Position numbers and translations under genes: made by a program. From the NCBI RefSeq assembly GCF_010692725.1, contig NZ_JAAFZB010000095.1, positions 310,001 through 374,000 on the forward strand: DNA of 64,000 nucleotides. Direction: 5' to 3'. Below, in pieces: positions 1 to 64,000 of the stretch. The DNA comes from Flavihumibacter soli (GTDB lineage Bacteria > Bacteroidota > Bacteroidia > Sphingobacteriales > Sphingobacteriaceae). The first letter of the stretch is position 1. Each line of letters begins with the position of its first letter. The notes below the pieces were generated by a model. That model did no database searches. It saw only the letters and a list, made by a program, of their open reading frames with translations, and was not told the origin of the DNA.

Positions 1-2088
1 ACTCTGGATATTTTGACCCCCCTGGTTCGTGGCCGTCAAATTAAGGATCTTGAGAACCGGATCATCCGTTCGGATAAAACCTTTGTACCGATGATGTGGT
101 CAGCCAGCATCAATGAAGCTGACGGTCTCACCTACTGTGTCGGGCGTGATATGACTGAGAAAAAGCTGACAGAAAAACGCAATAGCGATACTGCCTCTTT
201 ATTGAAATCTGTTGTGCAAACCATGGATGAATCCATCCTGGTAGTAAATACGCAGGCTGAACTGATCTTTGCGAATAATTCCTTCTTCCGGGTAACGGGC
301 GAATTGCCGGGTAATGACTATGAAACCTGGAGTGAGGCTTACCCATTATTTGACAAGAATACCCGGCAGAAAATTGCGAAGGAGGATCAACCTGTGATCC
401 AGGCATTGAATGGTAAGAACACAGTGGGAGAGGAATTTCTGGTAATAAATCCGAATAACAGCGAATTTCCGATCGTAGTGAATGCGTCAGCCCTCCGGAG
501 CGCCGGCGGAAAGCTGATCGGTGCCATGGCAATCAAGCGAAATGTCACGGTACAACAAACGACTGAATCACAATTAAGGAAAAAGGAAGAACAGATAAGC
601 AAAATATTCAATACCGTAAGTGATGTGTTATTTATGCTCAAGGTAGAAGGCATAGGTAAGTACAGGTTTCTAGCCGCAAATCAACCCTTTTTTAACGCCA
701 CTGGCCTCACAGAGGATCGTGTGATTAATAAGTTCGTAGATGACGTAATACCTGAACCTTCTTTAACCCTTGTGCTTCAACAGTATGCAGAAGCTATCCG
801 CTTACACCAGCAACTTAGCTGGGAAGAAGTTACCGAGTATCCGTCAGGGAAAAAAACCGGTATTGTAACTGTAACGCCGATCTTGGACGGGCGGGGTGTT
901 TGTATTGAACTAATAGGTTCCGTTAACGATATAACAAGCACAAAAGAGGCTGCGGAAATCGTTTATAAAAGCAATGAACGTTTTGAATATGTAACCAAGG
1001 CAACATCTGAAGCTATCTGGGATTGGGACTTAATAAGCGATGAATTTTACCGGGGAGAAGGTTTTAGTACTTTATTTGGTGTAGACCTCGAAAAGACAAC
1101 GACCGATGTGAAGTTCTGGCAGGCTTATATCCATCCTGAAGATAAGGTTCGTATTCTGGACAGTCTTGAGGACGCTTTGGCCAGCGATGCTCAAACCTGG
1201 TCAGGCCAGTACCGTTATTTAAAAGCCGATGGGGAATTCGCTATTGTCGCCGATAGAAGTGTCATTATCAGGTCGGAAGATGGCAAAGCGCTTCGCATGA
1301 TTGGCGCTATGCAGGATATAACTGATCGGATCTCTGCAGAAAACCTCCTGAAATATCAAAACGAAGAATTAGTAAAGATCAACCAGGAACTTGACAGTTT
1401 TGTTTACAGCGCATCACATGAATTGCGATCCCCGCTTACGGCCATTATGGGACTAATAACTTTATCCAGGGCTGCGAAGGAAAAGACAGATCGGGATCAC
1501 TATCATAATTTAATGGAGAAAAGTGTTCAAAACCTCGACCAGGTTATTAAAGACATTATCAGTTATTCGAAAAATGCCCGGCTTGAGGTGGTGAATGAAT
1601 TGATTAACCTTGAAGAACTGATAAAGGAATCAATCAGCCTGTTTAATTATATGGAAGGCGGCGACCAGGTGATCTTTAATATTGACATAAATGAAACCCA
1701 TCCATTTTATTCCGATAAAAATCGCATCAGCACGCTTTTTAATAATATAATTTCAAATGCTATTAAATACAGGAACCCCGAAGCAGAACAGTCTAAGGTT
1801 GATATAAAGATTAATCAGAGAGTAAATTCAGTTGAGCTTAGTATCGCTGATAACGGTCTTGGGATTCCAGAAGAAAAACTGCCAGATGTATTTAAGATGT
1901 TTGTCCGGTTAACCTCAAATATGCCCGGCAGTGGATTAGGACTGTTTATTGTAAAAGAGATCCTTAATAAGTTAGGGGGTACTGTACACCTGAGCTCGGT
2001 TCCCGGAAAGGGAACAACTTTCCAGATCAGCATTCCGAATGGGAAGGAACCTCAGTCAGGTGAGGCGGCCTCAGCTACTGCTAAATAA
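1..2088 (+). CDS. PAS-domain sensor histidine kinase, 5' end cut by the window
   Basis: The frame is open from base 1, so the gene starts left of the window; the first in-window start codon (TTG at 13) lies inside a PAS/PAC domain and is not the real start. The visible part has the end of one PAS domain, then PAS domains beginning near nt 200, 590 and 980, the last followed by a PAC segment ending in MIGAMQDITDR. A HisKA domain follows with the H-box ASHELRSPL (His codon 1417-1419), then an HATPase_c domain with N box (NNIISNAIKYRN, about nt 1740), G1 (DNGLGIP, about 1850) and G2 (GSGLGLFIVKEI, about 1930). No membrane segment or receiver domain is visible. It should autophosphorylate on the His in response to a cytosolic or redox/ligand signal. 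The partner regulator is not in the window. Confidence 0.93.
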   Translation, partial: TLDILTPLVRGRQIKDLENRIIRSDKTFVPMMWSASINEADGLTYCVGRDMTEKKLTEKRNSDTASLLKSVVQTMDESILVVNTQAELIFANNSFFRVTGELPGNDYETWSEAYPLFDKNTRQKIAKEDQPVIQALNGKNTVGEEFLVINPNNSEFPIVVNASALRSAGGKLIGAMAIKRNVTVQQTTESQLRKKEEQISKIFNTVSDVLFMLKVEGIGKYRFLAANQPFFNATGLTEDRVINKFVDDVIPEPSLTLVLQQYAEAIRLHQQLSWEEVTEYPSGKKTGIVTVTPILDGRGVCIELIGSVNDITSTKEAAEIVYKSNERFEYVTKATSEAIWDWDLISDEFYRGEGFSTLFGVDLEKTTTDVKFWQAYIHPEDKVRILDSLEDALASDAQTWSGQYRYLKADGEFAIVADRSVIIRSEDGKALRMIGAMQDITDRISAENLLKYQNEELVKINQELDSFVYSASHELRSPLTAIMGLITLSRAAKEKTDRDHYHNLMEKSVQNLDQVIKDIISYSKNARLEVVNELINLEELIKESISLFNYMEGGDQVIFNIDINETHPFYSDKNRISTLFNNIISNAIKYRNPEAEQSKVDIKINQRVNSVELSIADNGLGIPEEKLPDVFKMFVRLTSNMPGSGLGLFIVKEILNKLGGTVHLSSVPGKGTTFQISIPNGKEPQSGEAASATAK

Positions 2089-2100
2089 GATTGCAGTTCT

Positions 2101-3375
2101 TTAATGCGGATGTATCTCTTTAAGGCTTAACGGTACCAAACGCTTTGTTTTCAGCCATGTAATACTGACCACTACGAGGGTCATAGTGCCCCCGAAAAGC
2201 ACGGACGGCACAGAACCCATAAGCTTAGCCGTAAGTCCTGATTCGAAAGCTCCTATCTCATTAGATGACCCGATAAACATAGAATTCACTGCGGCTACAC
2301 GACCACGCATTTCATCCGGGGTGAGCAACTGGAGAATTGTTGAGCGAATCACAACACTGACACTATCAAAACAGCCCTCAAAAAACAGGATGAGCAGCGT
2401 GAGGTAAAAGTTGCGGGAGAGGCCGAAAGCAATTATTGAAAGGCCGAAGCCAGTGATAGCAAAAAGAAGATTTCTCCACGGCCTTCCCATCGGTGAGTAA
2501 CGGGCCATCAGGAACATTGTGATCACCGCACCCGCTGCCGGGGCCGCCCGCATAATGCCTAAGCCCTCCGCTCCCACTTTCAGGATGTCGTGAGCAAAAA
2601 TTGGCATGAGTGCCACTGCCCCCCCAAAGAATACGGAGAACATATCAAGCGACAAAGCCCCCAGTATCATCTTGCTTTTAAATACAAACCGGATTCCCTC
2701 CGCGAGGCTCTGGTAAATATTCTCTTTCGGGATGAATTGCGGCGGCTTGTTCTTCAGGAAGAAGAAAACACTCGCCAGAGAAGCCAGCATAAAAAGCACG
2801 ATTACGAGAAAGCAGGCTGTTACGCCGCTGAATCCATACAATAGCCCGCCCGCTGCCGGGCCTACTATGGATGCTACCTGCCAGCTGCTGCTGTTCCAGG
2901 TGGAAGAATTAGGATAGATCGCTTTCGGCACGATCTGAGCCATTAAAGAGAAGGCCGTTGGTGAAAAGAAGCCTCGCGCTATTCCAATGAGAAGGATCAT
3001 TCCGTAAATAATCGAGATGACCCATCCTTTAGGGATTGGCAAGATGGTCTGCTCCATAGTTACTAAGAAGAGGATGAAGGAGCAAAACGTCATTGCTGCG
3101 ATAATCCAGACGAGCATTTTCTTCTTATCAGACTTGTCAGCCACATAGCCCCCGTACAGGGAAACTGAAATTGCCGGAATAGCTTCTGCCAGACCGATCA
3201 GACCCAGGGAAAGCGGATCTCGTGTAAGCTGGTATATATGCCACCCTATAACCACCGCCTGGATCTGGTAAGCGAAAGTCAGCAGGAAGCGCATGGCTAC
3301 ATAGGAGCGGAACTCCGGATAGCGCAGAGCGGCATACGGATCAGGGCGTTGACTTTCCTGTGGATTTTCGGACAT
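2101..3375 (-). CDS. MFS transporter (EntS-like, MFS_3 group)
   Basis: A 424-residue protein with about 12 hydrophobic segments, of normal length for a major facilitator. The N-terminus (YAALRYPEFRSYVAMRFLLTFAYQIQ) and the loop GGYVADKSDKKKML between helices 2 and 3 (MFS motif A: G-x3-D-x-D-K-K) match the EntS/DUF894-like group of small-molecule exporters. A second diagnostic stretch, MRGRVAAVNSMFIGSSNEIGAFESG, is typical of that group. The substrate cannot be read from the sequence. The gene converges on the histidine kinase with only 12 bp between stop codons, and the M28 peptidase gene lies 11 bp upstream on the same strand, so the two may be cotranscribed. Confidence 0.85.
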   Translation of the reverse strand: MSENPQESQRPDPYAALRYPEFRSYVAMRFLLTFAYQIQAVVIGWHIYQLTRDPLSLGLIGLAEAIPAISVSLYGGYVADKSDKKKMLVWIIAAMTFCSFILFLVTMEQTILPIPKGWVISIIYGMILLIGIARGFFSPTAFSLMAQIVPKAIYPNSSTWNSSSWQVASIVGPAAGGLLYGFSGVTACFLVIVLFMLASLASVFFFLKNKPPQFIPKENIYQSLAEGIRFVFKSKMILGALSLDMFSVFFGGAVALMPIFAHDILKVGAEGLGIMRAAPAAGAVITMFLMARYSPMGRPWRNLLFAITGFGLSIIAFGLSRNFYLTLLILFFEGCFDSVSVVIRSTILQLLTPDEMRGRVAAVNSMFIGSSNEIGAFESGLTAKLMGSVPSVLFGGTMTLVVVSITWLKTKRLVPLSLKEIHPH

Positions 3376-3386
3376 TGTGGCGAATA

Positions 3387-4787
3387 TTAAAGTCCCTTTT
3401 GATCAATCAAATAAGTGAGGGCAGCCATAGCAGCAGCCCCTAACTCGAGCTCACGGCGATTCACATTCTCGAAAACATCGTTACTTGCGTGATGAATATC
3501 GAAATATCGCTGCGAGTCGGGGCGATAGCCTATCAGTGTAACACCGGGAGCTGCATTTCTAAGCGGTCCGATATCTGCTCCCCCACCTCCGGCCTTGATG
3601 TCTTCAATAAGGTAAGGCTTTAAGAGCGGCAGCCAGTTTTGACTCATACCGGCCAGGGCATCCTTAGAACTATCGACACTGAAACCACGCGGTGTGAAGC
3701 CCCCGGCATCAGACTCGATGGCCGCGATATGCTTTTCATTTCCCGCCTTAGCAAGCTCGGCATATTTTAATCCCCCTCTCAAACCATTCTCTTCATTCAT
3801 AAACATAACGGCCCTGAGGGTGCGCTTCGGCTTATAGTTCATAGACTTAAAGATCCTTAATACTTCAACCGATTGCATAACCCCCGTTCCATCATCATGT
3901 GCACCTTCAGCAAGATCCCAAGAGTCCAGGTGACCGCCTACACTGATTATTTCCTCAGGATCCGAACTGCCGCGCATTTCGCCGATAACATTATATGAAA
4001 GAGCATCGGGTAATGTCCTGCAATCCTGTTTCAGGTAGAACTGTACACTGCCGGCCTTAGATTCTTTCAGTTTCCTGCTTAAGAGTTCAGCGCCATTGGT
4101 GCTGATAGCGGCAGCCGGTATTTTAGTCACGTTATCTGCGTAGCGCATGCCGCCAGTATGCGGATAGTCATCCAATGCGTGGGTCATCGAACGAACAATG
4201 ACAGCCACAGCACCGAGTTTCGCCGCTTCTATAGCTCCCTGTCCGCGCTGGTCGACAGCGCCACGGTAAGCGTCAAAAGTTTCGATAGGTTTGGGGTTGA
4301 ACGGCCGATTGAAGAACACGATCTTTCCCTTTACAGTGTTCTCGCCAAGGTTCTTCAATTCATCCAAACTCCTGACTTCGATAACCTGCGCGGTTATCCC
4401 CTTTTGTGGTGTGGCGATTGAACTGCCTAAAGCGGCGACAGGCACCGTAATCTTATTATTCCCATCAAGAATAAACGCCGTTTCTTTAACTCCGCGCTCC
4501 CAATGTGGTACCATCACTTCCTGCAGGTAAACTGTGTCGAAACCGTAGTCTTCCATCAATTTCTTTGTCCATTCTACTGACTTCTGGGCACCTGCAGAAC
4601 CGCTTAACCGGGGTCCGATCTTCTTGCACAGATATTCCAGGTTGCGATAGGCGTGTCCTTTATCGAGGGCTTCATCGTAGATCTTTCTAATCATTATAGA
4701 ATCAGCGTTTTGCGCCCGACCAGAAGTAGCAATAATTAGCAGCGCGAGGCAGAGAGTAGTGGCTTTGAAATATAAGTTTCTAAACAT
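3387..4787 (-). CDS. Secreted M28 family zinc metallopeptidase
   Basis: A 466-residue protein with a signal peptide (residues 1-25, cleavage probably after GRAQ). A protease-associated (PA) domain is inserted at about residues 120-250. The M28 catalytic core carries the co-catalytic zinc set: His286 and Asp298 (GGHLDSWDLAEGAHDDGTG), Glu332/Glu333 (NEENGLRGG), Asp360 (ESDAGGF) and a late His in FDIHHASND. The order matches plasma glutamate carboxypeptidase/carboxypeptidase Q-type aminopeptidases that act in the periplasm or outside the cell. All ligands are present, so it should be active. It sits 11 bp upstream of the MFS gene on the same strand; 47 bp separate it from recG. Confidence 0.92.
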   Translation of the reverse strand: MFRNLYFKATTLCLALLIIATSGRAQNADSIMIRKIYDEALDKGHAYRNLEYLCKKIGPRLSGSAGAQKSVEWTKKLMEDYGFDTVYLQEVMVPHWERGVKETAFILDGNNKITVPVAALGSSIATPQKGITAQVIEVRSLDELKNLGENTVKGKIVFFNRPFNPKPIETFDAYRGAVDQRGQGAIEAAKLGAVAVIVRSMTHALDDYPHTGGMRYADNVTKIPAAAISTNGAELLSRKLKESKAGSVQFYLKQDCRTLPDALSYNVIGEMRGSSDPEEIISVGGHLDSWDLAEGAHDDGTGVMQSVEVLRIFKSMNYKPKRTLRAVMFMNEENGLRGGLKYAELAKAGNEKHIAAIESDAGGFTPRGFSVDSSKDALAGMSQNWLPLLKPYLIEDIKAGGGGADIGPLRNAAPGVTLIGYRPDSQRYFDIHHASNDVFENVNRRELELGAAAMAALTYLIDQKGL

Positions 4788-4834
4788 GAAGAGATATTAT
4801 AGTTGATGTATTGGAGTAATGGTTGAAGATATGA

Positions 4835-6940
4835 TTATGATATTTTATTCCAGGTAATTCCATCTTTCTTTTCTTCAAAGTAATTCCGAAGTAATGCATT
4901 TTCTTCCTTTATTAATTCAGGATCATCCTCAAAGATCTGGATAACCGTATTCCTGGCCTTTTGCAGTAGTTCCTGATCCTGCGCCAGGTCCGCAAGCTTC
5001 AGATCTAACACCCCGCTCTGCTGTGTACCCTCGATATTACCGGGTCCGCGCAGTTGGAGATCGATCTCGGAGATCTCGAATCCGTCTAAAGTCCTTACCA
5101 TGGTCTCAAGCCTGATCTTTCCTTCGCGGCTCAGCTTATTACCTGACATCAGTACACAGAAGGATTGCTCCGCTCCACGCCCAACCCGCCCCCGTAGCTG
5201 GTGAAGTTGCGAGAGGCCGAAGCGTTCCGAATTTTCAATGACCATAACACTGGCGTTAGGAACGTTGACGCCAACCTCTATTACAGTTGTGGCAACCATG
5301 ATCTGTGTTTCTCCTTTTACAAAACGCTGCATTTCAAACTCCTTGTCTTTTGGCGACAGCTTACCATGTACAATACTGATCCGATACTCCGGTAAAGGAA
5401 ACTCATCGGCAATATTCTGGATACCAGCTTCAAGATAGAGCAGGTCGAGCTTTTCACTTTCTTTGATCAGCGGATAGACCACATATACCTGGCGGCCTTT
5501 GGCAATCTCCTCCCGCATAAAACCGTACATACGCAGGCGCTGGTTTTCATACAGGTGAATCGTTTTAAGTGGCTTTCGACCGGCAGGCAGCTCATTAATG
5601 ACTGATACATCAAGATCCCCATATAGGGTCATTGCCAGTGTCCTTGGAATTGGCGTAGCGGTCATCACCAGTATGTGAGGCGGGATATTATTTTTCTTCC
5701 AGAGCTTAGCTCTCTGTTCTACACCGAAACGGTGCTGCTCGTCTATCACAACCAAACCAAGGTTATCGAACTGAACAATGTCTTCCAAAAGTGCATGGGT
5801 ACCTATAAGTATCTTCAACTGACCGGTCTGAAGTTTCTCATGGATTACCTTACGATCCTTCCTGGGTGTTGAACCGGTAAGGATAGCAACGCTGACGAAA
5901 TCTTCATCCAGTAAATGCGTTATAGAATGATAATGTTGACGGGCTAGGATCTCTGTAGGAGCCATAATACAGGCCTGGTAGCCATTATCTATTGCAAGAA
6001 GCATACTCATTAGTGCAACAACCGTTTTGCCGCTTCCTACGTCCCCCTGAAGCAGACGATTCATTTGAACCGGACGCTGTGTGTCTATCCTGATCTCTTT
6101 AATAACTCTTTTCTGAGCGCCTGTAAGATCGAAAGGTAATTTTTCTGAATAGAACGAATTGAATTTCTCGCCAACAGAACCGAAAACCAGTCCCTTATAC
6201 CTTTGGGTACGAAGCAACTTGTTCTTGAGCAATTTTAACTGTATGAAGAAAAGTTCTTCAAATTTCAGGCGTTTAACCGCTGAATTCAGAGAATCAGGAT
6301 TATTTGGAAAATGTATATGAACGAGGGCCTCACTTCGGGCAATTAGTTTGTGATTCTGAAGAACATAATGAGGCAGGGTTTCGGGAACTTCTTTCAATAT
6401 GGTTTCCAGCAAACCCACCTGGATACGCTGAATGCCTTTACTGTCGAGAAAGTATTGTTTTAATTTCTCAGTAGAACTATATACAGGTTGCAAAGTAGGG
6501 TTACCCTGTTTCTTGTCTTGCAAATTGTACAATTCCATCTCCGGATGAGATATGGACAGGCGAGAGTTAAAAACAGAGGGTTTACCGAATATATTATAGG
6601 CAGCACCGGTCTTCAGGTGGCGCTCTACCCAGGAGATACCCTGGAACCATACGAGTTCGAGAATACCCGTATCGTCTTTGACCTGTGCGATGAGCCTACG
6701 GGCGCGCTTTACGCCGATTATTTCTTTGGATACTACGCGGGCTATAACCTGAACGGCAGGCAATTCGCCGTTTAGCTCTTTAATCTTATAGAAACGGGTA
6801 CGGTCAATGTAACGGAAAGGATAATGCTGCAACAGGTCGCCATAGGTAAATATGCCCAGTTCCTTCTTCAGGACTTCAGCCTTTTGCGGACCAACTCCTT
6901 TTAAGTATTCAATGGGTGTTTTAAGTATCTGAGCTGCCAA
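4835..6940 (-). CDS. recG: ATP-dependent DNA helicase RecG
   Basis: Full-length RecG (701 residues) that regresses stalled forks and branch-migrates Holliday junctions. The N-terminal wedge/OB domain (about 60-160) binds the branch point. The helicase core has Walker A GDVGSGKT (299-306), the DEQH box (about 400-403) followed by RFGVEQR, motif III TATPIPRTL, and motif VI LRGRVGRG. The C-terminal TRG-like region contains the RecG signature LQLRGPGNIEGTQQSG. The start MAAQILKTPIEYLKGVGPQKA opens with the usual helix-hairpin-helix-like GVGP element, which supports this start. The rarD-like gene lies 11 bp upstream on the same strand, so recG may be read from that operon. Confidence 0.98.
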   Translation of the reverse strand: MAAQILKTPIEYLKGVGPQKAEVLKKELGIFTYGDLLQHYPFRYIDRTRFYKIKELNGELPAVQVIARVVSKEIIGVKRARRLIAQVKDDTGILELVWFQGISWVERHLKTGAAYNIFGKPSVFNSRLSISHPEMELYNLQDKKQGNPTLQPVYSSTEKLKQYFLDSKGIQRIQVGLLETILKEVPETLPHYVLQNHKLIARSEALVHIHFPNNPDSLNSAVKRLKFEELFFIQLKLLKNKLLRTQRYKGLVFGSVGEKFNSFYSEKLPFDLTGAQKRVIKEIRIDTQRPVQMNRLLQGDVGSGKTVVALMSMLLAIDNGYQACIMAPTEILARQHYHSITHLLDEDFVSVAILTGSTPRKDRKVIHEKLQTGQLKILIGTHALLEDIVQFDNLGLVVIDEQHRFGVEQRAKLWKKNNIPPHILVMTATPIPRTLAMTLYGDLDVSVINELPAGRKPLKTIHLYENQRLRMYGFMREEIAKGRQVYVVYPLIKESEKLDLLYLEAGIQNIADEFPLPEYRISIVHGKLSPKDKEFEMQRFVKGETQIMVATTVIEVGVNVPNASVMVIENSERFGLSQLHQLRGRVGRGAEQSFCVLMSGNKLSREGKIRLETMVRTLDGFEISEIDLQLRGPGNIEGTQQSGVLDLKLADLAQDQELLQKARNTVIQIFEDDPELIKEENALLRNYFEEKKDGITWNKIS

Positions 6941-6951
6941 TCAAAATTTTA

Positions 6952-7881
6952 TTATCGAACATCAGTAGTATTCAGCTTGTCATACCCCTTCTGAAAAATA
7001 CTACTTAGCAGATTCCAATTAAAAACAATCACTGCTGCCAGGAGAAGAATGTAAGCATATACCTGATAAGGACTGATAGTGTCGTGAAAATAGAAAAACG
7101 CCACCGCAAAAGCAATGACAGGATTCAGGTAAATAATGATCCCAAGTGTGGAAGAGGGCATCCCTATCAAGGCGTACAAGCTTAAAAACAAGGGAATGAT
7201 CGTAAACACAACAGATATGACAAGAATATTCAGCCAGAAATTAATATCCGTCGGGAATTCCGTGTGATTATAAATAAATAATGGCAGCATTATAAAAAAT
7301 GATATTATGAGCTGAATGCCCAGTACATTTAATTTATCAAGCTGAGTGATAACACGTTGAATAATCAAATAGAAGGCATAAAGTGAGGCTATGAACACCG
7401 ACCAAAGCACTTCCACCAGTGATCCCTGAGCCAGTATGACAATACTGATTAACGCTATCATGATAGCGACCAGTTTAATTCTGCTGAGTGCTTCTTTTAA
7501 GATCAGGAAACCACCCATGGCCGTGATCAGCGGGCAAACCATATAGGCAAACGCTGCGGAAGTGAGGCTGACGTTATTAACCGCGTAAATGAATGTAAAC
7601 CAGTTACCGGTTATCAATACCCCCGCTGTAAGAGTAAGCAGATAGATCTTTTTCCTGCTTTGCGGGCTTGATGACTTCAGGTAGGCGATATCGTTTTTTA
7701 TTTCCTTTTTCCGGAAAAGCAAAATCAATAGCCAGGTAATAAGTAGGGAGGTAAAAATACGATAATGCAGAATTACGTCCGAGGGATATTGCTGAAGATT
7801 ACGAAGCGGAATAGCAAAGAAACCCCAAATTGCTACTGAGACAAGTGCAGCTGCGAAGTACTTAAAGCGACCTAAACTCAA
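6952..7881 (-). CDS. EamA/RarD-like inner-membrane transporter
   Basis: A 309-residue protein with about ten hydrophobic helices arranged as two EamA repeats. The N-terminus (VSVAIWGFFAIPLRNLQQYP ... ILHYRI) is characteristic of the RarD branch of the drug/metabolite transporter superfamily, whose substrates are mostly unknown. Its start overlaps the stop of ridA by 4 bp, so the two are translationally coupled, and recG follows after 11 bp. The coupling with RidA could mean export of a metabolite linked to amino-acid or enamine chemistry, but that is inference only. Confidence 0.85.
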   Translation of the reverse strand: MSLGRFKYFAAALVSVAIWGFFAIPLRNLQQYPSDVILHYRIFTSLLITWLLILLFRKKEIKNDIAYLKSSSPQSRKKIYLLTLTAGVLITGNWFTFIYAVNNVSLTSAAFAYMVCPLITAMGGFLILKEALSRIKLVAIMIALISIVILAQGSLVEVLWSVFIASLYAFYLIIQRVITQLDKLNVLGIQLIISFFIMLPLFIYNHTEFPTDINFWLNILVISVVFTIIPLFLSLYALIGMPSSTLGIIIYLNPVIAFAVAFFYFHDTISPYQVYAYILLLAAVIVFNWNLLSSIFQKGYDKLNTTDVR

Positions 7882-8264
7882 TGACTGGTATTATAAGCAA
7901 CGACAGATATCTCCACGTTTACATTCTTAGGTAAGCCGGCAGCGGCAACAGTTTCTCTTGCAGGAAAATCTGCTTTGAAGTATGATCCATAAATTTCATT
8001 TACTTCAGCGAAGTAACTCATATCACTTAGGAAGATGCTCGTTTTTACAACATCGGCAAAAGTATATCCTGCTTTGGATAAAATTGCCTCTAAATTCTTC
8101 ATTACCTGCCTGGCCTCATCACCAACGCTTCCTTTAATCAACTCATTTGATGCCGGGTCGATTGCTATCTGACCTGAAACAAACAACATCTGTCCAGCCT
8201 GTACGGCCTGGCTGTATGGTCCTATAGGAGCAGGAGCATTATCTGTATTAACAATTCGCTTCAT
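7878..8264 (-). CDS. ridA: RidA family reactive intermediate/imine deaminase
   Basis: A 128-residue protein of the YjgF/YER057c/UK114 family. It shows the N-terminal motif APAPIGPYSQAVQAGQMLFVSGQI, the central block EARQVMKNLEAILSKAGYTFADVVKTSIFL, and the C-terminal REIVAVAAGLP-type motif (here ARETVAAAGLPKNVNVEISVVAY), including the Arg that binds the carboxylate of the imine. RidA hydrolyses 2-aminoacrylate and related enamines to ketoacids in the cytosol. It lies 1 bp downstream of the small DUF6728-like gene and overlaps the EamA gene by 4 bp: a three- or four-gene operon that may extend into recG. Confidence 0.96.
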   Translation of the reverse strand: MKRIVNTDNAPAPIGPYSQAVQAGQMLFVSGQIAIDPASNELIKGSVGDEARQVMKNLEAILSKAGYTFADVVKTSIFLSDMSYFAEVNEIYGSYFKADFPARETVAAAGLPKNVNVEISVVAYNTSH

Positions 8265-8265
8265 C

Positions 8266-8406
8266 TTATTTTATTATGAACCAGTCTATAAGCTTGTAGA
8301 TTAATCCTGCCAGAAACATAGTTATAGCAATTGCATTAATGATATGCATTACTTTCAAATTGAAATTGATTGGCCGGTTAGGGTCTTTTTTTCTGAAAAA
8401 ATACAT
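8266..8406 (-). CDS. Small single-TM protein, DUF6728-like
   Basis: A 46-residue protein beginning MYFFRKKDPNRPINF, with a basic N-terminus and one transmembrane helix (about residues 20-42, MHIINAIAITMFLAGLIYKL). It resembles the DUF6728 family of short Bacteroidota membrane proteins of unknown function; this assignment is from memory of the family. A longer reading from 8463 would begin inside the ompA terminator stem, whereas the ATG at 8406 lies 5 bp downstream of a TACCTTTG -7 box (8412-8419), so 8406 is chosen. It heads the ridA/eamA operon, with 1 bp before ridA. Confidence 0.7.
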   Translation of the reverse strand: MYFFRKKDPNRPINFNLKVMHIINAIAITMFLAGLIYKLIDWFIIK

Positions 8407-8411
8407 TATTG

Positions 8412-8419
8412 CAAAGGTA
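8412..8419 (-). promoter_or_regulatory. -7 box of the DUF6728-ridA-eamA operon
   Basis: On the minus strand the sequence reads TACCTTTG, an exact match to the Bacteroidota -7 consensus TAnnTTTG, ending 5 bp before the ATG at 8406. The upstream -33 element would fall inside the terminator stem of ompA and is not clear. A transcript from here would have almost no leader. Confidence 0.6.
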
Positions 8420-8423
8420 GGAA

Positions 8424-8460
8424 CAAAAAAAGAGTCCCGATAAAATATCGGGACTCTTTT
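8424..8460 (-). terminator. Intrinsic terminator of the OmpA-family gene
   Basis: A perfect 15-bp stem, 8428-8442 paired with 8446-8460 (core GAGTCCCGATA/TATCGGGACTC), with a 3-base loop. On the minus strand the stem runs into a T-rich tract (8424-8430 read in reverse). It lies 27 bp beyond the ompA-like stop codon. The stem core TCCCGAT/ATCGGGA recurs in the rimP leader (27108-27132). Confidence 0.9.
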
Positions 8461-8486
8461 CACAATATGCTTATGAACATTATTGT

Positions 8487-9890
8487 TTATTGTTGTCTGA
8501 ACTCAACACGACGGTTTTGAGATCTTCCTTCTTCAGTAGCATTTGAAGTAACCGGACGGGTTTCTCCGTAACCTCTTGTGGAGATTCTGTTAGCAGCAAC
8601 TCCTGAATTCACCAGGTAAGTTTTTACTGAATTAGCTCTGTCTTTAGATAACTGCATGTTGTATTCTTCAGTTCCTTCAGCAGAAGCGTGACCATCTAAC
8701 TGGATACGCAACGCTTCGTTAGCTCTTACTTCAGCAGATAATTTATCTAAAGTAGGGTAAGCAGAAGTTCTTAAAACTGAAGAGTTAAACTCGAACTGGA
8801 TATTATTGTAACCAGTCATAGTTCCTGAAGTCATTGCAGGACATCCGTTTAATTCAGCAGTACCTTTTTCAGTTGGGCAGCTGTCTTTTGAATCAGGTAT
8901 ACCATCACCGTCAACATCTAAAGGACAACCAGAACCATCAACTTTTACTCCAGCCTCAGTATTAGGACACTTATCTAATTTATCAGCAACACCGTCACCA
9001 TCACTGTCTTTCAACAGATCACTAACAGTTGTTTCGATAGTAGAAACACGACCTTTTAAGGCTTCAACTTCCTGACGTAATGTAGGATCTTTCAATTCGT
9101 CATACATTAAAGCAACAGGGTTAACCCAGTCAAGGTTCGGTTTAGCAGAAGAACCTAAAGAAAATTCTAAACCACCGTAAGCATAAGAATACTTATCGTT
9201 AGAGTTAGCAGGGGTACGGGTTCCATCAAGATTATCTCCGTCTAAGAAGTACATGTTGTAACCTAAGTCGAAGTTAACACGCTCAGAAACTTTGAATTTA
9301 ACGCCAAGACCTACCGGGATAAACTGCTCCTGTACATAGTCCTCGTCATTGTTATCTCCGGCTACGCCTTTCCAATCAACATTAACTCCTGAAGCGGTAA
9401 CGTATGAAGGCGCATAACCTGCAATACCATAACCAGCTTTAACAATAAAGTTTACATTGTTTTCTCTTCTCAGGAAGTCAACAGTTGCTACGTTAACCAC
9501 GCCCATGATGCTACCATGATAAGCATACTGAGTTTCGAAACTCGTACGGTCATTTTGTCCAGGTGCATCTTCATTATTTCCTTCAATATCACCACCTAAA
9601 TAACCTAACTCTATACCGAAAGCATGACCGAACTGCTTGCGCAAAGTTGCTCCGTAACCTAGTCTGGTATCCCAGTTACTAAAATCATTAGAACCACCTA
9701 AAACGTTAACAGGTGCCAATACACCCGCGTTCAGTCCTAAAGACCATGTTCTGTACTGTGCTCGGCCACCAAATACCTTGGCAGATGAGCTCATCGCTGT
9801 ACTCGTGGTGTCCTGTGCGTTAGCGGCAGTGATGCCCAGCACAGAAACCATTGAGAGAACAACGGCTTTCTTAATTGTAGAATAATTCAT
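8487..9890 (-). CDS. OmpA family outer-membrane protein with TSP3 repeats
   Basis: A 467-residue protein. Residues 1-25 are a signal peptide ending ANAQ. Residues about 40-255 form an OMP beta-barrel with alternating aromatic strands. A short linker (about 265-295) leads to two thrombospondin type-3 calcium repeats (DSDGDGVADKLDKCPN and DVDGDGIPDSKDSCP). The C-terminal OmpA peptidoglycan-binding domain (about 358-467) has the motifs LDGHASAEGTEEYN, LSKDRANSVKTYL and GYGETRPVTSNATEEGRSQNRRVEF. It anchors the outer membrane to the cell wall and is usually one of the most abundant outer-membrane proteins in this group. It has its own strong promoter upstream and its own terminator downstream. 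Confidence 0.95.
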   Translation of the reverse strand: MNYSTIKKAVVLSMVSVLGITAANAQDTTSTAMSSSAKVFGGRAQYRTWSLGLNAGVLAPVNVLGGSNDFSNWDTRLGYGATLRKQFGHAFGIELGYLGGDIEGNNEDAPGQNDRTSFETQYAYHGSIMGVVNVATVDFLRRENNVNFIVKAGYGIAGYAPSYVTASGVNVDWKGVAGDNNDEDYVQEQFIPVGLGVKFKVSERVNFDLGYNMYFLDGDNLDGTRTPANSNDKYSYAYGGLEFSLGSSAKPNLDWVNPVALMYDELKDPTLRQEVEALKGRVSTIETTVSDLLKDSDGDGVADKLDKCPNTEAGVKVDGSGCPLDVDGDGIPDSKDSCPTEKGTAELNGCPAMTSGTMTGYNNIQFEFNSSVLRTSAYPTLDKLSAEVRANEALRIQLDGHASAEGTEEYNMQLSKDRANSVKTYLVNSGVAANRISTRGYGETRPVTSNATEEGRSQNRRVEFRQQ

Positions 9891-9938
9891 ACTCTGTTGT
9901 TTTAAAGGTTAAACAATTTTTAATTGTGTAATTTTATA

Positions 9939-9969
9939 CAAAAATAATCATAAGTTTGATTTCAGCAAA
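9939..9969 (-). promoter_or_regulatory. Bacteroidota sigma-ABfr-type promoter of the OmpA gene
   Basis: On the minus strand there is a -33 TTTG (9966-9969), a 19-bp spacer and a -7 TATTTTTG (9939-9946), a full match to the TTTG-N17-23-TAnnTTTG consensus. The roughly 45-base leader that follows contains a short inverted repeat (ACAATT/AATTGT, about 9912-9928) that could form a hairpin in the mRNA, as is common for stable outer-membrane protein messages. Confidence 0.8.
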
Positions 9970-10053
9970 CAAACAAATATTGTTCCAATTTCTCCTATTG
10001 CAACATTTGTTTTCAATAACTGTTTTATTATCGTACCACTTTCCACAAATCAA

Positions 10054-11346
10054 ATGAAATATTGTTCTGTAGATAAAAATCTATTCCTAAACAACCGTAA
10101 AAATTTCAGTAAAAGCTTGAACCATAAGTCAATAGGCATATTTAATGCTAATGACGAATTCCCGCGAACCGGCGATCAAACGCATGTTTTTAAACAAAAT
10201 GCTGATCTGTTTTACCTGACAGGAATCGATCAGGAGCAGACTATCCTGCTTCTATTTCCTGATTGTCCGAATCCATTATACAAAGAAGTACTGTTTTTAA
10301 GACAGACAAATGAATATATTGCCGTATGGGAGGGTCATAAGTACACTATCGAAGAAGCCCGCAAAGTATCCGGCATCGAAAGCATATTCTGGATAGATGA
10401 GTTTTGGACTATTCTGCAATCCATCATCTACTACGCCGACTCGATTTACCTGAACACAAATGAGAACGACAGGTATGCTCATCAGGTACCTTATCGGGAC
10501 TTACGTTTCATCCAAGATCTGAAGCAGCGCTTTCCACTACATCATTATGAGCGGTCAGCCCCTATTCTTCGGGGATTACGTGCCATAAAATCTGCTACTG
10601 AAATTGAACTGACACAAAAGGCCTGCAATATTACCCGCGATGCTTTTGTCAGAATACTGAAATTTATCAAGCCAGGGGTTAAGGAATACGAAATAGAGGC
10701 TGAGATCATCCATGAATTTATACGTCAGGGGGCGACAGGTCATGCCTACAGTCCGATCATCGCGTCGGGCCCAAACGCTAACATTCTGCACTACAACGAT
10801 AATAACCAGGTGTGTAATGCCGGAGATGTTATCTTATTTGATTTCGGTGCGGAATATGCGAATTACAACGCTGATTTGAGCCGTTCGGTCCCTGTCAATG
10901 GTCGGTTTACCAAACGCCAAAAGGACGTTTACAACGCCGTACTGCGGGTTATGAACCAATCCAAAGCGATGCTTGTGGCCGGAACAATCTGGAACGAATA
11001 CCACGAGGAAGTCGGAAAGATTATGGAAAGTGAACTTATTGGCTTAGGTCTATTGGATAAACACGATGTAGCTAAACAGGACCCTGCGATGCCTCTTTAC
11101 AAAAAGTATTTTATGCACGGCACTTCTCACCACCTGGGACTTGATGTCCATGACTTCGCAAGCCGTTATGAACCCTTTGCAGCAGGCAATATTCTCACCT
11201 GTGAGCCGGGAATCTATATTCAGGAAGAAGGACTGGGAATTCGCCTGGAGAACGACATACTTATCACTGCCACCGGAAACACTGACCTGATGGCAGACAT
11301 TCCGCTGGAAGCAGACGAAATAGAATCTATTATGCACTCAAACTAA
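10054..11346 (+). CDS. pepP: M24B aminopeptidase P (Xaa-Pro aminopeptidase)
   Basis: A 430-residue cytosolic enzyme that removes N-terminal residues before proline. The N-terminal AMP_N domain covers about residues 1-140 (RTGDQTHVFKQNADLFYLTGI is typical). The pita-bread catalytic domain holds the five metal ligands: Asp in LFDFGAEY, Asp in NADLSRSVPVNG, His in HGTSHHLGLDVHD, Glu in CEPGIY and Glu in RLENDILIT. All are present and the length is normal. The gene converges on meaB and their coding ends overlap by 9 bp. Transcription probably ends at a hairpin inside meaB (see 11388-11421). Confidence 0.95.
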   Translation: MKYCSVDKNLFLNNRKNFSKSLNHKSIGIFNANDEFPRTGDQTHVFKQNADLFYLTGIDQEQTILLLFPDCPNPLYKEVLFLRQTNEYIAVWEGHKYTIEEARKVSGIESIFWIDEFWTILQSIIYYADSIYLNTNENDRYAHQVPYRDLRFIQDLKQRFPLHHYERSAPILRGLRAIKSATEIELTQKACNITRDAFVRILKFIKPGVKEYEIEAEIIHEFIRQGATGHAYSPIIASGPNANILHYNDNNQVCNAGDVILFDFGAEYANYNADLSRSVPVNGRFTKRQKDVYNAVLRVMNQSKAMLVAGTIWNEYHEEVGKIMESELIGLGLLDKHDVAKQDPAMPLYKKYFMHGTSHHLGLDVHDFASRYEPFAAGNILTCEPGIYIQEEGLGIRLENDILITATGNTDLMADIPLEADEIESIMHSN

Positions 11347-12240
11347 GTTCTCAACGAACTTGTATAAATTAAAATCCGCATTTTTTGAAGCTTCAGCAAT
11401 ATCCTGCTGAAGCTTTTTTTTATCTATTCCATCCATCCGACGTTTTTGGATTAGCCGCCAGGCCTTCTCGGCCAGCAGAAACGGCCGATGCGTGTTTTCA
11501 GACTTCGAGTGTTTTGCTATGGCGGCAAGCAATTCGTCAATCCCTTCTGCACGGTCTGCCACCGTCATGATCACCGGGACATGCCCGGCTTTCTGCTGAA
11601 CCAGCTTCTTCAGATTGTTGGCAAAAGTGTTGGCTCCCTCCCGGTCGGATTTATTAACCACAAAAATATCCGCAATTTCCATCAAACCGGACTTAATACT
11701 CTGTATCTCGTCGCCAGATTCCGGGACAAGCACCACAACGGTAATATCCGCAAGGCCCACGATCTCAACTTCCGACTGACCCACGCCTACCGTTTCTACC
11801 AGAATGTAGTCAAAGCCGGCAGACTTTAACACATCTACAATCTCAATGGTTTTTGCTGATAAGCCCCCCAGCGAGCCCCGCGTAGCGAGCGACCTGATAT
11901 ATACATTCGGCTTATTAAACTGCTCGGTCATCCTGATCCGATCGCCAAGTAAAGAACCCTTATTGAACGGCGAGGTAGGGTCAATAGCAACCACAGCTAT
12001 TCGTTTATTTTCCTGCGATAACTGATTGATCAGGCCATTTACCAATGTACTTTTCCCCGCTCCCGGAGGCCCGGTAATTCCGAGAACGATGCAGCCGGGT
12101 GAAGGATCGAGGAGATGGAGAATTTCCTGCGCGCCCGTCAGATCATTTTCAACTCTTGTCAGTGCGCGGGCAAGATCTCTATAATCCCCGGTTTCAACAT
12201 GGTAGTTCACTCTGCTATCAGGCATGTACAAAAAAGGCAT
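11338..12240 (-). CDS. meaB: MeaB/ArgK-type GTPase, methylmalonyl-CoA mutase chaperone
   Basis: A 300-residue G3E-family GTPase that protects and reloads B12-dependent methylmalonyl-CoA mutase. It shows the P-loop GPPGAGKST, the switch/Walker B region VAIDPTSP, the DRIRM block, ETVGVGQSEVE, and the guanine-specificity motif NKSD. The C-terminal dimerisation arm (EKAWRLIQKRRMDGIDKKKLQQDI) is intact. The mutase genes are not in this window. The coding end overlaps pepP by 9 bp. Confidence 0.93.
   Translation of the reverse strand: MPFLYMPDSRVNYHVETGDYRDLARALTRVENDLTGAQEILHLLDPSPGCIVLGITGPPGAGKSTLVNGLINQLSQENKRIAVVAIDPTSPFNKGSLLGDRIRMTEQFNKPNVYIRSLATRGSLGGLSAKTIEIVDVLKSAGFDYILVETVGVGQSEVEIVGLADITVVVLVPESGDEIQSIKSGLMEIADIFVVNKSDREGANTFANNLKKLVQQKAGHVPVIMTVADRAEGIDELLAAIAKHSKSENTHRPFLLAEKAWRLIQKRRMDGIDKKKLQQDIAEASKNADFNLYKFVENLV
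11388..11421 (+). terminator. Plus-strand terminator for pepP, embedded in meaB
   Basis: A perfect 11-bp inverted repeat (11388-11398 with 11405-11415, AAGCTTCAGCA/TGCTGAAGCTT), a 6-base loop and a T-run to 11421. It acts in the pepP direction, 42 bp after its stop codon. The same bases encode KKLQQDIAEASK near the C-terminus of MeaB on the other strand. On the minus strand the hairpin is not followed by T's, so it should stop only pepP transcription. Confidence 0.8.
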
Positions 12241-12360
12241 TTTTTAACCGGATATCAAAGTTTTACAAGTAGGTGTATTTTGATGCTAGAGGACTCAAAA
12301 ACACAGATTTAGTCCCGAATAATTGTTTTCTTACCTTTATGCCTATTGAATCCCATATAT

Positions 12361-13236
12361 ATGAAGGTTTCCGGCTTTACTTTTATCCGTAACGCAGTAA
12401 AGAATGACTATCCTATCGTTGAAGCAATTCAATCGATTTTACCACTTTGCGATGAATTTATCGTCGCTGCAGGCGATTCCGATGACGAAACGACGAGTCT
12501 GATCGAAAACATCAATTCCCCGAAAATAAAAATTATACATACCGTTTGGGATACCAGCATTCGCGAAGGCGGACGAACCTTCGCAGTGGAAACAGACAAG
12601 GCCTACGCTGCCATATCACCTGACACCGACTGGGCGTTTTACATCCAGGGCGATGAATGTATTCATGAGAAATACCTGCCCGTCATCCGGAAAGCCATGG
12701 AAGACAATCTCCATAATAACGAAGTCGAGGGCTTGCTTTTAAAGTATCTGCATTTCTATGGATCGTATGACTTTACTGCCTCATCAAGGCGCTGGTATCG
12801 GAATGAAATAAGGGTTTTAAAATATAGTCCGGATGTACATTCTTACCGGGATGCACAGGGATTCAGGAAAAATGGTCGTAAAATTCATGTAAAGCCGGTC
12901 GACGCCTATGTATATCATTACGGATGGGTGAAGCCCCCCGCCGGACTAGGCAACAAAATGCAGAGCTTTAACCGGTTTTATCATGATGATAACTGGATTG
13001 CCACCAATTACCCGGAAATTGCAGACTTCGACTACGGAAATGCGGATCGCCTTCTGAACTTTAAAGGAACACATCCTGCAGTTATGCAACGGAGAATAAA
13101 TGCCATCAACTGGAAATTCCATTTTGATCCAATTCAGTTGAACAGGAAAATGTCTCTTAGACGGCGTTTCTTGCAAAAACTTGAAGATCTCACAGGATGG
13201 CGAGTAGGCGAATACAAAAACTACGAAGTTCTTTAA
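12361..13236 (+). CDS. Family 2 glycosyltransferase (first gene of the glycan locus)
   Basis: A 291-residue GT-A fold transferase. The start KVSGFTFIRNAVKNDYPIVEAI and the block EFIVAAGDSDDETTSLI are diagnostic of a Bacteroidota GT2 subgroup. The metal-binding D-x-D equivalent is probably in YIQGDECIHEKY. The C-terminus ends TGWRVGEYKNYEVL. A longer frame from a TTG at 12346 exists, but the ATG at 12361 follows a TACCTTTA -7-like box (12332-12339) by 21 bp and gives the usual N-terminus. The protein is soluble and presumably adds a sugar to LPS core or a lipid-linked glycan. A frameshifted tail of a homologue lies at 15335-15583. Confidence 0.85.
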   Translation: MKVSGFTFIRNAVKNDYPIVEAIQSILPLCDEFIVAAGDSDDETTSLIENINSPKIKIIHTVWDTSIREGGRTFAVETDKAYAAISPDTDWAFYIQGDECIHEKYLPVIRKAMEDNLHNNEVEGLLLKYLHFYGSYDFTASSRRWYRNEIRVLKYSPDVHSYRDAQGFRKNGRKIHVKPVDAYVYHYGWVKPPAGLGNKMQSFNRFYHDDNWIATNYPEIADFDYGNADRLLNFKGTHPAVMQRRINAINWKFHFDPIQLNRKMSLRRRFLQKLEDLTGWRVGEYKNYEVL

Positions 13237-13257
13237 CGGTTTACCCTATGGACAGCG

Positions 13258-13542
13258 CTGAATATGACCTTTTGGCGTAACGACTTGTTTGCGGTAAACG
13301 GCTATATCGAAGGAATTCGGGTTGGGGGAAAGAAGATAGCAACATAGCTACAGGCTCATCAATTCTGGCATAAACCGGTTATTTCTAAAGTTGGGCTCAG
13401 CTATCATTTATACTATCAGGAGGCTTGACGAAACCGAGAAAATTTAAACAATGCAATCATAAATGAAACATTAAATAATCAGAAAACAAGATGTCAAAGA
13501 GGACTGGATTCACACTCCATTTGTGGAAATTATACTAAATGA
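13258..13542 (+). pseudogene. Decayed C-terminus of a GWGKED-type glycosyltransferase
   Basis: No intact frame, but three-frame reading gives NMTFWRNDLFAVNGY, then GWGKEDSNIAT, RLINSGINRLFLKL, LSYHLYYQEA and RENLNNAIINETLNN in order. These align end to end with the C-terminal third of the intact gene at 19372-20181 (NMAFWRNDLLAVNGYNEAITGWGKEDSELAVRL...). The breaks are single-base losses near 13320, 13352 and 13396 and a TGA in place of a Ser codon near 13430. The first two thirds of the gene are missing. It starts only 21 bp after the stop of the preceding glycosyltransferase, so the junction is probably a deletion or recombination point. Confidence 0.82.
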
Positions 13543-13623
13543 TTTTGACAACATTGCTTCTTTCTGAGTCAAAAAAATTTTATGTCTAAATAGAGGAATG
13601 TATCCCAACATTCTATAAAAATT

Positions 13624-14724
13624 ATGAATTCAAATATTAAAGCTATTGCCTTATACCTTCCTCAATACCATCCAATCCCCGAGAATGATCTATGGTGGGG
13701 TAAGGGATTTACAGAATGGACTAATGTTGCAAACACAGTACCTTTATTTAAAAACCATTATCAACCACATATACCAGCTGATTTCGGTTTTTATGATTTA
13801 AGGCTACCTGATATTTTTCAAAAGCAAGTAGAGTTAGCTCAAGAATATAATATTTATGGTTTTTGCTTTTACCATTATTGGTTTAATGGCAAATTATTGT
13901 TACAACTACCTATTGAGAACTGGTTGAAATCCAAAAAGCCTGATTTCCCATTTTGTTTATCCTGGGCGAATGAAAACTGGACCAGACAATGGGATGGGCA
14001 AGAAAAGGATATTTTATTGGAACAGAAATACAATGAAGAAGATGATTACAAGCACATACAATATCTACTTCCTTTTTTTCAGGATGAACGCTATATTAAA
14101 ATTGAAGGAAAACCAGTGTTTTTAATGTATCGTTCTGAATTACACCCTCATATTGTATCTGCTACGAATATTTGGCGGGAAGCCGCAAAAAAAGCTGGAT
14201 TTCCAGATCTTTACCTAATTAGAATGGAAAATTTTGAAAGAAATCTACTGCCAAGTCTACATGGATTTGATGCGGGAATGGAGTTTGCTCCAGATGGCTA
14301 TTACCATAGTGGGAAAATTACAAAAAAGAATATTTTAAAACATATTCTGGGAAAAGGAATGCATAACATCGGAATAAAAAAAAGCGGGTACTACACTAAC
14401 AAGGTTTATTCATATCCTGATCTGGTGGATAACATGCTAAATAAGCCGGACTTTGATTATAAATACTACAGGTGCGTTTCTCCCTCATGGGATAATTCTG
14501 CACGAAGAAAAAAAAATGCAACTGTTTATCTTGGATCAACTCCTGAAAAATTTGGCCAATGGGTAAACCAGGTTAAACAATATACCCTGGCTAATTTCGA
14601 TAAAGAAGAGCAGATATTTTTTATCAATGCCTGGAACGAATGGGGAGAAGGTTGCCACCTTGAACCAGATTTAAAAAATGGCCATGACTACTTAAAAGCA
14701 TTTAAAAAAGGAATAGAATTATGA
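13624..14724 (+). CDS. WbsX-like glycan biosynthesis protein (GH99-like fold)
   Basis: A 366-residue protein matching the WbsX family found in O-antigen and capsule loci. The N-terminal signature KAIALYLPQYHPIPENDLWW is followed by GKGFTEWTNV, FCFYHYWFNGK, PFCLSWANENWTRQWDG and the C-terminal FINAWNEWGEGCHLEPD. The fold is related to GH99 endo-mannosidases; WbsX proteins are often called glycosyltransferases, but the activity is not firmly established. The gene is visibly more AT-rich than its neighbours and overlaps the methyltransferase by 4 bp. No clear TAnnTTTG box precedes it, so it may rely on readthrough. Confidence 0.88.
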   Translation: MNSNIKAIALYLPQYHPIPENDLWWGKGFTEWTNVANTVPLFKNHYQPHIPADFGFYDLRLPDIFQKQVELAQEYNIYGFCFYHYWFNGKLLLQLPIENWLKSKKPDFPFCLSWANENWTRQWDGQEKDILLEQKYNEEDDYKHIQYLLPFFQDERYIKIEGKPVFLMYRSELHPHIVSATNIWREAAKKAGFPDLYLIRMENFERNLLPSLHGFDAGMEFAPDGYYHSGKITKKNILKHILGKGMHNIGIKKSGYYTNKVYSYPDLVDNMLNKPDFDYKYYRCVSPSWDNSARRKKNATVYLGSTPEKFGQWVNQVKQYTLANFDKEEQIFFINAWNEWGEGCHLEPDLKNGHDYLKAFKKGIEL

Positions 14725-15326
14725 CATATAATGACATATATAAATGGGTAAACCGCAAATTAAATAAGAAATATCGTTCGATATATTATGAACCTGAGAT
14801 ATTAGAATATCCAAAAGAAATATTATTATATGATTCTTACTGGAGGGGATTAGAAACAATAATCCTGGATATAATAACAAAATTTAATATTCCTACATCA
14901 TCATGTTTAGAGTTTGGCACCGAAAACGGTTATTCTGCCGTTGCTTTTTCCAACTATTTTGACAAAGTGATCGGTGTGGATATATTCACAGGAGATATAC
15001 ATGCAGGTAAACATGAAAATAACTATGATGAGGTAGTTAATAAGTTAAAGCAGTGGAAGAACATAGAATTGATAAAGTCAGATTACAGGGATTACATTAA
15101 ACTACATACTAATGATTTTCATGGGCTAATACATGTAGACATTGTACACTCATACGATGAAACATACGAATGCGGCCTATGGGCAGTAAACCATAGTAAA
15201 TGTGCAATTTTTCATGATACAGAAAGCTATCCTGAAGTTAAAAAAGCATGTTATCATATTGCACGCGATACCGGAAAGAGGTTTTATAATTACAATAAAT
15301 TCTTTGGATTAGGTATAATCAGCTAG
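14721..15326 (+). CDS. Class I SAM-dependent methyltransferase
   Basis: A 201-residue protein with a Rossmann SAM site: motif I SSCLEFGTENGYSAVAF (E-x-G-x-E-x-G), an acidic ribose-binding Asp at the end of strand 2 (VIGVDIFTGD), and motif IV-like LIHVDIVHSYDETYEC. The late HDTES resembles the metal-binding region of O-methyltransferases such as the Methyltransf_24 group. It overlaps the WbsX gene by 4 bp and shares its AT-rich composition, so the two travel together. It probably methylates a sugar or the product of the WbsX step; that link is inference. Confidence 0.75.
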   Translation: MTYNDIYKWVNRKLNKKYRSIYYEPEILEYPKEILLYDSYWRGLETIILDIITKFNIPTSSCLEFGTENGYSAVAFSNYFDKVIGVDIFTGDIHAGKHENNYDEVVNKLKQWKNIELIKSDYRDYIKLHTNDFHGLIHVDIVHSYDETYECGLWAVNHSKCAIFHDTESYPEVKKACYHIARDTGKRFYNYNKFFGLGIIS

Positions 15327-15334
15327 GAGATAGA

Positions 15335-15583
15335 AATTTCCACAAGTATTAATCAGGAAGATGCATGGGTATAGAAAGTCTCCCGGGAACAAAGGAGTTT
15401 GATACGGCAATGCAGACCGGTTAACTAAATTCACCGGTCACCTTTGGTTAGCAGAAGCAATTTACAGCGGGTAATTGGAAATCTGCTGTTGGATCCAACT
15501 TATTTTGAAAAGAAAATGAGTTTGCGCTGGAAAGTCTTGCAGGATTGAAGAATACCGGAATTTTAGGGTCATTTAAGCAGCCT
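15335..15583 (+). pseudogene. Decayed C-terminus of a GT2 related to the gene at 12361
   Basis: Broken frames read FHKY, NQEDAWV, ESLPGTKEFD, YGNADRLTKFTG, then DPTYFEKKMSLRWKVLQD and TGILGSFK. They match, in order, the last third of the intact gene at 12361-13236 (HDDNWIA, FDYGNADRLLNFKGTHP, FDPIQLNRKMSLRRRFLQK, TGWRVGEYK). At least four frame changes and two stops separate the pieces. The remnant runs directly into the ATG of the next glycosyltransferase (15584). The upstream part of the gene is gone and is replaced by the WbsX/methyltransferase pair. Identity with the intact copy is only moderate, so this was a diverged homologue, not a recent duplicate. Confidence 0.8.
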
Positions 15584-16573
15584 ATGAAAAAAAACATCTC
15601 AGTAGTGATCCCCAATTTTAATGGGAAGCATCTGCTTCAGCAAAATTTACCATCGGTTCTCAAGGCTCTTGAATATTCAGGAACAAGATTTGAAATCATC
15701 CTGGTAGATGACCATTCCACAGACGATTCCATTGCTTTTACCGAGCGAAATTATCCCCAGATACAAATCGTCAGCAGCAAAACGAACGGTGGGTTTTCGG
15801 TAGCCTGCAATAAAGGAATTGCAGTCGCCCAGTACGAGCTTACACTCCTGTTGAATACAGACATTCAACTTCCTGAAAATTATCTTGAGAGCCAGTTTGA
15901 ATATTTCCAGTACCCTGACACATTTGGTGTAATGGGCAAGATCATTGGCTTCAAAAACAAAGAGGTTCAGGACACAGCGCGGTATATCTCACGTTCGGGA
16001 TTCAAAATAAAAGCGAACAACTTCTTTTATCTGGAGGATACAGATTTCTGGTGCCCTACGGCCTACCTGTCGGGAGCTAATGCACTGGTTGACACTCAAA
16101 AATTAAAAGCGATAGGAGGCTTTGATGAGATCTTCTCCCCATTTTATTACGAAGACTTCGACCTCGGCCTGCGGGCGTGGCGGGTAGGCTGGAAATGCTA
16201 TTACCAACCGAAAGCTTTTTGCATGCATGACCACTCGGCTACTACCAAAACCATCAGGACGCGTAGCTGGGTTAAAAGTATCTTTTATAGAAATAGACTA
16301 CTTTTTCATGCTATTCATTTGGATACCCTTCAAAGAACCATGTGGCTTACACAGATAGTCCTGACAGATCTGCTATTCCGCTGGATCAGCTTCAGGTTCT
16401 ATTTTTATAAAAGTACAGGCATGTTCTTAAGCATGCAAAAGGAAATCAGCCAATCACGAAATCGGTTAAAGTTGTTAATGATAAATAATAAAACAGAAAC
16501 CTCGGTCCAGGATATTAAAAACAGGATGGACGAATTGCTGACAGGACAGGCGATTATAAAAGGGCGTGCCTAG
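15584..16573 (+). CDS. Family 2 glycosyltransferase (rhamnosyltransferase-like)
   Basis: A 329-residue GT2. The GT-A domain begins KKNISVVIPNFNGKHLL, with VDDHSTDDSIAF, GGFSVACNKGI and the D-x-D-like LLLNTDIQLPENY. The acceptor-side motif YLSGANALVD ... GGFDEIFSPFYYEDFDLGLR (ED-x-D-L) is typical of WcaA/RfbF-like rhamnosyltransferases, and a short amphipathic helix region near residue 260 may touch the membrane. A TTG at 15545 would lengthen the protein by 13 residues, but those codons are the tail of the upstream pseudogene (TGILGSFK), so the ATG at 15584 is the start. Confidence 0.88.
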   Translation: MKKNISVVIPNFNGKHLLQQNLPSVLKALEYSGTRFEIILVDDHSTDDSIAFTERNYPQIQIVSSKTNGGFSVACNKGIAVAQYELTLLLNTDIQLPENYLESQFEYFQYPDTFGVMGKIIGFKNKEVQDTARYISRSGFKIKANNFFYLEDTDFWCPTAYLSGANALVDTQKLKAIGGFDEIFSPFYYEDFDLGLRAWRVGWKCYYQPKAFCMHDHSATTKTIRTRSWVKSIFYRNRLLFHAIHLDTLQRTMWLTQIVLTDLLFRWISFRFYFYKSTGMFLSMQKEISQSRNRLKLLMINNKTETSVQDIKNRMDELLTGQAIIKGRA

Positions 16574-16592
16574 CGTCCTTTCTAAAAATCAG

Positions 16593-16600
16593 TACCTTTG
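16593..16600 (+). promoter_or_regulatory. -7 box before the ABC exporter
   Basis: TACCTTTG followed by C, a perfect Bacteroidota -7 element, 17 bp upstream of the ATG at 16618 and just after the stop of the previous glycosyltransferase. No TTTG at the ideal -33 distance was found. It suggests the exporter and the genes after it have their own start of transcription. Confidence 0.6.
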
Positions 16601-16617
16601 CCGCCATACATTAATCA

Positions 16618-18441
16618 ATGAAAACTTATTTCAGGCTTTTATCGTTTGCAAAACCCATCGAGAAATTTGCCATACCATACTTTCTTTTCACAACGCTTGC
16701 AGTAATCTTCAACACCTTCAATCTTACCTTGCTGGCCCCGCTCTTAAAAACTCTTTTTTCAGCTAATTCAGCGGATTCCGTAATTACGAAGCCCGCAAAC
16801 TGGTATAACGTAGTCGAATATTTCAACTATCATGCGCACCAGGCTAATCAGCAATATGGCGCATTTGGCGCATTGAAGCTTGTTTGCCTGGTCATTCTCA
16901 TTTCCAACCTCCTTAGTAACCTTTTCCGATATCTCTCACAAAGGGTGATGGAAAATCTGCGCATTCATACTCTGCTGAATCTGCGTAAGACAGTTTTCAA
17001 CAATGTAATGGATCTCCATCTTGGCTATTTCAACAATGAACGAAAAGGAGACATAATCTCAAAGATTTCAGCCGATGTCCAGGTCGTACAGTTTTCAGTG
17101 ACCGGAACATTACAGGTAATTTTCAAAGAGCCATTGCAGTTAATCGCTTACCTGGTGATGCTGTTTCTGATATCTCCGAACCTGACTTTCTTTTCCATGC
17201 TGATCATTCCGGTATCCGCCCTTGTGATTGCGAGAATTGTTAAACGACTGAAACATCAAGCTACCCAGTCTCAGCAATCGTACGGAACTATGATCAGTTA
17301 CCTTGATGAGGCTTTATCGGGAATTAAAATCATCAAAGCCTTCAACGCAGTAAATTTCATTAAAGAAAAGTTCAATATAGAAAACACCAGGTATTCAAAC
17401 ATTAACCGGTCAATGGCAAAACGCCAGCAGCTCGCTTCCCCGGTATCAGAATTTCTAGGAGTTTCGATGGTCGTTGGTATCGTGTTATACGGAGGTTCAT
17501 TGGTTATCTCTAAACAGTCGGAATTAAGCCCTGAGGCATTTATCCTTTACATTGTGCTGTTCTCGCAGGTAATGCGCCCTGCAAAGGCTATTTCCGATTC
17601 CTTCAGCAATATTAACCAGGGATTGGCAGCAGGCGAGCGCGTGCTCGAACTTATTGACACGAAACCGGCGATCAACGATTCGGCGAACGCAGTAAGTATA
17701 GGATCCTTTAAAAATAATATTAGTTTTCAAAACGTCTCATTTTCTTATGGCGACCGGCAAGTACTTGACAATATCTCGATGGTCGTAGAAAAAGGAAAAA
17801 GCATTGCCCTGGTAGGCCCCTCGGGCGGTGGAAAGTCGACGCTGATGGACACAATCCCCCGTTTTATTGAACCCTGCGGCGGCAGGATCATGATCGACGG
17901 GAAGGATATCCGGGATCTAAAAATAGAGTCCCTTCGTGCGCAGATTGGCTTTGTAAGCCAGGAATCCATACTTTTTAATGATACGGTATTTAATAATATC
18001 GCCTTTGGCAAACCGGGTGCAACCTTAGAGGAAGTGGAAAATGCGGCCCGGATCGCTAATGCACATGACTTCATTGTGAATACTGAAAAGGGTTATCAAA
18101 CCAATATCGGCGACAGGGGGATGAAACTATCTGGCGGGCAAAAGCAGAGGCTTAGCATCGCCCGGGCCGTGCTGGCAAACCCACCTATTATGCTGCTTGA
18201 TGAAGCAACCTCAGCTCTTGATACCGAATCCGAAAAATTAGTTCAGGATGCGTTAAATAACTTAATGAAAAACCGTACTTCGGTAATTATAGCACACCGT
18301 TTGAGTACCATTAAGAATGTGGATCAAATATTGGTTCTCGATAAAGGTAAAATCGCTGAAACAGGTACGCACATGGAATTACTTCAGCAAAACGGGCTTT
18401 ATAAACGCTTAATTGATATGCAGACGTTTGAGTTAGAATAG
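16618..18441 (+). CDS. MsbA-type ABC exporter (fused permease and ATPase)
   Basis: A 607-residue half-transporter. Six membrane helices span about residues 15-320 (exporter type I fold). The ATPase domain has Walker A GPSGGGKST (about 400), Q-loop FVSQESILF, signature LSGGQKQRLSIARA (about 503), Walker B IMLLDEATSALD and H-loop IIAHRLSTIKN. It works as a homodimer and by homology flips a lipid A-core or other lipid-linked glycan across the inner membrane. Its position in the middle of the glycosyltransferase genes supports that. The last residues, YKRLIDMQTFELE, are echoed by a remnant at 20300-20341. Confidence 0.93.
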   Translation: MKTYFRLLSFAKPIEKFAIPYFLFTTLAVIFNTFNLTLLAPLLKTLFSANSADSVITKPANWYNVVEYFNYHAHQANQQYGAFGALKLVCLVILISNLLSNLFRYLSQRVMENLRIHTLLNLRKTVFNNVMDLHLGYFNNERKGDIISKISADVQVVQFSVTGTLQVIFKEPLQLIAYLVMLFLISPNLTFFSMLIIPVSALVIARIVKRLKHQATQSQQSYGTMISYLDEALSGIKIIKAFNAVNFIKEKFNIENTRYSNINRSMAKRQQLASPVSEFLGVSMVVGIVLYGGSLVISKQSELSPEAFILYIVLFSQVMRPAKAISDSFSNINQGLAAGERVLELIDTKPAINDSANAVSIGSFKNNISFQNVSFSYGDRQVLDNISMVVEKGKSIALVGPSGGGKSTLMDTIPRFIEPCGGRIMIDGKDIRDLKIESLRAQIGFVSQESILFNDTVFNNIAFGKPGATLEEVENAARIANAHDFIVNTEKGYQTNIGDRGMKLSGGQKQRLSIARAVLANPPIMLLDEATSALDTESEKLVQDALNNLMKNRTSVIIAHRLSTIKNVDQILVLDKGKIAETGTHMELLQQNGLYKRLIDMQTFELE

Positions 18442-18456
18442 TGAAACAAAATCTGA

Positions 18457-19371
18457 ATGACCTATAAGGATAGCCCACTCGTTTCAATCGTTATGTGTGT
18501 TTTTAATGGTGAGCGATTTTTAAAGAACCAAATTGAATCAATATTAAATCAGACTTATTCAAACTTTGAACTTTTAATAATAAACGATTATTCTTCAGAC
18601 GCAGGTAATAAAGTAATCGAACCGTATCTTAAAAAGGATTCGCGCATTAAATATTTCGAGAACGAAAGTAATACTGGCTTTAATCAGAGTTTCGGAAAGG
18701 GATTTGCCCTTTGCAGTGGCGATTTAATTGCTGTGTCTGATCAAGACGATATTTGGCTACCAGATAAAATTAGATTGTTAGTTAATAACCTGGGAGAAAG
18801 CCTTCTTATTTACAGCAATTCAGAACTAATTGATGAGTTTGGTAACGATCTGTCTGAAAGATTAGACCATCAGTTGAACCATATTGATAATCCTTCGTAT
18901 AAAAGTTTTCTGGATGAGAATTTTGTGACGGGCCATACATGTTTATTTAAAAAGGACTTACTAAAGTATAGTCTACCTTTTTCTAAGACCATTTTTTTTT
19001 ATGATTGGTGGTTGGCTATAACTGCCTCATATCTTGGCAAAGTAAAATACCTTGATAAAGTATTAACTCTTTATAGAATTCATCAGAGCTCCGTGATGCA
19101 AAAATTAGCTGGTCACCACGATCAAAAAAACATAAGGAGCCGGCATAAACATCTGCAGCTTATTGAATTTTCAAAGGCTTCCTTTTTAAAACCCTATGAT
19201 AAACTATTTATCATAAGGTTCCTCGAAGAGAAATTCGAATCAAGTAACGGCTTACTTCATTTTATCAGTTGTTATACATTCTTGTTGAAGAATCATAGAG
19301 AAATTTACCCCTGGTATAAAAAATCCACTATTAAAAAGCTAAACTTTCTGAGGAAGCAATGTCTTAAATAA
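18457..19371 (+). CDS. Family 2 glycosyltransferase, SDQDD type
   Basis: A 304-residue GT2 starting PLVSIVMCVFNGERFLKNQIESIL. The metal-binding motif is SDQDDIWLPDK, followed by YSNSELIDEFG, FVTGHT, FYDWWL and YLDKVLTLYRIHQSSV. The gene at 21167 has all these blocks in the same order, so the two are paralogues of RgpF/CpsI-like transferases. It is AT-rich, starts 15 bp after the ABC exporter and ends immediately before the next start codon (0 bp gap). Confidence 0.88.
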   Translation: MTYKDSPLVSIVMCVFNGERFLKNQIESILNQTYSNFELLIINDYSSDAGNKVIEPYLKKDSRIKYFENESNTGFNQSFGKGFALCSGDLIAVSDQDDIWLPDKIRLLVNNLGESLLIYSNSELIDEFGNDLSERLDHQLNHIDNPSYKSFLDENFVTGHTCLFKKDLLKYSLPFSKTIFFYDWWLAITASYLGKVKYLDKVLTLYRIHQSSVMQKLAGHHDQKNIRSRHKHLQLIEFSKASFLKPYDKLFIIRFLEEKFESSNGLLHFISCYTFLLKNHREIYPWYKKSTIKKLNFLRKQCLK

Positions 19372-20181
19372 ATGAAAACTTCACTAATAATTTCCACTTA
19401 CAATTGGCCTGCTGCTTTAGAATTATGCTTTAAAAGCCTCTTATTGCAAACTCAAATGCCTGATGAGATAATCATTGCGGATGACGGTTCTGGGGTTGAA
19501 ACGAGAACATTGATCCAAAAATACAAAACTCTCTTCCCGGTCACAGTAAAACATGTATGGCACGCTGACAACGGATTTCAACTTGCTTTAATTCGAAATA
19601 AAGCCATTCTTTCAACATTACATGATTACATAATTCAAGTAGACGGCGATTTGATATTGCATCCGGATTTTATAGCCGATCACATCCGGCTTGCTCGACC
19701 GGGCAAATTCGTTTCAGGTAGCAGGCTATTATTACCTGAGGTATTTTCTAAAAAGATACTCGAGGATTGCGTTATTCCCTCATTCTATCAGCTCTTTAAA
19801 AAGGGGAAAAACCCGCTAAATGCAGTTCGTATACCTATTTTAACCCGCTTACTAGCCACTATTTACAAAACAAATCAGCCGTATTATGTAAAGGGATGTA
19901 ATATGGCCTTTTGGCGAAATGATCTTCTCGCTGTAAATGGTTATAACGAAGCGATTACCGGATGGGGCAAAGAAGACAGTGAACTAGCAGTAAGATTGAT
20001 AAATAACGGAGTCGAAAGGTTATTCATTAAATTTGGAGGAATTTGTTATCACATATTTCATCATATTGCTTCGAGAGAACAGGAAGATCTAAATGATAAA
20101 ATATTGAATGAAACAATCAGGAATAGAATTGTTTCAACGCCCTACGGAATAAACAGCTATGCAGAAACTGATGTTTGCTAA
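19372..20181 (+). CDS. GT2 glycosyltransferase with galactosyltransferase C-domain
   Basis: A 269-residue protein. The GT2 N-terminal domain starts TSLIISTYNWPAALELC and has the D-x-D triplet in QVDGDLILHPDF. The C-terminal Glyco_transf_7C-type domain carries KGCNMAFWRNDLLAVNGY and GWGKEDSELAVRL, where the E-D pair is catalytic in this family. It starts at the base after the preceding stop codon, so it is tightly cotranscribed. A degraded homologue of its last third is at 13258-13542. Confidence 0.9.
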   Translation: MKTSLIISTYNWPAALELCFKSLLLQTQMPDEIIIADDGSGVETRTLIQKYKTLFPVTVKHVWHADNGFQLALIRNKAILSTLHDYIIQVDGDLILHPDFIADHIRLARPGKFVSGSRLLLPEVFSKKILEDCVIPSFYQLFKKGKNPLNAVRIPILTRLLATIYKTNQPYYVKGCNMAFWRNDLLAVNGYNEAITGWGKEDSELAVRLINNGVERLFIKFGGICYHIFHHIASREQEDLNDKILNETIRNRIVSTPYGINSYAETDVC

Positions 20182-20299
20182 TCTCGCGTATCATATCTGC
20201 TCCGTTGTATACGAACCCTAAATGATGGCGTCCAAGGAATAAATGTTTAACTTTCTTTATAGAAAAAACCATTAGTCGGGCTTCCTATACTCTTGTTCG

Positions 20300-20341
20300 G
20301 CTTTTAAGCGCCTAATTGATTTGCAAACCTTCTATGATTAA
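20300..20341 (+). pseudogene. Residual tail of an MsbA-type ABC transporter gene
   Basis: The frame from 20300 reads AFKRLIDLQTFYD and then a stop (20339-20341). The intact exporter upstream ends YKRLIDMQTFELE. Eight of the nine residues KRLIDxQTF are identical, and the DNA also matches well. Nothing similar to the rest of the transporter was found in 20182-20299. The tail stop overlaps the start codon of the next gene (20334), just as a transporter gene would overlap its downstream partner. The match is short, so chance cannot be excluded, but it is in the expected place and orientation. Confidence 0.6.
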
Positions 20342-21170
20342 GAATAACAACTTCATAAAGGTCTTATCAGACGAAGTAACGCATCCGTTCCGGTTCTCAA
20401 TATGCACCTTAGTTTCTAAGCCAGATGAGTATCGGGAAATGGTGGAGTCATTTTTGACTGCAGGCTTCAATCCTCGGCTTTGCGAATACCTCTGCATTGA
20501 TAACAGTTCATCCAATTGTTATGAAGCCTTTTCCGGAATCAACAGGTTTCTCAGGGAGGCAAAGGGGAAATATCTTATTATATGCCATCAAGATATTGTA
20601 CTTCACGATAGTAATATCAATGACTTAAATTCCCTGATAGAACAAATGGATTCCATCGATTCTAAATGGGCGATACTATCCAATGCCGGGGGAATAAACT
20701 TTAAATATCTGGCAATGCATGTGACGCAGAAAAGTGGCAAACAGCTTTTTGAACACTTCCTGCCACTAAAGGCTAGTACAGTAGATGAAAACTTTATCGT
20801 TGTAAAAAAAGAAGCAAACCTTGCCCTTTCTGATAATCTGTCTGGCTTTCATATGTATGGAACAGATATCTGCCTGGTTGCTGATATTCTCGGCTATACT
20901 GCTTACATTATTGACTTCAATCTCACACACAAAAGTGATGGAAATGTCGATAAGCATTTTCTTAAAAACAGGAATGATCTTATGAGGAAATACCGGAAGG
21001 CGTTACGCGGAAGGTTTGTATCTACCACCATTACCCGCTTTTATCTCTCGGGTAATAGATTAGCCTACTTTTTGGGTAATCTTCCCGTTGTTATGTTTTT
21101 CGTCCGTCAGTATTATAAATATTTTCGCTCAAAAAGCAACTATCATCAAACAAATCAGGGTGTTGAATGA
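20334..21170 (+). CDS. Glycosyltransferase, GT2-like (Glyco_tranf_2_5 type)
   Basis: A 278-residue protein starting IKNNNFIKVLSDEVTHPFRFSICTLVSKPDEY. It has the IDNSSSN loop after strand 2 and CHQDIVLHDSNI in the D-x-D position, then a mostly unrecognised acceptor domain (YGTDICLVADILGY). It resembles short GT2-like proteins that use an HQD motif. A TTG at 20316 would extend it, but that stretch is the ABC-tail remnant, so the ATG at 20334 is chosen. Its stop overlaps the next start by 4 bp. Confidence 0.72.
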   Translation: MIKNNNFIKVLSDEVTHPFRFSICTLVSKPDEYREMVESFLTAGFNPRLCEYLCIDNSSSNCYEAFSGINRFLREAKGKYLIICHQDIVLHDSNINDLNSLIEQMDSIDSKWAILSNAGGINFKYLAMHVTQKSGKQLFEHFLPLKASTVDENFIVVKKEANLALSDNLSGFHMYGTDICLVADILGYTAYIIDFNLTHKSDGNVDKHFLKNRNDLMRKYRKALRGRFVSTTITRFYLSGNRLAYFLGNLPVVMFFVRQYYKYFRSKSNYHQTNQGVE

Positions 21171-22072
21171 GCGCTTCGATGCCATTAATTTCCGTTGCAC
21201 TGTGCACTTACAATGGTGCAGTATACCTGGGTGAGCAACTCGAAACAATTCTATCACAAACTTATTCAAACCTGGAAATAATTGTTGCAGATGATTGCTC
21301 TACAGACAGTACATGGCATATCCTCACCAGATATGCACTAATGGACTCCCGGATTAAAATCTTCAAAAACACAGTTAATCTGGGTTTCAATAAAAATTTC
21401 GAGAAGACGATATCGCTCGCATCCGGGAATTTTATCGCGCTAAGCGATCAGGATGATCTTTGGTATCCGAATAAAATTGAAGAGTTGTATAATGCCATTG
21501 GCGACAACTGGATTGTATTTTCCAATTCCGAATTAATTAACAGTACGGGCAACTTATTAGACTCCTCCCTGTTGAAAGATTTTCAGTTTAGTGATCAAAA
21601 ATATAATAGTTTGCTACTTAACAATTACGTTACGGGCCATACAACCCTGATCAACAGGGTTTCTCTTTCTTGTGTATTACCAATTCCCGAAAGAGGATTC
21701 TATGATTGGTGGCTTGGCTTCATAGCACTTTATCATAATAAACTGGGTTATTTAGATAAGGTCCTCACCAAATACCGGGTTCACGCCAATTCGGTGATCA
21801 ACACCAGCATCAAAGAAAGCAGAATAAAAAACCGGAGAGAATCTACACTCATTTTACAGCTTAACTCATTTTTAGATTACCCGCAATTAAGCAAGGTTGA
21901 CAAAAAGTATATTACTGGCATATATAACTCAGTTAAAGCAGCAAAAGCTGGTAATTCATGGCCTCTTTATAGACTCATAATCTTTCAATATCCGGTGCTA
22001 TTTTCTCATAAGAAGTCCAGAGGTTTCACCTCCAGGCTAAACTTTGCAAGAAAATTTATTCGAACTATATAA
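21167..22072 (+). CDS. Family 2 glycosyltransferase, SDQDD type (paralogue of 18457)
   Basis: A 301-residue GT2 starting PLISVALCTYNGAVYLGEQLETILSQTYSNLE. It has DDCSTDST, the metal motif SDQDDLWYPNK, FSNSELINSTG, YVTGHT, FYDWWLGF and YLDKVLTKYRVHANSV. It is collinear with the gene at 18457 but clearly diverged, especially after residue 215. It overlaps the preceding gene by 4 bp and is the last gene of the locus, followed by a shared terminator. Confidence 0.88.
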   Translation: MSASMPLISVALCTYNGAVYLGEQLETILSQTYSNLEIIVADDCSTDSTWHILTRYALMDSRIKIFKNTVNLGFNKNFEKTISLASGNFIALSDQDDLWYPNKIEELYNAIGDNWIVFSNSELINSTGNLLDSSLLKDFQFSDQKYNSLLLNNYVTGHTTLINRVSLSCVLPIPERGFYDWWLGFIALYHNKLGYLDKVLTKYRVHANSVINTSIKESRIKNRRESTLILQLNSFLDYPQLSKVDKKYITGIYNSVKAAKAGNSWPLYRLIIFQYPVLFSHKKSRGFTSRLNFARKFIRTI

Positions 22073-22125
22073 GACACGAATTGTTCCGGTCAGGACCTGT
22101 CAAACCTAAATTGAAATCAAATAAA

Positions 22126-22149
22126 AAAAGCGATCCGAAGACCGCTTTT
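22126..22149. terminator. Terminator between the glycan locus and infB
   Basis: An inverted repeat AAAAGCG/CGCTTTT with a TC/GA pair beyond one mismatch and a CGAA tetraloop. The minus strand has a run of seven T's, so it is a good terminator for infB. The plus strand has only four, so it may also weakly end the glycosyltransferase transcript. Confidence 0.75.
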
Positions 22150-22169
22150 CAAAATATCTAAACAGATTG

Positions 22170-25100
22170 TTAAAGTTTCCTCTTCACTTCCACCTGCTCG
22201 TATGACTCCACAATATCTCCAACTTCAATGTTATTGAAATTGTGAATATTTAGACCACACTCGTAACCTGTAGCTACTTCCTTCACATCATCTTTGAAAC
22301 GTTTCAATGATGCCAGTTCACCTGTGTATACCACCACACCATCACGAACGATGCGGATCTTGCTGTTACGTGTTATCTTACCATCCAGTACCATACAACC
22401 TGCGATCGTACCAACCTTGGTGATCTTGAACACTTCACGTATTTCAACGTTCGAAGTGATTTTCTCAACAAACTCAGGTGCAAGCATACCTTCCATCGCC
22501 GCTTTCACTTCATTAATAGCGTCGTAGATAATGGAGTACAGACGGATATCAATTTGTTCGTGCTCTGCCAGTTTACGCGCACTTGCTGATGGGCGAACCT
22601 GGAAACCAATGATGATCGCATCAGATGCAGATGCTAACAGTACGTCAGATTCCGAGATCTGACCCACAGATTTATGGATGATATTAACCTGGATCTCTTC
22701 AGTAGAAAGCTTCAGTAAGGAATCGGATAATGCTTCGATTGAACCATCCACATCACCTTTAACAATGACGTTAAGCTCTTTAAAGTTCCCGATGGCCAGA
22801 CGACGCCCGATCTCATCAAGAGTAATATGTTTCTGAGTACGCAGACCCTGCTCACGCTGTAATTGCAAACGCTTGTTCGCAATCTCACGGGCTTCAACTT
22901 CACTTTCAAGCGAGTTAAAACGGTCGCCTGCTGTAGGCGCCCCCTGCATTCCCAGCACCTGTACCGGTGTTGCTGGTCCGGCTTTCTCAACCTTCTGACC
23001 ACGCTCATTATGGAGGGCTTTAACCCTTCCGCTGAAACAGCCTGCAAGAATAGGATCTCCCACTCTCAAAGTACCAGCCTGGATTAAAACAGTTGTTACA
23101 ATACCGCGGCCTTTGTCCAGCGCAGACTCTATAACAGTACCAACGGCACGTTTATTCGGATTAGCTTTTAACTCAAGGAGGTCGGCTTCAAGCAATACTT
23201 TCTCGAGCAGCAGATCGATACCAAGACCCGTCTTACCGGAAATTTCCTGGCTTTGATATTTACCACCCCAATCTTCAACCAGGATATTCATAGTTGATAA
23301 CTGCTCGCGGATACGGTCAGAATTAGCACCTGGCTTATCAACTTTACTGAATGCAAATACGATCGGTACTCCCGCTGCCTGCGCATGGTTGATAGCCTCT
23401 TTTGTCTGAGGCATCACGCTATCGTCAGCGGCAATTACGATGATGGCAATATCCGTTATCTTGGCACCCCTTGCACGCATGGCGGTAAAGGCCTCGTGAC
23501 CCGGTGTATCAAGGAAAGTAACACTGCGGCCATTTTCCAGTTTCACTTCGTAAGCACCAATGTGCTGGGTAATACCCCCTGCTTCACCGGCAATTACGTT
23601 TGCTTTACGCACAAAATCCAGCAATGATGTTTTACCATGATCGACGTGACCCATCACGGTTACGATCGGCGACCGGGAGATCAGGTCTTCTTCGGTATCC
23701 GCTTCCTCCAGGATACTGGTTTCTTCATCTTCCGGCTTAACGAACTCCACTTCATAACCAAACTCGTCAGCTACAATAGTTAAGGTTTCCGCGTCCAGAC
23801 GCTGGTTGATAGACACGAACATGCCTAAACTCATACATGTCGAGATGATCTGGGTAACCGGAACATCAAGCATATTGGCTAACTCATTTGCCGTAACAAA
23901 CTCGGTAACCTTGATTATTTTTGACTGCAGCTCGCGCTCCATTGCAGCATCTTCCGCTGTCTGGGCCACATCATCCCGTTTCTGACGACGGAACTTAGCG
24001 CGCTGTGCAAACTTACCGGACTTACCAGCACCGCTTAAACGGGCAAGTGTGGCCTTGATCTGGTCTTGTATTTCTTTATCTGTAGGTTCTGCCTTAGGAC
24101 CATCCGGAGTACGGGGTTTGTTCCTGAAGTCTGGACGTGCTCCGCCCTGCTGAGGGCCTCTGTTCGGACCAGCATTCGGTCTGAATGGCGGACGTGCTCC
24201 CGGAGGCGTAGCGCCACCCGGCTGATTAGTGCCAGGACGTGCTCCCTGTGCAGGAGGATTCTGGCCCGGTGCTCCCGGCTGGTGATCTTTACGCTTACGC
24301 TTACGTTTATGGTCGTTGGCAGCAGCGCTCGATGAAGAAGCAATCGGCTGTCCACGGCGCGAAGACTGTATCGGCAGATCAATCTTGCCTATAACCTTCG
24401 GTCCGGTTAAATTATCTGTTTTAGCCCTGAAAAGTTCAGGAGCCTGAGGTGCATCCGGTGCCGAAGGAGTCGCAGGCTTTTCTTCAGCTTTCGCTGGCTC
24501 CGCTGCCGGTTCTGCCGGAGCGGCCTTAGCTTGCTCAGGCGCAGGTGCAGGTGCTTCCGGCGTTTTCACTTCGGTAACAGGTGCTTCTGGCTTTGTCTCC
24601 TGGGGTTTCTCTGCAACAGGCCTTTCCGGTGCGGTTTCAGCAGCAGGCTGAGGCTTAACCTCTTCGGCTTTAACAGGCTCCGCAGGAGCGGCTTTTTCTT
24701 CAACAGGCTTTGGTGCTTCCGGCTGAGGCGCAGGCTTTTCGGCCTCCGGAGCAGGAATACTTTCAGGCGCAGAAGGCTTGTCAGGGCGGCTTTTAGTGTT
24801 CAGGTCATCAAGATTGATCTTCCCAACCACTTTTACACCCGGCAAAACACCTTCGGCTGCTTTAGGCTCTTCAGGTTTAGGCTCTTCGGCGGCAGGCTTA
24901 ACCTTCTCTACCGTTGGAGCAAATGTATTGACGTTCTTGATCAGGATCTCTTCCTGCTCAAAATCTTTCGAACGCGTCGGTTCTGTTCTTTCGGGAACAA
25001 CAGGAGCTTCATCGCGCCGGATCTTGCCAATGATAATTTGTTTGGCCTCTTCCTTAACAATCTTATCGCCCTGGAATTCCTTTAAAAGAACCTCATACAT

Positions 25101-25235
25101 CTCATCGGTGAGTTTCGTATTAGGACGGGCTTCCACCGGATGCCCTTTTTTCCCTAAAAACTCCGCCGCTGTGGATAAACCAATATTCAGCTCTTTTGCA
25201 GCTTTAAGTAAATTTGTGCTTTTGCCTTCTGACAT
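22170..25235 (-). CDS. infB: Translation initiation factor IF-2
   Basis: A 1021-residue IF-2 that positions initiator tRNA on the ribosome. Residues 1-80 are the IF2_N domain, followed by a long Pro/Ala/Glu-rich low-complexity linker (about 100-275), a basic/Gly-rich stretch ([13 protein letters not shown] repeats) and a second IF2_N domain (about 445-490). The GTPase domain has G1 [12 protein letters not shown]3 DTPGHEAF and a G4 that reads SKVD rather than NKxD. Domains II-IV follow to residue 1021, including the fMet-tRNA-binding C2 domain with [14 protein letters not shown]. It is the last gene of the rimP-nusA-infB operon, 105 bp after nusA. Confidence 0.98.
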
Positions 25236-25340
25236 TTATTAATTAACCTCGCTATTTTTGTACAAAAGTACGTTTTTAAATTTTGTGTTCCACCCTTAAG
25301 CCTCGCTCCCTTTAAATTCAGACAAAACTTTCGGTGAAAC

Positions 25341-26576
25341 TTATTCGAATTCTGATCTTAAAATTTCAAGGACGTCCTTCACTGTGTTTTCTTCAAGGTC
25401 GGTACGCTTAACAAGTTCTTCAGAAGTTAAAGCTAAAATTGACTTAGCTGTATCTAACCCTATTTTCTTAAACTCGTCGATTACCCAACCTTCAATTTCA
25501 TCAGAGAATTCCTCGATATCCACATCCTCATCGTCTTCATGGGCCTCACGGTAAACATCAATCTCGTAGCCGGTTAGCTTACCTGCCAGCTTAATGTTAT
25601 GACCGCCGCGGCCTATTGCCAGCGATACCTGATCTGGTTTTAAGTATACTGCTGCATGCTTTTCTTCGTCATCCAGTTTAATGCTGCTGATCTTCGCAGG
25701 GCTTAAGGCTCTTTGAATATACAACGAAATATTATTTGTATAGTTTATTACGTCAATGTTTTCATTCTTCAGTTCTCTGACGATACCATGTATCCGTGAA
25801 CCTTTCATTCCAACACAGGCACCTACCGGATCGATACGGTCATCGTAAGACTCAACAGCAACCTTGGCTCTTTCGCCCGGTTCGCGTACGATCTTCTTGA
25901 TGGTAATAAGTCCGTCGAAGATCTCCGGAACTTCCATCTCAAATAAACGTTGCAGGAATTCAGGCGCAGTACGTGAAATAATGATCTTCGGGTTGCTGTT
26001 CACCATATCCACCTTGTCGATGATCGCCCTTACCGTATCACCCTTTTTGAAATAATCGGCAGGGATCTGCTCAGTCTTAGGTAGAAGAAGCTCATTACCT
26101 TCATCATCCAATACAAGCGTCTCTTTTTTCCATACCTGGTAGACCTCACCGGTCACAATTTCGCCTACACGGTCTTTATATTTCTTGAAGATCTCATCTT
26201 TCTCCAGTTCAAGAATCTTAGAAACCAATGTCTGACGGGCGGCTAAAATGGCACGGCGACCGAAACTCTCAAGCGTTATCTGCTCGATAAAGTCATCCCC
26301 AACTTCCAGATCCGCATCGATCGCATTTGCTTCCGCAAGCTCAATTTCCAGGTCATCATCTTCAGAGAAACCATCTTCCATCACCGTTCGTGTACGCCAG
26401 ATCTCCAAATCCCCGTTGTCAGGGTTGACGATAACGTCACAATTCTCATCAGTACCAAAACGCTTCCGCAGCATACTACGGAACACTTCTTCCAATACGC
26501 TTATAACCGTCGGACGGTCAATGTTCTTGAAGTCTTTAAACTCCTGGAATGAATCAATTAAATTTATACTGCTCAT
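25341..26576 (-). CDS. nusA: Transcription termination/antitermination factor NusA
   Basis: A 411-residue NusA. The N-terminal RNA-polymerase-binding domain covers about 1-130, then an S1 domain (GEIVTGEVYQVWKKETLVL), KH1 (VGACVGMKGSRIHGIVREL) and KH2 (VSLAIGRGGHNIKLAGKL). The acidic C-terminal part (EAHEDDEDVDIEEFSDEIEGW) precedes a single helix-hairpin region, shorter than the double AR repeat of E. coli. It lies 5 bp after rimP. Confidence 0.97.
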   Translation of the reverse strand: MSSINLIDSFQEFKDFKNIDRPTVISVLEEVFRSMLRKRFGTDENCDVIVNPDNGDLEIWRTRTVMEDGFSEDDDLEIELAEANAIDADLEVGDDFIEQITLESFGRRAILAARQTLVSKILELEKDEIFKKYKDRVGEIVTGEVYQVWKKETLVLDDEGNELLLPKTEQIPADYFKKGDTVRAIIDKVDMVNSNPKIIISRTAPEFLQRLFEMEVPEIFDGLITIKKIVREPGERAKVAVESYDDRIDPVGACVGMKGSRIHGIVRELKNENIDVINYTNNISLYIQRALSPAKISSIKLDDEEKHAAVYLKPDQVSLAIGRGGHNIKLAGKLTGYEIDVYREAHEDDEDVDIEEFSDEIEGWVIDEFKKIGLDTAKSILALTSEELVKRTDLEENTVKDVLEILRSEFE

Positions 26577-26581
26577 TTTTA

Positions 26582-27064
26582 TTACTTAAATGAAATTAAC
26601 ACTTTAGTTTCAGCTATTTGATCAAATTCTATGAAATTTTCAACCAGTTGAGCTTTTTTATTCTTTTCGCCTGCTAAACGGGAAGGCTTAACATTTTCCG
26701 CAAGGGTGATACCCGCTTCATCTGCTGCGATCAGCTTTCCTTCCCGAACTGTGCCATCAGCAAGCTTCACACTCACTGAGCGGTTAATGTTCTTACTGTA
26801 CTGGCGTACCGATTTTAGTGGTGTGTCAATTCCCGGTGAAGATACTTCCAGGTTGTAGGCCTGCTCGATTACATTCTCTTCCTCCAGGTGAAATCCCACA
26901 TGCCGGCTTATATCAGCACAGTCCTTGATCCCGATCCCCTGGTCACCATCCATCAGAATAGTAAGCAAGCCGCTTGAGTGCATTTTTACATCAACAATAA
27001 ACAGGTCGGGACGGTCGGCGATCTTCTCTTCGATTAACTGGATCACCCGATTTTCAATATTCAT
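26582..27064 (-). CDS. rimP: Ribosome maturation factor RimP
   Basis: A 160-residue RimP needed for 30S assembly. The N-domain has DVKMHSSGLLTILMDGDQGIGIKDCADISR and the linker YNLEVSSPGIDTPLKS, the RimP signature. The C-terminal SH3-like domain covers about 90-155 (SVKLADGTVREGKLIAADEAGITL). It is the first gene of the operon with nusA and infB, in the near-universal order. Confidence 0.97.
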   Translation of the reverse strand: MNIENRVIQLIEEKIADRPDLFIVDVKMHSSGLLTILMDGDQGIGIKDCADISRHVGFHLEEENVIEQAYNLEVSSPGIDTPLKSVRQYSKNINRSVSVKLADGTVREGKLIAADEAGITLAENVKPSRLAGEKNKKAQLVENFIEFDQIAETKVLISFK

Positions 27065-27103
27065 ACGCTGTCAATATTCCCGGTAACAAAACCGGCCGGT
27101 AAC

Positions 27104-27132
27104 AAAAAGAGCCCCGATGACATCGGGACTCT
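27104..27132 (-). terminator. Terminator-like hairpin in the rimP-nusA-infB leader
   Basis: On the minus strand a 12-bp stem (27132-27121 with 27119-27108; one G-U pair) is followed by T's (27108-27104). It begins about 7 bases after the predicted transcription start and ends 40 bases before the rimP ATG. It can only end transcripts from the operon promoter itself, so it is placed as an attenuator. Two direct copies of CCGGTAACAAAA lie between it and the ATG and could allow alternative pairing. Confidence 0.6.
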
Positions 27133-27145
27133 CCTTAGGTTGGTG

Positions 27146-27175
27146 CAAATATAACTGATTTTTCTATAACTGCAA
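27146..27175 (-). promoter_or_regulatory. Promoter of the rimP-nusA-infB operon
   Basis: On the minus strand: -33 TTG (27173-27175), a 19-bp spacer and -7 TATATTTG (27146-27153) followed by C. It is a textbook Bacteroidota housekeeping promoter. The start of transcription should be near 27140, giving a leader of about 75 bases. Confidence 0.8.
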
Positions 27176-27344
27176 AACGCTGATTTTAAAATAATTATTG
27201 GGGGCTACTCACAATATGTTCCAACGTAACATCATATTCTCATTGGCCTTATCTGCAAGAATTCTATCTAACAAATTATACTAGCTAAGTCCTGAGTGAC
27301 AGATCTATTTTTTCATTCTTTTTGATGAACAGATCACTTATTCT

Positions 27345-27455
27345 CCCGCGGATTTACGCAGAAAACCCTCGCAGATTTACGCAGAAAAGACGTTCAAAAT
27401 GGAATATTTGGAGATCTGCGGTGATCTGCGGTCCTTATCTGCGAGTATCAGCGGG
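27345..27455. repeat. Imperfect palindromic repeat of CGCAGAT units
   Basis: A 111-bp stretch in the 27.1-27.6 kb gap. Two copies of CGCAGATTTACGCAGA-like sequence on the left face two inverted ATCTGCGGTGATCTGCGG copies on the right, bounded by CCCGCGG and CAGCGGG. The whole could fold into one long hairpin. Such CGCAGATTTACGCAG elements recur between genes in many Bacteroidota genomes. The rest of the gap (27180-27344 and 27456-27583) shows no gene. Confidence 0.55.
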
Positions 27456-27583
27456 AAAAGTTAGCATCCTTGCTTTATCATTCTGCCAATGATCTTAGAA
27501 TCTGCGGGAGAAATATCTTCGCGCCCTTTAAAATCCTTCTCCTCCTTAAAGTGAAGTCCGTACCCGCCTGCGTGGGCTTCCTC

Positions 27584-28036
27584 TCATTTCTTAAAACTAA
27601 ACTCCACTATCTCAGCCTGCTCCGACAGGCCACGCCCATCCATTACCAGATCCGACGGCTTGCCTAAAATATTCCGGGTATAAAACCTCGCAAAATACAC
27701 GCTGTCTTTTTTAAACTCTTCTGCCGGAACGAACGATATCACGCTATCCTTCAGCAAGTATTGCCCGGCAAGCGGCCGCTGGAGGTCCTTTAATTCCGGA
27801 TCCCCGTGATCAGGATATACTGAAAAGAAACTCTGCCACTCCTTTTCCCCAAGGGAATCAGACCCCAGGTAATCCAGGACATCAGATGAGAGGCCGTGCA
27901 TTTCAACAGCCGAACTGTCGGCGGCCAGCGAAAAGCGAACCTTCTCATGCGGGGTATTGAGCGCTTTTTTATTGCTGCATGCCATCAGCCCCAAAAAACA
28001 AATTAGTATTAAGTGAAACAGATTTTCGACCTTCAT
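27584..28036 (-). CDS. Hypothetical lipoprotein
   Basis: A 150-residue protein with a type II signal peptide: hydrophobic residues 7-19 and the lipobox LMAC (Cys20). The mature part is mostly beta, with no motif I recognise; the C-terminus SDLVMDGRGLSEQAEIVEFSFKK looks like the last strands of an immunoglobulin-like fold. It probably sits in the periplasm attached to a membrane. It diverges from the holin-like gene with a 41-bp gap. Confidence 0.65.
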   Translation of the reverse strand: MKVENLFHLILICFLGLMACSNKKALNTPHEKVRFSLAADSSAVEMHGLSSDVLDYLGSDSLGEKEWQSFFSVYPDHGDPELKDLQRPLAGQYLLKDSVISFVPAEEFKKDSVYFARFYTRNILGKPSDLVMDGRGLSEQAEIVEFSFKK

Positions 28037-28077
28037 GGTTTACCCGTTAATTAGCAACCTTATCAAACCTTAGAATT

Positions 28078-28422
28078 ATGAGACTGATCATTGAAATTTT
28101 ATTAATGGGTGCGGCTGTCGCACTCGCGGCCTACTTCCTGCCGGGCGTCAATGTCGATGGGTTCGGAAGCGCCATCCTGGCCGGCATCCTGATCGCGCTG
28201 GCTAATGCCACTATCGGAACGATCCTGAGGATTCTTACTTTCCCGATCAATTTTCTAACCCTGGGATTAATGTCCTTCATAATCACCGTACTGATGGTGC
28301 TATTAGTTGACAGCCTTATGGATAGTTTCAATACCAACGGATTCTTTTCCGCTATGATATTCGCTATCATCCTGGCCCTTATCAAAATGCTCTTTGGTGC
28401 CCTAAGCAGCAGCAGAGACTAG
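28078..28422 (+). CDS. Four-helix membrane protein, phage holin IV_2 family
   Basis: A 114-residue integral membrane protein with four hydrophobic helices joined by short loops. The motif ALANATIGTILRILTFPINFLTLGL is the mark of the PF04020 (YvlD/holin 4_2) family. Despite the name, chromosomal members are not phage genes; no other phage genes are nearby. Function is unknown, though homologues are often linked to envelope stress. Confidence 0.88.
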   Translation: MRLIIEILLMGAAVALAAYFLPGVNVDGFGSAILAGILIALANATIGTILRILTFPINFLTLGLMSFIITVLMVLLVDSLMDSFNTNGFFSAMIFAIILALIKMLFGALSSSRD

Positions 28423-28442
28423 TCCCCCAAAACGACAAATAA

Positions 28443-30554
28443 CTACTTTTTTGCCTCAAGTGTAGCCTTAATTACACTTGGGGCTTTATCTTTTGCGGTC
28501 TGTTCAAATATATCCTGATTGTTGTTATTTGAAAACGACTTGGCCAGGGCGGTAACAGCAGCTGCCCGCACCAGTGAAACGGGGTCGGAAAGCGCCATTT
28601 TGCGCACCTGCTGATAAACGGCCATCCTTTCCTCCTGTGGCACGCTGGCCGTAAATGCAAGTGCGATCTGCCTGATGGCCTCGTTCTTATCGCCTAAAGC
28701 ATCCATCATCGCCTGTCTTGCCACCTGCTCATTCTTATTTTCCTGAAGCATTAACACGGCCTCGAACCGGTCCATAAAAAGGGGTGCGTTTTTATATTGA
28801 AAGACAACCTGGCTTAAAGGTTTGGTCTCTTTCTTAACCGCAAGAATGTATTTTTCAGCATCTACATTGATCAGCTCAGGCGCGGTTGGTGAACTAAAAC
28901 TGAAAGTCTGGTTCTGCTGGTCGAGGATAACATCTTTCCGTACTACCTTTCCACCTGCATAAATGTCGACCGCCATCGGGATGCGGTAAAGTGGAGTCTT
29001 TGTCAGGTCCTGCTCCTGCTGTAAAGAAACCGTTGCCACCTGCTTTTCAGCGTCATAGGCGGTCTGAATTCCCAGAACAGGATGCCCGGAGGCGAGAAAC
29101 CACTGATTGAAGAACCAGTTCAGATCCTGGCCTGTCACTTCCTCGAATGCCAGACGCAGATCGTTGATCTCCACCGTTTTATAGCTGTTTCGCGTCAGGT
29201 ATAGATTAAGCGCTTTAAAAAAGGCATCGTCCCCGACGGTCCACCGGAGCATATGGATAATGCGCCCTCCCTTCTGATAGCTCACCTCATCAAACATTTG
29301 CTCCCGGTCGGCATAATTGTACCGGATCACATCAACCTGTTTCTGACGGGTACTGTTTAGGTAAGCCAGCATATCTTCCAATCCTTTCAGGTCAGCCTTT
29401 TCCCGTCCGTATTTATATTCCTCCCACAAGTACTCCCCATACGTGGCAAAAGATTCGTTTAGCGGGAGGTTAGCCCATGATTCCGCAGTTACAAGGTCGC
29501 CAAACCAATGATGGAAGAGCTCATGTGAAATGATGTCTTCGTGATTATTGTCCAGGTACTCCCCTTCAGTCATATTCAGCTTATCGTAGAATACACTGGC
29601 AGTGGTATTTTCCATGGCGCCGCTGACAAAATCGCGGACAACTATCTGGGAATATTTATCCCAGGGATAGTCAACACCCATTTTTTTCGAGAAAAACTCC
29701 ATCATCTGCGGGGTTTTTCCGAATACCAGTTTAGCGGTCGGGGCAAAAGCAGGTTCGGTGTAATAGTTCACTTCCTTATCCCGCCACTTATCTTTTGTAA
29801 TGGCAAAGTTGCCAACTGCCAGCATCGTGAGGTAGGTGGAATGGGGTTGCTCCTGGCGCCAGCTGTCTGTGCGGGTGCCGTCGCCGTTCATACTTGAATA
29901 CTCCAGCGAACCATTTGACAAGGTCACATACTCATCGGCTACCGTGATATTGAGCTCCTGGGTCATCTTTTCCTGCGGACCGTTGATCGTCGGAAACCAG
30001 TTAGCGTTGCATTCCGTCTCACCCTGCGTCCATATCTGACGAGGCTTATTCTTGTCCTTCCCGTCTCGATTGATAAAGTATATTCCCCGGTCATCATTGG
30101 AACTGATATCCTCCCCGGCCTTCAGCTTATAGGGCATTGCCGTGTAGTCAATAAATACGGTGTACTTCTGATCACGGCTATATTGCTTATCCAGTTTGAT
30201 AGTCAGCTTTTTGCCATCGTAGGTATATTGCAGCGGCGATCTTTCTTCTTTTATTTTCAATGCGACTGAATTGATTCGAAAGCCCCTGGCATCAAGCACA
30301 ATATTGTCTGATGGATAAAAGTATGGCTTAGCATCAATAGTTGCCTTACCGAAAACATATGCACTGTCCCAGCTGAAACTCAGATCCAGCCGCGTATGGA
30401 TAATATCAGTCCGCTTTGGGTAACTGCCCCGGTAATTTACCCCCGCGGCATTTTCAGTCACCCTGACAGGGTCCAGCACCGCTTTTCGGGTTGAACAAGC
30501 CGATAAAAAAAATGCTGCCAGTAAATGACAGCATATGAAAATCTTAAATTTCAT
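28443..30554 (-). CDS. M1 family aminopeptidase, lipoprotein
   Basis: A 703-residue zinc aminopeptidase. The lipobox is LSAC (Cys20). The N-terminal saddle domain covers about 45-245, then the substrate-gating motif GAMEN, the zinc site HELFHHWFGDLV with the third ligand Glu in NESFATYGE, and a downstream catalytic Tyr region. The C-terminal part (about 560-700) is helical, with HEAT-like repeats (ARQAMMDALGDKNEAIRQIALAF). It is predicted to digest peptides in the periplasm or at the cell surface. The stop of the TlpA-like gene is 2 bp upstream, so the two form an operon. Confidence 0.94.
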   Translation of the reverse strand: MKFKIFICCHLLAAFFLSACSTRKAVLDPVRVTENAAGVNYRGSYPKRTDIIHTRLDLSFSWDSAYVFGKATIDAKPYFYPSDNIVLDARGFRINSVALKIKEERSPLQYTYDGKKLTIKLDKQYSRDQKYTVFIDYTAMPYKLKAGEDISSNDDRGIYFINRDGKDKNKPRQIWTQGETECNANWFPTINGPQEKMTQELNITVADEYVTLSNGSLEYSSMNGDGTRTDSWRQEQPHSTYLTMLAVGNFAITKDKWRDKEVNYYTEPAFAPTAKLVFGKTPQMMEFFSKKMGVDYPWDKYSQIVVRDFVSGAMENTTASVFYDKLNMTEGEYLDNNHEDIISHELFHHWFGDLVTAESWANLPLNESFATYGEYLWEEYKYGREKADLKGLEDMLAYLNSTRQKQVDVIRYNYADREQMFDEVSYQKGGRIIHMLRWTVGDDAFFKALNLYLTRNSYKTVEINDLRLAFEEVTGQDLNWFFNQWFLASGHPVLGIQTAYDAEKQVATVSLQQEQDLTKTPLYRIPMAVDIYAGGKVVRKDVILDQQNQTFSFSSPTAPELINVDAEKYILAVKKETKPLSQVVFQYKNAPLFMDRFEAVLMLQENKNEQVARQAMMDALGDKNEAIRQIALAFTASVPQEERMAVYQQVRKMALSDPVSLVRAAAVTALAKSFSNNNNQDIFEQTAKDKAPSVIKATLEAKK

Positions 30555-30556
30555 CT

Positions 30557-31816
30557 TTAATTATTTTCTGTAAGCAGGTCATTAATAGTGCCTTCAAACT
30601 CTTCAACAAACTCGGTATAATGCCTCCCGGTCCCGGGACCGGTAAAGCCGGTGTGTATCTTTCGTACTTTCCCCGATTTATCGATCAGAACCGTAGTCGG
30701 AAAGGCGACAAACTGGTTCAGCATTGGCAAACTCTTCGCAACCTCTTCTTTATCATTGGTATAGCCGGTCACCAGCATATCGTAAGTTACATCAAAACGT
30801 TTCTTCATACGCCCGACATTTTTCTGAGCCCGTTTAAAATCCGTCGATCTTTCGTAGGCCAGGCCAACCACTTCAACTCCCCTGTCCTTATACTTTTTAT
30901 AAAACGGTGCGAGGTAAGCTGTTTCGTCCATACAATTAGGACACCATGACCCAAAGAACTGAACAACAACGACTTTGTTTTTAAATTTGGGATCAGACAG
31001 TGAAACCTTGTTGCCCTGGAGATCAGGGAAAGAAAAATCGATCTTGCTGTGCCCGGCCTTTAAAGCGGTAAGCGAATAGGCATCCGGCAGAATAGCCTTG
31101 TCATCTTTATTCGCAGACCAGTCTTCTACAGATGACAATCCGGAATAAAATTTACCGTCTACAATTGTGCTGTCGTTTAACAGCCTGCCGGTAAACAGGT
31201 AAGCGTGAGAACCGTCGAAAGTCGAAAGATAAAGCTTGTCGTTGGAAACTCTGCCTTCAAGAAAACGGTAGTCGCCGGTAGTGGTTAAAAACGTACCCGT
31301 CAGCTCGGTGCCGTTTTGTTTGAATTCGCCGATAGCGTGAGTAGTATCTTTGCTGGCCCTGTTGATGAAGTTTGTTGACCAGCGGCCATTGATATTGAAC
31401 CTGGTTTTTACATTCGTATTAAAGAACCTCCAGGAAGCATCGGGCGCAGCGTCAAATTTCATTGACACACTTGAATCAGCCAGGTGTTTGATCCAGCTTC
31501 CGGCCAGCTTTTTCCCGTTACGGGTAGCGCGGATCTCCGAATCGAACAATGGCATCTGTATAAAGACAGAGTCGTCGGTCCATGTAACCTCATTGACCCT
31601 GAAACGCTCTTTCCCATTGATGATATCGAGCACTTTTTTGTCAGCTGAATCAATAACCACAAAATTGAACGGAATCTCGGCACCTAACTCTGTTTTTAGG
31701 GTAGCCCGCCATGTTCCTGCTTTCAAGCTTTCTTTTATCGGAACCTGACATGCGGAGAGTACTGATACAAAAACCAGGAGCAGCAAAGTATTGAGGTGAT
31801 ATCGTTTCATTAACAT
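30557..31816 (-). CDS. TlpA-family thioredoxin-like lipoprotein
   Basis: A 419-residue protein. A lipoprotein signal ends at SACQ; translation may start at the first or third codon (MLMKRYHL). Residues about 30-260 form a beta-rich lipocalin-like domain built of repeats (GTWRATLKTELG, GRWSTNFINRAS). The C-terminal thioredoxin domain (about 265-419) has the active site FGSWCPNCMDE, a C-x-x-C typical of TlpA/ResA reductases, and the cis-Pro region FVAFPTTVLIDKSGKV. It probably reduces disulfides of cell-envelope proteins. It lies between acyl-CoA dehydrogenase (6 bp) and the M1 peptidase (2 bp). Confidence 0.9.
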   Translation of the reverse strand: MLMKRYHLNTLLLLVFVSVLSACQVPIKESLKAGTWRATLKTELGAEIPFNFVVIDSADKKVLDIINGKERFRVNEVTWTDDSVFIQMPLFDSEIRATRNGKKLAGSWIKHLADSSVSMKFDAAPDASWRFFNTNVKTRFNINGRWSTNFINRASKDTTHAIGEFKQNGTELTGTFLTTTGDYRFLEGRVSNDKLYLSTFDGSHAYLFTGRLLNDSTIVDGKFYSGLSSVEDWSANKDDKAILPDAYSLTALKAGHSKIDFSFPDLQGNKVSLSDPKFKNKVVVVQFFGSWCPNCMDETAYLAPFYKKYKDRGVEVVGLAYERSTDFKRAQKNVGRMKKRFDVTYDMLVTGYTNDKEEVAKSLPMLNQFVAFPTTVLIDKSGKVRKIHTGFTGPGTGRHYTEFVEEFEGTINDLLTENN

Positions 31817-31822
31817 ATTAAT

Positions 31823-32962
31823 TTACCTAAGAAGTTCCCTGGAAATGACAATTTTCTGAATCTCCGAGGTCCCTTCGTATATCTGTGTGATCTTAGCATC
31901 CCGCATGAGGCGTTCTACATGATATTCTTTAACAAAACCGTAGCCGCCGTGTATCTGAACCGCTTCAACAGTGGTTTTCATTGCGGTCTGCGATGCATAT
32001 AATTTGGCCATTGAACTAGCCTGAGCATATGGTAATCCCTGATCTTTAAGCCACGCGGCCTTCAGGCATAACAAGCGCGCGGCCTCAATTTCCGTAGCCA
32101 TGTCGGCGAGCTTAAACTGTATAGCCTGATGATTGCTCAATGGCTTGCCGAATGCTTTACGTTCATTGGAATAGTTCAGTGCCAACTCGTAAGCACCTGC
32201 CGCTATACCGAGAGCCTGCGCCGCAATACCGATCCGTCCGCCGTCGAGCGTTTTCATTGCAAATTTAAATCCAAAACCGTCCTCACCGATGCGGTTTTCC
32301 TTAGGCACTTTTACATCATTAAACATCAGCGAGCAGGTATCTGACCCGCGGATACCCAATTTATTCTCTTTCGGTCCCTGCGTAAAGCCTTCCATCCCTT
32401 TTTCAACGATCAGCGCATTGATACCCCTGTGACCTTTTCCCTTGTCCGTTTGGGCAATAACCAGGTAGGTGGAGGCAGTGGTACCGTTGGTGATCCAGTT
32501 CTTTACGCCGTTCAGCAGGTAGTGATCACCCATATCAATAGCGGTTGTCCGCTGGGAAGTAGCATCCGATCCGGCTTCAGGTTCCGACAGACAAAATGCG
32601 CCGATCTTCTCACCTGATGCCAAAGGCTTTAAATATTTTTCTTTTTGTTCTTCGCTGCCGTATGCTTCTAATCCGAAACAAACGAGTGAATTATTTACGG
32701 AGACAACCACGGAAGCGGAGGCATCGATCTTGGAGAGCTCTTCCATCACTAATACATACGATACAGCGTCCATCCCCGACCCGTTATATTTAGGGTCCAC
32801 CATCATACCTAAAAACCCCAGTTCAGCCAGCATTTTCACTTGCTCGGCCGGAAATTTCTGGTGTTCATCACGTTCTATCACGCCAGGCTTTAATTCGTTC
32901 TGCGCAAAATCTCTCGCAGCTTTCCTAATCATTTCCTGCTCTTCAGAAAGTTCGAAATACAT
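31823..32962 (-). CDS. Acyl-CoA dehydrogenase (short-chain/butyryl type)
   Basis: A 379-residue flavoenzyme that oxidises acyl-CoA to the 2-enoyl-CoA. Diagnostic blocks: FCLSEPEAGSDA and WITNGTTASTYLVIA (FAD site), NKLGIRGSDTC, DGGRIGIAAQALGIA and the C-terminal QIHGGYGFVKEYHVERLMRDAKITQIYEGTSEIQ, where Glu of YEGTSE is the catalytic base. A longer reading from 32986 begins near a possible -7 box (TATTTTTG, 32984-32991), so the ATG at 32962 (MYFELSEEQE) is preferred. It heads the operon with the TlpA and M1 genes. Confidence 0.94.
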   Translation of the reverse strand: MYFELSEEQEMIRKAARDFAQNELKPGVIERDEHQKFPAEQVKMLAELGFLGMMVDPKYNGSGMDAVSYVLVMEELSKIDASASVVVSVNNSLVCFGLEAYGSEEQKEKYLKPLASGEKIGAFCLSEPEAGSDATSQRTTAIDMGDHYLLNGVKNWITNGTTASTYLVIAQTDKGKGHRGINALIVEKGMEGFTQGPKENKLGIRGSDTCSLMFNDVKVPKENRIGEDGFGFKFAMKTLDGGRIGIAAQALGIAAGAYELALNYSNERKAFGKPLSNHQAIQFKLADMATEIEAARLLCLKAAWLKDQGLPYAQASSMAKLYASQTAMKTTVEAVQIHGGYGFVKEYHVERLMRDAKITQIYEGTSEIQKIVISRELLR

Positions 32963-33209
32963 ATAGATAGTGTTAAATATGCCCAAAAATAATATTTATA
33001 ATGAATGTTTGGAGGCCGGGCGAGTTTTTAGTGCCCGCGGTAAAGGTTTATGACGATGAGATGTGTAGTCGTCGCTCTAAATTAAATACAGCGCTGGTGT
33101 TCCGCTTTGTATATCGTTGGTAATTTCTCCGCTGCCGGCTCCATTATCTGTTCTGATATTATGTGAATGTGCGACCGCCTTCGGGGTCGTGAAAATGCAC
33201 TCAGCATAT

Positions 33210-33307
33210 TTCTATAGACCTTCGATACCTTCGGCATCGGCTTATAGGCCGCATTCATTGCAACGACTCTCCATCAATGATCCTGAAGGGATCACAGGTC
33301 TATAGAA
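33210..33307. repeat. 98-bp MITE-like element with 11-bp terminal inverted repeats
   Basis: The ends are perfect inverted copies: TTCTATAGACC (33210-33220) and GGTCTATAGAA (33297-33307). Inside are two small hairpins, CGATACC/GGCATCG around a TTC loop and TGATCC/GGATCA. No gene is encoded. It lies in a 660-bp gap (32963-33626) with no credible coding region. It looks like a small non-autonomous repeat or an exported-RNA hairpin element; other copies are not seen in the window. Confidence 0.55.
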
Positions 33308-33358
33308 TCGCCTAAATCATACCACCACGACCCTTCCCCGGGTCTTGTTCGGAAATGG

Positions 33359-33405
33359 TTCGACCATCTTAAGACCAAAAGCCGTTTGATCTAAGGATGG
33401 TCGAA
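33359..33405. repeat. Long hairpin in the 33-kb gap
   Basis: The perfect 10-bp arms TTCGACCATC (33359-33368) and GATGGTCGAA (33396-33405) are extended by three more pairs past a one-base bulge, with a 20-base loop. There is no T-run on either side, so it is not a plain terminator. A weaker GACCC/GGGTC hairpin precedes it near 33330. The remainder of the gap to 33626 shows nothing recognisable. Confidence 0.45.
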
Positions 33406-33626
33406 GGAGTCTGCTACCTGACCTTAGCAATGACGGTCACAATTCCGGACGGCTAAGTTTCGACTATTGGTTTTTTCTTTCGCAGCAGTTCAGCCACCAG
33501 CAGGTTGTGGGTCCTCTGGTCTGGTTTGCACGTGGCCTGATAAGCGGCCTTGTTTTCGGGAATGAGATACCTCATGGGCCTGATCGCCGAAAGCGGTGAA
33601 TTAATTGTGAGAAAGTTAGAACGTAA

Positions 33627-34133
33627 TTACTGGGATTTAATCCTGCTTTCGATAGCTGATGTTGAATAGCCGGGCAGGAATTCTATGGTCTTTACTTCGC
33701 CACCCGTTGCAAGCACGAGATCGGCACCAACTATCTGATCGATGGAGTAATCGGCACCCTTAACCAGCACATCGGGCATAACGGCCTTGATGAGATCCAG
33801 GGGAGTAGACTGATCAAAAAGTACGACTGCATCAACAAATGAAAGTGCCGCCAGTAGGGTCGAGCGGGAAAGCTGATCCGTTATCGGACGGCCTGGTCCT
33901 TTTATTCCGGAGGTAGATGAGTCAGAATTCAGACCGATCACGAGCCTGTTGCCCAGATCGGCAGCTTTAGCCAGATAGTCAATGTGGCCCAGGTGCAGCA
34001 GGTCGAAGCATCCGTTGGTAAACACGATCTTCTGATCGGTAAACCTCCAGACATTCAGGATAGGCTTCATCTCTTCCGCTGAAGAAAAGATCTTCCGCTT
34101 CAGGATATCAAGTTTACCTGTATGAATCTCCAT
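33627..34133 (-). CDS. rfaE2: ADP-heptose synthase, adenylyltransferase domain (RfaE2/HldE-C)
   Basis: A 168-residue single-domain nucleotidyltransferase that makes ADP-D-glycero-D-manno-heptose from heptose-1-phosphate for the LPS inner core. It shows VFTNGCFDLLHLGHIDYL (the H-x-G-H motif is HLGH), GLNSDSSTSGIKGPGRPI, VDAVVLFDQSTPLDLI and the C-terminal FLPGYSTSAI, equivalent to the ISSTxI signature. The kinase domain (HldE-N/RfaE1) is not fused and not present here. It starts 2 bp after panD, so LPS heptose and pantothenate genes share an operon. Confidence 0.93.
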   Translation of the reverse strand: MEIHTGKLDILKRKIFSSAEEMKPILNVWRFTDQKIVFTNGCFDLLHLGHIDYLAKAADLGNRLVIGLNSDSSTSGIKGPGRPITDQLSRSTLLAALSFVDAVVLFDQSTPLDLIKAVMPDVLVKGADYSIDQIVGADLVLATGGEVKTIEFLPGYSTSAIESRIKSQ

Positions 34134-34135
34134 GA

Positions 34136-34489
34136 TTAGCCGTGAAGAAGTTTGTTGTGATCGTCCGGGAAAACAAGCAATGGATTGTAAGCTTTTGCTT
34201 CTCCCATTTCCATATAGGCATAAGACATGATGATAACGATGTCGCCTACCTGCGCCAGTCGGGCAGTTGCACCGTTGAGGCAGATAATCCCTGACCCTCT
34301 TTCTCCCTTTATTACATAGGTTTCGAAACGTGCACCGTTATTATTGTTAACTATTTGCACTTTTTCATTGGCAATAATATTAGCGGCATCCAGCAGATCT
34401 TCGTCAATTGTAATACTCCCCACGTAATTCAACTCTGCCTGTGTAACCTTCGCACGATGAATTTTCGATTTTAAAACCTGAATAGTCAT
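34136..34489 (-). CDS. panD: Aspartate 1-decarboxylase
   Basis: A 117-residue PanD that makes beta-alanine for pantothenate. The self-cleavage site is Gly24-Ser25 in [10 protein letters not shown]; Ser25 becomes the pyruvoyl cofactor. Lys9, Arg54-region and Tyr58-region residues and the end block [17 protein letters not shown] are typical. It follows panC by 68 bp. Confidence 0.97.
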
Positions 34490-34557
34490 GGCGCAAAATT
34501 AGGAAAATTTAAATTATGAGCCGCTGAAATGAAAAGACGTAGGGAGTACTCAGGCTG

Positions 34558-35397
34558 TTATTCCAGAATGACATTATCAATCAGCCGGATACCGCCAACT
34601 TTCGCAGCTATCAGCGCCACTAAAGGTTCGTCATCCTTATCCGTCACCGGTTGAAGTGTCTTTCCGTCACAGATCTCAAAATACTCGAGTTCAACACCAT
34701 CAGTTTGTTTTACGAACCGGCTTATTTCATCTTTTACTTCCGGGATAGTTTTTACAGGAAAAAGCTGCTGCGCGAGATTTAAAGCGCGGGACAATACGAG
34801 CGCTTGCTGATGTTCCGCTGCTGAGAGATGAACATTTCTTGAACTCATAGCGAGTCCGTCAGCCTCGCGCACAATCGGGCACGTAATAAGTTGTACGGGA
34901 ATCTGGTACTGCCTTACCAGCTCCGCAATGACCTGAACCTGCTGATAATCTTTCTGCCCGAAAAATGCTTTGTCGGGCATGACGGTATCAAACAGTTTTT
35001 TAACGATCTGTGTTACGCCCTGGTAATGGCCGGGACGGATCTTTCCCTCCAGGATACTGTCCAAACCATTAAGGCTGATGTTCCACTCTTCGCCTTCTGA
35101 ATACATTTCAGATACGGAGGGCATAAAAAGCACATCGCACTCTGAATTCTCAAGTTTTTTAATGTCACTTTCGATTGGCCGCGGGTATTTGGCCAGATCG
35201 CCCGGATCATTGAATTGGGTGGGATTAACAAAGATACTGCAAACCACGACATCACTTTCCTTATGGGCTTGCTCAATAAGCGACAAATGTCCGGCATGCA
35301 GAGCTCCCATGGTAGGCACCAGCCCAATAATTTTCCGTAAAGATTTCTGCTCTGTTAAATATCCGGAGAGAGTCGCCCGGGTGGTAAAAATTTTCAA
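34558..35397 (-). CDS. panC: Pantothenate synthetase
   Basis: A 279-residue PanC that joins pantoate and beta-alanine using ATP. It has the HIGH-type motif PTMGALHAGHLSLI, FVNPTQFNDPGDLAKYPRP, PGHYQGVTQIVKKLFD, the FFGQKDYQQ loop and the KMSKS-like MSSRNVHL. It is the first gene of panC-panD-rfaE2 and diverges from the glycogen-synthase-like gene. PanB is not in the window. Confidence 0.97.
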   Translation of the reverse strand: MKIFTTRATLSGYLTEQKSLRKIIGLVPTMGALHAGHLSLIEQAHKESDVVVCSIFVNPTQFNDPGDLAKYPRPIESDIKKLENSECDVLFMPSVSEMYSEGEEWNISLNGLDSILEGKIRPGHYQGVTQIVKKLFDTVMPDKAFFGQKDYQQVQVIAELVRQYQIPVQLITCPIVREADGLAMSSRNVHLSAAEHQQALVLSRALNLAQQLFPVKTIPEVKDEISRFVKQTDGVELEYFEICDGKTLQPVTDKDDEPLVALIAAKVGGIRLIDNVILE

Positions 35398-35472
35398 ATT
35401 ATATAGCTTATGATATGACTGTCAAAAATGGGTAAATACTTAAAAACCACCAAACAACTTTTCCATAAAACG

Positions 35473-35503
35473 TTGATAAACTGATTATATATGCTTATAT
35501 TTG
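35473..35503 (+). promoter_or_regulatory. Promoter of the glgA-like/DUF4270/glmS genes
   Basis: -33 TTG (35473-35475), a 20-bp spacer, -7 TATATTTG (35496-35503) followed by C. It fixes the start of the downstream protein at 35551, because an upstream ATG at 35491 lies inside the promoter. Confidence 0.78.
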
Positions 35504-35550
35504 CGGTTCCAAAATACTTTCCATTATTAAATTTTAAAAACAAATCGGAG

Positions 35551-36375
35551 ATGGCAAAAACGAAGCTTCTGTTTATTACCCATGAGATGTCGCCTTTCCT
35601 GGAACTTACCAAAATTTCTGAAATTACACGTCAACTGCCCCAAGCGATGCAGGATAAAGGATTTGAAATCCGAATTCTGATGCCCCGCTTCGGAAACATT
35701 AACGAACGACGCAATCGTTTGCATGAAGTTATACGCCTTTCAGGCATGAATATCATTATTAATGATAATGATAATCCCCTTATCATCAAAGTAGCTTCTA
35801 TTCCTGCAGCACGCATGCAGGTATATTTCCTGGATAACGAAGAATACTTCCAGCGCAAATATGTTTTCGCTGACAAGGATAACAAGTTTTACGACGATAA
35901 TGACGAGCGTTCCATATTTTTCTGCAAAGGCGCTTTGGAAACGGTCAAAAAATTAGGCTGGTCACCGGATGTAGTGCATTGCCATGGCTGGATGAGCGCT
36001 TTAGTACCTGCTTACCTGAAAACTTTATATAAAGATGACCCTACTTTTAAGAACTCTAAAGTAGTCTATTCCGTATATGAAGATGATATGATAGAAAAAC
36101 TGAATGACTCCTTCGCTTCGAAGGCGGTGATGAACGGTATGACCACAGAGCAGACGGCTGCGTACCTCCCGGCTGATATAACGTCCTTGAATATCGGAGC
36201 TATCGGATACTCCGACGCAGTGGTTTTAGCAAGCGAAACGATTAACGCGGAAGTGTTAAAGTTTGTTAAAAAAGCCGCTAAACCTACCCTAGAATACATT
36301 TCCACTTCTGATTACGAAAATTATTACAACCTTTACGAAGAAATCTCAAACGAAGAGATGGTTTCTTTAGCTTAA
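35551..36375 (+). CDS. Glycogen-synthase-like protein, N-terminal domain only
   Basis: A 274-residue protein homologous to the N-terminal Rossmann domain of GT5 glycogen/starch synthases. It starts KTKLLFITHEMSPFLEL and keeps the block SPDVVHCHGWMSALVPAYLK. In true GlgA, position 15 onwards reads KTGGLADV, which binds ADP-glucose; here the same place reads LTKISEIT, so the Gly-Gly loop is lost. The C-terminal GT-B domain (about 200 residues) is also absent. It is unlikely to make glycogen by the usual mechanism. It is followed by the DUF4270 lipoprotein (16 bp) and glmS, an arrangement I recall from other Bacteroidota. Confidence 0.82.
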   Translation: MAKTKLLFITHEMSPFLELTKISEITRQLPQAMQDKGFEIRILMPRFGNINERRNRLHEVIRLSGMNIIINDNDNPLIIKVASIPAARMQVYFLDNEEYFQRKYVFADKDNKFYDDNDERSIFFCKGALETVKKLGWSPDVVHCHGWMSALVPAYLKTLYKDDPTFKNSKVVYSVYEDDMIEKLNDSFASKAVMNGMTTEQTAAYLPADITSLNIGAIGYSDAVVLASETINAEVLKFVKKAAKPTLEYISTSDYENYYNLYEEISNEEMVSLA

Positions 36376-36391
36376 ACAGTACAGTATACTT

Positions 36392-37783
36392 ATGAAATTA
36401 TATAAACAAGACTTATTAACGTTGTTGATAAGTCTTTTCATTTTTACGGGTTGCGAAAACCCCGACAGCATTGGACTTGATGTTGATCCAGATAACGCTA
36501 TTGAAGGAAAACTAATTGACACCCTGACAATAAAATCCGCAACTGTTAAGGAAGATTCTACAAAGACCAACTCTTTAACCAAATACCCCCTCGGTCACCT
36601 TACAGACCCGGTGTTTGGTATCACTGATTCTAAACTGGCCGTTTCACTTACACTCCCATCCGAGAGCCTGACCTTTGGCACTTCTCCTGTTCTGGACTCC
36701 GCCGTGCTTGTACTGAAATATGCTGATGAATATTCCGGAGATGCGAACTCACGCTTGTTCGTTGAAGTTGAGCAATTGGCCTCCAGACTAACTATCTCCA
36801 GCGATTATTACAACACTACGGAGCATCCTGTAAATGCAAATGGGGTCATTCTTGGAAGTAAAGCATTTAAAGTTAATCAGAAAGATGGTAAAGTTAATCT
36901 GAAAGATAGTATTACAGTTACAGACATTCTGAAAGGGAAGCCGGATGTTACGATAAAGAAGGCACCTCAATTACGGATTCCGATCAGCGCGCAATTTATC
37001 CAGGACAATTTCTTCAACACAGCAGCTGCGAACTTAGCGACTAATACGGCGTTCAACGACTTCATAAAGGGTCTGCATATTAAGATTAACGGCGCCTCTA
37101 CTACAGGAGCCGGCGGATTGGCAACCTTTGATCTGGCAAGTACAGACACAAGGCTTGAGCTATATTACAAAAGCCAGGGAGCTTCGGCTATTGATACCAC
37201 CGTAACCACGTTTGCTATCAATCCCGCCTTTTCGGCGGCAACTATTAAGCATAATTATTCCAACACACCGGTACAGGCGCAGTTAAATAATCCTGCCGGA
37301 ACCTACACGGCCAATTATGTTCAGCCATTGGGAGTTAAGACTAAAATCAGGTTTCCTCATATTCAGAACCTAAAATCACTCGGCGAGATCAGCATTAACA
37401 AGGCTGAGCTGGTCGTACAGGTCGAAGGCGGTTCCGACATATTTGCTCCGGCTCCAAGAATATTCGTTTACAGAACGGATATCGCTGACCAGCGGCAATT
37501 AATACCGGATGTAGCGCTTGGTCTGAACGATCTTGCCTTAGGTGGCTTTTATGACATCCCGAAAAAACAATACCGTTTCACTATGACTGCCTATATTCAG
37601 GACATCTTATCGGGCAGACTGACACAATATGATACATTTATCACCGCTGTTGATGAGAAAGCGAGCAGTTCAACCGCTTTATTACCCTCAGCAACGACTG
37701 TTTCAAGATCCGTGATTGGAAGTGGCATAAAATCTGCTCCTTACACTATGAAGCTGAATATTATTTATACGAAAGCTAATTAA
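36392..37783 (+). CDS. DUF4270 family lipoprotein
   Basis: A 463-residue exported protein. The signal peptide ends at the lipobox FTGCE (Cys21). The mature start ENPDSIGLDVDPDN and repeated beta-strand segments (DSAVLVLKYADEYSG, INKAELVVQVEGG, ILSGRLTQYDTFI) match DUF4270, a Bacteroidota family of unknown function. It is probably anchored in the outer membrane, where the many Asp/Asn-rich loops could bind a glycan or metal. It lies between the glycogen-synthase-like gene and glmS on one strand. Confidence 0.85.
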   Translation: MKLYKQDLLTLLISLFIFTGCENPDSIGLDVDPDNAIEGKLIDTLTIKSATVKEDSTKTNSLTKYPLGHLTDPVFGITDSKLAVSLTLPSESLTFGTSPVLDSAVLVLKYADEYSGDANSRLFVEVEQLASRLTISSDYYNTTEHPVNANGVILGSKAFKVNQKDGKVNLKDSITVTDILKGKPDVTIKKAPQLRIPISAQFIQDNFFNTAAANLATNTAFNDFIKGLHIKINGASTTGAGGLATFDLASTDTRLELYYKSQGASAIDTTVTTFAINPAFSAATIKHNYSNTPVQAQLNNPAGTYTANYVQPLGVKTKIRFPHIQNLKSLGEISINKAELVVQVEGGSDIFAPAPRIFVYRTDIADQRQLIPDVALGLNDLALGGFYDIPKKQYRFTMTAYIQDILSGRLTQYDTFITAVDEKASSSTALLPSATTVSRSVIGSGIKSAPYTMKLNIIYTKAN

Positions 37784-37846
37784 TTATTATTTGCAATCGT
37801 TTCATAACATCAGTAGATTAGTTACCTAACGTTTATCTAAAAACAT

Positions 37847-39682
37847 ATGTGTGGAATAGTAGGGTACATAGGTCACCGTCAAGCGTGGCCTATTGTCATT
37901 AAAGGATTGCACCGGCTGGAATACCGCGGTTATGACAGTGCCGGGGTAGCGCTGATGAATGGCAGCTTGAATATTTATAAAAAGGCGGGCAAAGTAAGCG
38001 AACTCGAGGCGTTTACGGAGCACGAGGATCGTGCCGGCTTTATGGGCATGGGCCATACAAGGTGGGCAACCCACGGTGCGCCGTCTGATCGTAACTCCCA
38101 TCCTCATACTTCGGGCGATGACCGCCTAGCTATCATCCACAACGGAATTATAGAAAATTATGGTTCGCTTAAAGAAGCATTAATTGCTCGTGGCCACATA
38201 TTTAAAAGCGATACTGATACCGAAGTTCTTATTCACCTCATTCAGGATATCCAGGATGAGACGCACCTTGATCTGAGAGAAGCAGTAAGACTTGCCCTGC
38301 ACGAAGTTATCGGCGCTTATGCTATTGTGATCATGAGCAAGGATGAACCCGATCAGCTGATCGCTGCACGCAAAGGCTCTCCGATGGTGCTCGGTGTTGG
38401 TAAAAATGAATACTTCATTGCTTCCGATGCATCGCCGATTGTAGAGTACACCAAGAACGTTATCTACCTGAACGATAATGAGATCGCCTATATCAAGCGC
38501 GACGAGCTACTGATCAAAAGTATTGACAATGTTGTTCAGACCCCATATATCCAGGAACTTGAGCTTGAGCTTGAAATGTTGGAGAAAGGCGGTTATGAGC
38601 ACTTTATGCTTAAGGAGATCTATGAGCAGCCACGTTCCATACGGGATTGTATGCGCGGTCGTATCTATCCTGCACGAGGAATGGTACAGTTGGGAGGCAT
38701 TAAGGAATATGCTGAGAAACTCAAAAATATTGACCGGATCATAATCGTAGCCTGTGGAACTTCATGGCACGCAGGCCTGGTAGCAGAATACCTCATTGAG
38801 GAATGTGCGCGAATACCAGTAGAGGTAGAGTATGCATCTGAATTCAGGTATCGCAATCCCATAATTTCAGAAAAAGATATTGTTATCGCTATTTCCCAGT
38901 CTGGTGAAACAGCCGATACAATGGCAGCAATTGAGATAGCCAAGGAAAAAGGAGCGACTATTTTCGGTGTATGTAACGTAGTGGGTGCATCCATTCCCCG
39001 TGCAAGTCATGCAGGTGTCTATACACACGCAGGACCTGAGATCGGTGTCGCCTCCACCAAGGCATTCACCGCGCAGGTAACAGTACTTACTCTGATGGCT
39101 ATTTACATGGCCCAGCAGCGTGGAACAATTACTCAATCCAAGCTTATTCACCTGTTATCTGAGCTGGAGAACATCCCGGTACTGGTAGAAAGATGCCTGA
39201 ACGTTAACGATCACATTAAAGAGATTGCAGAGCAATTCAAAGACGCGCCAAACTGCCTGTTCCTTGGAAGAGGAAGTGGATTCCCGGTTGCCCTTGAAGG
39301 AGCACTTAAACTGAAGGAGATCTCTTACATCCACGCAGAAGGTTACCCTGCAGCAGAAATGAAGCATGGCCCTATTGCTCTTATCGATGAGGAAATGCCT
39401 GTAGTAGTTATTGCAACCCGCAACTCATCTTACGAAAAAGTTATCAGCAACATCCAGGAAGTAAAAGCACGTAAGGGTATTGTTATCGCGATCGTTACGG
39501 AAGGTGACACGGAAGTTAAAGCGATGGCCGATCATACAATCGAGATACCGGATACCGACGAAATGTTCCTGCCACTATTAGCGACCATCCCATTACAGTT
39601 ACTGTCTTACCACATTGCTGTACTTCGGGGTTGTAATGTAGATCAGCCAAGGAACCTGGCTAAATCTGTGACCGTTGAGTAA
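37847..39682 (+). CDS. glmS: Glutamine-fructose-6-phosphate aminotransferase
   Basis: A 611-residue GlmS that makes glucosamine-6-phosphate for peptidoglycan and LPS. After the initiator Met comes the N-nucleophile Cys (CGIVGYIG). The glutaminase domain has HTRWATHG and HNGIIENY; the two SIS domains have ACGTSWHAGLVAEY, SQSGETADTMAA, LGRGSGFPVALEGALKLKEISYIHAEGYPAAEMKHGPIALI and the C-terminal LRGCNVDQPRNLAKSVTVE, which closes the active site. It is full length. It follows DUF4270 by 63 bp and ends in a good terminator. Confidence 0.98.
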   Translation: MCGIVGYIGHRQAWPIVIKGLHRLEYRGYDSAGVALMNGSLNIYKKAGKVSELEAFTEHEDRAGFMGMGHTRWATHGAPSDRNSHPHTSGDDRLAIIHNGIIENYGSLKEALIARGHIFKSDTDTEVLIHLIQDIQDETHLDLREAVRLALHEVIGAYAIVIMSKDEPDQLIAARKGSPMVLGVGKNEYFIASDASPIVEYTKNVIYLNDNEIAYIKRDELLIKSIDNVVQTPYIQELELELEMLEKGGYEHFMLKEIYEQPRSIRDCMRGRIYPARGMVQLGGIKEYAEKLKNIDRIIIVACGTSWHAGLVAEYLIEECARIPVEVEYASEFRYRNPIISEKDIVIAISQSGETADTMAAIEIAKEKGATIFGVCNVVGASIPRASHAGVYTHAGPEIGVASTKAFTAQVTVLTLMAIYMAQQRGTITQSKLIHLLSELENIPVLVERCLNVNDHIKEIAEQFKDAPNCLFLGRGSGFPVALEGALKLKEISYIHAEGYPAAEMKHGPIALIDEEMPVVVIATRNSSYEKVISNIQEVKARKGIVIAIVTEGDTEVKAMADHTIEIPDTDEMFLPLLATIPLQLLSYHIAVLRGCNVDQPRNLAKSVTVE

Positions 39683-39707
39683 ACAGTCAGACTGACATAA
39701 CTTATAA

Positions 39708-39746
39708 AAGGCCGCTGGATCTGAGATCTGGCGGCCTTCCTTTTTT
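39708..39746 (+). terminator. Terminator of glmS
   Basis: AAGGCCGC pairs with GCGGCCTT, with a further inner GGATC/GATCT stem, followed by CC and six T's. It is 25 bp after the glmS stop codon. Confidence 0.9.
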
Positions 39747-39885
39747 GCGCAGATTTACCAGGAAATTATATGAACGCCTGGCCTTACAACCTGCCGAAGT
39801 CATATTAACATCTTCGGCATCACTGTATTTCCTATTATAGCTATCTTCGATATTGCTATGAATAAAATAAAGTAAAGCTATAATC

Positions 39886-40824
39886 ATGACGCTTGTTCAA
39901 CTGGAATATCTTGTGGCCTTGGATACGCATCGCAACTTTGTGCAGGCTGCCGAGAAATGCTTTGTAACACAACCTACGCTCAGCATGCAGATTCAAAAAC
40001 TGGAGGAGCAGCTTGGAGTGATGTTATTTGACCGCAGTAAACAACCGGTTGTGCCCACGGCTATCGGGACAGAGATAATTGAACAGGCCAGGGTTATCCT
40101 GAAGGAAAGCGGTAAGCTAAATGAGATTATTTCAGAGCGTAAAGGCGATATCAGCGGCGAGCTCAAGTTAGGTATCATTCCCACAATCGCACCATATTTG
40201 CTGCCGCAGGTAATTGTAAACTTTATGAATAAATATCCTGCGGTACAGCTTATCATCTGGGAGTACACTACCGAGCAGATAATACAATACCTAAAATCCG
40301 GATTACTCGATTGCGGTATCCTGTCTACACCGGTTGATGACAACTCGCTTAACGAAACACCGCTGTTCTATGAGCGCTTTGTTACCTATATTTCAAGTTC
40401 TAACGAACTTCTTAAGAAAAAATTGATTAAAGCCGGTGAGATAAATCCTGAAGATGTCTGGCTGTTAAACGAAGGTCACTGCATGCGAAACCAGGTTCTT
40501 AATATCTGCCAGCGTAAAAAAGCCGCCAGTGGCAAACAGTTTGAATACAATACCGGAAGTGTAGAAACGCTGAAGCGGATGGTGGATCTGAATAATGGTT
40601 TGACGATTTTACCCGAGCTTGCCATATCAGATCTTACAGCTGAGCAGCTCGAAAGAGTGCGTCATTTTAAGGCACCTGAGCCCACCAGGGAAATAAGTAT
40701 TGTTACACACCGTAACTTCCTGAAACGAAATCTTATTTCCACCCTTCAAAAGGAGATCATAGAGATCATTCCTAAGCAGATGCGGAGTAAAAAGAAACGT
40801 GAGGTGATTGATATATATACCTGA
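39886..40824 (+). CDS. oxyR: OxyR, LysR-type peroxide sensor
   Basis: A 312-residue LysR regulator. The winged-helix DNA-binding domain has the order LEYLVALDTHRNFVQAAEKCFVTQPTLSMQIQKLEEQLG. The sensor domain carries both redox cysteines in LLNEGHCMRNQVLNIC, spaced nine residues apart exactly as Cys199 and Cys208 in E. coli OxyR, so it should form the activating disulfide with H2O2. It converges on a small lipoprotein gene with no gap; superoxide dismutase is the next gene. Confidence 0.92.
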   Translation: MTLVQLEYLVALDTHRNFVQAAEKCFVTQPTLSMQIQKLEEQLGVMLFDRSKQPVVPTAIGTEIIEQARVILKESGKLNEIISERKGDISGELKLGIIPTIAPYLLPQVIVNFMNKYPAVQLIIWEYTTEQIIQYLKSGLLDCGILSTPVDDNSLNETPLFYERFVTYISSSNELLKKKLIKAGEINPEDVWLLNEGHCMRNQVLNICQRKKAASGKQFEYNTGSVETLKRMVDLNNGLTILPELAISDLTAEQLERVRHFKAPEPTREISIVTHRNFLKRNLISTLQKEIIEIIPKQMRSKKKREVIDIYT

Positions 40825-40992
40825 TCAGCCCCTGCTCCTGAATTTCGAAAATAACCAGATCACCAAAGCAATAACTATAATAACTATAAAGATCCCGGTA
40901 TAGGCACCTGCTTCAAAAATGTCACCGATAAGCTCGCAGCTGCTTAGCAGGGTAATTACCAGAATTGCAGTTAAGGAATATAATTTTCTCAT
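40825..40992 (-). CDS. Small lipoprotein with one membrane helix
   Basis: A 55-residue protein: signal RKLYSLTAILVITLL, lipobox SSCE (Cys19), a short linker, then a long hydrophobic helix (TGIFIVIIVIALVIWLF) and a basic tail. Similar tiny proteins in this group are sometimes misnamed phosphatidate cytidylyltransferase. A longer frame from 41034 is open, but the ATG at 40992 gives a normal signal peptide. The stop codon abuts that of oxyR. Function unknown. Confidence 0.6.
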   Translation of the reverse strand: MRKLYSLTAILVITLLSSCELIGDIFEAGAYTGIFIVIIVIALVIWLFSKFRSRG

Positions 40993-41060
40993 AGCATTTA
41001 AATAAAAATGGTGTACTATATAATAATACACCATCAGATACTTAATGTTTGCTTTTGACT

Positions 41061-41672
41061 TTATTTTTTTGCCTGTGCGAATCTATCGGCAACGGCGTCC
41101 CAATTAACCACGTTCCAGAAAGCAGCAATATAATCAGGGCGCTTGTTTTGATATTTCAGGTAGTAAGCATGCTCCCACACGTCCATCCCTAAAACCGGAG
41201 TACCTTTTACATCGGCAATATCCATTAACGGGTTATCCTGATTTGGAGTTGAAGATACCTGTAATTTGCCGCCCTGATCCACGGTTAACCATGCCCAGCC
41301 GGAACCAAAGCGTGTTGCACCCGCTTCAGCGAATTTCTTTTTAAATTCGTCGAACGATCCGAAAGCTGCGTTAATCGCGTTTGCCAGATCTCCGGAAGGA
41401 GCTCCGCCACCATTCGGAGACATTACAGACCAGTAAAGAGTGTGGTTATAGTGTCCACCGCCATTATTCCTGACCGCTGCAGGATGCTTTGAGATGTTAG
41501 CCAGGATATCTTCAATCTTAGAGTTCGCACCATCTGAACCAGCCAGGGCTTTGTTAAGATTGTCAACATAAGCCTGGTGATGCTTGCCATGGTGGATTTC
41601 CATAGTCATTTTATCGATATGCGGTTCTAAAGCGTCGGTCGCGTACGGTAACGCCGGTAATTCAAATGCCAT
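41061..41672 (-). CDS. sod: Superoxide dismutase, Fe/Mn type
   Basis: A 203-residue SOD that converts superoxide to oxygen and H2O2. The metal ligands are His in [12 protein letters not shown], His in [11 protein letters not shown], Asp and His in [19 protein letters not shown]. The metal type (Fe or Mn) cannot be settled by eye. No signal peptide, so it is cytosolic. It has its own promoter (-7 box TATATTTG at 41707-41714, with a TTG 23 bp further). Its position next to oxyR suggests oxidative-stress control. Confidence 0.97.
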
Positions 41673-41747
41673 AATAATTGTATTTAATGATTTATAAAAA
41701 GACTAACAAATATAACTCCCCATAATGGAAATTTGTTCAATTAAACG

Positions 41748-42224
41748 TTAACTTTTATTCCTTTTTCTGAGGAAAAAGTCCTTCACCAACTGTCCGCACT
41801 CTGTAGCCTTAATTCCGAAGATTACCTCGGTTCGCGGGTGTACTATCCTTTCTGAGATCCTTGAGAATCCCCTCTGAGGGTCGCTTGCACCATAGACAAT
41901 TCTGCTGATCTGGGTCCAGAACGCCGCTCCTGCGCACATTACGCAAGGTTCAATGGTCACGTACAGGGTACAATCTTTTAAATATTTTCCACCGGTATAA
42001 TTTGCCGCGGCCGTGAAGGCCTGCATCTCAGCATGCGCAGTAACATCGCTTAGCCTCTCGGTCAGGTTGTGTCCCCGGCCGATTATGCGACCCTTGTGAA
42101 CTATAACAGCGCCTATGGGTACCTCATCCAGCTTAAGGGCTTCATGGGCCTCCTTTAAAGCCTCATTCATAAAGAATTCATCGGGAATGACCGCTTCTTC
42201 CTCTTCAAAATTTATATATCTCAT
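41748..42224 (-). CDS. tadA: tRNA adenosine(34) deaminase TadA
   Basis: A 158-residue cytidine-deaminase-fold enzyme that makes inosine at the wobble position of tRNA-Arg. The zinc site is HAEMQAF plus PCVMCAGA, with catalytic Glu in HAE. The N-terminal VPIGAVIVHKGRIIGRGHN and the C-terminal FFLRKRNKS-type basic end fit TadA. It follows the tRNA-binding-domain gene by 13 bp. Confidence 0.92.
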   Translation of the reverse strand: MRYINFEEEEAVIPDEFFMNEALKEAHEALKLDEVPIGAVIVHKGRIIGRGHNLTERLSDVTAHAEMQAFTAAANYTGGKYLKDCTLYVTIEPCVMCAGAAFWTQISRIVYGASDPQRGFSRISERIVHPRTEVIFGIKATECGQLVKDFFLRKRNKS

Positions 42225-42237
42225 CTGTTTCCGCCTG

Positions 42238-42573
42238 TTAAATTAGCAGTGAGCCGTCAGGTACCGGGAGGTCAACCGAAGCAAGCACAATATTACCTTC
42301 CGAATCGGCAAATCCTGTGATCAGGAATTCAGATATGAAGCCGGCAATCCGTTTAGGCGGAAAATTAAGCACTCCAAGGACCTGTTTCCCGATTAGTTCG
42401 TCCGATTTGTAGTTTTTGGTAATCTGTGCACTGCTCCACCTGATGCCATATATGCCAAAGTCTACCTTTACCTTATAGGCCGGCTTCTTTGCCTCGGGAA
42501 AATTCAATACCTCGAGAATAGTTCCGGCTCTCAGCTCAACCTTTTCAAAATCATTCCAGTTAATTTCCTGCAT
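42238..42573 (-). CDS. tRNA-binding domain protein, CsaA-like
   Basis: A 111-residue OB-fold protein of the CsaA/tRNA_bind family: FEKVELRAGTILEVLNFPEAKKPAYKVKVDFG, SSAQITKNY and FPPKRIAGFISEFLITGF. It is a possible chaperone or tRNA-binding helper. A longer reading from 42588 is open, but a -7 box TATCTTTG ends just before the ATG at 42573, so that ATG is the start. It is cotranscribed with tadA, 13 bp apart. Confidence 0.85.
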   Translation of the reverse strand: MQEINWNDFEKVELRAGTILEVLNFPEAKKPAYKVKVDFGIYGIRWSSAQITKNYKSDELIGKQVLGVLNFPPKRIAGFISEFLITGFADSEGNIVLASVDLPVPDGSLLI

Positions 42574-42675
42574 GCGCAAAGATAGCAAGGTGCATCAACA
42601 TACGCAGGATCCGCACAGAACTATGCCACGATCCCCATATGATTTAGACTATGTCCTCTAATCCCGAAATGTTCT

Positions 42676-42683
42676 TAGTTTTG
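42676..42683 (+). promoter_or_regulatory. -7 box of the RlmI-like gene
   Basis: TAGTTTTG followed by C, 4 bp upstream of the ATG at 42688; an almost leaderless start typical of this lineage. No clear -33 element. Confidence 0.45.
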
Positions 42684-42687
42684 CAGG

Positions 42688-43878
42688 ATGCACGTGGTAC
42701 GATTAAAAAAAGGAAAAGAGAAAGCAGTCTTGCAATTACACCCATGGGTGTTTTCGGGAGCAGTAGAAAGCGTAAAAGGGAAGCCTGAGAACGGTGAAAT
42801 TGTTATGCTGACCGATAACAAGGGTGACTTCCTCGCTTACGGATTTTACAACGACCGGTCACGTGTGTCGGTCAGACTACTGGAGTGGAATAAAGATGCT
42901 GAGATCAACGAAGACTGGTGGCGCAGCCGTATAGGAAAGGCGGTGCGGGCACGCCAGGAACTGATGAGCTCCGAAGACACCAATACATACCGGGTTATTT
43001 TTAGCGAGGCTGACTTTTTGCCGGGCCTGATAGTCGACAGGTTTGCCGACTACCTTTCGGTGCAGATACTAACTTCCGGAATGGAACGCAATAAGCAGGT
43101 AATCCTTGACACCCTGCAAGCTTTACTGAACCCCCTCGGAATTTTTGACCGCAGCGACGCTTCCGCCCGGAGCCATGAAGGCTTGGAAGCCTCGTCCGGA
43201 GGAATTCTAAGTGGGCAGGAACCGCCTGAGTTCGTTACTGTAAAAGAGAATAGTGTACTCTATGATGTGAATATTTCCGCTGGTCAGAAATCCGGTTTTT
43301 ACTGTGATCAGCGTGATAACAGGAGGATTGTATCAGAACATGTATCGGGTAAGAGGGTACTTGATTGTTTCAGCTACTCCGGCGGTTTCAGCCTCAACGC
43401 ACTGAAACAAAATGCAGCTGAAGTAACAAGTGTTGATAGTTCGGCACTGGCACTTGAAACTTTAGGCAGAAATATAGAGATCAATAACTTCGGAGCGGCT
43501 GCTCACAGGCTTATCCAATCGGATGTTAATAAACAGCTTCGTAACTTCCGCGAAAGCGGTGAACAGTTCGATATCATTGTTCTTGATCCGCCGAAGTATG
43601 CGCCTTCGCGTTCAGCGCTGAATAAAGCATCAAGAGCCTACAAAGATCTTAACCGGCAGGCAATGCTACTCCTGACCGAAGGCGGCCTTCTGGCAACCTT
43701 CTCATGCTCCGGTGCCATAGATATCACTACGTTTAAACAGATCTTGGCCTGGGCGGCCCTGGACGCAGGAAAAGAAGTTCAGTTCATCTACCAGTTCTCA
43801 CAGCCGGGAGATCATCCCATAAGATCATCCTTCCCGGAAGGCGAATATTTAAAGGGCCTGCTTTGCCGGGTATTTTAA
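42688..43878 (+). CDS. rlmI: Class I rRNA methyltransferase, RlmI type
   Basis: A 396-residue protein. The N-terminal PUA domain (about 1-75: LHPWVFSGAVESVKG, VSVRLLEW) precedes a central EEHEE-like domain and a Rossmann methyltransferase domain. Motifs: GQKSGFYCDQRDNR, VLDCFSYSGGFSLNAL (SAM site), and the catalytic LDPPKYAPSRSAL, with TFSCSGAI as the Cys loop. It likely forms m5C1962 in 23S rRNA. It diverges from the CsaA-like gene. Confidence 0.9.
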   Translation: MHVVRLKKGKEKAVLQLHPWVFSGAVESVKGKPENGEIVMLTDNKGDFLAYGFYNDRSRVSVRLLEWNKDAEINEDWWRSRIGKAVRARQELMSSEDTNTYRVIFSEADFLPGLIVDRFADYLSVQILTSGMERNKQVILDTLQALLNPLGIFDRSDASARSHEGLEASSGGILSGQEPPEFVTVKENSVLYDVNISAGQKSGFYCDQRDNRRIVSEHVSGKRVLDCFSYSGGFSLNALKQNAAEVTSVDSSALALETLGRNIEINNFGAAAHRLIQSDVNKQLRNFRESGEQFDIIVLDPPKYAPSRSALNKASRAYKDLNRQAMLLLTEGGLLATFSCSGAIDITTFKQILAWAALDAGKEVQFIYQFSQPGDHPIRSSFPEGEYLKGLLCRVF

Positions 43879-43901
43879 GGAGTTGTACTAGGGAGTTGTA
43901 C

Positions 43902-43940
43902 GTAATAAGTTTTAAGTAATAAGTTTTAAGTAATAAGTTT
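43902..43940. repeat. 14-bp tandem repeat, 2.8 copies
   Basis: The unit GTAATAAGTTTTAA is repeated in tandem, with a partial third copy, 24 bp after the rlmI stop codon. It is short and non-coding. Related TAAGT-rich sequence recurs near 44030. Confidence 0.75.
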
Positions 43941-44038
43941 ACTTGCCAGCACATTCCATGAGGTTCGTCAGGCACATTAACCCGTGGATCTTCGGCCGTT
44001 ACATGTGGTAAGTGAGCTCAATCTACACTTCCAACTTA

Positions 44039-44827
44039 TTACTTTATATCCGATTCTTCAGGCACATTATGTAAATGCACCGGCTTCTTCGCATTCCTTT
44101 TCATCTTCAGGTTAAGCATCTCTACCAGTACGGAGAATGCCATTGCGAAGTACACGTAACCTTTCGGGATATGCTGTTCGAAACCTTCGGCAAGCAATGA
44201 AACACCGATTAATAAGAGGAAAGACAGTGCAAGCATTTTGACAGTAGGGTGCTTATTCACAAAATCACTGATCCCGCCTGCGGACACCATCATTACAGCA
44301 ACAGCGATCACCACAGCGGCGATCATAACGCCAATGTGATCAGCCATACCTACGGCCGTAATAACAGAGTCGAGTGAAAAGACAACATCAAGCATCAATA
44401 TCTGTATAATAACCCCCGAGAATGTTACAACAGCCTTGGTTTCAACGCCATGTTCTTCGCCTTCCAGCTTGTCATGAATTTCTGCAGTGCTTTTGTATAT
44501 CAGGAACAATCCCCCGATTATAAGGATCAGGTCACGACCCGATATTTGGAGTTTCTCCAACCACTCGGGATCGGTGAGACCTATCCAGTCGCCCATACTG
44601 AATAAGGGCCTGGTAAGCGTCATTATCCAGGTCAGCGAAAGGAGTAGAAGAACCCGGGTTATCATGGCTAAAGCAAGACCAACCTGCCGTGCTTTTTTCT
44701 GCTTATTTGCAGGCAGCTTAGCGGCCATAATAGAAATGAAAATAATATTATCTATTCCCAGTACTATTTCTAAGACAGTAAGGGTAATTAATGATATCCA
44801 GATTTGCGGATCAGACAACCACTCCAT
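44039..44827 (-). CDS. TerC family membrane protein
   Basis: A 262-residue protein with about seven helices. The N-terminal half has LEIVLGIDNIIFISIMAAKLP and the C-terminal half LDVVFSLDSVITAVGMADH, the paired acidic motifs of TerC/Alx/YkoY proteins that help export manganese or metalate exported proteins. It is full length. Function here is inferred only from the family; no tellurite genes are nearby. Confidence 0.93.
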   Translation of the reverse strand: MEWLSDPQIWISLITLTVLEIVLGIDNIIFISIMAAKLPANKQKKARQVGLALAMITRVLLLLSLTWIMTLTRPLFSMGDWIGLTDPEWLEKLQISGRDLILIIGGLFLIYKSTAEIHDKLEGEEHGVETKAVVTFSGVIIQILMLDVVFSLDSVITAVGMADHIGVMIAAVVIAVAVMMVSAGGISDFVNKHPTVKMLALSFLLLIGVSLLAEGFEQHIPKGYVYFAMAFSVLVEMLNLKMKRNAKKPVHLHNVPEESDIK

Positions 44828-44880
44828 AATTTTCTATTTAAGCAAAAGCACGAATGTACCACCAAACACTTAGAAACAGA

Positions 44881-44910
44881 AAAAAACCTTTTAGTTTTAG
44901 CTAAAAGGTC
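44881..44910 (-). terminator. Terminator of the ECF-sigma operon
   Basis: ACCTTTTAG (44886-44894) pairs with CTAAAAGGT (44901-44909). Reading on the minus strand it runs into a T-rich tract (44886-44881 and before), 20 bp after the stop of the adhesin-like gene. It may also act for the plus strand, where CTTTTT follows. Confidence 0.85.
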
Positions 44911-44929
44911 TTTTTCTGCTTGCGTTATC

Positions 44930-46228
44930 CTATAAAAATTTTACTCCGCCATAGCTGGATTTGATAATGACTCTCGAATCGGAACCTTTACCATAGGTAC
45001 CTTTATAGTTTTTGGTCGTTTTCGCTCCCCGCTCATTTTCGTCGGGACTTTTGCTGGTTATATTTACCTTACTGTCGTCGAAATTAAAGCCTCCATAGCT
45101 CACAGTAACATCGAAGTTAAAGTTTGCAGCGTCATCAATACCCATTGTTACTCCTGAGTAGGAAGAGTTAATGACCAGGTTCTTTACGTTTTTATCCATT
45201 GCATCGATCTTACAGCCACCGTAAGATAGATCCAGGTTACCTCCGTTAGTTAAACGGCCGATCTTTGCGTTACTGTACCGGATATCGGCGCTCAGATTAT
45301 CAGCATTAGTCAATTTTAAGCTTCCATAAGATACATCCAGTGTGCCGGCTGAAAAGCCTTCTATAACTGCAGAACCATAACTTACCTTCACGCGGTTTGC
45401 GGCGTTATTAAGATCTCCCCCTGTAAATGAGCCGTATCCGCTGTTGATATTCACAGGTCCGCTAAAATCAGGAAGGGTGGTACTGCCATAACGGTTCGTA
45501 ATATCCAGGGGATTTTTTGCGGGCATATAGATAACATAATTTACCTGGACGCCTCTTTTCTCTTCTTTGCCGTTCCTTGTACGCGACCACCAGTTCATAT
45601 TGTTCCTGTCGAAGTTTGTTTTAAAGCTGATCAGGTCGCCCTGCTTCGACTCACTAATGCTAACCCCTTCGAGCTGTTCCTGTGCCTTCGAATCTGAGGC
45701 TTCATAAGACTTTATTTCAACATCAACCTTTATCTCATTCTTGGCCCAGGTGCTCACCTGCACTTTACCGTATTGATTGTTAATGGCAAGTTTGTCTTTT
45801 GAATCAACTGAATAGGTCTTGCTTATTGTTTTTGTCTTTTCCACCGTCTGATAGTCTCCGAATACAGGATCCGGGTGCTCAATATTTGACGAGGTGTTCT
45901 CATTTAAAGACGTGTTCTCATTAAAATTTACATTGATATCTTCAAGCACCCGGGTAATTTCCTTTTCAACAAGGGCTATTTTCGGGTTAACCTTTACTTC
46001 AATATTAGATAAAGTTCGGTCCAGCCTGGCAAGCTGCACATTAATATTTGTCAAGTTCAGTTCCGGAAGTTTCAGATCCAGGTGAATATCCCGGTCGGTA
46101 ACCTTCGTCTTCGGGGCCGCAGGAGCCGGGCTTAGTGATTTTGTCTCTCCGGATTGTGCAAGTATTGGCTGCGAAATCAGCACGACAAGCGCCAGGCTGA
46201 GCATACCCTTAAATAGATTGTGTTTCAT
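44930..46228 (-). CDS. Secreted DUF4097-like beta-helix protein
   Basis: A 432-residue exported protein with a signal peptide ending PILAQ (counted from the ATG at 46228, which overlaps the upstream gene by 20 bp; a frame to 46270 is open but gives a poor N-terminus). After a helical region with many Asn/Leu (about 50-110) come repeats containing SYGS/SYGG/RYSN about every 20-25 residues (ISRYGSTTLPDF, SYGSAVIEG, SYGSLKLTN, RYSNAKIG, SYGGCKID, SYGGFNFD, SSYGGVKF). These are typical of a DUF4097-type right-handed beta-helix, a possible adhesin or envelope-stress reporter. It is the last gene of the sigma operon. Confidence 0.78.
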   Translation of the reverse strand: MKHNLFKGMLSLALVVLISQPILAQSGETKSLSPAPAAPKTKVTDRDIHLDLKLPELNLTNINVQLARLDRTLSNIEVKVNPKIALVEKEITRVLEDINVNFNENTSLNENTSSNIEHPDPVFGDYQTVEKTKTISKTYSVDSKDKLAINNQYGKVQVSTWAKNEIKVDVEIKSYEASDSKAQEQLEGVSISESKQGDLISFKTNFDRNNMNWWSRTRNGKEEKRGVQVNYVIYMPAKNPLDITNRYGSTTLPDFSGPVNINSGYGSFTGGDLNNAANRVKVSYGSAVIEGFSAGTLDVSYGSLKLTNADNLSADIRYSNAKIGRLTNGGNLDLSYGGCKIDAMDKNVKNLVINSSYSGVTMGIDDAANFNFDVTVSYGGFNFDDSKVNITSKSPDENERGAKTTKNYKGTYGKGSDSRVIIKSSYGGVKFL

Positions 46229-46766
46229 CGTTCTGTTGTTTTTTTGAATCATTAATTTGCTTGATAACATTCAGCTGCTGGTTTAACACTTCGGCCTGTA
46301 TCTGCAAGTTCCGGATCATTGCTTTTACAGTTTCCTCCTGGTTAGGGCTACCTGGCAGGTCTCTTTTCAGTCGCTGGTAACTTTCATCCATCTTTCTTAT
46401 TTCGGATGAGAATTCCTGATATAACTGGGGTTCTTCTTTTTCTATTCGCTTCAGTTCACTGCGTTTAATCTCTATCACTGACGCATAGTGCACCTGCTGC
46501 TTCGCAAGACCAGGATCGATATTCGCCAGATCCGTAGCCTGTTTATATTGGTATTGCCAGAGGAACAAGCCTGCCGCTACGATCACTGCCAGCGAGGCGG
46601 CTAATTGCAGCAGGAAACTGAGTTTAACCACCCTTGAAGCTTTAGGAGTAGTGGTTTGTTTAGTATCGAGTCCTTTTTCGATTTTTTCCCACAGTCCTGC
46701 TGGCGGCTCGGCGAAATCAAACTCTCTTTTATTCTCCCTGATAAAATTCTGTACTCTTTCTTCCAT
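46209..46766 (-). CDS. Putative anti-sigma factor, single TM
   Basis: A 185-residue protein that begins EERVQNFIRENKREFDFAEPPAGLWEKIE (a helical N-domain of the type that binds ECF sigma). One membrane helix follows (about residues 50-72, LSFLLQLAASLAVIVAAGLFLW), and then an extracytoplasmic coiled coil (ELKRIEKEEPQLYQEF ... LQIQAEVLNQQLNVI). A zinc-binding HxxxCxxC motif is absent, so it is not a ZAS-type anti-sigma. The earlier ATG at 46808 would add 14 basic residues. It follows the ECF gene by 72 bp and overlaps the next gene. Confidence 0.72.
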   Translation of the reverse strand: MEERVQNFIRENKREFDFAEPPAGLWEKIEKGLDTKQTTTPKASRVVKLSFLLQLAASLAVIVAAGLFLWQYQYKQATDLANIDPGLAKQQVHYASVIEIKRSELKRIEKEEPQLYQEFSSEIRKMDESYQRLKRDLPGSPNQEETVKAMIRNLQIQAEVLNQQLNVIKQINDSKKQQNDETQSI

Positions 46767-46838
46767 CTTAAATCTTCTCCTGTTCTGATCAGTTTGCGGG
46801 TACGACACCCATGTTATTTTTTGCAGCTATCCCTGCCT

Positions 46839-47405
46839 TTAATTATAGTGTATCCCCTTGCGTTTCAAAATCTCTACCAGCTTTCGCCTGGCCCTCATAA
46901 ACTGTGTGCGGGAGGTGTTTTCACTGATCTTCAGGATATGTGAGATCTCCTCATGATCATAACCCTCAAGCAGATAGAGTGAAAGCACTACGCGATAGCC
47001 GTCCGGCAGTAGTTGGATGGCTTCATGTACCTGATGCACCTGTAGCTCTATCTCCTCCATGTCAACACTCTCCGTGTCTGGTATGGCTTCCACGTCCACA
47101 TCATCGATCGACACCAGGTCCTTCCTGCGTTTACGTAGCTGACTGATCGACTTATTGATCACAATCTGCTTCATCCATAACCCGAAAGTGGTTTCCTGCC
47201 GAAAGTCCTTCACCCTTGCGAAAGCATCAATAAAGGCCTCCTGCAATACATCGGCAGCTTCGTCTGCATCATTCAGAACTCGCAGCGCCACGTTAAACAT
47301 GGCTTTCGAATAAAGCTTGTATAAGTCATACTGGGCTTTTCTGCTGCCCTTTTTGCATTCGACCACCAGGCCGAAGTGCTGATCTGTGTAAACAGCTTCT
47401 AACAT
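46839..47405 (-). CDS. ECF-family RNA polymerase sigma factor
   Basis: A 188-residue sigma factor. Region 2 (about 20-95) has AMFNVALRVLNDADEAADVLQEAFIDAFARVKDF, with the sigma-2.3/2.4 residues for -10 melting. Region 4 (about 130-180) has ISENTSRTQFMRARRKLVEIL, the -35-binding helix-turn-helix. It matches the Bacteroidota RpoE-like ECF group. It starts the operon with the anti-sigma and DUF4097-like genes. Confidence 0.93.
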   Translation of the reverse strand: MLEAVYTDQHFGLVVECKKGSRKAQYDLYKLYSKAMFNVALRVLNDADEAADVLQEAFIDAFARVKDFRQETTFGLWMKQIVINKSISQLRKRRKDLVSIDDVDVEAIPDTESVDMEEIELQVHQVHEAIQLLPDGYRVVLSLYLLEGYDHEEISHILKISENTSRTQFMRARRKLVEILKRKGIHYN

Positions 47406-47624
47406 TTTATTTCTGTTTAAGAGACGCCGCCGTTTTTTGAACGTTGCACCACATAATCAACTAATTGTCATCTTAAAGCTAAATAATTGCACAGTAACGA
47501 ATTGTTAATAAGTGTTAATATGAGAATGGCCTGTGTAACAACTTGAAAACAAAGCTTTAGGTTTAGTGGGAGGTATAGATTCGAAGGTGCCGAATCCTCG
47601 TGAAATACGACAAAATCCCTAAAA

Positions 47625-48146
47625 TTAAACTGCCAGAAACCTGTCGATCGCTCTTACCGCGTTTCTCAGCCTTTTATCCTTGTCGCCGGATATAACTTCG
47701 TAGCGGGCGCCAAGTGCCTGCAGTTCCTGATGCCAGATCTGCATAAAATGCTCACGAAGATCCGGGAAATCGCGAAGGGGATCTTCCTGCCACGGCAGGT
47801 CAATATCCATCAATAAATAAAAGTCATAAGGATGGGTGGATAGTTCCTTTAATACTTCCTCAGGCGAGCGTCCGAATATATGATCGCACCAGATCTTGAC
47901 GGTGATAAAAGTAGTATCACAGATAAGCAGGCCGTTTGCTTCAGGAACCAATTGTTCCTCAAGGTCAAGCTGACCATAAAACATATTCAGTTCATCCTGC
48001 CAGGTGCAGGGCTCCGTAAGTTTTGAGCAGTAATCCCTGGAAAATTCGGGCACCCAGATGGTCTGATAATACCGGCCCAGCTGCTCAGATAGTGTCGATT
48101 TTCCGGTGGACTCCGGTCCAACTATTGCTACCTTTTTTATATTCAT
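47625..48146 (-). CDS. nadR: NadR-type nicotinamide ribose kinase (kinase domain only)
   Basis: A 173-residue P-loop kinase equivalent to the C-terminal domain of NadR: VAIVGPESTGKSTLSEQL (Walker A), WVPEFSRDYCSKL, DTTFITVKIWCDHIFG, and the lid DIDLPWQEDPLRDFPDLRE. It phosphorylates nicotinamide riboside to NMN. The DNA-binding and NMN adenylyltransferase domains of E. coli NadR are absent. It overlaps pnuC by 4 bp, so uptake and phosphorylation are coupled. Confidence 0.92.
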   Translation of the reverse strand: MNIKKVAIVGPESTGKSTLSEQLGRYYQTIWVPEFSRDYCSKLTEPCTWQDELNMFYGQLDLEEQLVPEANGLLICDTTFITVKIWCDHIFGRSPEEVLKELSTHPYDFYLLMDIDLPWQEDPLRDFPDLREHFMQIWHQELQALGARYEVISGDKDKRLRNAVRAIDRFLAV

Positions 48147-48772
48147 GCTTTAGATGCAATTTCAACTGATAGCTGATACGATTTCCTCCACTGCAGGTAT
48201 CCCAACACTGCAAGACCTAAGAATAACGTATATAATACTGCGGTCAGCATCAGATCTTTGTAAAGATATAAAGGAACGTAGCAGATATCCACCAATATCC
48301 AAAGGATCCAGTTTTGAAGAACTTTCCTTGTCATCAGAAATTGGGCAATAAAACTGATCGCCGTGCAAAACCCGTCGGCATATGGAACATTGGTATCAGT
48401 ATAATTATCAAGGAACCAGCCAAGCAATAATGTTAATACGATCCCTGCGATAGAGACGATTGCGAAACCCCTGCCTTCCAATCGGACGACAGGCTTTTGA
48501 TGTAATTCTTTCCTCCTAAGCCAATAGTACCATCCATAGATAGAAGTTCCCATGAAATAGATCTGCAGCGCTGCGTCACCGTAAAGCCTGTATTCAAAGA
48601 ACAGGATAGAATAGGCGACCACGCTGATGATAGCAACTGGCCAGTTCCAGATGTTTTGCCGCGCGGCCAGGTAGACACAGGCAAACCCCGACAGAGTACC
48701 AACCCATTCAAGCCAGGTTGTAGCGGCAAGCTGGTTGATGATCAGTTCCCAGAATGATAGCTGTAAAAGCAT
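48143..48772 (-). CDS. pnuC: PnuC nicotinamide riboside transporter
   Basis: A 209-residue membrane protein with about seven helices, normal for PnuC. Diagnostic stretches: NIWNWPVAIISVVAYSILFFEYRLYGDAALQIYFM, SIYGWYYWLRR and NWILWILVDICYVPLYLYKDL. The W-x3-N region is typical of riboside-binding PnuC. With the kinase it forms a two-gene NAD-precursor salvage operon. Confidence 0.93.
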   Translation of the reverse strand: MLLQLSFWELIINQLAATTWLEWVGTLSGFACVYLAARQNIWNWPVAIISVVAYSILFFEYRLYGDAALQIYFMGTSIYGWYYWLRRKELHQKPVVRLEGRGFAIVSIAGIVLTLLLGWFLDNYTDTNVPYADGFCTAISFIAQFLMTRKVLQNWILWILVDICYVPLYLYKDLMLTAVLYTLFLGLAVLGYLQWRKSYQLSVEIASKA

Positions 48773-48835
48773 TGTGTGAGTTAAGGTGAGCCAAATATCT
48801 GATATTAATCTTTGGTTTGATTTCTATTATTCACC

Positions 48836-48871
48836 TAAACAAAAAATCCTCCTGCTTCACAGCTGGAGGAT
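48836..48871 (-). terminator. Terminator of the 48906 lipoprotein gene
   Basis: ATCCTCC (48846-48852) pairs with GGAGGAT (48865-48871), with an inner GCT/AGC stem. On the minus strand T's follow (48846-48836). It lies 35 bp after the stop codon of the lipoprotein gene. Confidence 0.85.
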
Positions 48872-48905
48872 CAACGTAACCAAACATTATTTAATCAAAA
48901 AAAAA

Positions 48906-49436
48906 CTACTTAGTTGTGTCAGGTGCGGTGCTCAAGCCTAAGCTGGCTTTTACACTTACATCTGAGTTTAAGGAACTGCGCAGATCATACTCCATTCTCA
49001 CCCGCACTGTGCTGCCCTTAATGTAATCATCAAGAAAACGTGAATTATCAATATCCAAAACCAAACTGTTACCTACAGTAGAGGAAATATCTGATCGCTG
49101 CGCAACCATCACTTCTGATGATCCGTCGCCACGGGAGATATAAAGTCTGATGGATTTAAAAGCACCAAGATTCTGACTCACGGGATTACTTGCTTCCACT
49201 CTGGCAGAAGCGATCCGGACTTCTTTAATTGAACTTGTATTTGAACCCTGACCGGTAAATATCTGATCGAAGCTGCTTGCGGAACTGGTTGCGGACAGGC
49301 TGGTATTTGTTTTTGCTGAACCGGGAACAATCAGGGTGGCAGTATATGGGAACGTTGACCGGATTATTGATTGCATAGTGCCGCAGGCCGTAAGGATGCT
49401 GGCAGTGGCTATTAAAACAATAAGGGTCTTTTTCAT
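48906..49436 (-). CDS. Hypothetical lipoprotein
   Basis: A 176-residue lipoprotein with signal KKTLIVLIATASILTA and lipobox TACG (Cys18). A Ser/Thr-rich stretch (TNTSLSATSSASSF) follows, then a beta-rich domain with SARVEASNPVSQNLGAFKSIRLYISRGDG. No known motif. It has its own terminator; its promoter was not clear in the following gap. Confidence 0.65.
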   Translation of the reverse strand: MKKTLIVLIATASILTACGTMQSIIRSTFPYTATLIVPGSAKTNTSLSATSSASSFDQIFTGQGSNTSSIKEVRIASARVEASNPVSQNLGAFKSIRLYISRGDGSSEVMVAQRSDISSTVGNSLVLDIDNSRFLDDYIKGSTVRVRMEYDLRSSLNSDVSVKASLGLSTAPDTTK

Positions 49437-49990
49437 AATCGTGTTAATTATTTAGCTCCAGCGTTACAAAACCCGTTCCAATGCTTATACGTAAGGCTTA
49501 TCGTTAAAGTTACACTTTTTGTGTACCGTTTTATATACATTGTGTCTATGCAACCAAACTTGCCTTAATCTTAAGAAAAATTTCACTATTTAAGAAACAG
49601 TTAATCGAGATCTAAGAAATCAAGTTAAATAATTATGGAATATGAGAGCAAACCACAGATATACCCTAAACGCCTGATCTAAGCTCTTCCTGTTAGATAC
49701 CAGTCTTGGGAGAAAATATTTTCTCACCATCTTTTCACCGGTTTAACATGAGCCGAAAGCAACAGACTCTCAGTAAGATAGCTGTTATTAGACCGGAAAA
49801 TACAGCGCTTCAACAGCCTCAATTTTTAAAATTTATCATCAAAAAAATTCACTTGCCTATACGCAACCGCATAACCGGGTCGTTACCTCTGTACCTTTTT
49901 TAACGAAAAACAACCTGAAACAACAGCCAATGAACAAGATCTCTACTCAACAAATCATCAATATTTTTAACCTTTAAAAATTCGTATACT
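49437..49990. other. Gap of 554 bp without a supported gene
   Basis: The stretch holds a perfect 16-bp palindrome, GAGAAAATATTTTCTC (49710-49725), and little else. Short open frames here have no homologous signature. The palindrome is 265 bp before the next gene and could be an operator or a chance AT-rich repeat. The gap presumably carries the promoters of both flanking genes. Confidence 0.4.
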
Positions 49991-50308
49991 ATGAAAAAGT
50001 CGGGATTAGGATTTCTTGCAACAGCAACAGCAGCATTTGGATTATTGGCGTTCACCGCCGCAGAAACAGGATCAATAAAAGGGACGTTTACTCCCGCCAA
50101 CTCGGTAAACCAGGTTTGGGCGGTTTCCGGAACAGATACGTTGAAAGTAGTACCTGAGGGTAATTCATTTAACTTTGACCAGGTAAAGTCCGGTAAGTAT
50201 ACCGTTCTGATAGATGCAAAAGAACCTCTGAAAGACAAAACTCTTGAGAACGTAGAAGTCAAGGCCGGCCAGGCTGCAGACCTTGGTGAAATTAAGCTTG
50301 AACAGTAA
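49991..50308 (+). CDS. Small secreted protein with carboxypeptidase-regulatory-like fold
   Basis: A 105-residue protein with signal KKSGLGFLATATAAFGLLAFTAA and a mature part TGSIKGTFTPANSVNQVWAV. The rest, SGKYTVLIDAKEPLKDKTLENVEVKAGQAADLGEI, is a CarboxypepD_reg/transthyretin-like beta-sandwich. It is probably periplasmic or secreted. A strong hairpin terminator follows directly. Confidence 0.75.
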   Translation: MKKSGLGFLATATAAFGLLAFTAAETGSIKGTFTPANSVNQVWAVSGTDTLKVVPEGNSFNFDQVKSGKYTVLIDAKEPLKDKTLENVEVKAGQAADLGEIKLEQ

Positions 50309-50322
50309 AAATTAAATTTCCC

Positions 50323-50361
50323 TATATAAAGAGGAGCGTTTCGCTCCTCTTTATATATTTT
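50323..50361 (+). terminator. Terminator after the 105-residue secreted protein
   Basis: A perfect 16-bp stem (50323-50338 with 50342-50357, GAGGAGCG/CGCTCCTC core) with a TTT loop and four T's after it, 14 bp after the stop codon. The stem is long and AT-rich at the base. Confidence 0.92.
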
Positions 50362-50380
50362 AGGCGTTTAGATCTAACCT

Positions 50381-51346
50381 ATGCGCTTCGTCGTTTTGCT
50401 GCTTGCTTCTTTTATTTACTTCTTACCGGCAGAGGCTCAAAAGAAACAGAATTTGTACTTCTTGAAATTTAGTGGAGAACAGGTGAACCATAAAGACAGC
50501 GCCGACTATATCCGCGTAATTCAGGAGCCTGATTCCGGATCAGTAAACTTCAAGGTTCTTGAATTTTTCACGAACAATGCACGTCGCTTCATTGGTGAAG
50601 TATCCGCATTTGAAGCCCATCTTATTTATGAGGGTTCAAGTATGCGTTTTTATAAGAACGGGCAAAAAGAAAAGATAATTACATACAAAAACGGGATACC
50701 GGTTGGAAATGCATACTATTTCTATTCCAACGGAAAACTGCATAAAATACTTGAGCACGGCTCCGAGGGAATTAAGGTTACTCATTCTTATAATAAATCC
50801 TATCATTATAAACTACAATCCTTCTACGACTCAACCGGAGTGCAGTTAGTTACTAACGGTAAGGGCCATGTGAATGAAAATGTTGATCACTTTAACGAAG
50901 AAGGCGATTATCTTAATGGTATGCGTGAAGGTTCATGGAAATTCAAGCATCTAAAAAAGCCAGTCACCTCGGAAGAAATTTACAAGAGCGGTCAATTTAT
51001 CTCTGGCAGGATAATTAACGCCGATGGAAGCATTACCAACTATTCAAATGACGGATCATTGCCTGAATTCAAAGGCGGCATAGCAGCTTTCAACAAGTTT
51101 CTGAGCCGAAATGTAAAGTATCCTGAAGGCGCCCGACTGAAGGGAATAATGGGCAAGGTACTTATCTCGTTTGTTGTTGAATCTGATGGAACCATGGCAG
51201 ATATAAAATTATTAAATTCTGTACATCCGTTGTTAGACAAAGAAGCTTTAAGGGTAGTTCGGCGTTCGCCGAACTGGATACCTGGGTACCAGCATGGCAT
51301 TCCCGTACGTGTAGCTTACACAGTGCCCATTGCCTTTACGTTTTAA
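50381..51346 (+). CDS. TonB C-terminal domain protein with MORN-like repeats
   Basis: A 321-residue protein. Residues 1-19 look like a cleavable signal (LPAEAQ), not the usual TonB anchor. The central part has YKNGQKEKIITYKNGIPVG, YFYSNGKLHKILEHG and LNGMREGSWKF, MORN-like antitoxin repeats. The C-terminal TonB domain (about 240-321) has FNKFLSRNVKYPEGARLKGIMGKVLISFVVESDG and ends in AYTVPIAFTF. It may take part in TonB-dependent uptake from the periplasm or act as a partner protein; the missing inner-membrane helix makes the usual role uncertain. Confidence 0.82.
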   Translation: MRFVVLLLASFIYFLPAEAQKKQNLYFLKFSGEQVNHKDSADYIRVIQEPDSGSVNFKVLEFFTNNARRFIGEVSAFEAHLIYEGSSMRFYKNGQKEKIITYKNGIPVGNAYYFYSNGKLHKILEHGSEGIKVTHSYNKSYHYKLQSFYDSTGVQLVTNGKGHVNENVDHFNEEGDYLNGMREGSWKFKHLKKPVTSEEIYKSGQFISGRIINADGSITNYSNDGSLPEFKGGIAAFNKFLSRNVKYPEGARLKGIMGKVLISFVVESDGTMADIKLLNSVHPLLDKEALRVVRRSPNWIPGYQHGIPVRVAYTVPIAFTF

Positions 51347-51434
51347 ACCATCCCACAACACTGGTTTCCGGCCCATAATTAATATCGACTCTATATTTAT
51401 TCAGCTTTTAAGGTCCGAAAGTTGATTTTTTATC

Positions 51435-51548
51435 TATCTTTGCACCCCGACAGAACAGTCGGGATTCTTGTTTCTAAGTGCATAGCACTCAGGTGTCAAA
51501 CCCTTCTGTTTTGACCCATTCAATTTAATCTTTTTTTGAAATAGCTCT
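51435..51548 (+). promoter_or_regulatory. -7 box and structured leader of carB
   Basis: The -7 box TATCTTTG (51435-51442) is followed by C and by a leader of about 100 bases. Three small hairpins lie in it: CCCGAC/GTCGGG (51446-51463), AGTGC/GCACT (51477-51489) and GTCAAA/TTTGAC with a GG/CC extension (51492-51517). A seven-T run (51531-51537) comes 14 bases after the last one, just before the ATG at 51549. The leader is longer and more structured than most in this window; a regulatory role is inference. Confidence 0.5.
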
Positions 51549-54365
51549 ATGCCCAGAGATACCTCCATCCACTCCGTATTGATCATTGGTTCAGGTCCTA
51601 TTGTGATCGGCCAGGCCTGTGAATTTGACTATGCCGGCTCACAAGCTGCTCTTTCTCTCAAAGATGAAGGCATTACCGTTTCGATTATCAACTCCAATCC
51701 GGCCACTATCATGACGGATAATGTTATTGGCGATCATGTTTACCTGTTGCCGCTAACTTGCGAGAGCCTAGAACAGATCCTGCAGGAGCAGAAGATAGAC
51801 GCAGTGCTCCCTACTATGGGAGGTCAAACGGCTCTGAATCTCTGCAAGGAAGCGGAGGAACGCGGCATCTGGCAAAAGTATGGTGTCCGTATCGTAGGCG
51901 TTGATATAGCCGCCATTGAAAAAACGGAGAATCGCGAAGAATTCCGTCAGCTAATGGTAGATATCGGTGTCGGAGTTGCTAAATCTAAAATTGCGAACTC
52001 TTTCCTTGAAGGAAAGGAAGCCGCCCAGGAAATTGGATTTCCACTAGTTATCCGCCCTTCTTATACCCTGGGTGGTTCAGGCGGCGGATTTGTACATAAG
52101 AAAGAAGACTTCGACCACGCACTAAGCCGCGGATTGCAGGCATCGCCTACACACGAAGTCCTGGTTGAAAAGGCAGTCCTTGGGTGGAAAGAATTCGAAC
52201 TGGAGCTGCTTCGGGACGGAAAAGACAATGTAATCATCATCTGCTCTATCGAGAACTTCGACCCTATGGGCATTCATACAGGTGACTCCATTACGGTTGC
52301 ACCGGCCATGACGCTAAGTGACCGCTGCTATCAGGACATGCGTAACCAGGCGATCAAGATGATGAGAGCTATTGGTAACTTTGCCGGAGGTTGTAACGTG
52401 CAGTTCTCGGTAGATCCCGCCACCGAAGATATAATCGCTATCGAGATCAATCCCCGGGTTTCTCGCTCTTCCGCCCTTGCCTCAAAAGCGACAGGCTATC
52501 CTATTGCTAAGATTGCCGCTAAACTTGCAATTGGCTATAATCTTGATGAAGTTGAGAACCAGATCACGAAAACCACATCCGCGTATTTTGAGCCGACACT
52601 GGACTACGTGATCGTTAAAATACCACGCTGGAACTTCGATAAATTTAAAGGCGCCAATACTCAGCTCGGACTTCAAATGAAATCGGTTGGTGAGGTAATG
52701 GCAATTGGCCGTACATTTATAGAAGCCCTTCAAAAAGCTTGTCAGAGTTTGGAAACCAATCGTCTCGGACTGGGTGCTGACGGCAAGCAAAGCCGCAACC
52801 TTGAAGAGATCATGTATAGCCTGGAGCATCCAAGCTGGGATCGCCTGTTTCATGTCAAGGACGCTATGAGCCTGGGCGTGCCGCTTGAATCCATACGTAA
52901 AGTCACCCATATAGATAAATGGTTCCTGGTTCAGATACAGGAACTGGTACAGCTAGAAACAGAACTGAAGCGTTATTCGCTGACTAATATCCCTAAAGAC
53001 TTTTTCCTGACCCTGAAGCAAAAAGGGTATGCCGATGCACAGATCGCATGGCTGCTTGGAAACGTGAGCGAAGATCAGGTATATGCGCAGCGCAAGGAAT
53101 TAGGAATAAACCGCTGTTATAAGATGGTTGATACCTGTGCCGCAGAATTCCAGGCCCAGACCCCATATTACTATTCGACCTTTGAGGACGAAAATGAGTC
53201 AATAGTGAGCGAAAAGAAAAAGATAATCGTTCTCGGCTCAGGACCTAACCGTATCGGCCAGGGGATAGAGTTTGACTATTCCTGCGTTCACGGCTTATTA
53301 GCAGCAAAGGAGGCCGGTTATGAGTCTATCATGATCAACTGTAATCCGGAAACTGTATCGACCGATTTTAACATGGCCGATAAGCTGTATTTCGAGCCTG
53401 TATTCTGGGAGCATGTACGCGAGATAATTGAACTGGAGAAACCGGAAGGCGTCATCGTTCAGTTAGGCGGTCAGACAGCCCTTAAAATGGCTGAGAAGCT
53501 ACATGAATTCGGAATTAAGATTATCGGAACTTCATACAATGATATGGATATCGCCGAGGACCGGGGCCGGTTCTCTGATTTGCTTAAAGAGCTTGATATC
53601 CCTTACCCCCGCTATGGAGTAGCTGAGAGTGCTGAAGAAGCACTGGAAGTTGCCCACCATGTTGGATACCCGGTTCTTGTTCGGCCGAGCTACGTATTAG
53701 GTGGTCAGGGGATGAGCATTGTGATCAATGATGAGGATCTTGAAAAGGCAGTGGTTAAATTGCTAAGGAACTTACCGGGTAACCGTGTCCTGATAGATCA
53801 TTTCCTTGACCGTGCAGAAGAAGCAGAATCTGATTCGATATGCGATGGCGAAGATGTTCACATCATCGGTTTGATGGAGCACATTGAACCAGCGGGTATT
53901 CATTCGGGAGATTCGTACGCTGTATTGCCTCCTTTCAACCTGCCGGATAAAGTCCTGGCCGATATGGAAGAGTACAGTAAGCGTATCGCAAGAGCTCTGA
54001 ACGTACGCGGCCTCTTGAATATTCAGTTCGCGATAAAGGACGGAAAGGTATACGTAATTGAAGCAAACCCGCGTGCATCACGCACAGTTCCTTTTATTGC
54101 CAAAGCTTATGACGTTCCCTATATTAACATAGCAACGAAGGTGATGCTTGGCGACAAAAAGCTGAAGGACTTTAACATTGTGCGTAAGCTTGAAGGCTAT
54201 GCCATCAAGGAACCTGTTTTCTCATTCGACAAATTCCCGGAAGTTGAAAAACAGTTAGGACCGGAGATGAAATCAACCGGGGAAGCAATCCGGTTTATAA
54301 AGTCCCTTGAGGATCCTTACTTCAGGCATTTATATAAGGAGAAGTCAATGTATCTCTCCAAATAG
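51549..54365 (+). CDS. carB: Carbamoyl-phosphate synthase large subunit, short form
   Basis: A 938-residue CarB with both ATP-grasp halves. Half one: VLIIGSGPIVIGQACEFDYAGSQA and RPSYTLGGSGGG. Half two: IIVLGSGPNRIGQGIEFDYSC and RPSYVLGGQGMS. The oligomerisation part lies between (about 400-550). E. coli CarB is about 1073 residues; here the C-terminal allosteric (MGS-like) domain of about 135 residues is absent and the protein ends SMYLSK. Both synthetic sites are intact, so carbamoyl phosphate for pyrimidines and arginine can be made, but without the usual UMP/ornithine control. carA is not in the window. Confidence 0.97.
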   Translation: MPRDTSIHSVLIIGSGPIVIGQACEFDYAGSQAALSLKDEGITVSIINSNPATIMTDNVIGDHVYLLPLTCESLEQILQEQKIDAVLPTMGGQTALNLCKEAEERGIWQKYGVRIVGVDIAAIEKTENREEFRQLMVDIGVGVAKSKIANSFLEGKEAAQEIGFPLVIRPSYTLGGSGGGFVHKKEDFDHALSRGLQASPTHEVLVEKAVLGWKEFELELLRDGKDNVIIICSIENFDPMGIHTGDSITVAPAMTLSDRCYQDMRNQAIKMMRAIGNFAGGCNVQFSVDPATEDIIAIEINPRVSRSSALASKATGYPIAKIAAKLAIGYNLDEVENQITKTTSAYFEPTLDYVIVKIPRWNFDKFKGANTQLGLQMKSVGEVMAIGRTFIEALQKACQSLETNRLGLGADGKQSRNLEEIMYSLEHPSWDRLFHVKDAMSLGVPLESIRKVTHIDKWFLVQIQELVQLETELKRYSLTNIPKDFFLTLKQKGYADAQIAWLLGNVSEDQVYAQRKELGINRCYKMVDTCAAEFQAQTPYYYSTFEDENESIVSEKKKIIVLGSGPNRIGQGIEFDYSCVHGLLAAKEAGYESIMINCNPETVSTDFNMADKLYFEPVFWEHVREIIELEKPEGVIVQLGGQTALKMAEKLHEFGIKIIGTSYNDMDIAEDRGRFSDLLKELDIPYPRYGVAESAEEALEVAHHVGYPVLVRPSYVLGGQGMSIVINDEDLEKAVVKLLRNLPGNRVLIDHFLDRAEEAESDSICDGEDVHIIGLMEHIEPAGIHSGDSYAVLPPFNLPDKVLADMEEYSKRIARALNVRGLLNIQFAIKDGKVYVIEANPRASRTVPFIAKAYDVPYINIATKVMLGDKKLKDFNIVRKLEGYAIKEPVFSFDKFPEVEKQLGPEMKSTGEAIRFIKSLEDPYFRHLYKEKSMYLSK

Positions 54366-54372
54366 AAATAAG

Positions 54373-54407
54373 AAAACCGGCACTGTAGAGAGCCGGTTTT
54401 TTTTATT
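54373..54407 (+). terminator. Terminator of carB
   Basis: AAAACCGGC (54373-54381) pairs with GCCGGTTTT (54392-54400), followed by T's to about 54404. It lies 7 bp after the carB stop codon. Confidence 0.92.
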
Positions 54408-54428
54408 TAGTATAAACCTCTGGAAAGT

Positions 54429-54917
54429 TTAGTTCATCACCACAACACCTTTGGCTTCAAAGGCAAGCTGTTTTTTAGGAGTTGTTATTTGGGCAATCTC
54501 GGCCGCCGGTTTACCTGCGTCCTCTGCATAGTGCCGCTGATCTTCGACGGATGTGGTATCTGTAAAGGCAAAGCCCTCCAGTATCACTTCCTTGCCTGAG
54601 AGATCCTTAGGAACGAAGATCTTATAATCCTTGAAGGTTACACGCATATCATCGCCATTGTTAAGTTTCATGATCATCCAGCAACCCTTCTTCTGACAAA
54701 CCTCTTTGACAACACCTCTCACTTTCATATCCAATTTGTCCTTATCGTGCATCGCAGTTGACACTGAAGCGAGGTCTATTACGTTTACATCCTGAATAGA
54801 GTCACCGTACACAGCAGTGCCTTTTACGTATTCCGCAGCACGAAGGGCGGTTTTAGGCTCATTATTGCAGGATGCCAGCAAAGCGGCCACGACCAGCAGA
54901 GGTATCATTCTTTTCAT
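54429..54917 (-). CDS. DUF4920 lipoprotein
   Basis: A 162-residue lipoprotein starting KRMIPLLVVAALLASCNN (lipobox LASC, Cys17). The conserved block KVRGVVKEVCQKKGCWMIMKLNNGDDMRVTFKDYKIFVPKDL matches DUF4920, an OB-like domain with a C-x4-C pair (CQKKGC) that may bind metal or form a disulfide. A longer frame from 54950 begins with non-signal residues. It converges on carB. Confidence 0.85.
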   Translation of the reverse strand: MKRMIPLLVVAALLASCNNEPKTALRAAEYVKGTAVYGDSIQDVNVIDLASVSTAMHDKDKLDMKVRGVVKEVCQKKGCWMIMKLNNGDDMRVTFKDYKIFVPKDLSGKEVILEGFAFTDTTSVEDQRHYAEDAGKPAAEIAQITTPKKQLAFEAKGVVVMN

Positions 54918-55016
54918 TGTCTGTAGTTTGATCAATAACAAATTTGGCAAAATTAAGTGAAAGTTATGTGGACATATTGTAACGATAGCATAAGTAACTT
55001 AACGCTGCTGGATTGG

Positions 55017-56396
55017 CTATCCGAATAAGGCTGTAAATACTTCTTCTACTTTAGCTACAGTTTTAATTTCAATTTTATAGCGAGACACATCCAGGCCTTT
55101 CTTGTTATACCGGGAAATAAAGATCTGTTCGAATCCAAGCTTCTCTGCTTCTGCTATACGTTGTTCTACACGGTTCACCGCCCGTATCTCACCTGACAGA
55201 CCTACTTCAGCGGCGAAGCAGGTTTTCAGGCCAACCGGCATGTTTTCATGCGATGAAATGATCGAGACTATAACGGCAAGATCAATTGCAGGGTCTTCAA
55301 CACGCAGGCCACCGGCAATATTAAGAAACACGTCCTGTGTACTGAGCCTGAAACCGCAGCGCTTTTCTAGTACGGCAAGCAGCATATTCATCCGCTTGGT
55401 ATCAAAACCCGTAGCGGAGCGCTGCGGAGTACCATAAGCCGAAACACTGACCAGTGCCTGGACTTCCACCAGCATAGGCCGCAAACCTTCCATCATAGCC
55501 GATATGGTGATCCCGCTGAGGGGCTCCTCCCGCTGCGAGAGAAGTATTTCTGATGGGTTTGAGACCTCACGTAAGCCGCTGCCCTGCATCTCATAAATAC
55601 CCAACTCGGAGGCCGATCCGAACCGGTTTTTAACAGCCCTCAAGATCCGGTAAACATGGTGGCGGTCGCCCTCGAACTGCAGCACCGTATCAACCATATG
55701 TTCCAGTATCTTCGGGCCAGCAATCATGCCATCCTTGGTAATATGCCCGATCAGGAATACAGGTGTTCCGCTCTCTTTCGCAAACCGGAGAAGTTCGGCC
55801 GTACATTCACGAACCTGTGACACACTCCCGGGGGTAGATTCTATATGCGATGAGTAAAGGGTCTGAATGGAATCGATAACAAGCAGGTCAGGCTGAAGTA
55901 TCTCCACCTGCTTGAATATATTTTGCGTGGAGGTTTCTGTTAAAATATAACATTCTGCTTTTGGGGAATTTACCAGCCGTTCGGCCCGCATCTTTATCTG
56001 CTGTTCGCTTTCCTCGCCCGAAACGTACAGGACTTTTAGCCCGGGAAGATTAAGTGCAAGCTGCAGCATAAGGGTAGATTTACCTATCCCGGGTTCCCCT
56101 CCTATCAGTACAATAGACCCTCCTACAATCCCGCCTCCAAGAACGCGGTTAAATTCCTTGTCAGGAGTGACAAGGCGGTGCTCTTCCGTAAATTGTATGT
56201 CCCTTATCGCGGCAGGCTTATTCAAACGCTGGGTGGACGTCGATGTACCTTTCCAGTTCGGGATCGCCGGATTGGCTTTCTCGATCACCTCTTCAACAAG
56301 AGTATTCCATTGCTGGCAGGAAGGACATTTGCCCAACCATTTAGCAGACTCAAAGCCACAGCTTTGACAAAAGTATGCGGATCGTGTTTTAGCCAA
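55017..56396 (-). CDS. radA: DNA repair protein RadA, TTG start
   Basis: A 459-residue RadA that helps branch-migrate recombination intermediates. The zinc finger CQSCGFESAKWLGKCPSC is followed by the RecA-like core with Walker A GGEPGIGKST, Walker B LLVIDSIQTLYS, the RadA-specific KNRFG motif and the C-terminal Lon-like domain (SATGFDTKRMNMLLAVLEKRCG). RadA proteins start MAKTKSAYFC; here that Met is a TTG codon (56396-56394). An ATG 39 bp upstream would add HIPILSHYHIIHL, which is not RadA-like and lies in a short ATAATGTG repeat, so TTG is chosen. Confidence 0.93.
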   Translation of the reverse strand: MAKTRSAYFCQSCGFESAKWLGKCPSCQQWNTLVEEVIEKANPAIPNWKGTSTSTQRLNKPAAIRDIQFTEEHRLVTPDKEFNRVLGGGIVGGSIVLIGGEPGIGKSTLMLQLALNLPGLKVLYVSGEESEQQIKMRAERLVNSPKAECYILTETSTQNIFKQVEILQPDLLVIDSIQTLYSSHIESTPGSVSQVRECTAELLRFAKESGTPVFLIGHITKDGMIAGPKILEHMVDTVLQFEGDRHHVYRILRAVKNRFGSASELGIYEMQGSGLREVSNPSEILLSQREEPLSGITISAMMEGLRPMLVEVQALVSVSAYGTPQRSATGFDTKRMNMLLAVLEKRCGFRLSTQDVFLNIAGGLRVEDPAIDLAVIVSIISSHENMPVGLKTCFAAEVGLSGEIRAVNRVEQRIAEAEKLGFEQIFISRYNKKGLDVSRYKIEIKTVAKVEEVFTALFG

Positions 56397-56565
56397 GTGG
56401 ATAATGTGATAATGTGATAATATGGGAATATGCAAATGATGGCATCGCAGCTATTGAAAGATGTGAAGATATGCAGAAAGTACATCAGGTTTAAACAAAA
56501 ATGTGCAGACAACTTTGTTATCTGCACATTTCATTAATGAATTAGCATATCAGCAAATTCTCACA

Positions 56566-58116
56566 TTAAAGCTTTATTTCTTCTTCTTTCGAATTCAGGA
56601 AGTGAAACTCCGTAAGATAGTATGAGGACACCGGCTTCACTTTAACCCATTTATTGAATTTAAAGAACCATTTCCATTGACAGGAGATCAGTCCCTTTTT
56701 GATATAGGCTTCAATATATGGATGAACACAAAGTGTAATTCCTTTTTCATTCTGCTCATTCAGGATATAGTTCAGATTATTCTCAATATCATCCATCAAA
56801 ATGATACTCGCTTTGATCTCACCTGTACCATCGCAAGCCGGGCATTTCTCATTTGTAACGATATTCATCTCAGGTCGGACGCGTTGACGGGTAACCTGCA
56901 CAAGGCCAAATTTACTTGGCGGTAATATCGTATGCTTAGCCCTGTCTAACAGCATCTGGTCCTTGAGATAATCAAACAGCTCCTTGCGGTTTTGAGGCTT
57001 GTGCATATCGATAAAATCGATTACTACAATACCGCCCATATCGCGCAGGCGAAGCTGGCGAGCAATTTCTTTGGCTGCCTCCATGTTGACCATCAAGGCG
57101 TTTTGCTCCTGGTTCTCAGGATTTGCGGTACGGTTTCCACTGTTCACGTCAATTACGTGGAGAGCCTCAGTATGCTCGATCACCAGGTAGGCTCCTCCGG
57201 GAAGGTTTACAGTCTTTCCAAAAGCCGCTTTGATCTGCTTCTCTATTCCGAAATGTTCGAAGATAGGTTCGCGGTGCTTGTAAAGCTTTACGATCTTATC
57301 CAGGTCCGGCGATATCTCATGCACATATGATCTTACCTCTTCATACATCGCAGGATCTGAGATGTGGATATTAGTAAAATCAGCGTTTAGTATATCCCGT
57401 AATATTGTTGATGCACGTCCCATTTCTCCAAGTATCTTCTTTGACGGCTCGGTAGCAGGTAAACGCGTGGTGAAGCTTTCCCACTTATCAATCAGATCTA
57501 GTAGATCCTTTTGTAGTTCGGCAACACCTTTCCCTTCGGACACGGTGCGTATTATAACACCGAAATTCTTAGGTTTTATACTCTCTACGATCTTCTTTAA
57601 GCGGCTGCGTTCGGTATTACTCTTAATTTTTTTGGAGATAGAAATAACCTCCGAAAAAGGAACGAGCACAACAAAACGACCTGCAATAGAAATATCGGAA
57701 CTCAACCGTGGGCCCTTGGTTGAAATAGGTTCTTTTGCGATCTGAACTGGCAAAACCATATTGCGGCTCAGAATCTCAGAAATTTTACCGGATTTGTTTA
57801 TATCCGATTCCTGTTTAAAACTATTCAGCAGTTTATCTTTGTAACTGCCATTCTTTACGATCTTGGTCAGCTTTAAAAGCGACTGAACCTGTGGCCCCAG
57901 GTCAAGATAATGCAGGAAAGCATCTTTCTCATAGCCTACATCTACAAACGCAGCATTCAACCCCGGCATGATCTTTTTGATCTTACCCAGATAAATGTCG
58001 CCAACAGCATAATTGTTATTGACCTGCTCTTTGTTTAATTCTACGAGTTGCTTGTCTTGCAGTAAAGCAATAGTCACCCCATTGGGGTTAGAATTGATTA
58101 TTAATTCTTTTACCAA
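56566..58116 (-). CDS. rng: Ribonuclease G/E family endoribonuclease
   Basis: A 516-residue Rne/Rng protein for 5' end maturation of 16S rRNA and mRNA decay. The N-terminal S1 domain (about 35-130) has VGDIYLGKIKKIMPGLNAAFVDVGYEKDAFLHY. The catalytic domain has GGAYLVIEHTEALHVIDVNSGNR (metal-binding Asp), DMGGIVVIDFIDMH (second Asp) and QVTRQRVRPEM. The zinc-link motif CPACDGTG is present. It lacks the long C-terminal scaffold of E. coli RNase E, so it is RNase G-like. It heads toward no close partner: 186 bp upstream is the mS38-like gene. Confidence 0.95.
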   Translation of the reverse strand: MVKELIINSNPNGVTIALLQDKQLVELNKEQVNNNYAVGDIYLGKIKKIMPGLNAAFVDVGYEKDAFLHYLDLGPQVQSLLKLTKIVKNGSYKDKLLNSFKQESDINKSGKISEILSRNMVLPVQIAKEPISTKGPRLSSDISIAGRFVVLVPFSEVISISKKIKSNTERSRLKKIVESIKPKNFGVIIRTVSEGKGVAELQKDLLDLIDKWESFTTRLPATEPSKKILGEMGRASTILRDILNADFTNIHISDPAMYEEVRSYVHEISPDLDKIVKLYKHREPIFEHFGIEKQIKAAFGKTVNLPGGAYLVIEHTEALHVIDVNSGNRTANPENQEQNALMVNMEAAKEIARQLRLRDMGGIVVIDFIDMHKPQNRKELFDYLKDQMLLDRAKHTILPPSKFGLVQVTRQRVRPEMNIVTNEKCPACDGTGEIKASIILMDDIENNLNYILNEQNEKGITLCVHPYIEAYIKKGLISCQWKWFFKFNKWVKVKPVSSYYLTEFHFLNSKEEEIKL

Positions 58117-58301
58117 TAGCTACTCTTTATAACGGCGGCATTGGGAAGCCGCCATCCGTGAAAAAAAGATTAAATAAGAAAACACATAGAAAAGCATTAA
58201 ACCTCCGTCGCTATGTACTTTGCGGGAGGTCTAATGTAAGTCTGAAAGTTTGAAGTAAAAAGCTTAAAGCGGAGGCTAAAAACTATACTACCCACTTATG
58301 A

Positions 58302-58391
58302 CTATTTTTTCTTATGCCTGTTCTTTCTTAAGCGTTTTTTACGTTTGTGGGTAGCCATTTTATGTCTTTTTCTTTTTTTACCGCTTGGCAT
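58302..58391 (-). CDS. 29-residue basic protein, AURKAIP1/COX24 (mS38-like)
   Basis: Reading from the ATG at 58391 gives 29 residues starting PSGKKRKRHK after the Met, with THKRKKRLRKNRHKKK at the end: nearly every second residue is Lys or Arg. It matches the AURKAIP1/COX24 domain family, related to mitochondrial small-subunit protein mS38 and to tiny basic ribosomal proteins of bacteria. By homology it binds 16S rRNA near the decoding centre. It lies between rng and the TPR/HU genes on the same strand, a neighbourhood I recall from other Bacteroidota. It is too short for most gene callers. Confidence 0.85.
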   Translation of the reverse strand: MPSGKKRKRHKMATHKRKKRLRKNRHKKK

Positions 58392-58421
58392 AATTTTTAG
58401 ATTTAAATGTTTTATTGATAA

Positions 58422-59276
58422 TTACTTCTTTAATTCTTTGATTTTACGGTCTACAAACTGACCTAAACTAGGATCGGCAGCAAGTTCCTTGCATTTCAAA
58501 TAAGCTGTTATAGCCTCATCGACCATCCCCTGGTTCTCATAACTGGAGGCAAGGTAGAACCACGCTTCCGGATCAGGCTTCTGTGCTACCACGGTTTTGA
58601 AACGGCCGACAGCTTTATCGAACTGTCCGGATTTCATTGAAAATAAACCGAGGTTCATGTTCGCTTTAATATTTTTAGGATCTTCTTTAACTACTGCAAG
58701 CAGCAATTGTATTCCCTGCATCGGGTTTCCTGATCCGCTAACATAAGCAACTCCCAGGCCTGTCCTGGCATCCAGGCTATTCTTATCAAGCTCTACAGCT
58801 TTCTGATAAGCCGCAGTGGCTTTCTGCATTAATGCAGGCTGAATAAGTGAATCCTGCGTATTCTGGTAAGCATCTGTAAAACGATCTCCGGTTATTAACC
58901 AGTTATCAAGATTGCTTTCCTTCCCCGCTATCATTTCATAATAAAATGCTGCAGGTGCAGGTTTATTCACATCATCCCATTTTTGAGCCAGCTTCTTCTC
59001 TGTGTCCAGCTGCTCCTTTCCTGAGCTGCCTTCATGAGCTGCTTCGAGTTCTTTGATTTGCTGAGCAAGATTCGCATTCAGATCCTGACGGGCAGTTTCT
59101 GAAGCTTGCTCTACCGTATAAACAGGAGAACCCGCTGCAACTGCTCCCGCTTCAGGCTGATTACCTGCGGCCTGCTCTTCACTGGGTTTAACCAAACCTT
59201 TAATATTTAAAGAAAGCAAGACCGCCATCAGTATCACTACTGCACCGATAACAAGGATTTGCTGCTTCTTTAACAT
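58422..59276 (-). CDS. Membrane-anchored tetratricopeptide repeat protein
   Basis: A 284-residue protein with an N-terminal membrane helix (ILVIGAVVILMAVLLSL), an Ala/Glu-rich coiled region (about 55-110), then TPR units: AYQKAVELDKNSLDARTGLGVAYV, ANMNLGLFSMKSGQFDKAVGRFKTVVAQKP, AWFYLASSYENQGMVDEAITAYLKCKEL. It is likely a periplasmic scaffold. HU is 11 bp upstream on the same strand, so the two are probably cotranscribed. Confidence 0.85.
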   Translation of the reverse strand: MLKKQQILVIGAVVILMAVLLSLNIKGLVKPSEEQAAGNQPEAGAVAAGSPVYTVEQASETARQDLNANLAQQIKELEAAHEGSSGKEQLDTEKKLAQKWDDVNKPAPAAFYYEMIAGKESNLDNWLITGDRFTDAYQNTQDSLIQPALMQKATAAYQKAVELDKNSLDARTGLGVAYVSGSGNPMQGIQLLLAVVKEDPKNIKANMNLGLFSMKSGQFDKAVGRFKTVVAQKPDPEAWFYLASSYENQGMVDEAITAYLKCKELAADPSLGQFVDRKIKELKK

Positions 59277-59287
59277 AAAGAGTCTGA

Positions 59288-59590
59288 TTATTTTACTTCC
59301 GCTACTTTCTTATTTCCTGATTTTACTTTCTCAACAAATACTTTTGCTGGCTTAAAACTTGGCACAAAGTGCTCGGGGATAATGATGGCAGTATTTTTAG
59401 AAATATTACGTGCAGTCTTTTTAGCTCTTTTCTTTACTACAAAGCTGCCGAAGCCTCTTACATATACGTTCTCGCCGCTTACCATTGAATTTTTAACCAC
59501 TTTAAAAAATGCTTCTACTGCTTCCTGAACGTCTACTTTCTCAATACCGGTTTTCGTAGAGATCTCCGCAATTATTTCTGCCTTGGTCAT
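59288..59590 (-). CDS. HU/IHF family DNA-binding protein
   Basis: A 100-residue HU-type nucleoid protein starting TKAEIIAEISTKTGIEKVDVQEAVEAFF. The beta-arm region VYVRGFGSFVVKKRAKKTARNISKN and the end VPSFKPAKVFVEKV are typical. Its own -7 box TACTTTTG lies at 59641-59648. It shares the intergenic region with the divergent mutY. Confidence 0.95.
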   Translation of the reverse strand: MTKAEIIAEISTKTGIEKVDVQEAVEAFFKVVKNSMVSGENVYVRGFGSFVVKKRAKKTARNISKNTAIIIPEHFVPSFKPAKVFVEKVKSGNKKVAEVK

Positions 59591-59640
59591 GTCTGTTTTA
59601 TTCTATTATTTATCGTAAATACTTAACTGTTTTGGGGTTG

Positions 59641-59728
59641 CAAAAGTATTGGATTAAATTGAATTAGGGAAATATATTCAGCATTTTTTTAAAGCTGCCG
59701 GAATAAAAGAAAGTCTGCCGTACTTTTG
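59641..59728. promoter_or_regulatory. Divergent -7 boxes for HU and mutY
   Basis: Two copies of TACTTTTG: 59641-59648 on the minus strand, 51 bp before the HU start codon, and 59721-59728 on the plus strand, 20 bp before the mutY ATG. Both are followed by C. The 72 bp between them presumably contain both -33 elements, but neither is clear. Confidence 0.55.
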
Positions 59729-59748
59729 CAGCCCTACATTTTCAGCAT

Positions 59749-60795
59749 ATGAACTTTTCACAGGAAATTATCGCGTGGTACCTGATCAACAAGCGTGATC
59801 TTCCCTGGAGGGAAACAAGTGATCCATATATTATATGGCTTTCAGAAATTATCATGCAACAGACCAGGGTTGAACAGGGTACTCCTTATTTTCACAAGTT
59901 TGCTGAAAAATATCCTACCGTTACTGATTTTGCCCGGGCCTCGGAAGATGAGATCTTAAAGAACTGGCAGGGGCTGGGGTATTATTCACGGGGCCGCAAT
60001 ATGCACCATACGGCCCGGATGGTCATGGAAGAACATGCGGGCTACTTCCCGAAAAAATACGACGAGTTATTGAAATTGAAAGGCATTGGCGACTATACCG
60101 CAGCGGCAATTTCATCCTTCTCTTCCAATGAGCCTAAAGCAGTGGTGGACGGGAATGTCTTTCGCCTCTTAAGCAGATTTTTCGGCATTGATAGCCCGAT
60201 AAATTCTACCGCCGGGAAGAAAGCATTTACCACCCTGGCGAACCAGGTGATGGATGTTGAGAATGCTGGAACTTATAACCAGGCGGCAATGGAATTTGGT
60301 TCGCTGCAGTGCCGGCCTGTACGACCTGATTGTTCCATATGTCCTCTGCGCCAGGGGTGCGAAGCTTACCAATCTGACAGGGTCAGGTTGCTGCCGGTTA
60401 AACTGAAACCTGCAAAACTTCGGAACCGCTATTTCTACTTTATAGCCGCAGTCAAAGGCGACCGGATCCTGATGCAAAAACGCGGGCCTAAAGATATCTG
60501 GCAGAATCTCTATCAGCTTCCCCTATTTGAAACCGAATCGACGGTCGCTGCTCATGAGATTTTGAACGATCCCCGGTTTAGGGAGCTCTTTGGGACGGAA
60601 GCAATTATAAAAAGCATTTCGCCGCCGGTGAAGCAGTCATTAAGTCACCAGCGCTTGCATTCACAATTTATTGAAATAAGGCGTTTCCAAGACCCGATGA
60701 TTGAAACCGATGAGTATTTGTTCGCTAACTGCACAGATTTACAATCACTTGCACAACCGAAACTAATATTTGAGTTCCTCGAAAAGTTTTTATAA
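59749..60795 (+). CDS. mutY: A/G-specific adenine glycosylase MutY
   Basis: A 348-residue MutY that removes adenine opposite 8-oxoguanine. The N-domain has LPWRETSDPYIIWLSEIIMQQTRVEQG with the catalytic Glu; the helix-hairpin-helix is LKGIGDYTAAAIS; catalytic Asp in VVDGNVFRLLSRFF. The 4Fe-4S cysteines have the correct C-x6-C-x2-C-x5-C spacing (CRPVRPDCSICPLRQGC). The C-terminal NUDIX-like 8-oxoG domain (about 225-340) is present. ssb follows after 28 bp. Confidence 0.97.
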   Translation: MNFSQEIIAWYLINKRDLPWRETSDPYIIWLSEIIMQQTRVEQGTPYFHKFAEKYPTVTDFARASEDEILKNWQGLGYYSRGRNMHHTARMVMEEHAGYFPKKYDELLKLKGIGDYTAAAISSFSSNEPKAVVDGNVFRLLSRFFGIDSPINSTAGKKAFTTLANQVMDVENAGTYNQAAMEFGSLQCRPVRPDCSICPLRQGCEAYQSDRVRLLPVKLKPAKLRNRYFYFIAAVKGDRILMQKRGPKDIWQNLYQLPLFETESTVAAHEILNDPRFRELFGTEAIIKSISPPVKQSLSHQRLHSQFIEIRRFQDPMIETDEYLFANCTDLQSLAQPKLIFEFLEKFL

Positions 60796-60823
60796 ATTCA
60801 AGTAGCTTATTTATGAAAAAATC

Positions 60824-61264
60824 ATGTCAGGAATCAATAAAGTAATATTAGTGGGACATTTGGGCAAGGATCCGGAAGTCAGGCACCTTGAGGGCGGCGT
60901 AAGTGTAGCAAGCTTTCCATTAGCAACATCAGAAACTTATAATAAGGATGGCCGCAAAATAGAGCAGACCGAGTGGCATAACATCGTTATGTGGCGTGGA
61001 TTAGCAGATGTTGCTTCGAAATATCTCCAGAAAAATAAGCTGGTCTATATAGAAGGAAAACTGAGAACGCGTTCTTTTGAAGATAAAGAAGGCAATAAAA
61101 AATATACTACCGAAGTTGTAGCTGAAAATTTCACCATGCTTGGCAGGAAGAGTGATTTTGAGAATGGAAGCGCGACAAGCACTGCTACCACAACCCCCAA
61201 GGCTGAGGAACAGCCTATGAGCTACGACAGAGCTAACCCTGAAACCGATGATCTTCCATTCTGA
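60824..61264 (+). CDS. ssb: Single-stranded DNA-binding protein
   Basis: A 146-residue SSB. The OB fold covers about 1-108 (NKVILVGHLGKDPEVRHLEGG, ETYNKDGRKIEQTEWHNIVMW). The flexible linker and the acidic tail ETDDLPF (the DxPF tip that binds partner proteins) follow. It is cotranscribed with mutY. Confidence 0.97.
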   Translation: MSGINKVILVGHLGKDPEVRHLEGGVSVASFPLATSETYNKDGRKIEQTEWHNIVMWRGLADVASKYLQKNKLVYIEGKLRTRSFEDKEGNKKYTTEVVAENFTMLGRKSDFENGSATSTATTTPKAEEQPMSYDRANPETDDLPF

Positions 61265-61307
61265 TCTTATGTAATTCTATACTCCGACGTTCTGCACCCT
61301 GAAAGAC

Positions 61308-62615
61308 TTATTCTACCAAGCCCTGCATATAATCCAGGGTAAGGTTTGTCATGGCCTTTACACCCAGTACAAAGCCACTTTCATCGATAAAAAAATCGGG
61401 AGTATGATGTGATGCGACCTTCTTCGGATCCTTTCCCTTGGGCATGCCCCCTAATGAAATATAAAGGCCCGGAACTTTTTCCTGGTAGAAAGAAAAATCT
61501 TCAGCGCCCGTGTCCGCGGGTATCAGCACAACCTTTTCTTTCCCTGCCGTATTCCGCAGACTCGGAAGCATCCGCTCCGTCAGAGCGGGGTCATTGAAGG
61601 TTACCGGATACCGTACGCTGAATGGAATTTTTACTTCGGCCACTGCGCCGGCGCTTTCCGCGGTCTTAGTCGCCACCTGCTTCACGCGCTCTATAATCAT
61701 CTTTTCATCCTCTGCACTTAAGGCTCGCAAAGTGCCCATCATCTCTACCTGCTCAGGGATGATATTCGACCTGACTCCCCCATGAATCGATCCGATGGTA
61801 ACTATACCTGCATTCTCAGTCACGTTTAGGTTACGGCTGACTATTGTTTGCAGATTATTGATGATCTGTGCTGAAACTACAATTGGATCAACCGAAGACC
61901 ATGGCGCAGCTCCGTGAGCCTGACGCCCCTTGACAATGATCTGCATGTCGTTAACACTGGCCATTGTCCCCCCGGGGCGATAAGTAATCTTCCCGACCTC
62001 GGTCAGCGCATCAATATGAAGTCCGAATATTACGTCAACTTTAGGATTTTCAAGAACGCCCTCTTTCACCATTAACTCGGCTCCACCCTCTTCGCCAAAG
62101 GGCGGCCCTTCCTCGGCAGGCTGAAAAATGAACTTTACAGTGCCTTTAAGCTCGTTTTTGTGGGCAGCTAATACTTCAGCAACGCCCATCAGAATGGCTA
62201 TATGCGAGTCATGTCCACAAGCATGCATTACACTTACCTCCTGCCCGTTAAACTGGGCTTTAGCTTTAGAGGCGAAGGGTATATCCACTCTTTCCTGGAC
62301 CGGCAACCCGTCCATGTCTGCCCTTAAGGCAACTACGGGTCCGGCTTTCGCACCCTTCAATATTCCTACTACTCCGGTTCTGGCCACTCCTGTCTTGACC
62401 TCCATTCCAAGTGACCGCAGATGCCTGGCAATCACTCCCGCGGTGCGGACTTCATTGTTTCCCAGTTCGGGATGCTCATGAAAATCGCGCCGCCATTCAA
62501 TCACTTTCTTTTCAATTTTATCGGCTGACAGACTGGCCTTGCTTTTCAGATCACTATTCTGGCCGAAAGCCGATATTGAGATAAGCAATGCGGGATAAAG
62601 GAGTTTTCTCGTCAT
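61308..62615 (-). CDS. Secreted M20 family amidohydrolase
   Basis: A 435-residue metal hydrolase of the HipO/AbgB/carboxypeptidase Ss1 group. It has a signal peptide (TRKLLYPALLISISAFGQ). Metal-binding motifs: RADMDGLPVQE, HACGHDSHIAIL (Cys/His), PAEEGPPFGEEGGAELM (Glu) and HHTPDFFIDE (His). The dimerisation insert is at about residues 215-330. It probably deacylates N-acyl amino acids or peptides in the periplasm. The active-site cysteine is typical of this branch. Confidence 0.93.
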   Translation of the reverse strand: MTRKLLYPALLISISAFGQNSDLKSKASLSADKIEKKVIEWRRDFHEHPELGNNEVRTAGVIARHLRSLGMEVKTGVARTGVVGILKGAKAGPVVALRADMDGLPVQERVDIPFASKAKAQFNGQEVSVMHACGHDSHIAILMGVAEVLAAHKNELKGTVKFIFQPAEEGPPFGEEGGAELMVKEGVLENPKVDVIFGLHIDALTEVGKITYRPGGTMASVNDMQIIVKGRQAHGAAPWSSVDPIVVSAQIINNLQTIVSRNLNVTENAGIVTIGSIHGGVRSNIIPEQVEMMGTLRALSAEDEKMIIERVKQVATKTAESAGAVAEVKIPFSVRYPVTFNDPALTERMLPSLRNTAGKEKVVLIPADTGAEDFSFYQEKVPGLYISLGGMPKGKDPKKVASHHTPDFFIDESGFVLGVKAMTNLTLDYMQGLVE

Positions 62616-62655
62616 AAATAAACTTAAGAAGCGTTAAGATAGAAAATTTATTAAT

Positions 62656-63153
62656 TCAGAAGGTGTCCGACCCTGATTCGGTTTGATGAAACAGCTGCCT
62701 GCTCATTCTGAAAATATCAAATATATGATGTGCCTCATGGAGAAGAAAAAATTCACCCCAAAGAGCAATAGAGAATTTTCCTAACCGGGTATGCCTCCCC
62801 TTACGGCTCAATTCTCCGGAATCCAGCCTTAAATAAAACTGAGCTATTGACTTTCTGAACAAACGTAATTTATTCAGGAGTTCAGGCACCGGCAGAAGAA
62901 CCGCCTTTTCAAACTCGGGATCTTCTTCTGCGACATAGGGCTCAAATACGGCGTTAAAATTGTCCATGATCGTTTGAATTCTCTCAAAGAAAATCTCCTG
63001 ATACCTTACTAAATGTGCCAACTGCTGACGAATGCTCCATTTACCCGCAATAACTTCTTTGTCGCACTGTTCCTCCGACAATCGACCGATAAGCTCATCC
63101 AAGACCAGGTGCTGGCTTTGCAAGCGTATTTTTGTTGCTTCAGGCAATTCCAT
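62656..63153 (-). CDS. DinB family protein
   Basis: A 165-residue four-helix-bundle protein. Putative metal ligands are His in QQLAHLVRYQEIFF and the pair in LHEAHHIFDIFRM, typical of DinB/YfiT thiol-S-transferase-like enzymes. Substrate unknown. It starts 1 bp after the dipeptidase gene on the same strand ends its neighbour, so it is cotranscribed with it. Confidence 0.85.
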   Translation of the reverse strand: MELPEATKIRLQSQHLVLDELIGRLSEEQCDKEVIAGKWSIRQQLAHLVRYQEIFFERIQTIMDNFNAVFEPYVAEEDPEFEKAVLLPVPELLNKLRLFRKSIAQFYLRLDSGELSRKGRHTRLGKFSIALWGEFFLLHEAHHIFDIFRMSRQLFHQTESGSDTF

Positions 63154-63154
63154 A

Positions 63155-63841
63155 TCAGAGTTTATTAAAGGGAATGTTCATCAGGTCAAAATCTTTCCAG
63201 CCGTTAAAATCAAAATGCCACCACTCATTGTTCAGCACCTTAAAGCCATGAGCCTCCATAACTTGTATTAACGTGTTCCGGTTCACCCTCGCTCTTTTGG
63301 GCAAATCGTTAAATTTTGCACTCGCTTCCGGGGCGAAACTGTCATATGGTGTCGGCATTTTTAATTCCTTGCCGGTTTTAAGCTTAATGAGGGTCATATC
63401 TATGGCGCATCCCCGATTATGCCTTGAACCGGTTTTTGGACTTGCAACAAAACTTTTGTCAGTTGCGATCTCAAAAAACTTCACCGTCACCGAATACGGA
63501 CGATATGCATCATAAATCTTTAAACCAAGGCCTTTTTCTTTCAGCTCCTGCTGAACAGCCGCCAGGGTAATAACCACAGGTAGGCGTGCAAATGCTCTTG
63601 CTTCGGTGTACACCGCCTGTCCCGTAAAATTATTCCTCGTGGCATAGCGGATATCTAGTTTGATATCGGGAATATACTTGATGATCTCCACAAGCCTGGT
63701 ACTACTGTCGGCCTTAATTCCGGAAAAGTAATCCGCATAACTGTCAACAATTCTCAGTTCACCAGGATTTGCTGTCTGCCCGGAAAGGCTTAATGCGCAT
63801 ATAAAAAGAAAGAGAAATATAACTAGAAGCCTTCTGATCAT
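63155..63841 (-). CDS. M15D D-Ala-D-Ala dipeptidase (VanX/DdpX type)
   Basis: A 228-residue zinc dipeptidase. A signal peptide (LVIFLFLFICALSLSGQ) sends it to the periplasm. The catalytic region has RYATRNNFTGQAVY, IYDAYRPYSVTVKFF, the zinc site SRHNRGCAIDMTL (S-x-H-x3-G-x-A-x-D) and EWWHFDF (catalytic Glu and third ligand His). It releases D-Ala-D-Ala from peptidoglycan turnover. No other van genes are near, so this is cell-wall recycling, not glycopeptide resistance. Confidence 0.93.
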   Translation of the reverse strand: MIRRLLVIFLFLFICALSLSGQTANPGELRIVDSYADYFSGIKADSSTRLVEIIKYIPDIKLDIRYATRNNFTGQAVYTEARAFARLPVVITLAAVQQELKEKGLGLKIYDAYRPYSVTVKFFEIATDKSFVASPKTGSRHNRGCAIDMTLIKLKTGKELKMPTPYDSFAPEASAKFNDLPKRARVNRNTLIQVMEAHGFKVLNNEWWHFDFNGWKDFDLMNIPFNKL

Positions 63842-63860
63842 TCTAACGGAGTTTAATATT

Positions 63861-64000
63861 TTATCGGTTAGAAACTATCAGAAGATCAAGGTCTTTATGC
63901 GGTATGTTAAATCGTTCGGCGAGGTCGGTATTGGTAAGTTGTCCCTGGTACAGGTAAATGGCATTACGTACCCCGGGATTTTCCCAGATAACGTTCATAA
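63861..64000 (-). CDS. Probable alanine dehydrogenase, C-terminal fragment
   Basis: Only the last 46 codons are in the window; the gene continues past the right edge. The tail includes ENPGVRNAIYLYQGQLTN and then FNIPHKDLDLLI before the stop codon (63861-63863). This resembles the C-terminus of alanine dehydrogenases (a small G-x-L/I-T motif, then a helix and a D-L-L end). The match is from memory and short, so the family is tentative. Confidence 0.45.
   Translation of the reverse strand, partial: MNVIWENPGVRNAIYLYQGQLTNTDLAERFNIPHKDLDLLIVSNR

Follow-up and report, generated by a model that had tools for sequence, protein, structure and literature searches.

The stretch of DNA analysed here (the window) spans 64,000 nt of Flavihumibacter soli contig NZ_JAAFZB010000095.1 and carries the genes rimP, nusA and infB on its minus strand, preceded by a short leader (Table 1). 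On this strand TTG-N19-TATATTTG (27175-27146) is followed by 10 nt, a hairpin, a U-tract and then rimP. Direct reading and folding thus confirmed the promoter, stem and U-run that the original prediction had placed ahead of the first gene. The start site was positioned by reference to Flavobacterium psychrophilum, whose housekeeping box, TAnnTTTG, occupies -12 to -5 (PMC9723704). From this predicted site the stem, which begins 10 nt past the box, would start at about +7, leaving about 6 nt ahead of it, and an RNA stopped in the U-tract is predicted to be about 40 nt long.

Table 1. Features of the rimP-nusA-infB locus, with positions counted in the window
Feature	Position	Strand	Basis or remark
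-33 element TTTG	27173..27176	-	Direct reading; TTG at 27175-27173, 19 nt ahead of the -7 box
-7 box TATATTTG of the Bacteroidota housekeeping promoter	27146..27153	-	Direct reading; TAnnTTTG ahead of the stem in 118/118 family leaders with a detected hairpin
Predicted transcription start (A)	27141..27141	-	From the published box position, -12 to -5 (PMC9723704)
Terminator hairpin (predicted), 14 pairs, 3-nt loop	27105..27135	-	Folding; conserved and covarying
U-tract TTTTTGTT	27101..27108	-	Direct reading; 7 U in the 9 nt past the last stem G/C
Direct repeat copy (CCGGTAACAAAA) overlapping the U-tract	27096..27107	-	Not conserved
Weak second stem-loop (CCGGT/ACCGG)	27080..27095	-	Folding of the leader
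Direct repeat copy (CCGGTAACAAAA on the plus strand)	27080..27091	-	Not conserved
rimP	26582..27064	-	NF002531, 133 bits (cut-off 123); PF02576
nusA, N-terminal, S1 and KH domains, 411 aa	25341..26576	-	TIGR01953, 386 bits (cut-off 253); Pfam domains
infB	22170..25235	-	TIGR00487, 791 bits (cut-off 424)

Folding of 27142-27065 gave a minimum free energy of -30.2 (z -3.45), with 1 of 200 shuffles equally stable, and paired 27135-27122 with 27118-27105 around a loop at 27121-27119. The free energy of this hairpin is about -18 kcal/mol (-18.0), and the rimP ATG lies 40 nt beyond the end of its stem. The '12-bp GC-rich stem' first described here is a real hairpin, of 14 pairs, but its GC-richness is only mild, with G-C at 6 of the 14 pairs and G-U at 3. 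At the place of the weak second stem-loop many congeners have small stem-loops composed of other letters. The built-in terminator scan of the window missed the rimP hairpin and returned only two sites, both on the plus strand. A search of the window against Rfam returned nothing at gathering scores: RF01770 reached 14.4 bits on the leader (E 9.4) against a gathering score of 47, and six further weak matches were at chance level.

rimP was found in all 20 genomes of the genus and in 148 of 151 genomes of the family, to which more members were added later. At 85 rimP loci a nusA match was always present (85/85), and by a position rule it lay downstream on the same strand in 84; the single exception (L088) is probably due to a short upstream flank that fails this rule. 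Hairpin scores of 18 or more were obtained for 150 of 185 rimP leaders; of 1850 shuffles no more than 5 scored as high, as did 3 of 184 control stretches lying further upstream. The family set, 119 leaders that are part of those available, was searched by a strict stem search, whose detection rule demands at least 5 T among the 8 nt after the stem, and by a fold-based method with thresholds of -8 and -10 kcal/mol. The strict search recovered a terminator-like hairpin with U-tract in 118 of the 119 leaders (missing L147), the fold-based search recovered 118 at either threshold (missing L123), and every leader was caught by one or the other. The fold-based controls at -10 kcal/mol gave 15 of 357 shuffles and 8 of 118 stretches further upstream. 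In all 118 leaders with a detected hairpin the TAnnTTTG box lies 7-24 nt ahead of the stem, and both box and hairpin are present in all of 80 named loci, a set overlapping that of the family. Relative to the predicted start sites of these 118 leaders, 3-20 nt lie ahead of the stem, which begins at +4 to +21 (median +9), and the predicted 3' end falls at +34 to +52 (median 40). As a separate observation, the 118 leaders contain 39 occurrences of the hexamer ATCTGA between the -7 box and the stem, among the first bases to be transcribed.

The hairpin extends well beyond the family. Of 25 class leaders outside the family, all pass -8 kcal/mol and 23 pass -10, whereas the corresponding shuffles do so in 8 and 3 of 75 cases and the upstream stretches in 5 and 4 of 25; in some class members the hairpin ends about 12 nt ahead of rimP. 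From the rest of the phylum 41 leaders were picked out of 87 available, and 38 of them pass -8 kcal/mol against 28 of 123 shuffles, the controls at -10 being 17 of 123 shuffles and 5 of 41 upstream stretches. Beyond the class the box is harder to discern: TAnnTTTG occurs within 45 nt in 11 of 38 leaders and TAnnTTT[GA] in 19 of 38, against 9% for shuffled sequence. In certain leaders of one class family (L074 and L083-L086, family f4) we noted by eye an A-U rich TTATTTA...TAAATAA element just ahead of the terminator, which could form a second stem and is repeated in related leaders.

While the hairpin is kept, the residues that form it are not. In the window the 5' arm is C-rich (CCCGAT...ATCGGGG), unlike the rest of the family, where a G-rich 5' arm is usual. 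Stems of the GAGCCCCG/CGGGGCTC type are seen in most of the congeners (Daejeonella). The commonest stem, GAGGGGAC/GTCCCCTC, accounts for 37 of 120 distinct hairpins and occurs across most of the class, with GAGGCACG, AGTGGG, TCGCCC, TAGCCCG or GTGAGCG stems in other lineages. Several C-G pairs are exchanged for G-C inside one genus. When 18 distinct genus leaders are aligned with plain MAFFT, 93.9% of the cells are paired and 9 cells are changed on both sides, and none of 500 shuffles reaches either value; changes on both sides occur in 4 of 11 pairs, a number reached by 6 of 500 shuffles. Three rows with shorter loops are out of register in this alignment, which lowers the covariation count. 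When the register was slid as a control, 2 of 6 registers (-2 and -1) had 6 pairs changed on both sides as against 4, yet only 57-58% of their cells were paired. A stem-anchored table of the 120 distinct hairpins displays C-G, G-C, A-U and G-U exchanges at several positions; having been fitted to the stems, it is descriptive only. The comparison of leaders envisaged in the original prediction has therefore come out in its favor in both near and far relatives: the position and pairing of the predicted hairpin are kept, and its letters have turned over with compensatory changes.

We then compared this arrangement with what occurs elsewhere in the genome. The 464 kb compared (the window and 20 further stretches) contain 347 boxes along with 78 terminators that score similarly; in only two pairs does a terminator come within 40 nt after the box, and a gene follows only at rimP. 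The pattern TTTG, 5-25 nt, GAGGGG, 6-14 nt, CCCCTCTTT is present in 76 of 151 family genomes and lies at most 160 nt from rimP in every case among the matches listed; none was found in the window's own genus, whose stems differ. When a covariance model built on 18 leaders of the genus was scored on 150 first-look candidates per genome, the top match fell at rimP in all 20 genus genomes, a result given by construction as the 18 leaders come from these genomes. The model's second-best matches (at most 38.6 bits) were considered as further leaders and rejected, as the 10 loci inspected, among many listed, proved to be gene-end terminators of an OmpA-like gene. In the window this terminator (8422-8462, minus strand) has a GAGTCCCGA/TCGGGACTC hairpin that is nearly that of the rimP leader, and it recurs in the same place past the gene at the 10 congener loci examined, some of which have a doubled stem. 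It thus offers a picture of an ordinary terminator in these genomes. The hairpin strength of -18.0 in the window and a median of -17.7 in the family compare with a median of -15.1 over 104 terminator-like sites sampled from the genome, 36% of which are at -17 or below, and the U-tract has 7 of 9 U at the rimP leader against 6 of 9 at the sampled sites. A repeat element as the source of the hairpin was also rejected, since the genome holds a single exact copy of the hairpin, its own opposite-strand reading aside, and other matches have 2 mismatches. Comparison across genomes thus establishes the anatomy of the predicted leader, its conservation and its tie to rimP alone, and supports the proposal that a promoter, hairpin and U-tract so placed form a premature terminator able to act only on rimP-nusA-infB.

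No sensor is visible in the leader. The two direct copies of CCGGTAACAAAA that had been suggested to offer alternative pairing are indeed present, but 7 of 100 window shuffles hold at least two matches at one mismatch, the repeats are absent in the 19 congeners, and the terminator stem has a mean pairing probability of 0.85-0.98 in the 8 leaders folded. We accordingly discarded a direct-repeat antiterminator, given this absence and because pairing past the U-tract would come too late. A 20-codon frame (27123-27061, minus strand), starting in the hairpin loop and overlapping rimP by ATGA, was rejected as a leader peptide, no such frame being present in the other 19 congeners. More generally, the leader does not have the features of a riboswitch, T-box or leader-peptide attenuator: only 3-20 nt precede the stem in the 118 family leaders, there is no Rfam match, and the 20-codon leader frame is not conserved.

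Suspicions that nusA is autoregulated go back to the 1980s, and the target offered was a conserved hairpin motif. To our knowledge, few attenuators have been described in Bacteroidota. In 2010 Naville and Gautheret (PMC2965389) described the rimP-leader as the most ubiquitous attenuator, and its general form, a hairpin and T-stretch ahead of rimP-nusA-infB at 4-130 nt from the gene, with no visible antiterminator and with NusA suggested as regulator, is shared by the window in both gene order and distance. However, its motif is G-rich (GGGc...gCCC), whereas the window lacks a G-rich arm; the main text of that paper does not name Bacteroidota, Flavobacteria or Sphingobacteria. In the Firmicute Streptococcus agalactiae, a terminator likewise lies between the start site and rimP-nusA-infB (gbs0413-gbs0418) and NusA feedback has been proposed; there RNA-seq measured both a long RNA and a short one, whose end lies 31 nt past the start site, whereas the window's terminator is predicted (PMC4448216). 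The Escherichia coli metY-rimP-nusA-infB leader also has terminators ahead of rimP, and NusA is said to have a role in the regulation of its own operon, but that leader differs in its two terminators (t1, t2), tRNA gene and RNase III sites (PMC6511841), and RF01770 does not match the window. F. psychrophilum is of the same phylum, and for it a structured rimP 5' element without an Rfam match is listed as conserved in Flavobacteriaceae; it is named in one list, and the relevant passages neither describe its structure nor call it a terminator (PMC9723704). The main text of the Bacteroides thetaiotaomicron atlas (PMC10994844) returned no mention of nusA, infB or attenuation in a term search, and in the literature searched, which takes in few subscription journals, none of the papers describes a rimP terminator from Bacteroidota. 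The original statement that such a system is not known in Bacteroidota thus needs trimming, given the element named in F. psychrophilum (PMC9723704) and the same layout with proposed NusA feedback in S. agalactiae (PMC4448216). The kind is already known, and by motif (14.4 bits against 47, and no G-rich arm) the window is no member of the rimP-leader; it would work in the same way, with turned-over letters and close to the promoter.

Taken together, these observations make it somewhat probable that the leader is a promoter-proximal transcription attenuator of rimP-nusA-infB. That the rimP hairpin terminates in vivo is highly probable, and most likely it limits how often the operon is read; we infer that this termination is regulated. 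Polymerase would start at about 27141 and form the hairpin within the first 37 nt, whereupon it would either stop in the U-tract, freeing an RNA of about 40 nt, or continue into rimP-nusA-infB. As the approximately 6 nt ahead of the stem (3-20 in the family) leave no room for an aptamer, a leader peptide or an upstream antiterminator, the choice between stopping and reading on would probably rest with the elongation complex. A sensor would not fit ahead of the stem and pairing downstream of it would come too late, so that a factor acting on polymerase would be the natural regulator. NusA, the product of the second gene, would be the likeliest sensor, more NusA leading to more termination and less operon expression, and we give it an even chance. 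In its favor, it is encoded in the operon, and there are reports or proposals of feedback in other systems (PMC2965389, PMC4448216, PMC6511841). The leader itself, as far as its letters can tell, does not point to NusA over NusG, RNA polymerase or another factor. By work on Bacillus subtilis, NusA dependence would be best suited by a weak terminator. The rimP hairpin is as strong as ordinary terminators, and hence a weak NusA-dependent type is not favored; with so strong a hairpin, something would have to let polymerase past.

This strength is also the reason for retaining as a serious, if on the whole unlikely, rival a constitutive terminator that reduces the yield of a strong promoter in a fixed proportion and senses nothing, NusA included. 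The strong hairpin and U-tract without a visible sensor would suit it, as would the turnover of stem letters. However, a weaker promoter would achieve the same at less cost, retention across the phylum speaks for regulation, and feedback has been reported for E. coli (PMC2965389) and proposed for S. agalactiae (PMC4448216). An improbable alternative is that the structure is no terminator at all but an mRNA 5'-end hairpin that guards against decay or tunes translation start, as its placement at the very 5' end, and at about 12 nt from rimP in some class members, might suggest; such a hairpin has no need of a U-tract, yet at least 5 of the 8 nt past the stem are T in 118 of 119 family leaders, as the detection rule demands.

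A further possibility is that the hairpin is the binding site of a sequence-specific RNA-binding protein (RimP, IF2 or another) setting termination or translation. The prevalence of the GAGGGGAC/GTCCCCTC stem could be read in this sense, but C-G to G-C swaps within one genus and the GAGGCACG, AGTGGG or TCGCCC stems elsewhere indicate that position and pairing are kept and letters are not, which leaves such a site decidedly improbable. Least probable, and scarcely to be entertained, is a terminator of the upstream gene that shields rimP from read-through. In 57 of 85 loci, the window included, the closest ORF upstream shares the strand of rimP, as such a terminator would require; in the other 28 it is divergent, and with about one third of the loci so arranged the hairpin is hardly a terminator of the neighbor. 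Moreover, such a terminator should lie outside the next transcript, whereas in 118 of 118 family leaders the hairpin is past the -7 box and would stop the operon's own transcripts.

Returning to the attenuator, we tentatively raise the possibility, which we would not call likely, that it is kept throughout the phylum free of any sensor in the RNA, with selection holding the strength of the terminator and its place at +4 to +21 as the stem letters turn over. If so, the choice at about +40 would read the state of a freshly started polymerase rather than an RNA motif, this state being the loading of NusA or NusG or the speed at which the early complex matures, and this would tell against the proposal that the rimP-leader acts through motif recognition. 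A phylum that keeps position and pairing while replacing the motif separates motif recognition from modulation of plain termination, and its natural stem variants can be used to test one against the other. The leader is also worth annotating ahead of nearly every sampled Bacteroidota rimP gene.

Some further features were noted upstream of the leader. The region 27341-27512 is an imperfect palindromic repeat with 45-nt arms that are 71% complementary and units of TCTGCGTAAATCTGCG spaced at 23 nt; this unit has 14 matches with at most 2 mismatches, clustered across the genome, against 0 for a reversed-pattern control. The gap between rimP and the upstream ORF is 522 nt in the window as against about 140 in most congeners, and the region may therefore be an inserted dispersed repeat. 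Further upstream, 28078-28422 (plus strand) encodes a small membrane protein of the PF04020 family, beside which 27584-28036 encodes a 150-aa protein of no known family.
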